Source: Caulobacteraceae bacterium
GTDB lineage: Bacteria > Pseudomonadota > Alphaproteobacteria > Caulobacterales > Caulobacteraceae
Direction: 5' to 3'
Assembly (NCBI GenBank): GCA_003164925.1
Contig: PLRV01000055.1
Location: forward strand, 17,340 to 60,828
Length of the DNA: 43,489 nucleotides
Part shown: positions 1 through 43,489 of the stretch, one piece after another
Layout of the letters: each line of letters opens with the position of its first letter
Position numbering within the stretch: the first letter of the stretch is position 1
The notes under the pieces: model-generated
What the model saw: only the letters and a program-made list of their open reading frames with translations
Told to the model about the DNA's origin: nothing
Databases searched by the model: none
Translations under genes and position numbers: made by a program

Positions 1-62
1 TAGGCGATCCCGCCTAAACCCATCGCGCCTAGGGCGGGGTCGATCCGCAGGAGACGTAGCGG
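1..62. other. Left-edge stretch, no gene assigned
   Basis: This short stretch lies downstream of eda on the minus strand and is too short to assign. Reading leftward, one frame is open to the edge and has an ATG at 22, so another minus-strand gene could begin here and continue outside the window. The bases 5-14 and 33-42 can pair as a 10-bp stem with one G-U pair, but no T-run follows, so a terminator is only a weak possibility. Confidence 0.3.
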
Positions 63-680
63 TCAGACTCGCGCCAGGCCCTTGGCATCCGCGGCCAGCG
101 CCTGAATCGTCGCGAAATCCTTAGCCCGAACCGCAGCGTCCGGCGCGACCCAGGAACCGCCAATGCAAAGGACGTTGGGCAGGCCGAGGAACTCGCGAGC
201 ATTGGCCGGACCGATCCCGCCGGTGGGGCAGAAAGCCACGCTCTGGAAGGGGCCATGGAATCCTTTGAGGGCGCCCGCGCCGCCGGCCGGAACCGCCGGA
301 AAGAACTTGAAGGTGTCCAGCCCGGCTTCGAGGCCCTTCATGATTTCAGAGGCTGTGGCCACCCCCGGCAAGATCGGTATAGCCTGCGGCTCCAGCATGA
401 AATCGGCCAGGCCCGGCGAGAAGGCGAAGCGGGCCCCCGCCTTGGCCGAGCGCTCGAGATCCTTGGCCGACAGGACCGTGCCGGCGGCGACGACCACATC
501 GGGCACCTCACCGGCGATGCGAGTCATGGCCTCCAGCGCCACCGGCGTGCGCAGGGTCACCTCCAACACCGTAAGCCCGCCCGCGACCAGGGCGAGGGCC
601 AGGGGAACCGCGTCCTCGATACGCTCGATAGTGAGCACCGGCACGACGGGAGACAGGCTGAGGTAAGGACGGCAGGACAT
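63..680 (-). CDS. eda: KDPG aldolase (2-dehydro-3-deoxy-phosphogluconate aldolase)
   Basis: Cytoplasmic class I aldolase of the Entner-Doudoroff pathway; it splits 2-keto-3-deoxy-6-phosphogluconate into pyruvate and glyceraldehyde 3-phosphate. The 205-residue length is normal for the family. The catalytic glutamate is in the segment LEVTLRT (about residue 40), the Schiff-base lysine in TFKFFPA (about residue 125), and the phosphate-binding PTGGI follows. It is the last gene of the zwf-pgl-edd-eda run, 21 bp after edd, and is probably cotranscribed. Only a weak ribosome-binding site (AAGAAGA) precedes the ATG. Identity is secure from the motifs and context. Confidence 0.95.
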   Translation of the reverse strand: MSCRPYLSLSPVVPVLTIERIEDAVPLALALVAGGLTVLEVTLRTPVALEAMTRIAGEVPDVVVAAGTVLSAKDLERSAKAGARFAFSPGLADFMLEPQAIPILPGVATASEIMKGLEAGLDTFKFFPAVPAGGAGALKGFHGPFQSVAFCPTGGIGPANAREFLGLPNVLCIGGSWVAPDAAVRAKDFATIQALAADAKGLARV

Positions 681-701
681 GAGCGTCTTCTTTTCCGAAG
701 C

Positions 702-2522
702 CTAGTTGAAGAGCGCGGTGGCGCCCTGTTCGGCGCCGCCGACCGCGGCGCGCAAATGGGTGAAAAGCTCGCGGCCGAAACCGAAATCATTGCCGCCAGG
801 GGGCTTGGCCGCCGGCCGCGCCGCCAACTCGGTCTTGTCGACCTTGACCTCCAACATCCCGCGCTCGGCGTCCAGACGGATGATGTCGCCATTGCGGATC
901 CGGCTGATGGCCCCGCCGGCGACCGCTTCCGGAGTCAGATGAATGGCCGCGGGGGTCTTGCCAGAAGCCCCGGACATGCGCCCGTCGGTGACCAGGGCCA
1001 CCTTGCGGCCCCGATCCTGCAACACGCCCAGCGCCGGGCTCAGCGAATGCAGTTCGGGCATTCCGTTGGCCTTAGGCCCTTGGAAGCGGACCACGGCCAC
1101 GAAATCCTTGTCCAACTGGCCGGCCTTGAAAGCCGCCAGGAAGTCGTCCTGGTCGTCGAACACTACCGCGGGCGCCTCCACCACGCGATGTTCGGGCTTG
1201 ACCGCCGAGGTCTTGATCACAGCGCGTCCGAGGTTGCCCGTGAGTAGCTTAAGCCCGCCCTCCGGGTCGAAGGGATCGCTGGCTGAACGCACCATCGACG
1301 GGTCCAGACTCTTGTGTACGCCCGCCTTCCAGATCAGCGCTCCGTCCTGAAGGAACGGCTCGGCGGTATAGCGTGAGAGCCCAGGCCCGGCCACGGTCAG
1401 CACGTCCTCGTGCAGCAGGCCCGCGCCCAGAAGTTCACGCGTGACGAAGGACAAGCCGCCTGCCGCCTGGAACTGGTTCACGTCGCCCGGGCCGTTCGGA
1501 TAGACCCGCGCCAGAAGCGGCGTCACCGCCGAGATGTCGTTCATATCGTCCCAGTCGATCAGCACGCCGGCGGCCTTGGCCATCACCACCAGGTGCAGGG
1601 CGTGGTTGGTCGAACCGCCCGTGGCCATCAGGCCGACCATCCCATTGACCACGGCCTTCTCATCGATCACCCGGCCAAGCGGGGTGTAGTCATTGGCGCC
1701 GGCGCGGATTTGCACCACCCGCTGAGCGGCCGCCCGGGTCAACGCTTCGCGCAATGCCGTCCCGGGGTTGACGAAGGCAGCCCCGGGCAGATGCACCCCC
1801 ATCATCTCCATCAGCATCTGATTGGAGTTGGCCGTGCCATAGAAGGTGCAGGTGCCCGGCCCGTGATAGGCGCCCATCTCGGCCTTGAGCAATTCCTCGC
1901 GGCCGACCTTCCCCTCGGCATAGAGGCCGCGCACACGGGCCTTCTCGGCGTTGGAGATGCCCGAGGTCATCGGCCCTGCGGGCACGAAGATGGTCGGCAG
2001 GTGGCCGAACGCGAGAGAGCCGATCATCAGGCCCGGAACGATCTTGTCGCAAACCCCCAAACAGAGAGCCCCGTCGAAGGCGTCGTGGCTCAAGGCCACG
2101 GCGGCGGACATGGCGATAACGTCGCGGCTGAACAGGGAAAGCTCCATGCCAGGTCGACCTTGGGTCACCCCGTCGCACATGGCCGGAACGCCGCCGGCCA
2201 CCTGGGCGGTGGCGCCGGCCTCGCGAGCGGCCTGCCGGATCAGCTCGGGATAGTCCTCAAACGGCTGGTGAGCGGACAGCATGTCGTTGTAGGCCGTCAC
2301 GATGCCGATGTTGGGCGCCTTCGGATCGAGCGCCTTGAGCTTGTCCTCAGGCGGTGAGCCGGCGAACGCATGGGCCCAGTTGGCGCACGACAGCTTGCCC
2401 CGCCCCGGGGCAGAGGTTTTCGCCGCCTCCAGCCGCTCCAGATAGGCTTCGCGGGTGTCTCGGCTGCGGGTCACGATGCGATCCGTGACCTCGGCCAGTT
2501 GGGAATTGACGGGTACGGACAT
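702..2522 (-). CDS. edd: Phosphogluconate dehydratase
   Basis: Iron-sulfur dehydratase of the IlvD/Edd family that converts 6-phosphogluconate to KDPG, the first committed step of the Entner-Doudoroff pathway. The protein of 606 residues matches the usual length. Conserved cysteine segments are visible: [31 protein letters not shown] and [16 protein letters not shown] longer reading from 2555 is possible, but the ATG at 2522 has a good ribosome-binding site (GAGGAG, about 7 bases upstream) and begins MSVPVNSQL, so I chose it. With this start the gene begins 10 bp after the end of pgl, as expected in a tight operon. Confidence 0.96.
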
Positions 2523-2532
2523 GAAGCGCTCC

Positions 2533-3225
2533 TCAGGCCGACCACAATATAACAACGCCGGGCCCCCGCTTCAGGATAGAGCGCACGGGAAACTCCGAAT
2601 CGTCTGTACCGCTCAGAGCCAGCTGCGCCACGCGCAGTTTTGCTGCGCCATTGATCACGATCAGTATCAGCCGCGCTCGCGTCAGCCACGCCGCGGACAG
2701 GCTTAGCCTGTCCTGGGGCGGTGGACGCCCGGTTCCCCGCGGGACCACAATGCAGGCGGGGGCGGCTGGATCCAGTCCCAGAGCCAAGGCCGGATTGCCG
2801 GGAAACAACGAGGCGATGTGTCCGTCTTCGCCCATGCCCACCAGCGCGACGTCGGGCGCCGCCAGGCCCTCCAGCCTGATGCATGCTTCATCGGCAGCGT
2901 CTTGGAGGGTCTTGGCTTTGCCCCTTAGCCCGATCAGGCGAGCCTTGGCCGCCTCACACTGAAGGAGCCGGCTGCGAACCAGACCCTCGTTGCTGTCCGG
3001 ATCGTCGACCGCGACCCAACGCTCATCGGTAAGCGTCACGGTGATGCGAGACCAATCCAGCGGCGCCTGGGCAAGTTGGTCATAGACGCCCCCAGCGGTC
3101 CGCCCTCCGGTGGCCACAAACAGGGCTTGGCCGCTTGTACTCAGGCCCCGCGCTAGACTTTCCGCGGCGAAGTCAGCCGCAGCCTTGGCCATGGCCCCGG
3201 CGCTGTCGAATCGCTCAATCGTCAT
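2533..3225 (-). CDS. pgl: 6-phosphogluconolactonase
   Basis: Hydrolyses 6-phosphogluconolactone to 6-phosphogluconate between Zwf and Edd. The 230-residue protein belongs to the DevB/SOL-type family related to glucosamine-6-phosphate isomerase. Family landmarks are the N-terminal [16 protein letters not shown], the segment TLTDERWV, and [17 protein letters not shown], which holds the conserved Gly-Met-Gly-x-Asp-Gly-His active-site motif. The start overlaps the end of zwf by 11 bp, indicating translational coupling, and edd starts 10 bp downstream. Confidence 0.94.
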
Positions 3226-4681
3226 GCCAGGCGCGCCCAGTCCGTTCGATCAGGGCGAAGGCGCCCGCCGGCCCCCACGAGCCCGCAGGATAAGCCTTGG
3301 GCGAAAAGCCCGACTTGCGCCAGGCGTCGTTGACCCCGTCCACCCATTCCCAGGCCTCTTCGATCTCGTCGCGGCGAACGAATAGAGTGGAATTGCCGTT
3401 CAAGGCGTCCAACAGCAGGCGCTCATAGGCGATCCTACGGCGCGCGCTATGCGCCTTCTTCAGACTCAGGCTCAGCGGCAGGCTCTCCAGCCGCATGCCC
3501 TCCAGGCTGAGACCCGGCGCCTGATTCATCACCCGCAGCACGATGTCCTCCTCCGGCTGCAGGCGGATCAGCAGGTTGTTGGGGGAAAGGTCCTGGCGGC
3601 TCTCGCCAGAGAAGATCGAGTGCGGCACCGGCTTGAACTGGATGTAAATTTCCGTGTCGCGGTCGGGCAACCGCTTGCCGGTGCGCAGGAAGAACGGCAC
3701 CCCCGCCCAGCGCCAGTTGTCGATATGGGCCTGGATGGCCACGAAGGTCTCCGTCTCGCTGGGCGAGCCCTTCTCTTCGGCATAACCCCGAACCGGACGT
3801 CCACCGCTCATGCCCGGTCCGTACTGTCCGCGCACAACGAATTGCTGCACGTCGGCGCGGGTGATGGGGCGCAGCGAGCGCAGCACCTTGACCTTCTCGT
3901 TGCGCACTGAGTCCGGCTGCAGGTCCGCGGGCGGCTCCATGGCCACCAGGCACAGCAGCTGCATCATGTGGTTCTGCACCATGTCGCCCATGGCCCCGTA
4001 TTCGTCGTAATAGGGCCAGCGATCGCCCACCCCCTGCGTCTCGGCCACGGTGATCTGCACGTGGTCGATGGTCAGGTTGTTCCACAAGGGCTCGAACAGG
4101 GTGTTGGCGAACCTGAGAGCGATCAGGTTCTGTACGGTTTCCTTGCCTAAGTAGTGATCGATGCGGAAAACGCGATCTTCGCTGAAAGCCGCAGCGACGA
4201 TCTCATTGATCGCCCTTGAACTCTGCAGGTCCTTGCCGATGGGTTTTTCCATCACCACCCGCGCCGGGTCCCGCGTCAGACCGGCTTCGAGCAGGCCCTG
4301 GCAGATCGGACTGTAGAGGCTGGGCGAAACCGCCAGATAAAAGACTGGCCGTACGATGCCGAGCTCCTGCATGCGCTTGCCCAGGCGCTCGATATCCTCA
4401 GGGCGGGTAGCGTCCGTGGCGAGATAATGAACGCGCTGGAGCAGCCGGTCGGCCGCCCCCTTGACGACGGTGTCGGGAGCCCGCTGCTCAAGATCGGCGC
4501 GCACGAGAGCGCGAAAGGCCGCCTCGTCCATGGGAGACCGCCCTGCCGCCAACACCGGCATGCCGGGCGGCAACAACGCCTCACACTCCAGAAAGGCCAG
4601 GGACGGAAAAAGCATGCGCAGGGCAAGGTCCCCGCCGCCGCCAAACAGAACAATGCCATGAGAGGGTTCAACGCTGCTCAT
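3215..4681 (-). CDS. zwf: Glucose-6-phosphate 1-dehydrogenase
   Basis: Oxidises glucose 6-phosphate to 6-phosphogluconolactone with NAD(P)+, feeding the Entner-Doudoroff genes that follow. The 488-residue length is typical. The nucleotide-binding motif FGGGGDLALR sits at residues 13-22; the usual third position is alanine or serine, and here it is all glycine. The substrate-binding VMEKPIGKDL and the active-site RIDHYLGKE are intact. It is the first structural gene of zwf-pgl-edd-eda and is preceded by a LacI-type palindrome about 30 bp before the ATG, so it probably carries the operon promoter. Confidence 0.96.
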   Translation of the reverse strand: MSSVEPSHGIVLFGGGGDLALRMLFPSLAFLECEALLPPGMPVLAAGRSPMDEAAFRALVRADLEQRAPDTVVKGAADRLLQRVHYLATDATRPEDIERLGKRMQELGIVRPVFYLAVSPSLYSPICQGLLEAGLTRDPARVVMEKPIGKDLQSSRAINEIVAAAFSEDRVFRIDHYLGKETVQNLIALRFANTLFEPLWNNLTIDHVQITVAETQGVGDRWPYYDEYGAMGDMVQNHMMQLLCLVAMEPPADLQPDSVRNEKVKVLRSLRPITRADVQQFVVRGQYGPGMSGGRPVRGYAEEKGSPSETETFVAIQAHIDNWRWAGVPFFLRTGKRLPDRDTEIYIQFKPVPHSIFSGESRQDLSPNNLLIRLQPEEDIVLRVMNQAPGLSLEGMRLESLPLSLSLKKAHSARRRIAYERLLLDALNGNSTLFVRRDEIEEAWEWVDGVNDAWRKSGFSPKAYPAGSWGPAGAFALIERTGRAWHDD

Positions 4682-4708
4682 GTCGGAAACACGCCATGCA
4701 CCCTTAAA

Positions 4709-4724
4709 ATGACAACGCTGTCTT
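4709..4724. promoter_or_regulatory. Probable LacI-family operator upstream of zwf
   Basis: The plus strand reads ATGACAACGCTGTCTT. The core GACAAC/GCTGTC is an imperfect palindrome (5 of 6 positions per half-site) with a central CpG, the form typical of LacI-family operators. Its near edge is about 28 bp from the zwf ATG, so a bound repressor could block the promoter or early transcription. The adjacent upstream gene encodes a LacI-family protein, the obvious candidate ligand. Confidence 0.6.
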
Positions 4725-4796
4725 ATCTCTCATCGCACGTCGCGCGCGTGCAAAAAGCCTTCAGGCGCTTAGGCTAATCCAATGCAGGCGGACAGA

Positions 4797-5813
4797 CTAG
4801 GCCAATGAGGCCGGCCCGACGGACCCCCGCAACATGAGCTCAAAATCTAGGAGGCGCGCGGCGGGGGCCTGCTGCTGCAAGCGCTTGTGGATCAGTATAT
4901 TGGCCGCCGCTTCAGCCATCTCGGCCACGGGGATGCGAATGGAGGTCAGCTGCGGCCAGACCACCTGTGCGATCGGGGAATCATCGAATCCCGCCACTGA
5001 AAGATCGCGGGGAACGTTGAGCTGCATCCGATTGGCCACAGCCATGACCCCGAGCGCCATATCGTCGTTGCTGGCGAAAATGGCGGTTGGTTTCACGGGC
5101 CGGTTGAGCAGCCGCTCGGCCGCCCCAACACCTGACCGGAAAGTGAAACTGCCCCATTGGACCAAGGCCGGATCAGGGCTTTGGTCGGCGGCGGCCATGG
5201 CCTGCGCGAAGCCCAGATATCGCTGTTGCGTCGCCGAATGCTCGGGATGCCCCCGGATAAACCCAATACGTCGGTGACCCAGGCTCAGGAGGTGGTCAGT
5301 CATATCGTAAGCCGCCTGACGGTCATTCATATAAACGTAGGGGCCGCGGTCCCAGTCCCCAGCCGGGGCGATGCGCACAAAGGGCGCGTTGCGCTCTTCC
5401 AGCACATCCAGCACCGCCCCTCGATCGCAAACGGGCTGCGCCAAGATCACGCCGTCAACCTTCACCTGGTCCAGCAGCGATTCCACCCGGGGGCGCCAAC
5501 GCTCCTTCTCCCCATCGATTTGCTCCACCAAAAGATGATAGCCGGCTTTGCGGCAAGCGCTCATGGCGCCACGCTGAAGGTCGGCGATATAGCCGGGGCT
5601 GGGATTGTCGTAATACAGCCCGATCAGATAGCTGCGCGAGCCCGCAAGTGCACGGGCCGCCAGATTTGGCTTATAATTCAATTTATTGACAGCGCTCAAC
5701 ACTCTCTCGCGAGTGCCATCGCGAACGTTTGGCTCGCTGTTCAGGACGCGCGACACCGTCTTGATCGAAACGCCTGCCAACGCCGCCACGTCCGTGATGG
5801 TGATCGAGGTCAA
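4797..5813 (-). CDS. LacI-family transcriptional regulator
   Basis: Sugar-responsive DNA-binding regulator. The N-terminus has the LacI helix-turn-helix ITDVAALAGVSIKTVSRVLN and the hinge segment KPNLAARALAG; the rest is a periplasmic-binding-protein-like effector domain (RSYLIGLYYDNPSPGY onward, SNDDMALGVMAVANRM, VAGFDDSP). No ATG opens the frame near the helix-turn-helix. I chose a TTG at 5813, preceded by AAAGGG with a 9-base spacing, which gives about 338 residues, the usual family length; a TTG at 5870 is the alternative. It lies 115 bp upstream of zwf in the same direction and probably controls the Entner-Doudoroff operon. The effector is not readable from the sequence; KDPG or a phosphogluconate are reasonable guesses. 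Confidence 0.88.
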   Translation of the reverse strand: MTSITITDVAALAGVSIKTVSRVLNSEPNVRDGTRERVLSAVNKLNYKPNLAARALAGSRSYLIGLYYDNPSPGYIADLQRGAMSACRKAGYHLLVEQIDGEKERWRPRVESLLDQVKVDGVILAQPVCDRGAVLDVLEERNAPFVRIAPAGDWDRGPYVYMNDRQAAYDMTDHLLSLGHRRIGFIRGHPEHSATQQRYLGFAQAMAAADQSPDPALVQWGSFTFRSGVGAAERLLNRPVKPTAIFASNDDMALGVMAVANRMQLNVPRDLSVAGFDDSPIAQVVWPQLTSIRIPVAEMAEAAANILIHKRLQQQAPAARLLDFELMLRGSVGPASLA

Positions 5814-6051
5814 TACAACCAGCCCTTTGTCCGTTACCGAAGAAAACACCAGATTTCTGCGCCGTCGCAACCGTATCGAGAGGCCTCTACAATATGCGTC
5901 CGCCAGTTGGTCAAACGGGGTCCGGGACCAGCGCAGCGCACCTTCACCTTTGTTGGCCCCTTAAATTTTTTCTGGCGAGCGTTGGGGAAAATGGCGCCTG
6001 GTTCGTCTTAAGGTGCATGCTGGAAGGACCGATCATTTGAGGAAGAAGCCA
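5814..6051. other. Divergent intergenic region, lacI to sigma factor
   Basis: About 240 bp separate the minus-strand regulator from the plus-strand sigma gene and must hold both promoters. An AT-rich patch (5962-5972) stands out. I see no copy of the zwf palindrome here, so there is no visual support for autoregulation through the same operator. A GAGGAAG ribosome-binding site at 6039-6045 serves the sigma gene. Confidence 0.4.
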
Positions 6052-6675
6052 ATGCGCGCCTCACCCATCTCGCATGACCCGCCCCTCTTGCTGAAATCGC
6101 CGCACACAGGCGACGACAAGAGCGGTCCGGCCAATGAGGACGGTCGCCACACGCATTCAGGGAAAAGGCCTCCCGGAATATCCGGACTAGGCGCGTTCAA
6201 AACGCTTTCCGAATTGACCCGCCGCCTGCGCCAGGCGCTGCGCCAGAAGGGCCGTTCAACCGAGGAGGCCGAGGACCTGGTTCAAGACGCCCTGCTCCGC
6301 TACGAAATCTTCCGTCGGGCGCAACCTGTGAGAAATCCCGAGGCGTTCATCGCTCGCACGGCGCTCAACCTCGCCATCGATGGGGCTCGCCGCAGACGGC
6401 GTTCACCCATAGCCGCCGCCGTGCTGGATTTTTGCGAGGCCGGCGACCAAGCGCCGGGGCCCTACGATATCCTGGCCAGCCGACATAGCCTGGAGCGCCT
6501 CAAGGCGGGGCTGGAGGTTATGCCGACCAAGACCAGAACGATACTACTGGCGCAAAGGCTGGACGGCATGACCTATTCGCAGATCGCCGAGCAGCAAGGC
6601 CTGTCGCAGAGCGCGGTGGAAAAGCACATCGCTCGCGCCATGCTGTTCCTCCAACAATGGATGCAAGATTGGTGA
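6052..6675 (+). CDS. ECF sigma factor, FecI-like
   Basis: RNA polymerase sigma factor of the extracytoplasmic-function group. Region 2 is seen in LTRRLRQALRQKGRSTEEAE, EDLVQDALLRYEIF and FIARTALNLAIDGARRRRR; region 4 in MPTKTRTILLAQRLDGMTYS and IAEQQGLSQSAVEKHIARAM. The ATG at 6052 has a good ribosome-binding site (GAGGAAG, 6 bases) and gives 207 residues, including about 45 extra N-terminal residues compared with ordinary FecI proteins. The stop overlaps the next gene, a FecR-like protein, by 19 bp. FecI/FecR pairs normally control TonB-dependent iron or glycan uptake genes, but here no TonB receptor is nearby and the following genes make acetyl-CoA carboxylase. Confidence 0.88.
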   Translation: MRASPISHDPPLLLKSPHTGDDKSGPANEDGRHTHSGKRPPGISGLGAFKTLSELTRRLRQALRQKGRSTEEAEDLVQDALLRYEIFRRAQPVRNPEAFIARTALNLAIDGARRRRRSPIAAAVLDFCEAGDQAPGPYDILASRHSLERLKAGLEVMPTKTRTILLAQRLDGMTYSQIAEQQGLSQSAVEKHIARAMLFLQQWMQDW

Positions 6676-7037
6676 GCCCCCCGGATTTTGACGACCCGTA
6701 CGACGGACAAGACCCCTTCGCCGCACCCCGCAGCAGCCGGAGTCAGGCGAGCGCCTGGATCGCTGCTTTGCGTAGACATAACCGCAATCCTGCGGTGGAA
6801 GCGGACTTCCGCACATGGTTGACGCGCGATCCATCAAACCCCCGGACGTTTGACGCGGCGACGCAGATATGGGAACTGCTGGGCGCCGCGGGCATGGCGT
6901 TCAGGACCGAACACCGTCGCAAAGTCCTTCGCCGGACTGCGATCACCGCTTCGGCGGCCTGTTTCATCGTGCTCGTGGGTGTCGGGGCCGGCGTTGTTAG
7001 CCAGGCGGTGAAACGGCGCAAGCTGTCGCCGGCCTAG
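6657..7037 (+). CDS. Truncated FecR-like anti-sigma protein
   Basis: A 126-residue protein with the N-terminal cytoplasmic domain of FecR-type regulators (SQASAWIAALRRHNRNPAVE, then FRTWLTRDPSNPRTFDAATQ) followed by one membrane span (about residues 95-117). It ends about 10 residues after the span. Normal FecR proteins have about 200 further periplasmic residues forming the FecR domain and signal-receiving tail; these are absent, and the downstream 50 bp cannot hold them. It may still hold the sigma factor at the membrane, but it cannot receive a periplasmic signal in the usual way. The start overlaps the sigma gene by 19 bp. Confidence 0.75.
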   Translation: MDARLVSPPDFDDPYDGQDPFAAPRSSRSQASAWIAALRRHNRNPAVEADFRTWLTRDPSNPRTFDAATQIWELLGAAGMAFRTEHRRKVLRRTAITASAACFIVLVGVGAGVVSQAVKRRKLSPA

Positions 7038-7088
7038 CGGACCGTCGGCGCACCGGCGCTTGTTTGTTTATTGCTTGAGCCCTTACGG

Positions 7089-8063
7089 ATGATCGACCAA
7101 CGCCACTACCTCGATTTTGAACGGCCCGTAGCCGACCTTGAGGCGCGGATCGAGGAACTGTCGGATCCTCTTGCCACCGACGACCTTGAAGCGCCTGCCG
7201 TCGAAATGAAGGCGTTGCGTCAGGCCGCGCAGGAGATTCGCGCGCGCATCTATCGCCGCCTGGACCCTTGGCAAAAAACCCAGGTGGCCCGCCACCCCGA
7301 TCGTCCGCACTTCAGCCAGTATGTCGCGGGTCTGATCGAGGATTTCGTGGAGCTGCGGGGCGACCGTAAGTTTGCGGACGATCAGGCCATCATCGGCGGC
7401 CTCGGCCGTTTTCGTGGCCAAGGCGTGGTGGTCATGGGCCATGAGAAGGGCGACGACACCGCCAGTCGTGTGGAGCACAACTTCGGCATGGCCAGGCCCG
7501 AGGGCTACCGCAAGTCCGTGCGCCTGATGGACCTGGCTGAGCAGTTCGGCCTGCCTGTCCTGAGCTTCGTGGACACCGCCGGCGCATATCCGGGCTTGGA
7601 CGCGGAGGAGCGCGGTCAGTCGGAAGCTATCGCCCGCTCCACCGAACGGGGCCTTACCCTACGCACACCGTTCATAGCGACCATCACAGGCGAGGGCGGC
7701 TCTGGGGGCGCCATCGCACTGGCCGCCGCCAACAAGGTGCTAATCCTCGAGCACTCGATCTATTCGGTAATCTCGCCGGAAGGCTGCGCTTCGATTCTGT
7801 GGCGTGACAGCGCCAGAGCCAAGGATGCGGCCGAGGCCATGAAGATCACGGCCCAAGATTTGCTGAAGCTGAAGGTCGTCGACCGTATCGTGCCCGAACC
7901 GGTCGGCGGCGCTCATTCCGACCCCGCTGCCACGGTCAAGGCGGTGGGGGATGCGATCGAGGAGGAGTTGAAGGCCCTGACTCTCCTGTCGAGCGACCAA
8001 TTGGTCGAGCAGCGGGCCGCGAGATTCTACGCCATCGGCCGCGCCGGATCGGGAGCGATCTGA
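7089..8063 (+). CDS. accA: Acetyl-CoA carboxylase carboxyltransferase subunit alpha
   Basis: One half of the carboxyltransferase that moves CO2 from carboxybiotin to acetyl-CoA, the first step of fatty-acid synthesis. The 324-residue protein follows the family along its whole length: YLDFERPVADLEARIEEL, then LARHPDRP-like VARHPDRPHFSQYV, GDRKFADDQAIIGGLGRF, NFGMARPEGYRKSVRLM, FVDTAGAYPGLDAEERGQSE, TGEGGSGGAIALAAANKV and VISPEGCASILW. The start chosen at 7089 (MIDQRHYLDFE) fits the family N-terminus; a start at 7071 is possible. Its stop overlaps the accD start by one base (TGATG), indicating translational coupling. Confidence 0.95.
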   Translation: MIDQRHYLDFERPVADLEARIEELSDPLATDDLEAPAVEMKALRQAAQEIRARIYRRLDPWQKTQVARHPDRPHFSQYVAGLIEDFVELRGDRKFADDQAIIGGLGRFRGQGVVVMGHEKGDDTASRVEHNFGMARPEGYRKSVRLMDLAEQFGLPVLSFVDTAGAYPGLDAEERGQSEAIARSTERGLTLRTPFIATITGEGGSGGAIALAAANKVLILEHSIYSVISPEGCASILWRDSARAKDAAEAMKITAQDLLKLKVVDRIVPEPVGGAHSDPAATVKAVGDAIEEELKALTLLSSDQLVEQRAARFYAIGRAGSGAI

Positions 8064-8950
8064 TGGCCGAGCAGGACCCGAAGCGCAAGCTGAGCTGGCT
8101 GGCCAAGATCGCGCCGGGCGTGCGCAAGATGGTGTCGCGTCACACCGGCTTTGCCGGGAACCTGTGGCTGAAAGACCCCAACACAGGCGAAATGGTGTAC
8201 CAACCAGACCTGGAGCAGGCTCTGTGGGTCACCCCTTCGGGCAGCCACATGCGCATCGGCCCGGCCCAGCGCTTCGCCTATACCTTCGATGAAGGCCTAC
8301 ATGAGCGGTTACCTGCTCCGGAAAGCCCTGACGACCCACTGAAATTCACCGACGACAAGCCCTACCGCGAACGGCTGACCGCGGCGCGCAAAGCCACCGG
8401 AGCGAACGACGCCGTGGCCATCGCAACGGGCCGCATCGGCGGGACCCAGACAGTCGTTCTAGTCCAGAACTTTGCATTCATGGGCGGCTCACTCGGCACG
8501 GCCGCTGGCGAGGGCTTTATCGCGGCCGCGGAGGCCGCTGTCGCGCGCCGCGCGCCCTTGGTGGTCTTCACCGCGGCGGGCGGCGCCCGGATGCAGGAAG
8601 GCGCCCTGTCGCTGATGCAGATGGCCCGCACCACCCTGGCCATCCAGACCCTCAAGAAGGCCCACCTGCCTTACATTGTGGTGCTGACTGATCCGACCAC
8701 CGGCGGCGTGACCGCCTCCTACGCCATGCTGGGCGACATCCACTTGGCCGAGCCGGGCGCCCTCATCGGCTTTGCCGGACGCCGGGTCATCGAACAGACC
8801 ATCCGCCAAACTTTGCCGCCGGGCTTCCAGCGCTCTGAATTCCTTCTAGAGAAGGGAATGATCGACAAGGTCGTGCACCGAAAGGACCTTCCCGCCGTGC
8901 TGGCCTCCATTCTGGGCGTCCTCACCGCCGGTCGCGCGACCGCCGCCTGA
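8063..8950 (+). CDS. accD: Acetyl-CoA carboxylase carboxyltransferase subunit beta
   Basis: Partner of AccA. The crotonase-fold core is standard: IGGTQTVVLVQNFAFMGGSL, GTAAGEGFIAAAEAAV, FTAAGGARMQEGALSLMQMA, LTDPTTGGVTASYAMLGD and FAGRRVIEQTIRQTLPPGFQ. The 295-residue length is normal. The oddity is at the N-terminus: in E. coli this segment is a four-cysteine zinc ribbon, but here the matching stretch reads LWLKDPNTGEMVYQ and later LWVTPSGSHMRI, so all four cysteine positions are replaced. The surrounding pattern still aligns, so this is loss of metal ligands and not loss of the segment. Confidence 0.94.
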   Translation: MAEQDPKRKLSWLAKIAPGVRKMVSRHTGFAGNLWLKDPNTGEMVYQPDLEQALWVTPSGSHMRIGPAQRFAYTFDEGLHERLPAPESPDDPLKFTDDKPYRERLTAARKATGANDAVAIATGRIGGTQTVVLVQNFAFMGGSLGTAAGEGFIAAAEAAVARRAPLVVFTAAGGARMQEGALSLMQMARTTLAIQTLKKAHLPYIVVLTDPTTGGVTASYAMLGDIHLAEPGALIGFAGRRVIEQTIRQTLPPGFQRSEFLLEKGMIDKVVHRKDLPAVLASILGVLTAGRATAA

Positions 8951-8978
8951 AAACTTGATTTTATCCAAAGGGTATTGA

Positions 8979-9443
8979 ATGTCCGACACCCCTCCCAACA
9001 TCGACACGCGCCTAATCCGGCGGCTGGCGGGGATCCTGGCCGAAACCGGTCTGACCGAAATCGAGGTCGAGCAGGGCGGCTTGAAGATCCGCGTCGCGCG
9101 CGAGATCACCGTCCAAGCCGCTCCCCAAGCGCTGATCGCCGCGCCGGCCGTCGCGCCTGCGCCGGTTTCAGCGCCTGAAACGGCCAGCGCTGCGGGCGCG
9201 TTGCCGGCGGGCGAGGTCGTCAAGTCGCCGATGGTCGGCACGGTATACCTGCAGCCTGAACCCACCGCCGGGGCCTTCGTCAAGGTGGGGGACAGCGTCT
9301 CGGCGGGTCAGACCCTGCTGATCGTCGAGGCCATGAAGACCATGAACGCTATCGCCGCCCCCAAGGCCGGCGTGCTGCGCGCGATTCTGGTCGCGGACGG
9401 CCAGCCGGTGCAGTACGGCGAGGCCCTCGCGGTGATCGAATAA
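8979..9443 (+). CDS. accB: Biotin carboxyl carrier protein of acetyl-CoA carboxylase
   Basis: Carries biotin between AccC and the AccA-AccD carboxyltransferase. The 154-residue protein has a conserved N-terminal helical region ([20 protein letters not shown]), an Ala/Pro linker (about residues 47-75), and a C-terminal biotinyl domain. The biotin-accepting lysine is K120 in VEAMKTMN, the form usual in alphaproteobacteria. [14 protein letters not shown] marks the start of the biotinyl domain. accC follows after 4 bp, so the two are certainly cotranscribed. Confidence 0.96.
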
Positions 9444-9447
9444 GGCG

Positions 9448-10809
9448 ATGTTCGACAAAATCCTCATCGCCAATCGCGGCGAGATAGCCCTGCGTGTTCT
9501 GCGCGCCTGCAAGGAAATGGGCATCTCCACCGTGGCCGTCCACTCGGAAGCCGACGCCCACGCCATGCACGTGCGCCTGGCCGACGAAAGCGTCTGCATT
9601 GGCCCGGCCTCAGCCGCCAAAAGCTATCTGAACATTCCCTCGATCCTGGCCGCGGCCGAGATCACCGGCGCCCAGGCGATCCATCCGGGCTACGGCTTTC
9701 TCTCGGAGAATGCTTCTTTCGCCGAGATCGTCGAGGCCCACGGACTGACCTTCATCGGGCCTCGGCCCGAGCATATCCGCGTCATGGGCGACAAGATCAG
9801 CGCTAAGCAGACGGTCAGGGCCGCGGGCATCCCCGTGGTGCCCGGATCGGACGGTGCGCTCACCAGCGAGGCTGAAGCTATGGCCGCGGCCGACGCCATC
9901 GGCTTTCCCGTCCTGATCAAGGCGGCGGCCGGCGGCGGTGGCCGTGGCATGAAGGTGGCCGAAGACCGCGAGCACCTCGCCGAGGCGGTATCCACCGCCC
10001 GCACCGAAGCCAAGGCGGCCTTCGGCGACGACGCGGTCTACATGGAGCGCTACCTCAGCAAGCCGCGCCACATCGAGCTGCAGGTGATCGCCGACAGCTT
10101 CGGCAATGTCTGCCACCTGGGCGAGCGGGACTGCTCCTTGCAGCGTCGCCACCAGAAGGTCCTCGAGGAAGCCCCGTCCCCCGTGATCGACGCGGCGGCG
10201 CGCGCCAAGATCGGCCAAGTGGTGGTCAAGGCCGTGCGCGACATCGGCTATTTGGGCGTGGGCACCATCGAGTTCCTGTACGAAGACGGTGAGTTCTTCT
10301 TCATCGAGATGAACACCCGCCTGCAGGTGGAGCACCCGGTCACCGAGGCCGTCACGGGGGTCGACCTTGTGCGCGAGCAGATCCGGATCGCCGCGGGCTT
10401 GCCCCTGTCGTTCACGCAGGACGACATCGCCTTCCAAGGCCACGCTATCGAGTGCCGCATCAATGCTGAGAACCCGCGCACCTTCGCGCCCTCGCCGGGT
10501 CTGGTCACCGACCTGCATGCGCCGGGCGGCCTGGGCGTACGCCTGGATTCGGCGCTCTACGCCGGCTATACGATCCCGCCCTACTACGACAGCTTGATCG
10601 GCAAGCTGATCGTGCACGGGCGCGACCGGGCCGAGTGCCTGGCGCGCCTGCGTCGGTGCCTAGACGAGTTCGTGGTGGACGGTATCGAGACCACCATCCC
10701 CCTGTTTCATGACCTGCTGTTGGACCCCGACATCATCGCCGGCGACTACAACATTCACTGGCTGGAACAATGGATCAAGCGGACCGCCCACCCCCTGGCG
10801 CACGGCTGA
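9448..10809 (+). CDS. accC: Acetyl-CoA carboxylase biotin carboxylase subunit
   Basis: ATP-grasp enzyme that carboxylates the biotin on AccB using bicarbonate and ATP. The 453-residue protein is full length: N-terminal [38 protein letters not shown], the glycine-rich ATP loop [15 protein letters not shown], the metal-binding and catalytic segment [19 protein letters not shown], and the C-terminal [13 protein letters not shown]. It is the last gene of accA-accD-accB-accC. Immediately downstream the plus-strand host genes stop and the minus-strand phage-derived block begins. Confidence 0.97.
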
Positions 10810-10856
10810 GGCCGGGCAATCAGGCGGTCGGCTCAGTCACCAGCGCCGCCCTCATC

Positions 10857-11393
10857 CTACTGGTCTTCCTCTTCGGGATGCATGCCCGCCTCGCGGTCCA
10901 CGCCGCCGATCCAACGGTGCGACTGCGGGAGGAATTTCTCGTCGATGAAGCCGAGCCGGCTTTTGAGCATTTTGGCGTGCTCCTCCGTGGGCTCTACGCC
11001 AACCGGGTACTGCTGGGACAAATCCTCGCCAGCCAATACAGCATCGGCCCAGTTCTCCATGAGCCAGCAGTAGGCTTCCAGCGCCGCGTGAGGGTCGGGA
11101 TTGCCTTCCGTCACGAAATAAGCCGTGGGCAAGTCTCCAACCACGACCCACAATTCATCGTCGGGATTGCCGGCAATGGGCCGACCGAACTTCACCAAAA
11201 ACAGGCACAGGATCCCAGGAACGCCCCACGCCAAGTATAAGCGCTCGATTGGGGGCGCCCAACGGAACCCCTGGACGAAGCGCATGGCCCGCTGGGCCTC
11301 CTTGGCGATCAGCGCCGTGTCTTCCTCATCGCCCCCGACGATATGGGGATGAAGCTGAAAACCGGTGATATCAATAGGCTGTTGATCTGACAT
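10857..11393 (-). CDS. Probable immunity protein for the HNH nuclease
   Basis: A 178-residue acidic, soluble protein with no domain I can name for certain. It is rich in tryptophan and acidic residues, with the segment DDELWVVVGDLPTAYFV in the centre and ALEAYCWLMENWADAVL after it. It lies directly downstream of an HNH-nuclease gene in the same direction, the position and character expected of an immunity protein. The ATG at 11393 is preceded by a weak ribosome-binding site; an upstream in-frame extension to 11510 would overlap the nuclease gene and is less likely. A perfect GTTC-N7-GTTC LexA-type box lies 36 bp upstream, so the gene may have its own SOS-inducible promoter. Confidence 0.55.
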   Translation of the reverse strand: MSDQQPIDITGFQLHPHIVGGDEEDTALIAKEAQRAMRFVQGFRWAPPIERLYLAWGVPGILCLFLVKFGRPIAGNPDDELWVVVGDLPTAYFVTEGNPDPHAALEAYCWLMENWADAVLAGEDLSQQYPVGVEPTEEHAKMLKSRLGFIDEKFLPQSHRWIGGVDREAGMHPEEEDQ

Positions 11394-11429
11394 GCGGGGT
11401 CTCGCAACGAGAGCTGAAGCGACGTTATT

Positions 11430-11444
11430 GTTCGTCTTTTGTTC
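11430..11444. promoter_or_regulatory. LexA (SOS) box upstream of probable immunity gene
   Basis: The plus strand reads GTTCGTCTTTTGTTC, a perfect match to the alphaproteobacterial LexA box GTTC-N7-GTTC. It lies between the HNH-nuclease gene and the probable immunity gene. A possible minus-strand -35 element (TTGACG, 11445-11450) touches it, so the box would sit in the promoter spacer where a repressor blocks RNA polymerase. Two GANTC sites (11455-11459 and 11486-11490) lie just upstream. Confidence 0.7.
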
Positions 11445-11478
11445 CGTCAAGTTTGAATCGACGCGTCCAGGACGGCCG

Positions 11479-12261
11479 TCAATCTGATTCTTCGTTGATG
11501 TTAGGTTCACCTATGGGCCGTGGGCCGGGTTGTAGCTGGAGCAGAACGGGCGGATCGGCTTCAGGGTTACCGGGGTCCAAATACTGCGGCCTGACGATTT
11601 GGGGCACGCGGGGTGCGCCGGGTTGGACTCGCCCTCTCAGCCAAGCGCGCTTCGCCCACCGACTGAAGTCGCCATTGGCTATGTGGTGGGCGATGTGCTC
11701 GTCCGGGTGCTTGGGCTCGATATTGGAAAGATCGTGCGCCCCGCCATCCGCGCGGGCGACTTTGTGATGGGCATGATAGCTCCGACCGTCTTCCGTTGTC
11801 GGCCAACTGCGGCCCTCGCGCCTTTCCCACTGCCGCTTGAGCGTGTCGTTGGCCCCAGTGAGGAACAGATGCGCGTCATCCCAAGTGGCCAGGCCGTAGT
11901 CGAGGTGCGCGCCCTGGGCGTTCTGCGGGGTCCAACCTCCAAAATCGGGCTGATCGGTCTGCGGGGCGTCGTCGGATGACGACTCATCCGCATCGGCGGG
12001 ACTGTCATCGTCGTTCGAGGATGCATCGTCATCGTCCTCCGCCGGCGAATCTCCCGGCTGCGCGGCCGGATTGCCCGCGCTCCACGGAGCGCTCGACGAA
12101 CCGATCCCGGTCGGACCAGGATAGGCGCCGCTGGGTGGCGGCGTCAGCCCGAGCAGACCCGATCCGTTTCGAAAATCGCCAGCCATCCAGCCCGTGTCGC
12201 CAAGTGGAAAAGGGCCGGCGGCAGGGGCACCGGAATCACTGCTGAAATCGGCTTGAGCCAT
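11479..12261 (-). CDS. HNH-nuclease domain protein, probable toxin cargo
   Basis: A 260-residue protein with a Gly/Pro/Ser-rich N-terminus, a very acidic Asp/Ser linker (about residues 74-100), and a C-terminal HNH-type nuclease motif: YHAHHKVARADGGAHDLSNI followed by EPKHPDEHIAHH and NGDFSRWAKRAW. This form, with DGG, N-IEPxHPDEHIAHH and a trailing F-RW, is seen in secreted or particle-borne nuclease toxins of polymorphic type. The ATG has a GAGG site 7 bases upstream. It follows the spanin genes in the same direction and is itself followed by a probable immunity gene, so cell lysis would release it. No signal peptide or known toxin-delivery domain is visible. A phage-type DNA-processing HNH enzyme is the main alternative. 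Confidence 0.65.
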   Translation of the reverse strand: MAQADFSSDSGAPAAGPFPLGDTGWMAGDFRNGSGLLGLTPPPSGAYPGPTGIGSSSAPWSAGNPAAQPGDSPAEDDDDASSNDDDSPADADESSSDDAPQTDQPDFGGWTPQNAQGAHLDYGLATWDDAHLFLTGANDTLKRQWERREGRSWPTTEDGRSYHAHHKVARADGGAHDLSNIEPKHPDEHIAHHIANGDFSRWAKRAWLRGRVQPGAPRVPQIVRPQYLDPGNPEADPPVLLQLQPGPRPIGEPNINEESD

Positions 12262-12370
12262 GGCAAACCTCGCTGGCGGGCGCGCGAAGCCGCGCCCCCG
12301 CGTGAGCGCGTGGCGTGGGTTCGGGCTGGATGGATGGATCGAAACGGCCGCCCTCAGGCGGCGGCGCGGC

Positions 12371-12721
12371 TTAGAATTTCAGCCAGCCGAACAGGCCCGT
12401 CCTTGCCGGCGTCTGCGCCTTCGTCCGCTCCGCCTCGCAGCGCTGCTGGATATCGAGCACGTCCGCCGTGCGCCCATTGGCCTGGTCCAGGCGCGCGGTC
12501 TGGTCGTCCAGCGCGATCCACAGGGCGCCGGCGGTGGCGTCAGTTCCCGGCAGGGGCGTCGGAGGCACCGCCGTCCGGTCGCTGGCCGGAATCAGGGCCG
12601 AGCAGTTGAACGCAGGGGGCGGTGTCCCGATAAGCGCGGTAGGCGCACAGCCCACGACGGCCGGCGTCGTTGAGGCCAGGATCAAGGCCCTGGCCAGAGC
12701 CGGGCGCCGCTTGAATGGCAT
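12371..12721 (-). CDS. Rz1-like outer-membrane spanin lipoprotein
   Basis: A 116-residue protein with a short basic N-terminus, a hydrophobic stretch and a lipobox-like AVVGC, with the cysteine near residue 25, so it is probably a lipoprotein. Proline-rich stretches follow, then a helical region ending in GLFGWLKF. Its 5' part overlaps the 3' part of the Rz-like gene in another frame (12540-12721), the classical nested arrangement of phage spanin pairs. The ATG at 12721 has GGAG 8 bases upstream; a start at 12736 is possible. It would fuse outer to inner membrane in the last step of lysis. Confidence 0.65.
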   Translation of the reverse strand: MPFKRRPALARALILASTTPAVVGCAPTALIGTPPPAFNCSALIPASDRTAVPPTPLPGTDATAGALWIALDDQTARLDQANGRTADVLDIQQRCEAERTKAQTPARTGLFGWLKF

Positions 12722-12977
12722 GGTCGTTCTCCACATGCTGAGTCTGGGTCTGCTGGTCGCGCGCCGCGCCGGCCTGGACCACCGCGCTCGCGTCGCTCGT
12801 CGCCTGGGCCTGGGCCTTGGCCATGGCCCCCTCGCCCCGCGCCGCCGTCAGCGCGGTCTGCAGTTGCGCCGACCGCGCCGCCTCCATGCGCCAAAGGCCC
12901 AGCGCGAGGGCCAGAGCGCCGGCCAGGCCGGCCCACGCCGCCATGCGCCAATGAGTCAGGATCAGGGTCCAGATCAC
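12540..12977 (-). CDS. Rz-like inner-membrane spanin
   Basis: A 145-residue protein with one N-terminal membrane span (about residues 12-29, AAWAGLAGALALALGLW) followed by an Ala/Gln-rich helical region and then HVENDHAIQAAP and GLNDAGRRGLCAYRAYRD, segments typical of alphaproteobacterial phage Rz proteins. It starts with GTG at 12977, overlapping the endolysin stop by 4 bp, with AAGGAC upstream. Together with the nested Rz1-like lipoprotein it should form the periplasm-spanning lysis complex. Confidence 0.7.
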   Translation of the reverse strand: MIWTLILTHWRMAAWAGLAGALALALGLWRMEAARSAQLQTALTAARGEGAMAKAQAQATSDASAVVQAGAARDQQTQTQHVENDHAIQAAPGSGQGLDPGLNDAGRRGLCAYRAYRDTAPCVQLLGPDSGQRPDGGASDAPAGN

Positions 12978-13474
12978 GCGATGTCCTTTCCGTCTTGCGG
13001 CGCTTGGGCCGCGGCGGCGTCCGCCAGCGCCCGGGCCGTGATTTGCTCCAGCCTGTGCATCCAGCCCGCGCCGAACACGCCAAAGCCTTTGAGCGCGCGA
13101 TAGCGGGCCGCCCGCGCCGCGCTCATCCGCTCGATGCGCTGCGTCACCGGCCCCTCGCCCGCCGCGCTCAACAGGCGGCGCGCCTCGCCCACGCCCATGT
13201 TGACCGCGCTATCGAACGCCATCAGGTCCAGACCGGCCGGCAGATCCTCGCACCCCGCCGCCCGCCAATAGAGCCGCCGGTAGATCGGCGCGGCGCCGGC
13301 GGGCGTCAGGGCCTTCAGCTCGCCTGTGCTGGCGGGCCGGCCCAGCGCCGCCTCATAAACCGCCAGGGTCAGGCCCAGGTTGGTCGCTCCGCCCGGATCG
13401 CGCGGATCGTCGACAAAGCCGCCCTCCTGCCGCAGCACCTGCGCCAGGCACGCGGCGAAACGGTCATCGCTCAT
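12974..13474 (-). CDS. Endolysin, GH108-type muramidase
   Basis: A 166-residue peptidoglycan hydrolase of the glycoside hydrolase 108 family. The signature LRQEGGFVDDPRDPGGATNL near the N-terminus carries the catalytic glutamate in QEGG, and DSAVNMGVGEARRLL corresponds to the second conserved segment. No signal peptide or membrane span is present, so release depends on the holin encoded just upstream. I chose the ATG at 13474 because the family begins close to it; an upstream extension to 13534 would overlap the holin gene. Confidence 0.85.
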   Translation of the reverse strand: MSDDRFAACLAQVLRQEGGFVDDPRDPGGATNLGLTLAVYEAALGRPASTGELKALTPAGAAPIYRRLYWRAAGCEDLPAGLDLMAFDSAVNMGVGEARRLLSAAGEGPVTQRIERMSAARAARYRALKGFGVFGAGWMHRLEQITARALADAAAAQAPQDGKDIA

Positions 13475-13494
13475 GGCGGGGCTCACAGCCGGCC

Positions 13495-13827
13495 TCAGAT
13501 TTTGGGCGGAGGCGAGGCGTCCTTGCTCCACCATCGCCCGCCGCTGTCAGCCGGAGCGATGCCCAGCACCAGCGCGATACAGGTGGCCCCCGTGGCGCCC
13601 TGAAACCCGGCCACGGCCACGAAATAGGTCATCCAGTCCGAGGGATGCCTCAACGCCGGCAGCAGCGCGGCCGACACCCGCACCACCAGGCACTGGGCGA
13701 TGACGAAGGTGACGAAGGCGAACAGCCGCCCGGGCGCAAAGGATCGCCCGTCCGGCCCGGTCAAATAGCTGCGAACCACGGCGCCCAGACCCCGCACGGG
13801 GGGCGCCAACCAGGCAAATGCGGTCAT
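13495..13827 (-). CDS. Putative holin
   Basis: A 110-residue membrane protein with two predicted spans, around FAPGRLFAFVTFVIAQCLVV and MTYFVAVAGFQGATGATCIA, and a charged C-terminal tail. The ATG at 13827 has a clear ribosome-binding site (GGAG, about 6 bases upstream). It is the first gene of the leftward lysis cassette, 20 bp before the endolysin, and this position is the main argument for holin function. The sequence resembles small phage membrane proteins but has no motif that proves the role. Confidence 0.6.
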   Translation of the reverse strand: MTAFAWLAPPVRGLGAVVRSYLTGPDGRSFAPGRLFAFVTFVIAQCLVVRVSAALLPALRHPSDWMTYFVAVAGFQGATGATCIALVLGIAPADSGGRWWSKDASPPPKI

Positions 13828-13886
13828 GATTTTCTCCAATGCTGGGAGCGCTTGCACGCGCAGCGGCAAGCTGGTGTTTGGGGTCC

Positions 13887-14969
13887 ATGGATTGGGCAGG
13901 GGCGAGCGTGGATCAGGGGGACGAGCGCACGGCGCGCAGCGTCTGCGCCCTGTTGTTCGGCCGGCCGCTATACGACGCCGTCCTGCTGATGGTGCTAGCG
14001 GCAGCCTCCATCGAGTTCGCGGTCCTGCGCATCCGCTACGGGTTCGAGGACCACGACGCGACCTTTGTCCGGCTGATCGCCGGCACGGCGCCCACGCCCT
14101 TCCAGTATCGCATGCTCATTCCGCTGGCCTCGCGCGGCCTGATCGCCCTGGGCGCCCTGGCGCATGTGCACGTTCCGCCTAAGGCGCTGTTCGCCGCCTC
14201 CGACGCGATCTTCACCTTCGCGACCTTCATCACCGCCTTGGTCACGCTAAAGACGCTGCGGCTGTCCCCGCCTCAGATACTGGCGGCCCTGCTGGCCCTG
14301 GGGGTGATCGTCGACACCAACTATTTCGCCACCGAGACCCTGAACCTGCTGCACGTCTACGATCTGCCTGCGGTTTTCTTCGCCTTCCTGGCCACGAACC
14401 TGCTGCTACGGCGCAAGCTTGGGTGGTTCTACGTCCTTCTGCCCATCGCCCTGCTCAACCGCGAGACGGCGGTCTTCCTGTGCCTGATGTTCCTGCTCAC
14501 CCAGTGGGGCCGCATGCCACTGCCTGTGCTGGTCGGCCACATGGCCGCGCAGGGCGTGATGGTACTGGCGATCAAAGCGGCGGTCCTGGCCGCCTTCCGC
14601 CACAACCCCGGTGCCGGTGCCCTATCCTTCTACACCACCGACTTCGACCCTGCGGGTGCCGCCGCCCACCGGCTGCACGATCTGCGCGTGCTGGAGAACC
14701 TCAAGGTGTTCATCACCCTCCGCCGCCTGCTGCACATGAGTTCGATCTTCGGCTTCCTGTGGGTTCCTTACCTGTTCGCCCTCAAGCGCCTACAGGACCC
14801 CTTCTTCAAGGCCACCGCCTGGGTCTTCCCGCCGTTCTTCGCCCTGATGTTGGTGGTGGGCAACATCGACGAGTTCCGCATCTACTCCGAACTGATCCCC
14901 CCCCTGTTCTTCACCGTGACGCTAGGCTGTGCCAGGTGGATGGGGTCGGGGGTCTGTCCTGGAAGCTGA
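13887..14969 (+). CDS. Polytopic membrane protein, glycosyltransferase GT-C-like (uncertain)
   Basis: A 360-residue integral membrane protein with about nine or ten hydrophobic segments. An acidic/arginine segment in an early loop (FEDHDATFVRLIAG) and NRETAVFLCLMFLLTQWGR recall bacterial GT-C-like membrane proteins that use lipid-linked sugars, but I see no decisive motif. It lies on the opposite strand to the phage late genes, divergent from the holin, and is followed by an acyltransferase gene. Paired membrane glycan-modifying genes of this sort are common lysogenic-conversion cargo in P22-like phages, so modification of the host surface polysaccharide is plausible. An alternative ATG at 13839 exists. 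Confidence 0.5.
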   Translation: MDWAGASVDQGDERTARSVCALLFGRPLYDAVLLMVLAAASIEFAVLRIRYGFEDHDATFVRLIAGTAPTPFQYRMLIPLASRGLIALGALAHVHVPPKALFAASDAIFTFATFITALVTLKTLRLSPPQILAALLALGVIVDTNYFATETLNLLHVYDLPAVFFAFLATNLLLRRKLGWFYVLLPIALLNRETAVFLCLMFLLTQWGRMPLPVLVGHMAAQGVMVLAIKAAVLAAFRHNPGAGALSFYTTDFDPAGAAAHRLHDLRVLENLKVFITLRRLLHMSSIFGFLWVPYLFALKRLQDPFFKATAWVFPPFFALMLVVGNIDEFRIYSELIPPLFFTVTLGCARWMGSGVCPGS

Positions 14970-15038
14970 ATCGGTGGGCAGCGCGATCAGGTATTTCAGC
15001 ATCGCGGGCGCGCAGGCTTGCTGCCGAACGGAGGGGCG

Positions 15039-16118
15039 GTGAGTAGCGGCCATTCAATGGCAAGGGCGACAATGGCCGCAGGTGCGGAAAGGAACTTCCA
15101 CACCCTGGATGCCATGCGCGGCGTAGCGGCGCTCGGCGTTGTCTGCTTCCACCTAAGGCCAGGATGGTTCCCCAGCGCCTACCTGGCCGTGGACTTGTTC
15201 TTCGTGTTGAGCGGCTTTGTGCTATCGCACGCCTATGACAGGCGGTTCGCGGGCGGTCTCAGTTGGAGCCGGTTCTTCGTACAGCGCCTGATCCGGTTAT
15301 GGCCGCTCTACACCCTTGGAGTGGCGCTGAGTATCGTCGTACAGCTTTACCAGCCGACCGTACCTTTGCTTCCCGCCGCGCCGCTGCAGTTGGCGATGTT
15401 ACCGGCACCGGGCTCAGCAAGTGGGCTGCTGTACCCACTTAACGTGCCCGGCTGGTCGCTTTTTTTCGAACTGCTGATCAACGTAGCCTGGGGCATCGGT
15501 TGGCGCTTCCTGCAGGGGTGGCGCCTAGGGATAGTAATCGGCCTATTCGCACTAGTCCTTTTCTTGACGATCGCGGTACACGGATCGGCGGACATCGGCA
15601 GTTTCTGGAAAACTGCACTCGAAGGTGTGCCGCGGGTCGCATTCAGCTTCCTCGTCGGCGTAGGGATATCTCGCTGGCGTCCTCGAGCGACGCCCAGACA
15701 ATCATTGGCACTTGCCTTCGCTCTGCTAGCAGGCGTGGGTGCCTGCTTGCTGGTAGGGCTGCATGGCGAGGGGCGTACGACCTATGACATGCTCTTTATT
15801 CTGGCGGCCTCACCACTGTTGGTGCTTGCGGCCTCCTTCATCGAACCACCATCAATAATGCTGCGGATTTTCCGCAGCCTCGGGCTGATCTCTTATCCCA
15901 TTTATGCGATCCACGACCCCCTGCTACCCGCATTCAACGCAGCCGCGACGCGCCTAAGGGTTTCTCCGGCGATAGAGCACATCGCCTTTCTGAGCTGCGT
16001 CGTGCCCCTGGCTCTTCTGCTGGCAGTAACCTATGATCCTTGGCTCAGACGGGCCTTCAGTAATTTGTCAGTTTTGTTTGGGCGTGCCGCTGAACACTGG
16101 ACTTCGGCTCGAATTTGA
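15039..16118 (+). CDS. Acyltransferase 3 family (OafA/YrhL-like) membrane protein
   Basis: A protein of about 359 residues with roughly ten membrane spans. The N-terminal signature of the family is clear: FHTLDAMRGVAALGVVCFHL, then YLAVDLFFVLSGFVLSHAY, and FVQRLIRLWPLYTLG, with the conserved histidine and the FFVLSGF and R-hydrophobic-PLY motifs. Such proteins transfer acyl groups, usually acetyl, from the cytoplasm to surface sugars, for example O-antigen. I chose GTG at 15039 with GAGG upstream; ATG at 15057 is also possible. Base composition looks less GC-rich than the phage genes around it. Position and orientation fit a lysogenic-conversion gene. Confidence 0.85.
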   Translation: MSSGHSMARATMAAGAERNFHTLDAMRGVAALGVVCFHLRPGWFPSAYLAVDLFFVLSGFVLSHAYDRRFAGGLSWSRFFVQRLIRLWPLYTLGVALSIVVQLYQPTVPLLPAAPLQLAMLPAPGSASGLLYPLNVPGWSLFFELLINVAWGIGWRFLQGWRLGIVIGLFALVLFLTIAVHGSADIGSFWKTALEGVPRVAFSFLVGVGISRWRPRATPRQSLALAFALLAGVGACLLVGLHGEGRTTYDMLFILAASPLLVLAASFIEPPSIMLRIFRSLGLISYPIYAIHDPLLPAFNAAATRLRVSPAIEHIAFLSCVVPLALLLAVTYDPWLRRAFSNLSVLFGRAAEHWTSARI

Positions 16119-16148
16119 CCCTGCCAGCACGACAACTGTATCCTGTGA

Positions 16149-17999
16149 TCAGTTCCTACACATCCAGCTATTGACCGGCGTGGATGGCGTCGCCAGCACG
16201 TCAGTGCAGGCGAGCTTCCCGTTTGCGGGAACAGTGGTTGACCCGCTGATCGAACCCACGGCGCTGGAAACCGTGATCGCGTAGGTGGCCGAGCCGTTGA
16301 AGATGGTCCGCTGAGCGCCTGTCAGGCCGGTGGGGTCGGGCAACACGTCCGTCGCGGCGGTTGTCGGTGTTTGCTGGACGTAGTTGTCAGCGATGAGTTG
16401 CGTGTAGGCATTGGAGGTTGTGATCGTGGGATTGTCCGCTGTTGCGCCGTCGAGACTGTTGATGACCCGACCGGCGTTCCAAGCCACGGTTCCGTAACCG
16501 CTCAGAGAGTTGTAGCAGGTCCCTGAGCCAGGCCCGTTGAGGTGAACCAAGTCGGCATTAAAGCAGTTATAAGTCGGGTTCGCATAGGCGCCATCCGCGC
16601 CCAATCCCGGGATCGCGGCCAGATCATCCAGAGCATCCGCCACGTTGTGCCAGTTCGCACGGATCAGGGCGTTCAAGAGATTCTTGTTTGAGTCTTCGTT
16701 ACCAGGAGCAGCGCCACGGCTAATCATCGTGGCGATGATCACCTTGTCGAAGCCACACCCTCTGAGGACGCGCGCATCAGTCTGGATTGAGGCCCAAGTC
16801 TGTGCTGCGGTGTAGCCGGATTGAGCGACGGCATTCGTCCCGATCCATAGGTGAGCAACGTTGTGACCGGCACCCGGCGCGACGGCCGAGCACGCCCGCA
16901 TCAGTTCCAACGCCTCTAGCGTTTGGGGCATCGTACCGCCGACGCCATAGTCGGAAATTGTGTAAGTGCTATTCAGGCTGAGATAAGTCTGCGCGGGCCA
17001 CACTACATTGGTGCCAGCGGTTCCTTCGTAGGTCGCGGTCAGGCTGTCGCCTGTGAATACAGCGGCAGGCGTCTGGGATAGCGTATGCGTCGGAGTCGGA
17101 AATCCAACCCTGTTCTGAACCTGATAAGCCTCGAAGGCAGAGACCTGCGCTATCTGCGGCTGCGTCAAAATGGTTGAATAAAGGACGACATAGGCGATCA
17201 CTCCCTTGAAGGCCTCGCCGATGTTGTTATTCGCATCCCCGATTTGATAGCCGGCTGTGGCCGTCGTCACGGACGCCGCACTTGTTCCCTGCGCAGTATA
17301 GTTGATCTCAATGCCGTTGGCATAGATGTGGTCGAGTGTGCTGAGTGTAACGCCGATGGCCGCACAGGGCGCTGCAACCGGGGCGGCCGAAGTTGTAATG
17401 AAGGTCGCAGCCGGTTGTTTGAAGACGCTCGGATTCAGAGCGCCGACATATTCGTTGGCGAAGGATGTTCCGCTACCAAACACATAGACGCCATCGGACG
17501 TTCCCGGGGTTCCGAGTAATGCTGCATAAGGGGCGTATGGAGTTCCGCCCGTGCCCGTGCTGGTGGTCTGCGGAAGCGTGGCGGGGCAAGCGTAGATGAC
17601 CGCTGTAAGCCAAGTCTTGACGTTGGTCTGGAGCCACGTCGGGGTGCTCGTCCCGAACGCCGTCGGGTTCATGAAGCCCACACCATAGCTCATCCACATC
17701 GGCGCGTTGGAGCCGGAAGCGAAGGTGCAGGTCGCGCCGTTGCCCGAGATATCGCGGCAAGTGGTGCCCGAACCGTCATTGAGCGGATACTCCGCGATCA
17801 ACCCCGCCGTCACCGGGTTGGTCACCAACCCCGACAGAGCATTCCCGCTGGTCAGGGTGCTTTGCACATAGGGCGCCGGATAGGGCGGGGGCGCGCCGGG
17901 GCCGGGAGCGCCCAATGACTGGGCCAGGGCCGTCGCCGAAAGGGCCAGCCATGCGGCCGCGCCGGCCAGGATGGTGCAGGTCTTGCGCATGGAGTTCAT
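16149..17999 (-). CDS. Secreted SGNH/GDSL hydrolase with LamG-like domain
   Basis: A 616-residue protein. A Sec signal peptide (MRKTCTILAGAAAWLALSAT, ending near ALAQS) is followed by a Pro/Gly linker, a LamG-like lectin domain (about residues 65-300, GLIAEYPLNDGSGTTCRDIS), and an SGNH hydrolase domain: VFTGDSLTA (Ser about 319), YGVGGTMPQTL (Gly), LWIGTNAV (Asn about 389) and DLVHLN (Asp about 483, His about 486). A further C-terminal beta-rich part follows. These enzymes deacylate carbohydrates. The stop overlaps nothing; the start overlaps the upstream stop as TGATG with GAGGTG upstream. It probably acts on acetylated surface polysaccharide, as a tail-associated or secreted esterase. Codon and base use in the hydrolase part look unlike the GC-rich signal region. 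Confidence 0.75.
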   Translation of the reverse strand: MNSMRKTCTILAGAAAWLALSATALAQSLGAPGPGAPPPYPAPYVQSTLTSGNALSGLVTNPVTAGLIAEYPLNDGSGTTCRDISGNGATCTFASGSNAPMWMSYGVGFMNPTAFGTSTPTWLQTNVKTWLTAVIYACPATLPQTTSTGTGGTPYAPYAALLGTPGTSDGVYVFGSGTSFANEYVGALNPSVFKQPAATFITTSAAPVAAPCAAIGVTLSTLDHIYANGIEINYTAQGTSAASVTTATAGYQIGDANNNIGEAFKGVIAYVVLYSTILTQPQIAQVSAFEAYQVQNRVGFPTPTHTLSQTPAAVFTGDSLTATYEGTAGTNVVWPAQTYLSLNSTYTISDYGVGGTMPQTLEALELMRACSAVAPGAGHNVAHLWIGTNAVAQSGYTAAQTWASIQTDARVLRGCGFDKVIIATMISRGAAPGNEDSNKNLLNALIRANWHNVADALDDLAAIPGLGADGAYANPTYNCFNADLVHLNGPGSGTCYNSLSGYGTVAWNAGRVINSLDGATADNPTITTSNAYTQLIADNYVQQTPTTAATDVLPDPTGLTGAQRTIFNGSATYAITVSSAVGSISGSTTVPANGKLACTDVLATPSTPVNSWMCRN

Positions 18000-18961
18000 C
18001 ACCACCTCACGACGGTAAGCTTGTGGCCGCTGGTCGCGGCGTTGGCCTTCACGCTGACGCCGGAGGGCAAGGCGGGCAGAAAGAAGGGCTGGCCCGGCTG
18101 CAGGATGGCGGTGGTGCCGTTGCCGGCGCCGTCGGCGCCGCCCGGCGCGGCGACCATGTCGAGGTAGGCGTTCTCGGCGCTGGCGATGCCCTGGCCCGCG
18201 GCGTCGATCGGGTTCTGCACAAAGCCGCCATTGATCGGGCCGGAGATCACCGTAACGGCCGTGCCGCCCGTGGCGATGGCCGCCGCGGCGCCCGCCGCCG
18301 GCGTCACCTGAAATCCGCCCACCGGCACGGGGTTCGTGGCGCCCACATCCGCGCCGCCCACCTGGGGCGTCACCCGGCCGATATTGCTGGTCCCGGCCGG
18401 CAGCGATCCCGAAAGGCCGAACGCGGTGTTGGAAATGGCGCCGATGGTGTTGGCGCCCGGCGGCAAGGGCGCCCCCAGTTGCACGATGCTGGAGGCCGCC
18501 GAGGCGTTGGAGGCCACGGTGATCGTCCCGGCCCCGGCGACGGACACCCTCAGCCGCACATGGGTGCGCCCGCCCGCGTCGACCTTGTAGTTGCCGTCGG
18601 CGGTGACGGCGCTGGCCAGGGCGCCCGATCCGCCATCCACCTTCTGGATCGGGCTCCAGGTCGTTCCGCTGTCGTTGGCGCCCTCGATGGTCAAGGTCGC
18701 GCCCGATGCGGTCAGGCCGACGATGGCGAAGCCCACCACCCCCTGGCCGCCGTTCAGGCTCACGCTATAGGCGGCGTTGAGGCTCGCCGCGTTGATCTGG
18801 CCGGCGCCGCGGCTGTCGCTGGTTCCCACGGGCAAGGGATTGGCCGCCGTCACCGGCACGGCGTTCACCCCGTCCGGGGCGGTATAGCCGATCGGCTCGG
18901 CCGCCAGCGCGGGGTGCGCCAGGCATGCGCCAGCCATCAGCGCGATGGTCCATCGCCTCAT
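17999..18961 (-). CDS. Secreted beta-rich phage-associated protein, unknown function
   Basis: A 320-residue protein with an apparent Sec signal peptide (MRRWTIALMAGACLAHPALA) and a Gly/Ala/Thr/Val-rich remainder. The sequence suggests beta-structure (TLTIEGANDSGTTWSPIQKV, GTITVASNASAASSIVQLG) like carbohydrate-binding or fibre-forming domains. No catalytic motif is visible. The ATG at 18961 has GGAG about 8 bases upstream. It is translationally coupled to the SGNH hydrolase downstream, so the two probably act together, possibly as surface-binding parts of a tail or secreted complex. Confidence 0.55.
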   Translation of the reverse strand: MRRWTIALMAGACLAHPALAAEPIGYTAPDGVNAVPVTAANPLPVGTSDSRGAGQINAASLNAAYSVSLNGGQGVVGFAIVGLTASGATLTIEGANDSGTTWSPIQKVDGGSGALASAVTADGNYKVDAGGRTHVRLRVSVAGAGTITVASNASAASSIVQLGAPLPPGANTIGAISNTAFGLSGSLPAGTSNIGRVTPQVGGADVGATNPVPVGGFQVTPAAGAAAAIATGGTAVTVISGPINGGFVQNPIDAAGQGIASAENAYLDMVAAPGGADGAGNGTTAILQPGQPFFLPALPSGVSVKANAATSGHKLTVVRW

Positions 18962-19053
18962 CGTCGAGTCTCCAATATTGCAGGGTTCGGGCGCGGCCGG
19001 CGGGCGGCCGCTCAAAGGTCGGGCGTCAGGCCCAGAACGTCAGGCCCGGAGCG

Positions 19054-19368
19054 TCAGATCTGGCCGCCGGCGCTCCGGCGCGGGCGGGGCCGCATCATCA
19101 GGCTGGTCACGCTGTCCTCCACCGCTTCGAAGCGGCGGGCGAAGGTCGTCTTGATCTCGTCCACGCTGTCCTTGACGGCGTGCAGGGTGACGGTGATCGC
19201 CGCCAGGACCTCGCCGCTGTCCTCGGCCCGCCGCGCGCGCGCCTCCAGCCCCTCCACCCGCGCCGACAGCTTGCCGAGGAAGAAGGCGAACAGAGCACCC
19301 TGGATGAACAGGCCCAGCAGCGTCAGGGCCACGCCGGCGAGGGCGAAAGTATCGGCCGTTCCGGCCAT
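19054..19368 (-). CDS. Small membrane-anchored coiled-coil protein
   Basis: A 104-residue protein with one N-terminal membrane span (about residues 10-30) followed by a charged heptad-like helix (FFLGKLSARVEGLEARARRA and VKDSVDEIKTTFARRFEAVE) and a basic tail. I do not recognise the family. Its ATG overlaps the stop of the upstream virion-protein gene (TGATG), so it is expressed with it. The layout resembles small phage proteins with holin-like or inner-membrane ejection roles, but nothing in the sequence decides. Confidence 0.55.
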   Translation of the reverse strand: MAGTADTFALAGVALTLLGLFIQGALFAFFLGKLSARVEGLEARARRAEDSGEVLAAITVTLHAVKDSVDEIKTTFARRFEAVEDSVTSLMMRPRPRRSAGGQI

Positions 19369-20306
19369 CACGACAGCTTGATCGGTGAGAACAAGGAGCT
19401 CCAATTCAAGCCGGCGCTGTTCTCGGACTTGCTTGAGCTGGAAGACGAGCTCGTCGTCCCGTCGTTCTTCGGAAACGTCCCCAGGGTCGAATTCATCAGG
19501 TTCTGCATGGTGATCGGGTACTGCTGGGCCAGCTGCCATTGCTGGTAGGCGTCGTTGAGCGCCTGCTGCTGGTTCTGCTGCTGGGCGTCGCCCGCCGCGT
19601 TAAGGGCGCCGGCCTGCTGCAGGGCCTGGCTCAGCTGCATATTGCCCATGTTGCCCAAGGCGGTGGCCGCGCCCAGGTTCACCTGCTGGCCCTGGATGCC
19701 CGCCTGCTGGTTCGCTTGCGCCGCTTGCATCTGCCGGTTCAGATCGCTCTGCGCGGCGGTCTGCGCCTGGCTGAAGTTGCTCTGGTTCAGATTGGCCAGA
19801 GTCGAGGCGTCGTTCTGGTTGTACGAAGCGTCGTTCAAGTTCTGCAGCACCGCCGAGCGCGAGCCGCCGAACGCGCCGGCCGCCGTCGCCTGGGCCTGCA
19901 CGCCGGCGTCGGAGATCTGCTGCTGGCGCTGCAGCTGCTGCATGGTCGTGTTCACCACATCGCTCTGATACGGGTTCATGTAGGGCGTAAGGTTCGTGGC
20001 GCTCAGGCTCGGCGCCTGAATGGTCTGCGGCGTGTAATTGCCCACCCCCTGCGCCAGGCCGATGGCCGAATTGAGCGGCGCCGATCCGGTCTGGTTGTCA
20101 TAGATGCCGGCCTCGGCGTTCTGCGCCTGGGTCTGATCGGGCGTGAACCCGGCGACCATCTGCCCCGAATAGGGCTGGAACGGCGTGTTGGTCAGGGCCT
20201 GGGCATTGGCCAGGTTGCTGTCGAGCGCATTGGCCAGCACCGGGGTCGGCGTATAGCTCTGCGTCGAGTTGCTGTTCTGCTGACTGCCGCTGGAGGAAAA
20301 ACTCAT
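19368..20306 (-). CDS. Putative internal virion or tail protein, Q/N-rich
   Basis: A 312-residue protein very rich in Gln, Asn, Ala and Ser. It has the segment LTPYMNPYQSDVVNTTMQQL followed by QATAAGAFGGSRSAVLQN, a pattern I recognise from podovirus structural proteins of alphaproteobacterial and marine phages. The long Gln/Ala helical repeats and position after the tail-nozzle gene suggest an internal, ejected or tail protein, like those of P22 gp7/gp16/gp20 by position only. It overlaps the previous gene by 4 bp (ATGA). Confidence 0.55.
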   Translation of the reverse strand: MSFSSSGSQQNSNSTQSYTPTPVLANALDSNLANAQALTNTPFQPYSGQMVAGFTPDQTQAQNAEAGIYDNQTGSAPLNSAIGLAQGVGNYTPQTIQAPSLSATNLTPYMNPYQSDVVNTTMQQLQRQQQISDAGVQAQATAAGAFGGSRSAVLQNLNDASYNQNDASTLANLNQSNFSQAQTAAQSDLNRQMQAAQANQQAGIQGQQVNLGAATALGNMGNMQLSQALQQAGALNAAGDAQQQNQQQALNDAYQQWQLAQQYPITMQNLMNSTLGTFPKNDGTTSSSSSSSKSENSAGLNWSSLFSPIKLS

Positions 20307-20683
20307 GGTGTCAAATCCTTGCTGTAGATCGTCCAGCCCGGCCGATAGCCGCGCGGGCCAAGCAACCTGGCCCAGCCAGCCCGCGGCCCGCCGCCCAGCA
20401 TCCGCTCGCAGCCCTGCCCGCGCGCCCAGGCGGCGATGATCGGCTCCAGGCGCAGAAGCTCCTTCAGGTCCCCGCCCACCAGCCAGAAGTTGCAGGCCTT
20501 CAGTCGCGGATAGTCATAGAATTCCGTCACCGCCGCGCAGCGCCGTCCGGGCCAGAAATGCGCTCGACCTTGCTCAATCAGCCGCGCCACGTCCTCGATG
20601 GCGTGCGTGCCGCCCGCATGCTCCAGGGCGGCTTCAAGGTAGGGCCGACAGCGCGCCCAGGCCTGGGCCGGCGTTTCAGGCAT
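20303..20683 (-). CDS. Conserved podovirus protein, unknown function
   Basis: A 126-residue protein. Its central pattern, FWPGRRCAAVTEFYDYPRLK and CNFWLVGGDLKELLRLEPII, then AWARGQGCERM and GWARLLGPRGY, recurs in small proteins of many podoviruses and has the look of a GNAT-like fold (substrate strand, GGDL turn, helix, then a C-terminal GW-R segment). No acetyl-CoA-binding loop can be pointed out. It overlaps the next gene by 4 bp and follows a 64-residue gene by 4 bp, within the tail gene run. Confidence 0.5.
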   Translation of the reverse strand: MPETPAQAWARCRPYLEAALEHAGGTHAIEDVARLIEQGRAHFWPGRRCAAVTEFYDYPRLKACNFWLVGGDLKELLRLEPIIAAWARGQGCERMLGGGPRAGWARLLGPRGYRPGWTIYSKDLTP

Positions 20684-20687
20684 GACC

Positions 20688-20882
20688 TCAAAGCGCCGTC
20701 CAGCTCAGCGCGCCGGCGCCGTCCACCGCCAGCTTGCCAACCGTGCCATCGGGCTTGGATAGCAACAGATACGGCTGAGCCACGCCGCGCTTGAGGTTAT
20801 CGGCGTCAGCCCGCTCCAGGGCGCCGCGCAGGCGGCTCTGGTCGCCAGGATCGTAGGTCGGCGGGGCGGCGGCCAGCTTCAC
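20688..20882 (-). CDS. Small conserved phage protein
   Basis: A 64-residue protein with an N-terminal helix (TYDPGDQSRLRGALERADAD) and a short beta-rich C-terminus ending in GAGALSWTAL. Proteins of this size and pattern sit beside tail genes in P22-like and other podoviruses; the function is not known to me. Its ATG overlaps the stop of the upstream tail-nozzle gene by the ATGA arrangement, which supports translation. Confidence 0.55.
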   Translation of the reverse strand: MKLAAAPPTYDPGDQSRLRGALERADADNLKRGVAQPYLLLSKPDGTVGKLAVDGAGALSWTAL

Positions 20883-22378
20883 ATCGGATCTCCCGCAACG
20901 ATGTCCAGGCGCATGGCGCCGATGCGCCAGCTATCGGCCGCCGCGCCCGTGAACCGCACGCGGATTTCCCGGGCCTGGAACAACAGATCCGTCGGGCTGG
21001 ACAGGACCACGGGACCAAGGGTCGCTTCGGGACCATTCGGCCAAAGCCGGCCGAAGAAGGTTGCGGTCACGTCCCCGTCGATCAGCTCGTCCGGGACCAG
21101 CCGCTGCACCTCGGCCTGGGCATCCCCCTGTCCCAGCTCGATTGGGCCGGTTTCGATGTAGGGATGAGCCCCATCGTAGGCGACGCCTGTCTCGTGTTCG
21201 TAGAGATAGCCGTTCGCGTCCACCATCAGCGGCGTGGGATAGACGCCCCGCCCGCTGCCGGCCAGGCGTGACAAAGTCCCTATTGCCCAGACGTTGCGCT
21301 GCTGGCGGCGGCTCTCGCGATAGGCCCAGGCCACGTAGCGGTCGCACTCAGTCGATGCGCCCGATGGATAGAACCACCATACCTCGCCGTAGTCGGCCAG
21401 ATGCACCGCGGTCACCTTGCTGATCTGGTCGACGTTCATATCGCTGAAGACGTAATCGGCGACATCGCAATCGAGCGGCTGCACGCTCTGGCCGTCGAAC
21501 AGCCAAAAGCCGCCTCGCCCCATCCAGGAGGCGATGGAATCGCGCGCTGAGACCGCGCCCTTGCTGATTACCCCGCAGCCCGAACCCACCTTCTGAAAGC
21601 CGTAAACCAGCGGCGTGCCGATGTAGCTGGCCTGCCACACGTCCACGTCGGTGAAGGCCAGCACCCCGCCGGCCACGGCCTTTCCGCACTGCAGGGTGCC
21701 TACCGTGGTCAAATCATAGTCGCCAGCTTGATTGGTGGCGTCGGCCGTCCAAAGGGTGATGTTCTGCTGGTCGCACCAGGCGATCTTGCGCCCGTCCCCG
21801 CCCGCGCCGAGCGCAAACAGGAAGCCTTCCTCGGACACGACAATACCCAGGCAACTCGTCGGCGCGCCGCTGACCACGGCTGCCGGCGCGGCGGTGTTCA
21901 GCGTCCAAAGATAGATTTTCCCGTCCGTGTCGCTGCAACCGACCAAGTCCTCGCCCCAGGCGTCGAGCGACCACACCGTAGCGGGCAGATAGGCGACCGT
22001 ATTAGGCGGCGGCTCGCCGTAGGCGTCGGACCCGTAGGTCCCTCCGCCATAACCCAGGTTCTGAGTCGCGTCCGCGCGGCCAACGGTAAAGCCAGCGGGG
22101 GTGATGTCCGCGTTGTCGGCGCTCTCGGTCTGGGCGTAGAGCTTGCTGTGCGTGCCCACGACGATCCAGCGGCTATTGGAATTGTCGCGCCAGCTCAGCA
22201 CCGCGCGGGCCGCGCCGGTGAACGGGGCGGCCGCCGACCGCAACTGCCAGCCGCCTACGGGCTTGATCTGGTCCTGCTGAAAGCGGATCAGGTTGGCATC
22301 GTACCAGCGCCCCTTGGCCTGGTAGATCGTACCGTTGCGGAAAAGACCTGCGGGCGGCGCAATCACCATGAACGCCAT
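20879..22378 (-). CDS. P22 gp10-like tail nozzle / packaged DNA stabilisation protein
   Basis: A 499-residue protein of beta-propeller appearance with repeated aromatic strand pairs (WSLDAWGEDLVGCSDTDGKI, GGFWLFDGQSVQPLDC, YGEVWWFYPSGASTECDRYV). Length (P22 gp10 is 472 residues), architecture and position among the tail genes fit the tail-hub or nozzle protein that closes the portal after packaging. The N-terminal GLFRNGTIYQAKGRWYDANL, followed by RFQQDQIKPVGGW, is the typical start of such proteins. Identification rests on pattern and order; a profile comparison was not possible. Confidence 0.65.
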   Translation of the reverse strand: MAFMVIAPPAGLFRNGTIYQAKGRWYDANLIRFQQDQIKPVGGWQLRSAAAPFTGAARAVLSWRDNSNSRWIVVGTHSKLYAQTESADNADITPAGFTVGRADATQNLGYGGGTYGSDAYGEPPPNTVAYLPATVWSLDAWGEDLVGCSDTDGKIYLWTLNTAAPAAVVSGAPTSCLGIVVSEEGFLFALGAGGDGRKIAWCDQQNITLWTADATNQAGDYDLTTVGTLQCGKAVAGGVLAFTDVDVWQASYIGTPLVYGFQKVGSGCGVISKGAVSARDSIASWMGRGGFWLFDGQSVQPLDCDVADYVFSDMNVDQISKVTAVHLADYGEVWWFYPSGASTECDRYVAWAYRESRRQQRNVWAIGTLSRLAGSGRGVYPTPLMVDANGYLYEHETGVAYDGAHPYIETGPIELGQGDAQAEVQRLVPDELIDGDVTATFFGRLWPNGPEATLGPVVLSSPTDLLFQAREIRVRFTGAAADSWRIGAMRLDIVAGDPM

Positions 22379-22381
22379 GGC

Positions 22382-23101
22382 TCAGGCCAGCTTCATAATG
22401 AAGTACAGACCGTAGTAGGGTGGCAGGTTGGTCGAGCCGCTGGCCGTGTGGCTGTGCGGATTACCCGAGCCGGTATCTCCCACCGAAATGTTCGCGGCGC
22501 CCGTGCCGACGGTGATGTTGGCGTTACCCGAACCAACGCTGATGTTTGCCGAGGCGGAATTGGTGTCGAAGGTTTGCGGACCCGTGCAAACTGAGCCGCC
22601 GCCGCCCAGGTTGTTGGTGGCGCCCATCTGATTGCCGACGACGCCATTGATCGAGTGCGCGTGGCCGGAGTCCGTCGCCGAGTGGTGGTGGCCTGAATCG
22701 CTCGCCACATGGCCGTGACCCGAATCCGAGGCCGTATGGTTATGGCTGGGTAGTTCGTCGACCGTCAGGGCGGTTCCATTGACGGTGATGGTCTGGGTGG
22801 TCGAACCACCGCTGTCGCTGAGGTTATAGGTGTTGCCGGCGCCGACAATGAACTTGTCGCGCAGGTCCGGCGTGCCATTGGTCCCGTCGCAGATGGCCCA
22901 GCCAGCCGGGCAATTGGCCGCCAGACCGTACCAATAGATGATCATCCCTTGAACGAGCAGGGCGGCCACCGCGTTGGACACCGATTGCACGGTGGAGTCG
23001 ATGCCATCCAGGTCGGCGTTGAGCTTGGTTCCCCAGCTATCGGACGAAGCGCCCACCTCGGGCTTGGTCCAGCCATAGTTCGCGGTCGTGGTGTCGGCCA
23101 T
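22382..23101 (-). CDS. Tail collar domain fibre protein with HxH repeats
   Basis: A 239-residue protein. After an N-terminal helix it has the phage tail collar domain ([20 protein letters not shown], then [14 protein letters not shown]) and ends with [14 protein letters not shown], the usual closing strand of this class. Between these is a repeated histidine motif (SDSGHGH, SDSGHHH, TDSGHAH), three near-copies of a short unit, like the metal-binding HxH positions of T4 gp12/gp37-type fibres. It probably forms the receptor-contacting fibre. The ATG at 23101 lies 1 bp after the tail-adaptor stop. Confidence 0.78.
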
Positions 23102-23102
23102 C

Positions 23103-23744
23103 TCAGCCTCGCATGATGTTGAAGCTTTCGCGCCCGCCCATGGGAGCATCGGTAAAGAGTTGGGCCGCCGCGCCTGTGCGATCGGCGGTCTCGATGTCGG
23201 TCAGCACCGCGCCGAACAGGGAGGTCCAGGTCTGCAGCCGCTCGTCCGCCCGCAAATAGGGGGCCGATTGGGTCAACGCGCCGTACAGGTACGCATCCGG
23301 ATGGCTGGCCAGCAGCCAGTTGCTCTGGTTGCTCTCCGACAGGGCGGGCAAGGCCTGCAGATAGACCAGCTCGGCCGTATAGGTCGTATCGGGCGCCGGA
23401 TGCAGCCGCAGTTCGCCGCCATAGAGCGCGTAGAACCGCGGCCGGCCGGTGGAAGGCGCGCGCACCTTGGCGTCCATCTCCTCGGGCGTCAGATACCGCA
23501 ACACGGTGGTCGTCCCGCCGCTGGTGATCTTCACCAACCGCTCGGACAGGAAGTCACCCGGCAGGTCCGCGTATTCGGCCGCCCAGCTTTCGCCGAGCCG
23601 CGCCGTCATGGGCCGCACGCGCAGACGGCGGTTCATCTGCGCCTCGGCCAGGGTGATGAAGCTGGGAATCTCGGCCGTCAGGTCCGAACGCCTGAGCCAG
23701 GACGCCAACGCAGCCTTCAGGTCGTCGTAGTTGCAAAGCGCCAC
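23103..23744 (-). CDS. Head-tail adaptor (P22 gp4 / T7 gp11-like position)
   Basis: A 213-residue protein with a mostly helical N-terminus ([37 protein letters not shown]), a beta region ([29 protein letters not shown]) and a helical C-terminus with [20 protein letters not shown]. This is the pattern of podovirus and SU10-like adaptor proteins that attach beneath the portal. It directly follows the coat gene across a strong hairpin, as expected for the first tail gene. Confidence 0.7.
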
Positions 23745-23766
23745 GTCCGTCTCCGCGCAAGAGGGC

Positions 23767-23794
23767 GCGCCGGAGGGGTTTGCCCCTCCGGCGC
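23767..23794 (-). terminator. Strong hairpin between coat and tail genes (attenuator candidate)
   Basis: Bases 23767-23778 and 23783-23794 are a perfect 12-bp inverted repeat (GCGCCGGAGGGG and its complement) around a 4-base loop. It lies just after the coat stop codon in the direction of transcription. No T-run follows, so it may be a partial terminator or an RNA-stabilising hairpin that lets coat be made in excess over the tail proteins. Confidence 0.6.
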
Positions 23795-23801
23795 CGAGGC
23801 C

Positions 23802-25001
23802 TTAGGAGGTGATGCGGCAGGCCATCTGCGGGCGGATGGTCTCGTAGCCGTAGAAGACGTCGATCCGGCAAGGGAAGGCGTCGTTGTTGATGTCGTAGGC
23901 GCGCACGATGCGCATCGACACGCCGTCGTAGACTTCCCGCGCTACGAAATCGACGCCCTTGGGCAGCACCAGATCCGCCGTGGCGAAGGTGAAGGCGTCC
24001 CGGTGGAACGCCATCTCCTGCTCATAGCCGGTGTTGGACGCCCCGGTTACCGTCAGGGCCGCGCTGTTGGCCGGAGAGGCGGTCACGTTCTGCTGGGCGC
24101 CACTGGTGGTGATCGCCGGGCTGATCGGGATGGTCCCGCTTGACCCGCCAAAGGTGGTGTCGGCGGTGCAGACGAACTGCTGCAATTGCTGGGTCACCGC
24201 CTTGGTCTCCGGGTGCACCCGATAAACGCCGGCGATGGTGAACACCGTGCCCCGGGTCATGATCTGGCCGTTGCTCACCCCGCCGATGGTCAGGCTGGAG
24301 CCGGTCTGGCTGGCTCCGGAAACCGTCACGCTCGAGCCCGAGCCGATGTCGCCGTTGGTCTGGGTAGGCACCAGCGGGTTCTCGAACCAGTCAAAGCCGG
24401 CCGTGCGGCCCATGGCGCCCTCGCGGTACTGTTCGCGGATGGCGCTGGAGTCTTGGAACAGGCCCTTGAGCGCATCCACGATGGTGGCCGTTGCCAACGG
24501 CGACAGATGCGCCGTGCGGTTGGCGTCCATCGGCGTCAGGCTGTTGTTCAGCTTGGCCCGTGCCTGCAGATAAGTCAGCAGGGTGTTGGGCGTGGTCCCG
24601 GCTGTGCCGACCTGCTGATAGACATCCATGAACATGTTGAAGGCGTCCGCCTCGAGCGAGGACGCCAGCACCGCCATGGCCGGCTCCAGGATACGGCTGG
24701 AGAAATCGTCCAGCGACAGGGTTAGCTCTGATGAGGAGAAGTTCACGTCCACCCCCTTCTGGGTGGCGATCTGCAGCGACACGCTCTGCTCGGTCACGTC
24801 CTGCGCCGACAGGGTCTTGCCAGTGCGCACCGTGTACTGGTTGGGCAGGCGAATCCTCAGGGTATCGCCGATCTTGGCGCCGGCCTTGGCGAAGCTGTCG
24901 TCGTACTGCCGGTTGATGTTGCCGATGAAGGTCAACTTGTTATGCAGCACGCGCAGCGCTTCGCGGGTGATCTGCTGGGGAGTGAGAAGGGCGTTCGCCA
25001 T
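23802..25001 (-). CDS. Major capsid protein, P22 coat-like
   Basis: A 399-residue coat protein. The N-terminus (ITREALRVLHNKLTFIGNIN, RQYDDSFAKAGAKIGDTLRI, LPNQYTVRTGKTL) and the central FSSSELTLSLDDFSSRILEP follow the P22 gp5-type coat family. An Ig-like or I-domain insertion may be represented by the Ser/Gly/Thr-rich stretch (about residues 215-325), and the C-terminus returns to the HK97-like core (ADLVLPKGVDFVAREVYDGV). The scaffold gene ends 3 bp upstream. Confidence 0.85.
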   Translation of the reverse strand: MANALLTPQQITREALRVLHNKLTFIGNINRQYDDSFAKAGAKIGDTLRIRLPNQYTVRTGKTLSAQDVTEQSVSLQIATQKGVDVNFSSSELTLSLDDFSSRILEPAMAVLASSLEADAFNMFMDVYQQVGTAGTTPNTLLTYLQARAKLNNSLTPMDANRTAHLSPLATATIVDALKGLFQDSSAIREQYREGAMGRTAGFDWFENPLVPTQTNGDIGSGSSVTVSGASQTGSSLTIGGVSNGQIMTRGTVFTIAGVYRVHPETKAVTQQLQQFVCTADTTFGGSSGTIPISPAITTSGAQQNVTASPANSAALTVTGASNTGYEQEMAFHRDAFTFATADLVLPKGVDFVAREVYDGVSMRIVRAYDINNDAFPCRIDVFYGYETIRPQMACRITS

Positions 25002-25004
25002 GGT

Positions 25005-25853
25005 CTATCGAGCCTTTTTGCGGAGCTGGCCGCGCCGGTGGCGCATCCAGTCATCGGTGGACATGCGGTTGGGGTCGTGCGGAGCCGAGCCGCCGCCGCC
25101 CACCTGGATGGCGGGGCGCACGGCCTGAACCTGGGCCAGCTTCTGGCCGGCGGCTTGGGCCTGGGCGGCTTGATGGCCGCGCCAGGCGTGATGCAGCAGA
25201 AGGATCAGCCGGGGATCGCTGATGGCCTCGATCTCCTCGGGCCTCAGTCCCTGACTGCTGGCGAACTGCGCCAGCCGGGCGGCGTGCTGCGGCGACCACT
25301 CGGGCAGATGCTCGGCCAGCACGGCCTTGGCGTGTTCGACCTGCTGGGCGTGCTGGCGCTGCTGCTCGAAGGCCTGGGCCTGCTGTTTGTGAGCGAGTCG
25401 GCTGACGGCCAGTTCATGGGCCTGTCGCATCTGGAAAAGCTGATGCAGCAGTTGCTGGGCCGCGGCCGGATTCTGCTGGTGCATCGCCGGCCAGTTCTGC
25501 TGCTGTAGCTGCCCGATCTGATTACCCAGCGCTACGATGTGGGCGCAGTCGGCCAGGTTTTCGCCGTGCGCCTGGGCCGCCTGCTGCAGGGCCTGATGGC
25601 CCGCCTCCAGCGCGCGTTGGCTCATGGCCTGGACTTGGGTCTTGCGGGTGTAGTCCGCATGGCGCATCAGCGCGCCCTTCACGCCCGCCGGCACGGTATA
25701 GGTCCGTCCCTCGTGCTGGACCTGAACCGGCTCGTCCGGGTCCTGCTCGTCCTGATCCGGATCGGGCGCCTCGGCGGCGTCGGTCTCCTCGGGCGCGCCA
25801 TTGGCATAGGCGTCCGCGCCCGCATCCGGCTGCGCCGGCGGGTTCTGTCTCAT
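25005..25853 (-). CDS. Scaffolding protein
   Basis: A 282-residue, highly charged, Gln/Ala-rich helical protein. An acidic N-terminus (about residues 10-45) is followed by a short ordered segment (RTYTVPAGVKGALMRHADYT), long coiled-coil-like helices, and a basic C-terminus (DDWMRHRRGQLRKKAR), which would bind coat as in P22 gp8. Position directly upstream of coat and length support the call, although scaffold proteins conserve little sequence. Confidence 0.72.
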   Translation of the reverse strand: MRQNPPAQPDAGADAYANGAPEETDAAEAPDPDQDEQDPDEPVQVQHEGRTYTVPAGVKGALMRHADYTRKTQVQAMSQRALEAGHQALQQAAQAHGENLADCAHIVALGNQIGQLQQQNWPAMHQQNPAAAQQLLHQLFQMRQAHELAVSRLAHKQQAQAFEQQRQHAQQVEHAKAVLAEHLPEWSPQHAARLAQFASSQGLRPEEIEAISDPRLILLLHHAWRGHQAAQAQAAGQKLAQVQAVRPAIQVGGGGSAPHDPNRMSTDDWMRHRRGQLRKKAR

Positions 25854-25907
25854 GGGGTCCTCTGGGTTAGTCAGTTTATGCGCGCGCGAAACGGCGCCTT
25901 GGGTCTC

Positions 25908-26891
25908 TCAAAGACCCTGAACGCCGATCTCTTGCAGCGAGCGAGCGATGGGCAGGCCCCAGCCCTTTTCCCCCTGCGCCCTGGCATCATTCAGGGCATC
26001 CTCCAGCGCGAACGGGTCGTGCTTGACCAGCACCTCGATCAGGGCCTTAGCCTGGGCGAGGTCCTTATCGCGCTTCATTCGACCCGAAGCGTCGCGCCGT
26101 TGGGCCAGGATCAATTTATGCACGGCGAAGCGGGCCGGTTGGGGGACGTTCACCAGAACGCCCGCGCCCCACAGGGCCACGGTTCGCACAGGCTCATCAA
26201 TCAACCACGCCAGATACTGCAAGGGCGCGGCGCCGGCGCTCAACTGCGCGAGCGCAACAGGATTGAAATCCTCTCGGGTTCGCGTGGGCGTGACGAGATC
26301 AACAAGATAGCCGCCCGCCGTCCGAAACCGCGAGGGCGGCGCTTTCGGCTTCAGTTGCGGGACGCCTTCAAAGGTCGGATCGGCGCGCCGCAGGATGGTC
26401 TCCAGACGTTCGGGAGGCTCCGCCGTGAGTGCAAGGCTTGCGGTCGCCAGATCGACATCGCCGGTCATCCGCGTGGGCGATGGCAGGCGGCTTCCCACCA
26501 GCGGCTCGCTCACCAGATAGGCCGCCGTGCCGACCAAAACGGCGCCGGCCCTGAACAGCCCGGCGTGGGCCAAGACGTCCAAGATGGCGCCCATGGCGCG
26601 GTCGGGTCCCGATAGCCCTTGTCGGCGCGAAAAAGATACGATGCGACGACGTTGCATGGCCAGTTCAGCGCCGATCTGAAGAGACTTGGCGCATTCCTCG
26701 GCCTCTGAATCCCCGCTCTTTCCGATGAACCGGTCAATTCGGCCGGAACCCACAGGCGTCTTCGCATAGATATATTCAGCGCCGTTCGCGGTGCGTCGGT
26801 ACACCGAACCCGCGACAGGCGCCGTTTCCACCTGCTGCAGAAGGTCGGCAAACAGAGTCTGCACGGCGGGTGGAATGGCGCTGGGCTTCAT
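25908..26891 (-). CDS. Nucleotidyltransferase-fold protein (GSU2403-like)
   Basis: A protein of about 327 residues inserted between portal and scaffold. It fits the GSU2403-type nucleotidyltransferase-fold family: an N-terminal GSVYRRTANGAEYIYAKTPV and DRFIGKSGDSEAEECAKSLQ, then the catalytic-type core LVGTAAYLVSEPL and MTGDVDLAT, with a DxD pair, and a C-terminal helical part. It is not a virion protein by sequence; it is probably cargo with its own promoter, which carries two tandem palindromes. The ATG at 26891 falls inside the first palindrome; a TTG at 26936 is an alternative start. Substrate and role (toxin, antitoxin or defence) are unknown. Confidence 0.7.
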   Translation of the reverse strand: MKPSAIPPAVQTLFADLLQQVETAPVAGSVYRRTANGAEYIYAKTPVGSGRIDRFIGKSGDSEAEECAKSLQIGAELAMQRRRIVSFSRRQGLSGPDRAMGAILDVLAHAGLFRAGAVLVGTAAYLVSEPLVGSRLPSPTRMTGDVDLATASLALTAEPPERLETILRRADPTFEGVPQLKPKAPPSRFRTAGGYLVDLVTPTRTREDFNPVALAQLSAGAAPLQYLAWLIDEPVRTVALWGAGVLVNVPQPARFAVHKLILAQRRDASGRMKRDKDLAQAKALIEVLVKHDPFALEDALNDARAQGEKGWGLPIARSLQEIGVQGL

Positions 26892-26957
26892 ACAGACAAA
26901 TTTCTCATTTCTGTCTGTATATTCATTTACAGACAAATTTTCAATATCTGTCTGTAT
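26890..26957. repeat. Two tandem palindromes at the nucleotidyltransferase promoter
   Basis: Two copies of an inverted repeat with a 13-base spacer: ATACAGACA (26890-26898) with TGTCTGTAT (26912-26920), and TACAGACA (26928-26935) with TGTCTGTA (26949-26956). The copies are about 37-38 bp apart and nearly identical, and the patch is very AT-rich in a GC-rich region. They overlap the start of the gene at 25908-26891 and look like operators for a dimeric regulator, probably autoregulation. Confidence 0.8.
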
Positions 26958-27002
26958 GCCGTTTCCTTGCTACGACGCCGAACGCCCTCTGCCAACATTG
27001 TC

Positions 27003-28871
27003 CTAGCCGGCTGGCGTCTGCAGCTTCTGCACAGCTTCCATCCGGTCGGTTCCCGCGCGGAACTGGTCGATGTCCAGCTTCTGCTGCTGCAGGTCTCGCT
27101 CGCCCTGCAGGGCCGCAACCTGCTGTTGCAGGGCCTGCACCTGCTGGGCCTGGGCGGCGGCCTGGGGATTGCCGCCTTGGCCGCCCTGAAGTTGCGGCGG
27201 CAACAGCACCTTCAGTCGCTCGGCGATCTCGTCGGCGCCCGGCCAATCGAGGTTCTTGGCCAGCAAGTCGCCGAGCACCGGCGCGGCCTCGGGGAAGGCC
27301 TGGATCAGGGCGATCATCTGGCTGGCCGCCTCCTCGCGCCGGGTGGTGAAGCTGGGGCCCGCCTCCACCGTCAGGTCGTATTTACCGGCGGTCAGATCGA
27401 ACACCGCCTGCATCGCCTGGACAGGGCCGGCAGCCTGGTTCTGGTTCACCGCCACGACCTGGGGCTCGCCGCCTGGGCCCAGCACCCGCAGCATGCGCGG
27501 GGTGGAATACACGCGGGGGATTAAGTCGATCATGATCCGGCCCGCGTGGCGGATGGCGCGCGACAGGTTGTCGATGAAGTGGAAGGTCGAAACGTCCCCT
27601 TCCCTCTGCCGCGCCAGGATCGCCCGCCCGGAGTTCTCGTTGGAGGCCGCCCCCAGCGACGCGTCGAACAGACCCAGGATCGCCTTGATGTCGTCCGAGG
27701 CGTTCATCGCCTCCTGCAGCGCCCCGGCCGGCACGCCGGCGAAGGCCTGCCGTTCGGGCGCCGTGGGCCCGTCGTATTCGATATAGGCGTGGCTGTCGGT
27801 ATTGGCCGTCGCCCACTTGTCCGCATCGGATTTGAACGCGCCCTTCGGCCCGATAAAGGGCGCGCGCGGCGCCAAGGCCACCAGCTCGGTGGAGGTGGTG
27901 CGCCAGTAGTTGAACATCCGCTGCGGGTCCTTGGCGTCGCGCACCAGCGAGCGCAGATGCCGCTTGCCCTCCAGGAACACCTCGTCGCCGAACACCGGCA
28001 CGATCGGGATGAACTTGCCGGCCCAGTCGACGGTGTCGATCACCTCCGCCCCGGTCAGCACATGCTGCTTGACCGCATAGCTCAGGGCTTCGCGAGGTTG
28101 CCCGATCACGCTCACGCCTGAGCTATCGAATAGGGCCTTGTTCTTGGCGTACTCGTCCGCCGCGATCATTTCACCGTTGGACAGGGCCAGGATCTGCCGG
28201 CGCACCTCGTGGCGCACCCAGTATTCGGTCGCCATCACGCGCTCGTCGTCCACCCACGGCGCCGCCAGGGCGCCATAGCCCAGCCCGTCCCAGTCGACGG
28301 CGTCCGCGCCCTTGTATTGCCGCGCGAACCGGCTCTTGGGCATCAGGTCGACGACAAAGGCGATGTTCCAGTCCGACGAATCCGCCGCCACCGAATAGGG
28401 GTCGGCGTAGATTGAGAACGGATTGGCCACCCGCTGAATGACGATGTCCTGGTCGAAACTGTCGTCGGTCGCGTAGCGGGTGTTGATGCGGAAATAGCCC
28501 AGGCCCGAGGTCACCGCTGCGTCCAGCGCGGTGTCATAGGCCACGTCCGCGTCCGAACAGTATTCGATGTTGCGGATCAGGCCGTTGTAGATTTCCGCCA
28601 CCTGCGGTCCCGCCGCATCGTCCGCCGGATGCACCTTGATCGCCGGCCGGTTCTGACGGGCGTCGTTGACCACCTGGCGGATAAAGGCCGGCAAGCGGTT
28701 GATGGTCAGGCAAGGCCGCGCGTCCAGCTCGCGGGCCCGACGCACCTCCTGGGGCCACTGCTCTCCCAGCCGCGCGAAACGGATGTCGTCCAGCGCCTCG
28801 GACCTCTGCTCGGCCTCGTGGGCCACGCACAGCTCAAAAGCGTCCTTGGCCTCTTTCAGAAGGTCGTCCAT
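27003..28871 (-). CDS. Portal protein, P22-like
   Basis: A 622-residue portal protein. Family features include the N-terminal GEQWPQEVRRARELDARPCL followed by TINRLPAFIRQVVNDARQNR, then the DAAVTSGLGYFRINTRYATD segment, IVPVFGDEVFLEGKRHL, and the long helix near NENSGRAILARQREGDVSTF. The C-terminus is a Gln-rich coiled coil (about residues 560-615), comparable in position to the P22 portal barrel. It forms the dodecameric DNA channel. Its upstream region has a promoter with LexA and GANTC sites (29046-29110). Confidence 0.88.
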   Translation of the reverse strand: MDDLLKEAKDAFELCVAHEAEQRSEALDDIRFARLGEQWPQEVRRARELDARPCLTINRLPAFIRQVVNDARQNRPAIKVHPADDAAGPQVAEIYNGLIRNIEYCSDADVAYDTALDAAVTSGLGYFRINTRYATDDSFDQDIVIQRVANPFSIYADPYSVAADSSDWNIAFVVDLMPKSRFARQYKGADAVDWDGLGYGALAAPWVDDERVMATEYWVRHEVRRQILALSNGEMIAADEYAKNKALFDSSGVSVIGQPREALSYAVKQHVLTGAEVIDTVDWAGKFIPIVPVFGDEVFLEGKRHLRSLVRDAKDPQRMFNYWRTTSTELVALAPRAPFIGPKGAFKSDADKWATANTDSHAYIEYDGPTAPERQAFAGVPAGALQEAMNASDDIKAILGLFDASLGAASNENSGRAILARQREGDVSTFHFIDNLSRAIRHAGRIMIDLIPRVYSTPRMLRVLGPGGEPQVVAVNQNQAAGPVQAMQAVFDLTAGKYDLTVEAGPSFTTRREEAASQMIALIQAFPEAAPVLGDLLAKNLDWPGADEIAERLKVLLPPQLQGGQGGNPQAAAQAQQVQALQQQVAALQGERDLQQQKLDIDQFRAGTDRMEAVQKLQTPAG

Positions 28872-29045
28872 GCGCCATCCATGTAAGGTGCGTCCCGGCC
28901 GCGTCCCGCCTTACGGGAATACGCCGCTCACGGCCGTGCGAGGGGCCGGGACGATGGGGTGAGCAGCGCCGAACGCCCGAAGCTTGCTGCGGGCAGGGCC
29001 GGAACCTCCAGCGGCGCGCCGGGCGCATCTGTCTGGAATAGGAGA
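28872..29045 (-). other. Leader of the portal operon
   Basis: About 170 bp between the candidate promoter and the portal start codon. It is GC-rich, contains no open gene and no strong terminator that I can see. A long leader of this kind could hold a post-transcriptional control or an antitermination site, but I see no specific structure. Confidence 0.35.
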
Positions 29046-29074
29046 ATAATGGTCGAGCCTGCCTGACTCGTCAA
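29046..29074 (-). promoter_or_regulatory. Sigma-70-like promoter of the portal/head operon with GANTC site
   Basis: On the minus strand a -35 element TTGACG (29069-29074) and a -10 element CATTAT (29046-29051) are separated by 17 bases. A GAGTC site, a GANTC methylation sequence, occupies 29065-29069 and touches the -35 box. Two more GANTC sites lie upstream at 29097-29101 and 29106-29110. GcrA is known to act at promoters with GANTC sites near -35/-10, and the element encodes a GcrA-like protein. Confidence 0.65.
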
Positions 29075-29080
29075 GACAAT

Positions 29081-29095
29081 GTTCTTGTTTTGTTC
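29081..29095. promoter_or_regulatory. LexA (SOS) box upstream of the portal operon
   Basis: The plus strand reads GTTCTTGTTTTGTTC, a perfect match to the alphaproteobacterial LexA box GTTC-N7-GTTC. It ends 6 bp from the -35 element of the portal promoter. The extended sequence (TGTTC, then TTTTGTTC) is shared with the box at 11430-11444. LexA cleavage after DNA damage would release the head operon. Confidence 0.75.
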
Positions 29096-29152
29096 AGACT
29101 CCTGGGACTCTCGCGAAGCGCCCCAGTGGAGCCTTGGGCGTCTTCGCTGTCC

Positions 29153-29458
29153 TTACCGTCCTGGCTTCAGAATACTGCGCCACATGGCCGTGAGTATTAG
29201 GCCGCCGCAATAGATCAACGCGATGTCCGTCAGCGGGCTCGCGCTGATTGGAAGCGACCACCACGGGAAACTCGAAAAAACGAGCGTCGTCAGCACGATA
29301 ATCGTTCCCACGTTCAGCGCGTCGTCGAGCCATTGTCTGGCTCTGTGCTCAACGCCCCGAATACGCCGAACAGCCATCAGGATGGTGGCGACGACAACAC
29401 AGACGATCACAGTCCACGCATCGAAAGACGTCAGATGCGTGCCATCGTGAAGAGACAA
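29153..29458 (-). CDS. Small membrane protein, unknown function
   Basis: A 101-residue protein with about three hydrophobic segments (AWTVIVCVVVATILMA, VGTIIVLTTLVFSSF and ALIYCGGLILTAMW) and a basic C-terminus. It starts 3 bp after the stop of another small membrane protein, forming a pair between terminase and portal. It resembles holins in size and layout, but a holin is already present in the lysis cassette; a superinfection-exclusion role is equally possible. I do not recognise the family. Confidence 0.55.
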   Translation of the reverse strand: MSLHDGTHLTSFDAWTVIVCVVVATILMAVRRIRGVEHRARQWLDDALNVGTIIVLTTLVFSSFPWWSLPISASPLTDIALIYCGGLILTAMWRSILKPGR

Positions 29459-29461
29459 AAC

Positions 29462-29677
29462 CTAAAGCGCCTTGCGCTGACGATCCTGGCGAGCGACCAC
29501 TAAAAGCGCAACAAAACCAGCGGCCGCAGCGCCACCCGTTTCGATGATGTCGGCCACGGTCAAGGCTGGAACAACCGAAGCCATGTGCAAGGTCGAGGTC
29601 CATGCGGCGTGCGTAAGCGCGCCAAACGCGCCCGCGCCGAGGAAGGCCCCGGCAAGGAAGGTTTTAAGAATATGCAT
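29462..29677 (-). CDS. Very small membrane protein, unknown function
   Basis: A 71-residue protein with two hydrophobic segments (ILKTFLAGAFLGAGAFGAL and AAAAGFVALLVVARQ) and a charged tail. The ATG at 29677 has an excellent ribosome-binding site (GGAGGG, 6 bases upstream), which strongly supports translation. Coupled with the 101-residue membrane protein downstream. The two could act together at the inner membrane. Confidence 0.6.
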   Translation of the reverse strand: MHILKTFLAGAFLGAGAFGALTHAAWTSTLHMASVVPALTVADIIETGGAAAAGFVALLVVARQDRQRKAL

Positions 29678-29718
29678 ATTCAGCCCTCCTTCTGAGGTTG
29701 GAATCGGGCGCAAATACG

Positions 29719-29809
29719 GACCCCATGGGGTCTCGCATTTAAGGCGTTAACGCGCCTCAAACAATCCCTCAAAACGCGACTGATTGGCAGATACTCCACA
29801 TGGTGGAGT
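29719..29809. other. Hairpin-rich gap between terminase and the small membrane proteins
   Basis: This 150-bp gap holds a perfect 14-base palindrome GACCCCATGGGGTC (29719-29732), a CGTTAACG palindrome (29745-29752), and a 7-bp stem with a 3-base loop (ACTCCAC, 29793-29799; GTGGAGT, 29803-29809) just after the TerL stop. None is followed by a T-run on the minus strand. They may be RNA-processing or regulator-binding sites; a GAATC site lies at 29701-29705. Confidence 0.4.
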
Positions 29810-29828
29810 TGCGCCAGCATACAGCCCC

Positions 29829-31103
29829 CTAACCCATCCATCCTCCCCCGCCCGTACGCCCCACCGTCCGGGCCTTACGCGCGGCCTGCGGCTCCTCGTA
29901 GGCCGTCATCAGGTAGCGCATGGCGTCGGCCGGATGGCTGGTCCAGTCGTGCAGCGGCCCCAGCGCCACGCGCCGCTTGGGGTCGCTCCGCTCGCGATAG
30001 TCGCGCAGGGCCCTAAGGCCTGCCTCGCAGCGCGCCGCGTCGATCCACGCGCGCGGCAACAGCCGCCGCACCGCCTCAATGCCGTCGGCCACGCCGATGC
30101 GCGGCGCGATGCGCACCGCAAAGCCCAGGCCCTCCAGCATCTCCGCCCGGCTCTTGCCCGAGCCCAGTTCCCGCGCCCGCGCATCGTGCGGCAAGATCAG
30201 CGGCGCATACAGGTACGGGCGCTCGCGCAGGGCCCGGGCGTACCAGTCGAGCGCCACGCCGCTGTTTTCGATGTAGTCAATCAGCCGGATCTCGCGGCCC
30301 ACAAACTGCGCCAGCCAGATCGCCGTGGCGTCCGCTATGCCCAGATCGAAGGCGGCATGCACCTCCGCCGCCGGATCGTGCGCCACGCGGCCGATCCGGC
30401 CCTCCCCTTCGGCCGTGGTCAGGGCGGCGGCGTAATAGGCGCCGGCGATGGCCGCATCGAAGCTGGTCTCCATCTCCCGCGCATATTCGTCGGCCGACAG
30501 CTCCGCCTTCAGCGCCGCCAGCTCGGCCGGCGCCAACAGGCCCGTTTGCGAGGCCTTCAGCCGCAGGGCGAACCAGTCCGGCGCGGCTTCCGCCCGTTCA
30601 TACAGCTCCCAAAAGGCGTTTCGCCCCTTGGGCGTGCCGATGAAGGCCGCCCAACCCTGCCGGTCGGCCAGGGCCGGACGGATCACCTCGGACCAGGCGC
30701 GCGGATCCATATCGGCGAACTCGTCCAGCACGACCCCATCCAAGTAGATTCCCCGCAAACGGTTATAATTATCAGCCCCATAGAGCCTGATCCGCCCGCC
30801 GTTGGGCAGATCGACCCTTAGCTCCGACACGCTCACCGCCACGCCGGGGATCGGCGCGGTGTATTGCTTCAGATAGCTCCAGGCCACGTCCTTGGCTTGG
30901 CTGGTGAAGGGCGCCACATAGGCGAAGCGAGGCTCGGGCCGCTCGCACACCAACGCCGCCCGGATCAGATCGTTGATGGCGGCGACGGTCTTGCCCGCCC
31001 GCCGATGCGCCACGATACAGGCCCAGCGCTGGCGGCGCTGATGGAAGGCCGAGAAGGCCGGCCTGGGCGCATAGGGGATCAGGACTTTGTGGGATCGAGC
31101 CAT
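29829..31103 (-). CDS. Terminase large subunit
   Basis: The DNA-packaging motor and headful nuclease, 424 residues. The ATPase has a Walker A VAHRRAGKT (ending about residue 39) and a Walker B VVLDEFAD (about residues 124-131), with the coupling segment FIGTPKGRNAFWELY. The nuclease domain shows AAFDLGIADATAIWL and a C-terminal DWTSHPADAMRYL that supply the acidic metal-binding residues. The start overlaps the probable small terminase gene by 25 bp. Confidence 0.92.
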   Translation of the reverse strand: MARSHKVLIPYAPRPAFSAFHQRRQRWACIVAHRRAGKTVAAINDLIRAALVCERPEPRFAYVAPFTSQAKDVAWSYLKQYTAPIPGVAVSVSELRVDLPNGGRIRLYGADNYNRLRGIYLDGVVLDEFADMDPRAWSEVIRPALADRQGWAAFIGTPKGRNAFWELYERAEAAPDWFALRLKASQTGLLAPAELAALKAELSADEYAREMETSFDAAIAGAYYAAALTTAEGEGRIGRVAHDPAAEVHAAFDLGIADATAIWLAQFVGREIRLIDYIENSGVALDWYARALRERPYLYAPLILPHDARARELGSGKSRAEMLEGLGFAVRIAPRIGVADGIEAVRRLLPRAWIDAARCEAGLRALRDYRERSDPKRRVALGPLHDWTSHPADAMRYLMTAYEEPQAARKARTVGRTGGGGWMG

Positions 31104-31408
31104 GTGAATGTCAGACTGACGCCTTGTCCATCTTCGGGATTGTCCCCGCCAACCCGCACCGCCGGCGCCGCGCGCCCATACGCCCGGTCGATCAGGGCAT
31201 TGGCCGCCGACACCCGCACCGCCTCGGAATTGGCGTTCTGCATGAGGCGCTCCAGTTCCTTGAGCGCGTCGAGCGCATACCCCTGCGCGGCCTGGCGGAA
31301 AGCGGTGGCGGGATCGGCGACGTCGGGTTTTTCAAGCGGCTGCACGGGTTCGGCCGACGCCTGCAACGCCGTCACGGTCGCGCTCCGCCGCGGGCTGGCG
31401 GTGGGCAT
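31079..31408 (-). CDS. Probable terminase small subunit
   Basis: A 109-residue helical protein immediately upstream of and overlapping the large terminase. The segment AQGYALDALKELERLMQNAN followed by EAVRVSAANALIDRAYGR is typical of small phage proteins in this position that recognise DNA for packaging. No separate helix-turn-helix is visible at the N-terminus, which is mostly linker-like. Position is the main evidence. Confidence 0.6.
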   Translation of the reverse strand: MPTASPRRSATVTALQASAEPVQPLEKPDVADPATAFRQAAQGYALDALKELERLMQNANSEAVRVSAANALIDRAYGRAAPAVRVGGDNPEDGQGVSLTFTWLDPTKS

Positions 31409-31580
31409 GGGAGGTCCTTGAGTATTGGGGGTGCGGATGCCGGATGCGCGCCTGGGTTCAGGCGGTCTCGACGGGGGTTTGGAGAGATGAAGGAAGGCTA
31501 GTGACGGCTGCCTGAGTTGGCAAGGTGTTGGTGTTTTTTGCGTGACCTTTGCCTGACCCCTAACATCTCTGTTCGTCGTT
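31409..31580 (-). other. Gap upstream of the terminase genes
   Basis: About 170 bp with no open gene. It follows a shortened toxin-like gene on the same strand, so it may be what remains of the rest of that module or a promoter region for the terminases. I see no clear promoter or terminator. Confidence 0.3.
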
Positions 31581-31826
31581 TCAGCTCCGCAAATCTATAA
31601 CTGCACCCACAACGGCTGGGTTCGAATAATCTTCGCGAGCGGCCTTCCATTTCGCCCATTCGAACGCGCGTTGTGGATCAGATTCCCAAAAATATGCGCC
31701 TGGACCGAGCCAATCAAAATCTCGCTCGCTTTGAAGAAGCTCGATTTCGCCATTTACAGCTCTCTCGGCGAGAGTACGGTCACAGCCGTGGTATCCGAGC
31801 ACGAATGACGTGGCGAGACGACTCAA
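31581..31826 (-). pseudogene. Shortened YHG-type (ADP-ribosyltransferase-like) gene
   Basis: An 81-residue product beginning with the pattern FVLGYHGCDRTLAERAVNGE, then LLQSERDFDWLGPGAYFWES and WAKWKA. This matches the N-terminal half of a widespread small-protein family of about 150 or more residues that looks ADP-ribosyltransferase-like. Here it stops right after GAVIDLRS, where the family normally continues, and the next 170 bp contain no continuation. It overlaps the preceding small gene by 4 bp. Probably a remnant of a toxin-like module; a functional short form cannot be excluded. Confidence 0.5.
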
Positions 31827-32017
31827 GCGGCGCTTTTTGCCTTCTTAGATGCCCCACCAAACTCAACGCGCAGAGCACCCTTTCGGGTATAAATTCCCTC
31901 GTCAATCAGCGCCTTCCGAGCTTCAGCCTTGGTAGCGGCATACTTATCAGTATGCCCCTTAATTAAGGCGCGGATTTCGTCGTCCGGTTTGTCAGTTGAT
32001 CGTCGATTGCACGACAA
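31823..32017 (-). CDS. Small partner protein of the YHG-type gene
   Basis: A 64-residue basic protein with the pattern IRALIKGHTDKYAATKAEAR and KALIDEGIYTRKGALRVEFG. Short proteins of this pattern are typically encoded just before the YHG-type gene, as here, with a 4-bp ATGA overlap, suggesting a toxin-antitoxin-like pair. There is no ATG; the reading begins at a TTG without a clear ribosome-binding site, so the 5' end may have been lost by recombination. The base composition is lower in GC than the surroundings. Confidence 0.5.
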   Translation of the reverse strand: MSCNRRSTDKPDDEIRALIKGHTDKYAATKAEARKALIDEGIYTRKGALRVEFGGASKKAKSAA

Positions 32018-32048
32018 AGACCGGGGCAGCGCAACTTTGCAGACGCCC

Positions 32049-32600
32049 TCACCTCAACCCCCGCTCCCGCGCGATCGCCCCCAGCGCTTCCATCAGCGCC
32101 TTGGTGTTGGCCAGCCGCGCCGAGCCGCCCGGCGCAATCGAGTTGATCGTGCGGCCCTGCCCGGCCACCAGCCGGAGCACCCACACGGCCCGCCCTGTCC
32201 GGGCCAACGTTTCCCACTGCCGCAGCTTCTCCGCCCGAAACGCGCGTAGTTCGGCGAAGCCTTCCGCCCCCGCCTCGCTGAACCCGCGCATCGGCGCGCC
32301 GAAATCGCGGTTCAGGTTGGACTTGGGACCCGCGCACAGCGTCTCGAAACAGCGGCGGTACATCATGCCCGCCTCATATTCCGGCCGCTCCAGCCCGCCC
32401 TGCTCGAACAGGGTCTGCAGGCCGTCGCGCGAGGTCACGCACAGCCTACCGTTCGCCTGAACCACCGCCTCGCCCCGCTCCCGCGCCAGGGCCGCGGTCT
32501 GCGCCAGCCCCTCGGCATGCGCGCGCGCCTGCGCCCGCTCGGCCGTCAGCCGCGCCAGATCCTGGGCGCTCAAACCCCTTCCCTTACGCTTGCCCGCCAT
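32049..32600 (-). CDS. Phage protein, possible DUF6456-like late regulator
   Basis: A 183-residue basic, helical protein starting 2 bp after the GcrA-like gene. After a charged N-terminal helix it has CVTSRDGLQTLFEQGGLERP, EYEAGMMYRRCFETLCAG, and a C-terminal VLRLVAGQGRTINSIA followed by LMEALGAIARERGL. The last pattern resembles the DUF6456-type regions seen in alphaproteobacterial phage and GTA activators, but I hold this loosely. Its place at the head of the late genes fits an activator or antiterminator. Confidence 0.45.
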   Translation of the reverse strand: MAGKRKGRGLSAQDLARLTAERAQARAHAEGLAQTAALARERGEAVVQANGRLCVTSRDGLQTLFEQGGLERPEYEAGMMYRRCFETLCAGPKSNLNRDFGAPMRGFSEAGAEGFAELRAFRAEKLRQWETLARTGRAVWVLRLVAGQGRTINSIAPGGSARLANTKALMEALGAIARERGLR

Positions 32601-32602
32601 GC

Positions 32603-33109
32603 TCAAGCCGCCCTGCGCGCGATGGCCACGATGGCTTCCAGATCGGGCTCGCTTAGGGCGCTGTTGGCCTGGGCCATCAGGGCGCGGTGCGGCGGGCAAT
32701 AGGTGGCCCCGCCGGTGGGGGCGCCGCAGCACATCTGCCGGCCCGGACTATCCGGTTCGCCCAGGGGATACGCGCATTGGCCCGTCTGGCGCTCGGTCCA
32801 CAGCATGGGGCGGCTGTCCGCCTCGACCTCTCGCAGTGGCGGCAGGGGGCCGTCCGGCAGGGGCTTGAACCACCGGATCGGGCCGGCGCGAGCCTTGGGA
32901 AAACTGCGCGCGGCGGGCGCGGCGGGCGGCGACGCGGCGGGCTTGGTCCAGCCCAGGCGCTGGGCCTTGCCCAGCACGGCGTTGCGCGTGGGCGCGCCGC
33001 TACCCAAGGCGCGGTGCAGGGCCTGGGCGGTCTGCGCCGCGCTCAGGCCTTCGCGCACATAGAACCGGTTGAGCAGGCCGACAGCCTGGTCCGTCCACAC
33101 AAAAGACAT
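32603..33109 (-). CDS. GcrA-like cell-cycle regulator encoded by the element
   Basis: A 168-residue protein with the two-part layout of GcrA. The N-terminus (FVWTDQAVGLLNRFYVREGL, SAAQTAQALHR, PTRNAVLGKAQRLGW) corresponds to the GcrA helix-turn-helix, which begins WTDERVELLK and contains SRNAVIGKVHRLGL. The C-terminus (TGQCAYPLGEPDSPGRQMCC, GAPTGGATYCPPH) corresponds to the RNA-polymerase sigma-contacting CRWPLGDP and CG-P-PYC-H region. Chromosomal GcrA works with sigma-70 at GANTC-methylated promoters. This is the first gene of the leftward run and is divergent from the XRE repressor, so it is placed as an early activator of the late genes. Confidence 0.85.
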   Translation of the reverse strand: MSFVWTDQAVGLLNRFYVREGLSAAQTAQALHRALGSGAPTRNAVLGKAQRLGWTKPAASPPAAPAARSFPKARAGPIRWFKPLPDGPLPPLREVEADSRPMLWTERQTGQCAYPLGEPDSPGRQMCCGAPTGGATYCPPHRALMAQANSALSEPDLEAIVAIARRAA

Positions 33110-33204
33110 GCGGGGTCGCGCTCCGAAAGCGGGGTCAAAAGGATGGATTTGAGGCGCCGGCGGCTGGCCCTCCTCGAGGGCGCTGGCGGTCGGGACCGGA
33201 AGGG

Positions 33205-33265
33205 CTTGCCTTCAGTCTATTTGTATACTATGCATTATTGCATGGCAAGCAATTTTGCATGTGGC
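33205..33265. promoter_or_regulatory. Divergent promoter/operator region, gcrA-like and XRE repressor
   Basis: A compact AT-rich patch between the two divergent genes. It holds the inverted repeat ATGCATTATTGCAT (33230-33243) and a second short one, GCAATTTTGC (33249-33258). Minus-strand TTGCTT with TAGTAT at 16 bases is a candidate promoter for the gcrA-like gene and would be covered by both repeats. The decamer ATGCAAAATT (minus strand, 33251-33260) recurs at 33734-33743 on the plus strand before the gene at 33767, so one regulator, probably the XRE protein, may bind both sites. Confidence 0.55.
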
Positions 33266-33304
33266 GCCGTTTTCTCTCGGCCCCCAAGGGGAGCATGATC
33301 CAGC

Positions 33305-33661
33305 ATGCCCAAGAAGGCCCGCCCCCATCCCAAACCCGCCCGCCGGCCCACCTTTATCCGCGCCTGGCGCAAGCATCGCGGCCTGACCCTGACCCAATTG
33401 GCTGACCGCCTGGCCACCGAGCTAGAGGTGGATATCTCCGAGGGCCAGATCTCTCGCATAGAGCGGGGGGAAACGCCCTATTCCCAAGACATTTTGGAGG
33501 CCATCGCCGCCGCCTTGCGCTGCGAGCCGGCCGACCTTCTGGTGCGCGATCCCACCGCCACGGACGCCATTTGGAGCCTGTGGGACACCTTGAAGCCCGT
33601 CGAACGGATCCAGGCGGTGGAAATCCTCAAGACCCTGCGTCGCACGGGAACCGAAGACTGA
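33305..33661 (+). CDS. XRE-family phage repressor-like protein
   Basis: A 118-residue DNA-binding protein with a Cro/CI-type helix-turn-helix: LTLTQLADRLATEL, ISEGQISRIERGETPYSQDI and ILEAIAAALRCEPADLLVRD. The C-terminal 35 residues are too short for a self-cleaving CI peptidase domain, so it would not respond directly to RecA. It is divergent from the gcrA-like gene across an operator region and is the obvious lysogeny-type repressor. A GGGGAG site lies 11 bases before the ATG. Confidence 0.85.
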   Translation: MPKKARPHPKPARRPTFIRAWRKHRGLTLTQLADRLATELEVDISEGQISRIERGETPYSQDILEAIAAALRCEPADLLVRDPTATDAIWSLWDTLKPVERIQAVEILKTLRRTGTED

Positions 33662-33766
33662 CCCCGGAGGCCTGCATCAATGCCGTAATTTGTATTGTAC
33701 ACAAGTTATGGGTTGCGGCTCAATTTGTACTTGATGCAAAATTTGGGACACATCGCGGAGCTCGCC
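33662..33766 (+). promoter_or_regulatory. Repeat-bearing upstream region of the gene at 33767
   Basis: An AT-rich patch with the direct repeat AATTTGTA at 33687-33694 and 33722-33729 (period 35) and the decamer ATGCAAAATT at 33734-33743, which is shared with the gcrA/repressor operator region. A TTGT...ACAA inverted pair lies at 33690-33704. It probably holds a regulated promoter. Confidence 0.4.
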
Positions 33767-34255
33767 ATGTCCCATGAAAGTCCCTCCCCCCGCTCTATCC
33801 AGAACACTTTCCTTGATGCCGGCCTGTCCTTGTCCGCAAAGCGCGCCCAGGACCTGGCGGCGGAAATTCAGCTCTATGGCGGGCTTGAGCCCGCCATGAA
33901 GGGCCTGGCCCAGGACGAGGCTTTCGATGGGCTGAAGGACGCCTTGGCCTATCGCGACCTGCTGGGCGAACTGGATCGGCCCACCCTCAGGATCGCGCGG
34001 CTGCTGCGTGAAGCCGAGAGTCTGGAAGCTCGCGCCGTTCCGGCTTGGGCGGAGGCCAGCGACCTTCGCGGGCGAGGGACATATCGCCGGGTCCGGGGCG
34101 AGACGACCCTGGCCTGTGAGCTGGGGGTCCGGGCACAGGCCGCTGAGCGTTTCGCCGCTCGTCTGGAGGCCCAGGCTCTGCGTCATCGCCTCCAGGCCGC
34201 CGAGCTTCAGGCCGGCGTCGCCCTGCAGGAGGCCCTGGCCGAACTCGCAGCCTGA
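33767..34255 (+). CDS. Helical phage-associated protein, unknown function
   Basis: A 162-residue, almost entirely helical protein rich in Ala, Leu, Arg and Glu, with an N-terminal IQNTFLDAGLSLSAKRAQDL and a long C-terminal helix. I do not recognise it. The ATG at 33767 has CGGAG 6 bases upstream; an earlier in-frame start at 33695 is less likely because it would include the repeat-bearing promoter region. It follows the repressor in the same direction and shares operator-like sequences with it, so it may be a second regulator. Confidence 0.55.
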   Translation: MSHESPSPRSIQNTFLDAGLSLSAKRAQDLAAEIQLYGGLEPAMKGLAQDEAFDGLKDALAYRDLLGELDRPTLRIARLLREAESLEARAVPAWAEASDLRGRGTYRRVRGETTLACELGVRAQAAERFAARLEAQALRHRLQAAELQAGVALQEALAELAA

Positions 34256-34343
34256 GTTCTTGCGGCGCCAAAGACTACTGAAGAGCTAGGTCCTGGCCAA
34301 AATCGCACTATATTCGAAACGGACGTCATCCGGGAAATGAACC

Positions 34344-34718
34344 TTGGCTAGGAAACCCAGCGCCCCGCCTGCCGCAACGGAGCGGCCTGCCGAACGGCAG
34401 TCCGAAACCGGGCTGGATGTGGCCAGCGTCGCCCCATGGATTCTGTTCTGGGGGTGGGTGGCCCTGGATAGCGCCTTAGCCTATCGCAAGAGCCAGGCGG
34501 TGCTGGAACAGGCGGCGCTCGTCGAGCGCGAGCCTCCGTCGGAGCCCGCGCCGGAGGAAGCGCCCCATATCCGGCACTGGTGGTTCACCTCACCTATGAA
34601 TCTGGACGGCCTGCGCGAGGTCAAGCGGCGCGCCCGCACGGCCATGATTGGGGCGCCCATCATCGCCTTGCTGGGTCCTGTGCTCCTGAAAAAGCTGTTG
34701 CGCCGCAACAAGTCTTGA
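34344..34718 (+). CDS. Small membrane protein, unknown function
   Basis: A 124-residue protein starting at a TTG (the only plausible start). It has a Pro/Ala/Glu-rich N-terminus, a hydrophobic segment (VAPWILFWGWVALDSALAY), a soluble loop with IRHWWFTSPMNLDGLREVKR, and a second hydrophobic segment (MIGAPIIALLGPVLL) ending in basic residues. I cannot place it in a family. It may be the last gene of the phage-derived block or the first host gene after it. Confidence 0.5.
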   Translation: MARKPSAPPAATERPAERQSETGLDVASVAPWILFWGWVALDSALAYRKSQAVLEQAALVEREPPSEPAPEEAPHIRHWWFTSPMNLDGLREVKRRARTAMIGAPIIALLGPVLLKKLLRRNKS

Positions 34719-34981
34719 GCGGACGACGTTCCGACATCGGACGACAATCGGATCGCGGCGCGGAAAAGGACGCCCGATTCTCCGCCGGAAAAGCGCCGGA
34801 ACGGCTTGACCTGACGGGGAAAGCCGGTCATTCGCCAATGGTTGCCGCCCCTCCAAAGGCCACAGGCTTGGTCGTCGGGAACGTCAGACAGGTTTAGGCG
34901 ACGAGCCGTACGTAGGCGCCAGGCGGAGCATGAGTTAGCCCCGCCCTCCGACTGCGTGCGCTTGCATTAAAGGAGGCGCGC
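34719..34981. other. Intergenic region upstream of the ABC transporter
   Basis: About 260 bp with no convincing gene. It presumably holds the ABC transporter promoter. An AAAGGAGG ribosome-binding site at 34970-34977 serves the permease gene. I looked for a phage attachment repeat or a tRNA here and saw none. Confidence 0.4.
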
Positions 34982-36736
34982 ATGGTGTTGCTGCAGCCCC
35001 AGGGCCGCGTGAGCGGTCCCCCCACCTTGGGCGCCCTTGGCCGGGCTTACCTGCCCAATGCCTTCGACGTCCTGGCCTTCTGCCTGATCGCCGGCGCGGC
35101 GGCCATGATCGCCCATGGCGGCCATGAGATGAACCGGCCGCTGTCGGCGCTCAATGCGACCATGAGTCTGGATCTGGCCCAGTTGCCGGGCTACGCGGTG
35201 CTCACCACGCTGCGCATGTTCGCCGCCCTGGGCGCCTCGCTCATCTTCACTTTCGTGGTGGCGACTCTGGCCGCCAAGAGCCGCAAGGCCGAGCTGGTCA
35301 TCGTGCCGATGCTGGACATTCTCCAGTCGGTGCCGGTGCTGGGCTTTCTCACCTTCACCATCACCTTCTTCATGGATCTGTTCCCAGCCCGCGAACTGGG
35401 CCTGGAATGCGCCTCGATCTTCGCCATCTTCACCGCCCAGGCGTGGAACATGACCTTCAGCATGTACCAGTCCCTGCGCACCCTCCCGCCCGACCTGGAG
35501 GAAGCCAGCCAGATGTTCGGCCTGTCGGCTTGGCGCCGGTTCTGGCGGCTGGACCTGCCCTTCGCCATGCCCGGCCTGATCTGGAACATGATGATGTCTA
35601 TGTCCGGGGCCTGGTTCTTCGTGGTGGCGTCCGAGGCCATCACCGTGCGCGGCCAGACTGTGGCCCTGCCCGGCATCGGCTCATGGCTGTCCCTGGCCAT
35701 CCAGCGGCAGAACTTCCAGGCCGTCGCCTGGGCGGTGGCGGCCATGATCGTGGTGATCTTGCTGTACGATCAATTGCTGTTCCGTCCCATCGTGGCCTGG
35801 GCCGACAAGTTCCGCTTCGAACTGATCGCTTCGGAGACCCAACCAACCTCCTGGCTCTATGACGCCTTGCGCCGCACGCGCCTGTTCCGCCGCCTGCGCG
35901 ATGCCGGCGAAAAGCTCATCCGCCGCCTGCAAGCGCTTGAGCGCCCCCGCGCGCCGCGCGCGCCCAGCTTCAAGCTCGATCCGGCGGTCGATCGAACCTT
36001 GGACAAGGTGTGGCTGAGCCTGGTGGTCGCCGCCGCGGCTTTCGGAGCCTGGCAGGTGTTCCTCTACATTCAGGCCCACCTGCACTGGAGCGACGTGATC
36101 ACAGCGGTAGGCCTCGGGTTCCTCACCCTGGCGAGGGTGCTCGTGCTGATCGTCTTGGCCAGTCTGGTGTGGACGCCCATCGGGGTGTGGATCGGCCTGC
36201 GCCCCGCCTTGGCGGAGCGTGTCCAGGCCTTGGCCCAGATTCTCGCGGCGTTTCCGGCTAACGTCCTGTTTCCCTTCGCGGTGATGGCCATCGTCGCCTT
36301 CCACCTGGACCCCAACATCTGGCTCTCGCCTCTGATGGTGCTGGGCACCCAATGGTACATCCTGTTCAACGTCATCGCGGGCGCCAGCGCCCTGCCCGGC
36401 GACCTGCGCGAGGCGGCCAAGGTCTATAAGGTGCGGTCTTGGGCCTGGTGGCGCGACGTGGCCCTGCCCGGTATTTTCCCCTACTATGTCACCGGCGCCC
36501 TGACTGCATCCGGCGGTTCCTGGAACGCCAGCATCGTGGCCGAGGTAGCCAGTTGGGGTAAAACCCAGGTCCAGGCCGCCGGCCTGGGCGCCTATATCGC
36601 CAATGCGACGGCTGCCGGCGATTTCCCCCGCGTGGTTACCGGCGTCGCGGTGATGTCAATTTTCGTTATCGCTCTGAACCGCACTTTGTGGCGGCCACTG
36701 TACGCCCTGGCCGAGCGCCGATTCCGGCTGAACTAG
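34982..36736 (+). CDS. ABC transporter permease, fused two-module
   Basis: Inner-membrane permease of 584 residues made of two binding-protein-dependent transport modules in tandem. Each has its EAA loop: EEASQMFGLSAWRRFWRLDL-PFAMPG at about residue 170 and REAAKVYKVRSWAWWRDVAL-PGIFP at about residue 480. The modules are joined by a soluble linker (about residues 285-340). It resembles NitT/TauT-type permeases, but a fused dimer is unusual for that family. The ATG has an AAAGGAGG site. The ATPase gene follows after 9 bp; no substrate-binding protein gene is adjacent, so the substrate is unknown. Confidence 0.88.
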   Translation: MVLLQPQGRVSGPPTLGALGRAYLPNAFDVLAFCLIAGAAAMIAHGGHEMNRPLSALNATMSLDLAQLPGYAVLTTLRMFAALGASLIFTFVVATLAAKSRKAELVIVPMLDILQSVPVLGFLTFTITFFMDLFPARELGLECASIFAIFTAQAWNMTFSMYQSLRTLPPDLEEASQMFGLSAWRRFWRLDLPFAMPGLIWNMMMSMSGAWFFVVASEAITVRGQTVALPGIGSWLSLAIQRQNFQAVAWAVAAMIVVILLYDQLLFRPIVAWADKFRFELIASETQPTSWLYDALRRTRLFRRLRDAGEKLIRRLQALERPRAPRAPSFKLDPAVDRTLDKVWLSLVVAAAAFGAWQVFLYIQAHLHWSDVITAVGLGFLTLARVLVLIVLASLVWTPIGVWIGLRPALAERVQALAQILAAFPANVLFPFAVMAIVAFHLDPNIWLSPLMVLGTQWYILFNVIAGASALPGDLREAAKVYKVRSWAWWRDVALPGIFPYYVTGALTASGGSWNASIVAEVASWGKTQVQAAGLGAYIANATAAGDFPRVVTGVAVMSIFVIALNRTLWRPLYALAERRFRLN

Positions 36737-36745
36737 GAGACGACC

Positions 36746-38059
36746 ATGCTGGCCGAAGCTCTCTCCGACCAACCACTGGTGGACATCCGCCACGTCAAGC
36801 ATTTCTACCGCAAGGGCGGCGCAGCCGACCTTCTGGTGCTGGACGACGTCAACCTACAGCTCAGGGACAATGAAATCGTCGGCCTTTTGGGCCGCTCGGG
36901 CTCGGGCAAATCCACTCTGCTGCGCTCCATCGCCGGCCTGCTGAAGCCCCGCGAAGGCGAGATCCTGTTCCAGGGGCAGCCGATCGACGGGCCGGCGGAA
37001 GGCCTGTCCATGGTGTTCCAAAGCTTCGCACTGTTCCCCTGGCTCACCGTGCAGCAGAACGTGGAGTTGGGGCTGGAAGCCAAACGGGTGCCCCCCGAGG
37101 AGCGCCGTCAAAGGGCCCTGGCGGCGATCGACTTGATCGGCCTGGACGGCTTCGAGAACGCCTATCCCAAGGAACTGTCCGGCGGCATGCGCCAGCGCGT
37201 GGGCCTCGCCCGCGCCTTGGTGGTGCGCCCGGCCCTGCTGCTCATGGACGAGCCCTTCTCGGCCTTGGATGTCCTCACCGCCGAGACCCTGCGTACCGAC
37301 CTTCTGGATCTTTGGTGTGAAGGGCGCATGCCGATCCGTTCCATCCTGATGGTCACGCACAACATCGAGGAGGCCGTCCTCATGTGCGATCGGGTGCTGG
37401 TGTTCTCCTCCAACCCCGGCCGCATCGCCGCGGAAATCCGCATCGACCTGCCTCAACCGCGCAATCGCCAGTCCCCCGCCTTCCGCGCCCTGGTCGAAGA
37501 ACTCTACAGCCTGATGACCGCGCGTGCGCTGGGGGCGCCGGCCCGTGAAGGCCTGTTCCCGGGCATGGGCATCGGCATGGTGCTGCCGGAAGTTTCCACA
37601 AACTCTCTGGCGGGGTTGTTGGAAACGCTGCAGGAGGCGCCTCACAACGGCTCAGCAGCGTTGAACGCCCTGTCGGACGATGTCGGCCTGGACGCGGACG
37701 AACTGTTCCCCATCGCCGACACCCTGCAACTCTTCCGCCTGGTGGAACTGGAGGGGAACCGCATTCGCCTGACCACCGCCGGCCGCCGGTACGCCGTGTC
37801 CGACGTGGACGCGCGCAAACAGCTCTTCTCCCAGCACCTGCTGTCCTTCGTGCCCCTCGCCAGCCACATTCGGCGGGTGTTGGACGAACGTCCCAACCAT
37901 CAGGCGCCGGCCCGCCGCTTCCGCGACGAGTTGGAGGACTACATGTCCGAGGATTACGCCGACCAGACGCTGAAAGCGGTCACCAACTGGGGCCGCTACG
38001 GGGAAGCCTTCGCCTACGACGAGGCCAGCGACCTGTTCAGCCTTGAGAATCCGACTTAA
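36746..38059 (+). CDS. ABC transporter ATPase with C-terminal AAA-associated domain
   Basis: A 437-residue ATPase that powers the fused permease. Walker A is LGRSGSGKSTLLRSIAG, the signature LSGGMRQRVGLARAL, and Walker B LLLMDEPFSALD, as in the NrtD/SsuB/TauB group. Residues from about 285 onward form an extra winged-helix-like domain (NSLAGLLETLQEAPHNGSAA, LFRLVELEGNRIRLTTAGRR) of the AAA-associated C-terminal type, which probably regulates activity. The ATG has AGGAG 6 bases upstream. The 3' end overlaps the convergent podJ-like gene by 23 bp. Confidence 0.9.
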   Translation: MLAEALSDQPLVDIRHVKHFYRKGGAADLLVLDDVNLQLRDNEIVGLLGRSGSGKSTLLRSIAGLLKPREGEILFQGQPIDGPAEGLSMVFQSFALFPWLTVQQNVELGLEAKRVPPEERRQRALAAIDLIGLDGFENAYPKELSGGMRQRVGLARALVVRPALLLMDEPFSALDVLTAETLRTDLLDLWCEGRMPIRSILMVTHNIEEAVLMCDRVLVFSSNPGRIAAEIRIDLPQPRNRQSPAFRALVEELYSLMTARALGAPAREGLFPGMGIGMVLPEVSTNSLAGLLETLQEAPHNGSAALNALSDDVGLDADELFPIADTLQLFRLVELEGNRIRLTTAGRRYAVSDVDARKQLFSQHLLSFVPLASHIRRVLDERPNHQAPARRFRDELEDYMSEDYADQTLKAVTNWGRYGEAFAYDEASDLFSLENPT

Positions 38060-41000
38060 GCGTGATGGCGTTGAACTTGGCGATCAGGTCGGGGTTCAGC
38101 GTCCCGTCCGCCGCCTGTCCCAGCGTCTTTTGATAGGACGCGATCGCCAGGCGTAAGGCTGGCGAGTTGGCGCCGTCCGTCGGGCCCTTGTAGTAGCCCA
38201 GCTTGGACAGAGCCTTTTGCGCCAAGGCCAGGTTAGCGTCCGCCGCCGCGGGGGTGGCGGCCGCCGTCTGAACGGGCGCAGCGCTTTCGGTGCGGAACGC
38301 CGAGGCCGCGCGCTCTGCGGCGTCCTGGGCGCTTACCGACAACTGCTGCTTAAGGCGCTCCGCGCTGGCCTTGGATTCCCCGTCGCCGGCCTTGGCGGCG
38401 ATCAAGAACCACTTATAGGCCTCCGCCGGATTCTGGCTCACGCCCAGGCCCTGCTCATAGAGCTGAGCCAAGTTGTATTGGCTGTCCACCAAGCCCAGAT
38501 CCGCCGCGCGCCGGAACCAGGTCGCGGCCACCGCGACATTCTTGACGCCGCCGTCTCCGTGAAAATAGTAGAGGCCGAGGTTGTGCATGGCCTTGGGATC
38601 GCCGCCAGTGGCCGCGCGCTCGGTCCAGCGTCGCGCCTCGACCGGGTCCTTCTTCACGCCGGCGTCACCGTCCTCGTAGAGCTTGGCCAGATAGAATTGC
38701 GCGGGAGCGTAACCGAGATTGGCCGCCTTGCGCATCATATCTAGGCCGGACGGGTCGTTGGCTTTGATCTTGTCCTTGGCCTGGTTGTACAGGTCCGAAT
38801 CGTCATTCGAAACCGCAGCCGCGCCGACCCCATTATCCTGCGTCGGCGGAGCCATATCCGTGGTCAGGTTGGCTGCGATTGGCCCGCTGTCCGGCGCAGG
38901 CGCCGCAGGCAGGGCGGAAATTGACGTGTGAGGCGCGGAACTGCCCTTGTCGGCGCCCTTTGACCAACCGGCAATAAGGTCTGGGCGGTACAGCACATAG
39001 CTGGCGGCGGACACGCCGAGCAAGGCTACAGCGCCGGACGCCAGCAGCGCGTTGCGCACGCTGTTGTCCCTCTTCTTGCCGAACCGACCAAAGGGCCCGC
39101 CGCCGCCCGCATTGGCCTTGGCTTCCTTTTCCGGAGGCTGGGACGCCTGGCGCGCCGCGGCGCGCGCGGCCGCGATCAGTTCTCGCGTGGAAGCGCTGCG
39201 CGTCGCCGCAGAATCGAAATCGGCGGCGGGAGCGGCCGGCTCGGGCTCCGTTGCCCCAATGGGTTCGTACGCAGAGGCGTCGTGCGAGAAGGCTTGAGCT
39301 GCGTCGAAGTCCTCGGCGGCGAAGGCCGGAGGGTCCTGTTCGCTGGGGAACGCTGCAGGAAAGGGTTCAGCCGCAGCTGAAGCGCCATACGGCGCAGACG
39401 CGAAGTGCTCATCTTCAAATTCATTGCCCCTGAATTCATTGGCTCTGAATTCATGGGCGATGAAATCCGCCCCTCGGAAATCGTCGGGCTCGGAAGGCAT
39501 AGGAGCGGACTCGCCCGCAGCCGGCCCGGAGCGCGATGTCGAAGGACGTTCGGAGAAGGGCGCCGAAGCGAAGGGGTCGTATCCCTCTGCGAACGGGGTG
39601 CCGGCGAAGGGATCCTGCTGAACGACCGGCGGCGCAGAGTCTGCCCGCGCCGGCGCGGTAGGCGGTGAGGTTATGGTCCGCGCCGGGTCCGCCAGGCCTT
39701 TTTGCGTGTCGGTCAGACGGCGGTCGATCCGCTCGCGCGCCTCTTCCAGCAAGCGGGCCGTGCGCTCCTCACTTTGACGCATCCGGTCGAGCAGATCAGT
39801 GGAGGCGCGCTCCTGGCGCTGGTTAATTCGCTCCGTCACGCGCGCCATCTGCTCGCCGACGTCATCTATGGCCTGGGCAGACCGCCGTTCGGCGCTAGCG
39901 ATCCTTTCGGCCAGCCGCTCGGTGATGCGCGCAATTTCTCCACCCAGCTTCTCAAGGGCTTCGGCCTGAGCGCCGTCAGCGCGCCGCAGCTTCTGTTCTA
40001 CGGCGTTGGCGACCCGTTGGACCTCGGCGCCAATCTGATCCATGGCCTCGGCGCCGCGCTGCTCTGAGGCCTGTACCTTCTGGTTGAGGGTATCGGCCAT
40101 TTGCAGGACCTCCTGCCCCATCCGCTCGACCGCCTGCGTGGATTTCTGCCCGGCAGCCTGAACATGGGCCGACATTTCACGCAAGCTCCGGTCGAGCTTA
40201 TCGATGCGACCATCGGCGGCTGCCTTTATCTGGTCAGCCATGTCCAGCCGCGCCTGTTCGACCTTGTCGGACAGATCGCGGGCCAGTTGCTCCAGACGCT
40301 GTTGAGAAGAACCGTTATCAAGTTGGGCCTCGGCTCCGCGCAGCCGATTGTCCAGGCTCGCAAAGGAGCCTTCCAGGCCGCGCATCGCTTCGACGGAGCC
40401 GGCTTCGGCGCGCTCGAGGCGCTCAGCGATGCGCGCGACGACGGCGTCAACCAGAACCTGCGCGCCGGTGTCGGCCGTAGACGCCTTCAGCGCCAATTGG
40501 TCCATGTCGCGCCGAAGAACGCCGATGGCCTCGCGGGTGCGGGTTTCGCCTTCGTACAGGTGGCCGGCCACCTTGTTCAGCGCCGATTCCAGAGCCCTCA
40601 TCGCCTCGGCGGAGCGGTGGCCCGTCGATTCCTGCTCAATGCGGCGCAGGCGCTCCGCGGCGCGCGCCTGATCGATGCGCACCTCGTCCAGCGCGCCTTC
40701 GAAGCGGGCCGCCACCTGGACCTGTTCGCGTTCGGCGGTCTCCATCCTCGCCAACACGCCGAGCACTGACTGGTCGATGCCGCTGATGGCCAGGGTCGAG
40801 CGATGTTCGGCCGTCTCGATGCGCGCCGTCAGCCGTTCCAGGCTCTCGATCACGCGATCCAACTCGTCCGCTTGCGCCGGAGCCGCTTCAAGCCGCCCTC
40901 CCGGGGCCGCATAGGCCGTCGAAAGGGCCTGGGGCGAGGCTGACGCCATCGGACGGCGGCCCGGCTCCGGCGCCGGCTCGCTGTCGTCGAGAATCATCTG

Positions 41001-41108
41001 ATTGAGCCACTCGCCGAGAGTCATCCCGGAACGGCGAGCGAGATCCTTCGCGATCTCACGCGCTTTCGGATCGATTCCCTTCACTGACCAGGGCGCGCCC
41101 GATGACAT
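38037..41108 (-). CDS. podJ: PodJ-like polar organelle development protein
   Basis: A 1023-residue single-span protein (Caulobacter PodJ is 974). The N-terminus (APWSVKGIDPKAREIAKDLA, RRSGMTLGEWLNQMIL) is the PodJ signature. A long cytoplasmic coiled coil (about residues 75-490), a Pro/Glu/Ala-rich region, a membrane span near residues 684-705 (ALLASGAVALLGVSAASYVL), three periplasmic Sel1 repeats (about 790-900; YAPAQFYLAKLYEDGDAGVK and relatives) and a C-terminal peptidoglycan-binding domain (ALAQKALSKLGYYKGPTDGA) follow in that order. PodJ marks the new cell pole and recruits factors for pili and holdfast. Two GANTC sites and a near-CtrA box lie upstream, consistent with cell-cycle control. 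Confidence 0.85.
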   Translation of the reverse strand: MSSGAPWSVKGIDPKAREIAKDLARRSGMTLGEWLNQMILDDSEPAPEPGRRPMASASPQALSTAYAAPGGRLEAAPAQADELDRVIESLERLTARIETAEHRSTLAISGIDQSVLGVLARMETAEREQVQVAARFEGALDEVRIDQARAAERLRRIEQESTGHRSAEAMRALESALNKVAGHLYEGETRTREAIGVLRRDMDQLALKASTADTGAQVLVDAVVARIAERLERAEAGSVEAMRGLEGSFASLDNRLRGAEAQLDNGSSQQRLEQLARDLSDKVEQARLDMADQIKAAADGRIDKLDRSLREMSAHVQAAGQKSTQAVERMGQEVLQMADTLNQKVQASEQRGAEAMDQIGAEVQRVANAVEQKLRRADGAQAEALEKLGGEIARITERLAERIASAERRSAQAIDDVGEQMARVTERINQRQERASTDLLDRMRQSEERTARLLEEARERIDRRLTDTQKGLADPARTITSPPTAPARADSAPPVVQQDPFAGTPFAEGYDPFASAPFSERPSTSRSGPAAGESAPMPSEPDDFRGADFIAHEFRANEFRGNEFEDEHFASAPYGASAAAEPFPAAFPSEQDPPAFAAEDFDAAQAFSHDASAYEPIGATEPEPAAPAADFDSAATRSASTRELIAAARAAARQASQPPEKEAKANAGGGGPFGRFGKKRDNSVRNALLASGAVALLGVSAASYVLYRPDLIAGWSKGADKGSSAPHTSISALPAAPAPDSGPIAANLTTDMAPPTQDNGVGAAAVSNDDSDLYNQAKDKIKANDPSGLDMMRKAANLGYAPAQFYLAKLYEDGDAGVKKDPVEARRWTERAATGGDPKAMHNLGLYYFHGDGGVKNVAVAATWFRRAADLGLVDSQYNLAQLYEQGLGVSQNPAEAYKWFLIAAKAGDGESKASAERLKQQLSVSAQDAAERAASAFRTESAAPVQTAAATPAAADANLALAQKALSKLGYYKGPTDGANSPALRLAIASYQKTLGQAADGTLNPDLIAKFNAITLKSDSQG

Positions 41109-41110
41109 CC

Positions 41111-41177
41111 GAATCGAACTCCAAGGCTTGATAGGGAAGGTTAGTCATCGATTCCTAGTGTGTAAACGCGCCGTTAA
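41111..41177 (-). promoter_or_regulatory. Cell-cycle-type regulatory sites upstream of podJ-like gene
   Basis: Two GANTC methylation sites lie at 41111-41115 (GAATC) and 41150-41154 (GATTC), 44 bp apart. On the minus strand TTAA-N7-TTTA (41163-41177) differs from the CtrA motif TTAA-N7-TTAA at one base. Caulobacter podJ is known to be cell-cycle controlled. Binding here is inferred only. Confidence 0.4.
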
Positions 41178-41305
41178 CCCAAGATGTAGCGTGCGACCAC
41201 ATCTCCTGTGGAGAAGAGCGCCTAGGCGGCGGCCCCAGGTCGGTTAGCGCCTCCCGCCGCGGGGCGGCGTTTGCTAAGCAATGTTCAGGACAGGAGCCTT
41301 GCGCG

Positions 41306-41743
41306 ATGAGCATCGATGGCCAGTACGACGGCGACAACGTTTTCGCCAAGATTCTCAGAGGCGATATTCCTGCCGCGAAGGTTTTCGAGGACGGCCACGT
41401 CCTGGCCTTCATGGACGTTTTTCCCCAGTCGCGCGGTCATCTCTTGGTGATCTCCAAGGAATCCAAGGCTCTCAATATCTTAGACGTCGAAACTGACGTC
41501 CTGTCGCACATGATTCTCGGCGTGCAGCGTCTGGCCAAGGCCGTGCGCGCGGCGCTCGATCCCGATGGGATCGTCATTACCCAGTTCAACGGCGCCGCGG
41601 CCGGGCAGAGCGTGTTTCACCTGCACTTCCACATCATTCCACGCTGGGCTGGGCAGCCCCTGCGCGCCCACGGCGAGGGCGGGATGGCCGATACCAACGA
41701 ACTGGCTGATCTGGCTCGGCGCATTGCGGCGATGATCGATTAG
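41306..41743 (+). CDS. HIT-family nucleotide hydrolase
   Basis: A 145-residue protein of the histidine-triad superfamily. The active-site motif is complete: SVFHLHFHIIPRW. The N-terminus (NVFAKILRGDIPAAKVFEDG) and AFMDVFPQSRGHLLVISKE are typical of the HINT/Hit group, which hydrolyse nucleoside phosphoramidates or dinucleotides. An AGGAG site precedes the ATG. It is a single gene between divergent podJ and convergent clpA. Confidence 0.9.
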   Translation: MSIDGQYDGDNVFAKILRGDIPAAKVFEDGHVLAFMDVFPQSRGHLLVISKESKALNILDVETDVLSHMILGVQRLAKAVRAALDPDGIVITQFNGAAAGQSVFHLHFHIIPRWAGQPLRAHGEGGMADTNELADLARRIAAMID

Positions 41744-41762
41744 GACGGGCCCCGATACGGAA

Positions 41763-41792
41763 AAGCCCGATCGGGGCGAACCGACCGGGCTT
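41763..41792 (-). terminator. Rho-independent terminator after clpA
   Basis: Bases 41763-41774 and 41781-41792 form a 12-bp stem with a 6-base loop. Read on the minus strand the single mismatch becomes a G-U pair and the stem is followed by TTTTCC, so it suits clpA. On the plus strand it may also end the HIT gene transcript. Confidence 0.75.
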
Positions 41793-41821
41793 GGCGTCTT
41801 CCGACGATTGATAGCGCAGCG

Positions 41822-43489
41822 TTATTCCGCCAGAGCGGGCTCCTCGGGAATAGCTGCATCCTGACCGGATTCACCATCGGCATCGATTCGGAAGGCTAGC
41901 TTGCCGTCCACCAGTTCGACTTTCACATGGCCCCCGCGGATCAGGCGTCCGAACAGGATTTCGTCCGCCAGCGGCTTCTTGATATGCTCCTGGATCACCC
42001 GGGCCAGGGGCCGGGCGCCGTATAGTTCGTCGAAGCCATTTTTGGCCAACCAGTCGGTCGCCTCTTCGGTGGTCTCGATCGTCACGTGGCGGTCGGCCAG
42101 TTGGGCCTCCAGTTGCATGATGAACTTCTGCACCACCTGGCGAATGATCTCCTGCGTCAGGCCCTTGAAGGCCACCACCGCGTCCAGGCGGTTGCGGAAC
42201 TCCGGCGAGAACACCCGCTTGATGGCCTCGCTCTCCTCGTCCGCCGCACGGCCACGACCAAAACCGATGGAATGCCGCTGAGCGTCCGCCGCGCCGGCGT
42301 TGGTGGTCATGATCAGTATGATGTTGCGGAAGTCGACCTTCTTGCCCACGGCGTCGGTCAGCACCCCGTGGTCCATGACCTGCAACAGGATGTTGTAGAC
42401 GTCCGGATGCGCCTTCTCGATCTCGTCGAGCAGCACCACCGCGTGAGGGTGCTGATCCACGGCGTCGGTCAGAAGGCCGCCCTGGTCATGGCCAACATAG
42501 CCAGGAGGCGCGCCGATCAGCCGCGAGACGGTGTGCCGCTCCATATATTCGGACATGTCGAAGCGCAGCATCTCGATGCCCAGGGTTTGGGCCAACTGCT
42601 TTGCGGTTTCGGTCTTGCCGGTGCCGGTAGGACCCGAGAACAGGTAGCAGCCGATAGGCTTGTGGGCGTCGCGCAGGCCGGCGCGAGCCATCTTCATCGC
42701 CGCCGACAACTGGAGGATCGCGTCGTCCTGGCCGAACACCACCCGCTTCAGGTCCGCCTCGAGTTGCCTCAGCGATTCGGCGTCGGACTTGGACACCGAC
42801 TTGGGCGGGATGCGCGCGATCTTGGCCACCACGGCCTCGACCTCCTTTACCCCGATGGTCTTCTTGCGCTTGCTCTCCGGCAGCAGCATCTGCGATGCGC
42901 CCGCCTCGTCGATGATGTCGATCGCCTTGTCCGGCAGCTTGCGGTCGGTGATGTATTTGGCCGACAGCTCCACCGCGACCTTCAGCGCCTCGGCCGTGTA
43001 CTTCAGCTTGTGGAAGTCCTCGTAGTAGGTTTTCAGGCCCTTGAGGATCTTGATGGTGTCCTCGACGGTCGGCTCATTCACGTCAATCTTCTGGAACCGG
43101 CGCACCAGGGCGCGGTCCTTTTCGAAGTGTTGGCGAAACTCTTTGTAGGTGGTCGAGCCCATGCACCGCAGGGAGCCGGACGCTAGGGCCGGCTTGAGAA
43201 GGTTGGAGGCGTCCATCGCCCCGCCAGACGTCGCGCCCGCACCGATCACGGTGTGAATCTCGTCGATGAACAGGATGGCGTTGGGGTGGTTCTCCAACTC
43301 CTTGACCACCTGCTTGACCCGTTCCTCGAAGTCCCCCCGGTAGCGGGTGCCGGCCAGGAGCGCGCCCATGTCCAGCGAAAAGATCGTGGCGCCGGCTAGG
43401 ACGTCGGGCACCTGGTGGTTGACGATCTTACGCGCCAGACCCTCCGCGATGGCGGTCTTGCCCACGCCCGGTTCACCCACCAGAAGGGG
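41822..43489 (-). CDS. clpA: ATP-dependent Clp protease ATP-binding subunit ClpA (partial)
   Basis: The C-terminal 555 residues of ClpA; the N-terminal domain and the start lie outside the window. The first AAA domain begins in the Walker A motif [15 protein letters not shown], with Walker [15 protein letters not shown]. The second domain has [33 protein letters not shown] and the sensor [12 protein letters not shown]. The HSIGFGR segment contains the IGF-type loop that docks on ClpP. ClpA unfolds substrates for ClpP. The C-terminal tail ([17 protein letters not shown]) is acidic. A good terminator follows. Confidence 0.95.

Follow-up and report, generated by a model that had tools for sequence, protein, structure and literature searches.

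Which signals switch on the head genes of a phage-like element in Caulobacteraceae, and do they belong to the element or to its host? The question is raised by a 65-bp promoter region located between the portal gene and the small ORFs downstream of the terminase, in an element carried by a Caulobacteraceae bacterium. We analysed the stretch of 43,489 nucleotides that contains it (hereafter the window), together with the 3.4-Mb genome of the same bacterium and the portal loci of related phages. Judging from sequence comparisons, the region is very probably an SOS-inducible late promoter that host LexA would repress.

The portal promoter and its operon

The sites named in the original prediction are all exactly in place: TTGACG-N17-CATTAT, a perfect GTTC-N7-GTTC box, and GANTC at 29065, 29097 and 29106 (table 1). 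The core (29074-29046, minus strand) reads toward the P22-type portal gene (28871-27003), and from the position of the -10 hexamer the portal transcript would start near 29039. A scan of 28500-33500 for sigma-70-like promoters found the portal promoter as its sole match; shuffled sequences gave a mean of 0.7 matches, so that a match per se is ordinary. At the position of the -10, relatives carry TAGGAT, TAGTAT, CATCAT and similar hexamers. The box (29081-29095) lies on the upstream side of the -35, 6 bp away from it. The portal promoter thus has what marks a LexA promoter of alphaproteobacteria, a GTTC-N7-GTTC box at a sigma-70 core.

On the minus strand, the terminase large subunit is followed by two small ORFs, the portal, a nucleotidyltransferase, the scaffold, the coat and further virion genes. 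Portal, scaffold and coat therefore stand in the order of a P22-type head module, with the nucleotidyltransferase between the first two. The late genes of P22-type prophages are typically under a Q-type antiterminator. A reading of the element as a gene transfer agent was disfavoured, given that the portal is absent from the three congeners examined and that the element has endolysin and tail-type genes.

Table 1. Coordinates of the features discussed in the text (positions in the window; a dot marks sites given without a strand)
Feature	Position	Strand	Remarks
-10 hexamer CATTAT	29046..29051	-	portal promoter; from the sigma-70-like scan
-35 hexamer TTGACG	29069..29074	-	17-nt spacer to CATTAT
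LexA-type box GTTCTTGTTTTGTTC	29081..29095	.	exact match; GAAC-N7-GAAC on the promoter strand
GANTC site TTGACGAGTC	29065..29069	.	shares the last base of the -35; recurs in the window clade
GANTC site	29097..29101	.	at this position only in the window and L070
GANTC site	29106..29110	.	at this position only in the window and L070
Portal transcript 5' leader (predicted)	28872..29039	-	about 168 nt, deduced from the -10 hexamer and the start of the portal
Structured RNA element in the leader	28887..28955	-	conserved; outer helix, inner helix, invariant GCCG-UGAG-CGGC hairpin
Portal protein	27003..28871	-	P22_portal PF16510; family match
Nucleotidyltransferase	25908..26936	-	NTP_transf_8; between portal and scaffold
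Head scaffolding protein	25005..25853	-	open frame
P22-type coat protein	23802..25001	-	family match
Terminase large subunit	29829..31103	-	upstream of the promoter
101-aa ORF	29153..29458	-	membrane-like by eye; between terminase and promoter; no family match
GcrA-family protein	32603..33109	-	PF07750, E 4e-15; matches GcrA 7ye1
XRE/Cro-type HTH regulator	33305..33661	+	divergent from the GcrA-like gene
Second LexA-type promoter TTGACG-N17-TAACGT	11422..11450	-	box GAACAAAAGACGAAC (11430-11444) inside the spacer

A structured RNA ahead of the portal

The predicted leader contains a structured RNA element that stands directly upstream of the portal in eleven sequences of the window clade, counting the window and including L166 and L170. 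Across its 16 aligned pairs, 98.9% of the cells are paired and three pairs have changed on both sides; slid controls reached at most 54%. The GCCG/CGGC stem of the hairpin is invariant, and its loop becomes UGCG in L074. An Rfam search with the element gave no match. In L071 and L166 the RNA stays beside the portal though one has to go 0.65 and about 1.4 kb upstream, respectively, to reach a complete promoter, and for this reason it is probably part of the portal mRNA and not of the promoter.

In the portal leaders of the sister clade (for example L084, L099 and L111), another hairpin, CCCGCCGGGCTCGCTCGCGCGGGC, with a run of T behind it, precedes the portal. Its form resembles that of a terminator or attenuator, placed between the LexA promoter and the portal.

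Conservation of the LexA-type box

Four GTTC-N7-GTTC boxes were found in the window against a shuffle mean of 0.98 (at least four in 3 of 100 shuffles); the whole genome has 100, and the reversed control occurs there 89 times. The window has fewer GANTC sites than expected (87 versus 164), with a higher density in its presumed non-coding DNA (13 in 3777 nt). The original prediction held that three GANTC sites should fall together far less often than this by chance, which proved weakly true: a pre-chosen non-coding stretch of 65 bp holds at least three with a probability of 0.0016, but some triplet this tight is expected with a probability of 0.07 among non-coding sites and 0.22 anywhere in the window. 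With placement tests borderline and GANTC rare in the promoters of the sister clade, the cluster was rejected as strong stand-alone evidence. Since both the box counts and the GANTC triplet lie near chance, the evidence must come from relatives. The LexA box alone is hardly beyond chance; it is conservation that makes the box at 29081-29095 credible.

Our collection consisted of 37 relatives, the best 80 of 400 from a second search and the window itself, that is, 118 portal loci. At least 400 bp upstream of the portal was available for 102 of them, and 94 non-redundant loci were left once eight had been removed for an identity of 95% or more over 300 bp or longer, among these L070, a contig carrying the same stretch as the window. 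Portal relatives in named genomes are mostly (27/37) titled Phenylobacterium, Caulobacter or Caulobacteraceae. The lists of relatives are non-exhaustive, as L166 and L170, whose portals share 85-91% identity with that of the window, were found only through a promoter-pattern search.

A perfect box was found within 400 bp upstream of the portal in 37 of the 94 loci. The same 400 bp contained the reversed control in 3/94 and ten other controls (other spacers, permuted words) in 0-2/94. Promoters made up of a box and a TTG -35, in either of the layouts described below, were then counted in DNA extending as far as 4 kb beyond the start of the portal: 100 lie on the portal strand and one on the opposite strand, against a mean of 0.05 in 20 mononucleotide shuffles. 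At least one such promoter occurs in 65/94 loci and one within 420 bp of the portal in 35/94. Besides the portal, some of these promoters precede the terminase operon, variable cargo genes or the scaffold. Of the site types that the original prediction proposed to compare in relatives, the LexA box is conserved beyond chance; among the three GANTC sites only that at 29065 recurs, in the window clade.

LexA-type control of the portal loci is not universal, because 57/94 loci lack a perfect box within 400 bp of the portal and 29/94 lack a promoter with box and core in the DNA scanned, with the same 4-kb limit. In eight of these 29 (L051, L057, L061, L118, L132, L133, L137 and L144), the terminase ends less than 60 bp from the portal, and four others (L080, L106, L112 and L148) have a box with one mismatch near it. 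L049 and L145 have the terminase equally close, yet a promoter with box and core farther upstream.

The promoters come in two layouts. In the window clade the order is GAAC-N7-GAAC-N6-TTGAC, and when only the box was searched for upstream of window-clade portals, TTGAC or TTGCC stood exactly 6 nt beyond eight of nine distinct boxes. In the sister clade GTTC-N7-GTTC directly abuts TTGAC, a mirror image of the former. That opposite orientations of the box have been kept in two clades argues for selection on a presumed LexA binding over simple inheritance. A strict pattern of the window form matched only 1/300 genomes of the host's family, that of the window itself, and this form is therefore rare in sequenced hosts. 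A short sister-form pattern matched at least 120 stretches, many of which we judged, rather than calculated, to be chance matches for a pattern of 15 letters; L171-L247, which derive from that scan, entered no promoter count and were used solely in the leader-motif scan.

The same box at SOS genes of the host

GTTCN7GTTC is the Caulobacter LexA motif as given in the accessible part of PMC12700426. The genome of the window has a single LexA_DNA_bind match, the chromosomal lexA, with a box upstream. We inspected the neighbours of 40 of the 100 box sites in the genome, ten of the 40 having been picked for T-rich spacers. Nine sites adjoin genes that NCBIfam names Ssb, UvrA, UvrB, RuvC, ImuA, RadC, YifB (here called ComM), MraZ and DnaE, with UvrA (a partial frame), ImuA and MraZ scoring under the model cut-offs; lexA is the tenth. 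Most of the remaining inspected sites adjoin ordinary genes not recognised as SOS genes. The genome that carries the portal promoter thus has this box at its own lexA and SOS genes as well.

The layouts also recur in the host. At ssb the sequence is GAAC-N7-GAAC-A-TTGACA with TAGGGT 16 nt on, that is, a box just 5' of the -35 in the orientation of the window. At uvrA and comM, TTG follows GTTC-N7-GTTC immediately, as in the sister clade, with no clear -10. The portal promoter differs from these host promoters in driving phage structural genes instead of repair genes, and in a gap of 6 bp between box and -35 versus 0-1 bp.

Taken with its conservation in many relatives, the recurrence of the box at host SOS genes supports this much of the original prediction: the head operon (portal, scaffold and coat) has a sigma-70-type promoter and, at it, a box like those of host LexA. 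This LexA part of the reading is well supported, as far as comparison of sequences goes. In the lysogen, host LexA on the box (at about -56 to -42) would keep RNA polymerase off TTGACG/CATTAT. Upon DNA damage, RecA-stimulated self-cleavage of LexA would free the promoter, and sigma-70 polymerase would then transcribe the portal, scaffold and coat genes, a dedicated phage repressor being unneeded for this step. In relatives with LexA-type promoters also before terminase, scaffold or cargo genes, late transcription may be restarted under one host signal. LexA binding, repression and induction are predicted here from the sites, and the strength of repression is unsure, as the box of the window lies upstream of the -35 and not over the core.

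GANTC sites and GcrA

The original prediction further proposed that CcrM methylation and a GcrA-like protein of the element could set the timing of the promoter. The element does encode a GcrA-family protein, whose alignment with GcrA covers the DNA-binding as well as the sigma-binding part, and the host genome has its own gcrA and a CcrM-like ORF with a RAMA domain. Moreover, a methylatable GANTC (29065-29069) overlaps the -35 of the portal promoter. On these grounds a double gate may be imagined, in which removal of LexA permits transcription and GcrA of the phage or the host, on the methylated GANTC by the -35, recruits sigma-70 polymerase, so that the head genes would need both DNA damage and a particular methylation state to come on.

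Of 17 distinct window-form promoters, that of the window included, 11 have this GANTC next to the -35, as TTGACGASTC with N varying between G and C, and one further promoter with it, beyond the 11/17, was seen in L080, which has the one-mismatch box. Five phages with the GcrA-like gene at the same place (the window and L071, L073, L078 and L080, 46-68% identical to the window's) all show the site, in each of the seven promoters seen for them. The consulted part of PMC7987155 describes a comparable link between structural genes of a Caulobacteraceae prophage and GcrA, the Bresu_0058-0084 operon of Brevundimonas subvibrioides; the latter is expressed in a GcrA-dependent way, whereas the link of GcrA to the portal promoter is a candidate one.

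Other observations weigh against the double gate. GANTC at the positions of 29097 and 29106 is absent from every distinct relative aligned, and among 84 distinct promoters of the sister form a GANTC lies within 49 nt of the -35 in just one. In the window-form promoters the adjoining GGCA is kept in 15/17, above GANTC itself, so that conservation at this spot does not single out the methylation site. Of the 17, three (L165, L166 and L170) came from a search requiring CRGGC, and without them the counts are 12/14 for GGCA and 8/14 for GANTC. The extended motif YGAKTCK does not fit 29065, 29097 or 29106 (the latter two read by eye), and fits only 6/11 of the recurrent sites, the misfits being that of the window and four of the other ten. 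This motif is quoted in PMC7987155, where the Brevundimonas passage, as far as consulted, goes on "No preference". In the phage genomes covered by the accessible part of PMC9437464, GcrA sites show no positional asymmetry.

The distribution of the gene is also mixed. GcrA was found in 6/32 records of relatives (L071, L073, L078, L080, L166 and L118). L118 has no promoter with box and core and no GANTC within 600 bp of its portal. Among members of the window clade judged to lack a GcrA-like gene in the visible region, L081 has the GANTC and L076 does not, while L074, L075, L165 and L170 end too early or are too fragmentary for a call. The L166 copy was not counted as an equivalent gene, being a distant one, 28% identical and sitting elsewhere in its record. 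L324 has a copy 30% identical and no promoter with box and core in the DNA scanned, and a collection scan with the GcrA-like protein gave one distant match (35%) that was left unused. These loci are too few to decide on an association between gene and site, and descent from a single ancestral promoter could account for the pattern.

The proteins that the timing proposal calls for are present (element GcrA, host gcrA and CcrM-like ORF). Timing by CcrM and GcrA is itself weakly supported, in view of the two sites missing from relatives, the extended motif and the sister clade. The double gate is conceivable but unlikely. Distinctly unlikely is also that late genes are activated by phage GcrA wherever a LexA-gated promoter has a CcrM site over its -35, making up an AND gate of damage and methylation. 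With the promoter read as LexA-repressed, the recurrent GANTC by the -35 might allow GcrA, from the host or the phage copy, to strengthen it; such assistance is possible, and unnecessary for the main reading. Any link to the cell-cycle methylation clock is tentative, and particle production could only be supposed to be tied to chromosome replication.

Two further readings of the portal promoter

The portal might be transcribed mainly by read-through from the terminase, with the LexA promoter a minor, vestigial or accessory one inside a possibly defective element. Terminase and portal lie on the same strand only 957 bp apart, no match to a tyrosine integrase was found on the 77-kb contig of the element (15 were found elsewhere in the genome), and the three congeners examined are missing the portal gene. 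We regard this as very unlikely, given that box and -35 are kept across relatives with diverged flanks, that the portal and coat genes have intact frames matching their families over nearly the full length, and that the scaffold frame is open. It is highly improbable that the box is read by a phage repressor using the same sequence in place of host LexA: phages frequently employ their own repressor and the element encodes an XRE/Cro-type regulator, but the genome has a single LexA_DNA_bind match, the SOS genes of the host carry this very box, and a pattern scan found none in the intergenic region between the XRE and GcrA-like genes (33110-33304), where an XRE operator would be expected.

As an observation apart, this intergenic region has a stretch in common with the L071 record (TTGCTTGCCATGCAATAATGCATA), and a lysogeny switch is possible there.

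Comparison with known systems

The host-LexA reading of the portal promoter has its nearest known counterpart in P3 of the Bacillus phage GIL01, a late promoter repressed by LexA and gp7 and activated by gp6, as described in the consulted part of PMC6182141. In both cases a LexA-type box stands in a capsid-gene promoter; in GIL01 host LexA sits on the late capsid/lysis promoter, from which damage releases it. As gp6 does there, the GcrA-like protein might activate here. Unlike GIL01, with its tandem boxes, co-repressor gp7 and LexA-like activator, the portal promoter has one alpha-type GTTC-N7-GTTC box and belongs to P22-type phages, 28/94 loci have two or more such promoters, and both the phylum and the candidate activator differ. 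A phage LexA-like activator of the gp6 type was not found, the sole LexA_DNA_bind match of the genome being the chromosomal lexA. Little credit can be given to an AND gate in the form of a GIL01-like pair of repressor and activator, with a captured cell-cycle regulator as the activator. In our best reading, the portal promoter would extend the LexA-repressed late promoters, known from GIL01 P3, with a new variant.

In the Caulobacter gene transfer agent, particle genes are likewise under a LexA-fold repressor; the available part of PMC9632790 describes control by RogA/GafYZ, RogA being a separate LexA-like repressor that acts through activators, whereas the LexA-type boxes studied here stand at the structural promoter itself. 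An open-licence literature search returned no title dealing with LexA boxes at promoters of structural genes in phages of Caulobacteraceae, which does not prove their absence from the literature. In coliphage 186, CTX and SPC32H, what lies under the box is an antirepressor or another early gene, not a portal/coat operon. These phages use host LexA and so couple their development to damage (cited in PMC9437464, as far as consulted), a coupling that the portal promoter would share.

Based on our data, a phage family found mostly in Caulobacteraceae has promoters with host-LexA boxes, in two layouts that mirror each other, repeated ahead of structural genes, terminase and cargo. Control of a prophage by the host repressor thereby becomes testable in relatives of Caulobacter. 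Additionally, the natural variants with and without GANTC, and with and without phage GcrA, are suited to ask whether phages read the methylation clock of the host.

A second LexA-type promoter and cargo genes

The window has a second LexA-type promoter (11450-11422), upstream of a 178-aa gene (10857-11393), which fits an SOS-controlled element of more than one operon. Within 11422-12261 (minus strand), this promoter stands behind a protein with a weak HNH match that adjoins the 178-aa gene, and the two possibly form a pair of the nuclease/immunity type. By eye, the N-terminus of the protein with the HNH match resembles those of cargo proteins of L071 and L075. A collection scan with a 227-aa neighbour protein confirmed no relative.

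Variable cargo genes with LexA-type promoters ahead of them were seen between terminase and portal in L050, L085, L086, L102, L103, L105, L111, L113 and others. Pfam assigned no function to the ten cargo proteins searched (seven without a match, two with weak matches and one matching a DUF). Several cargo proteins have common N-terminal motifs by eye (e.g., FSVPDPLGDAWDE or DWQRTRALQ) and differing C-termini.

Two further repeats were noted in the window. Stretches of 26 nt at 11389-11414 and 33105-33130 are 85% identical and lie at the start codons of the 178-aa and the GcrA-like genes. Two palindromic 30-mers, TACAGACA and TGTCTGTA (26891-26957), are 87% alike and spaced 37 bp from start to start; they lie at the start of the nucleotidyltransferase and are possible operators of that gene.
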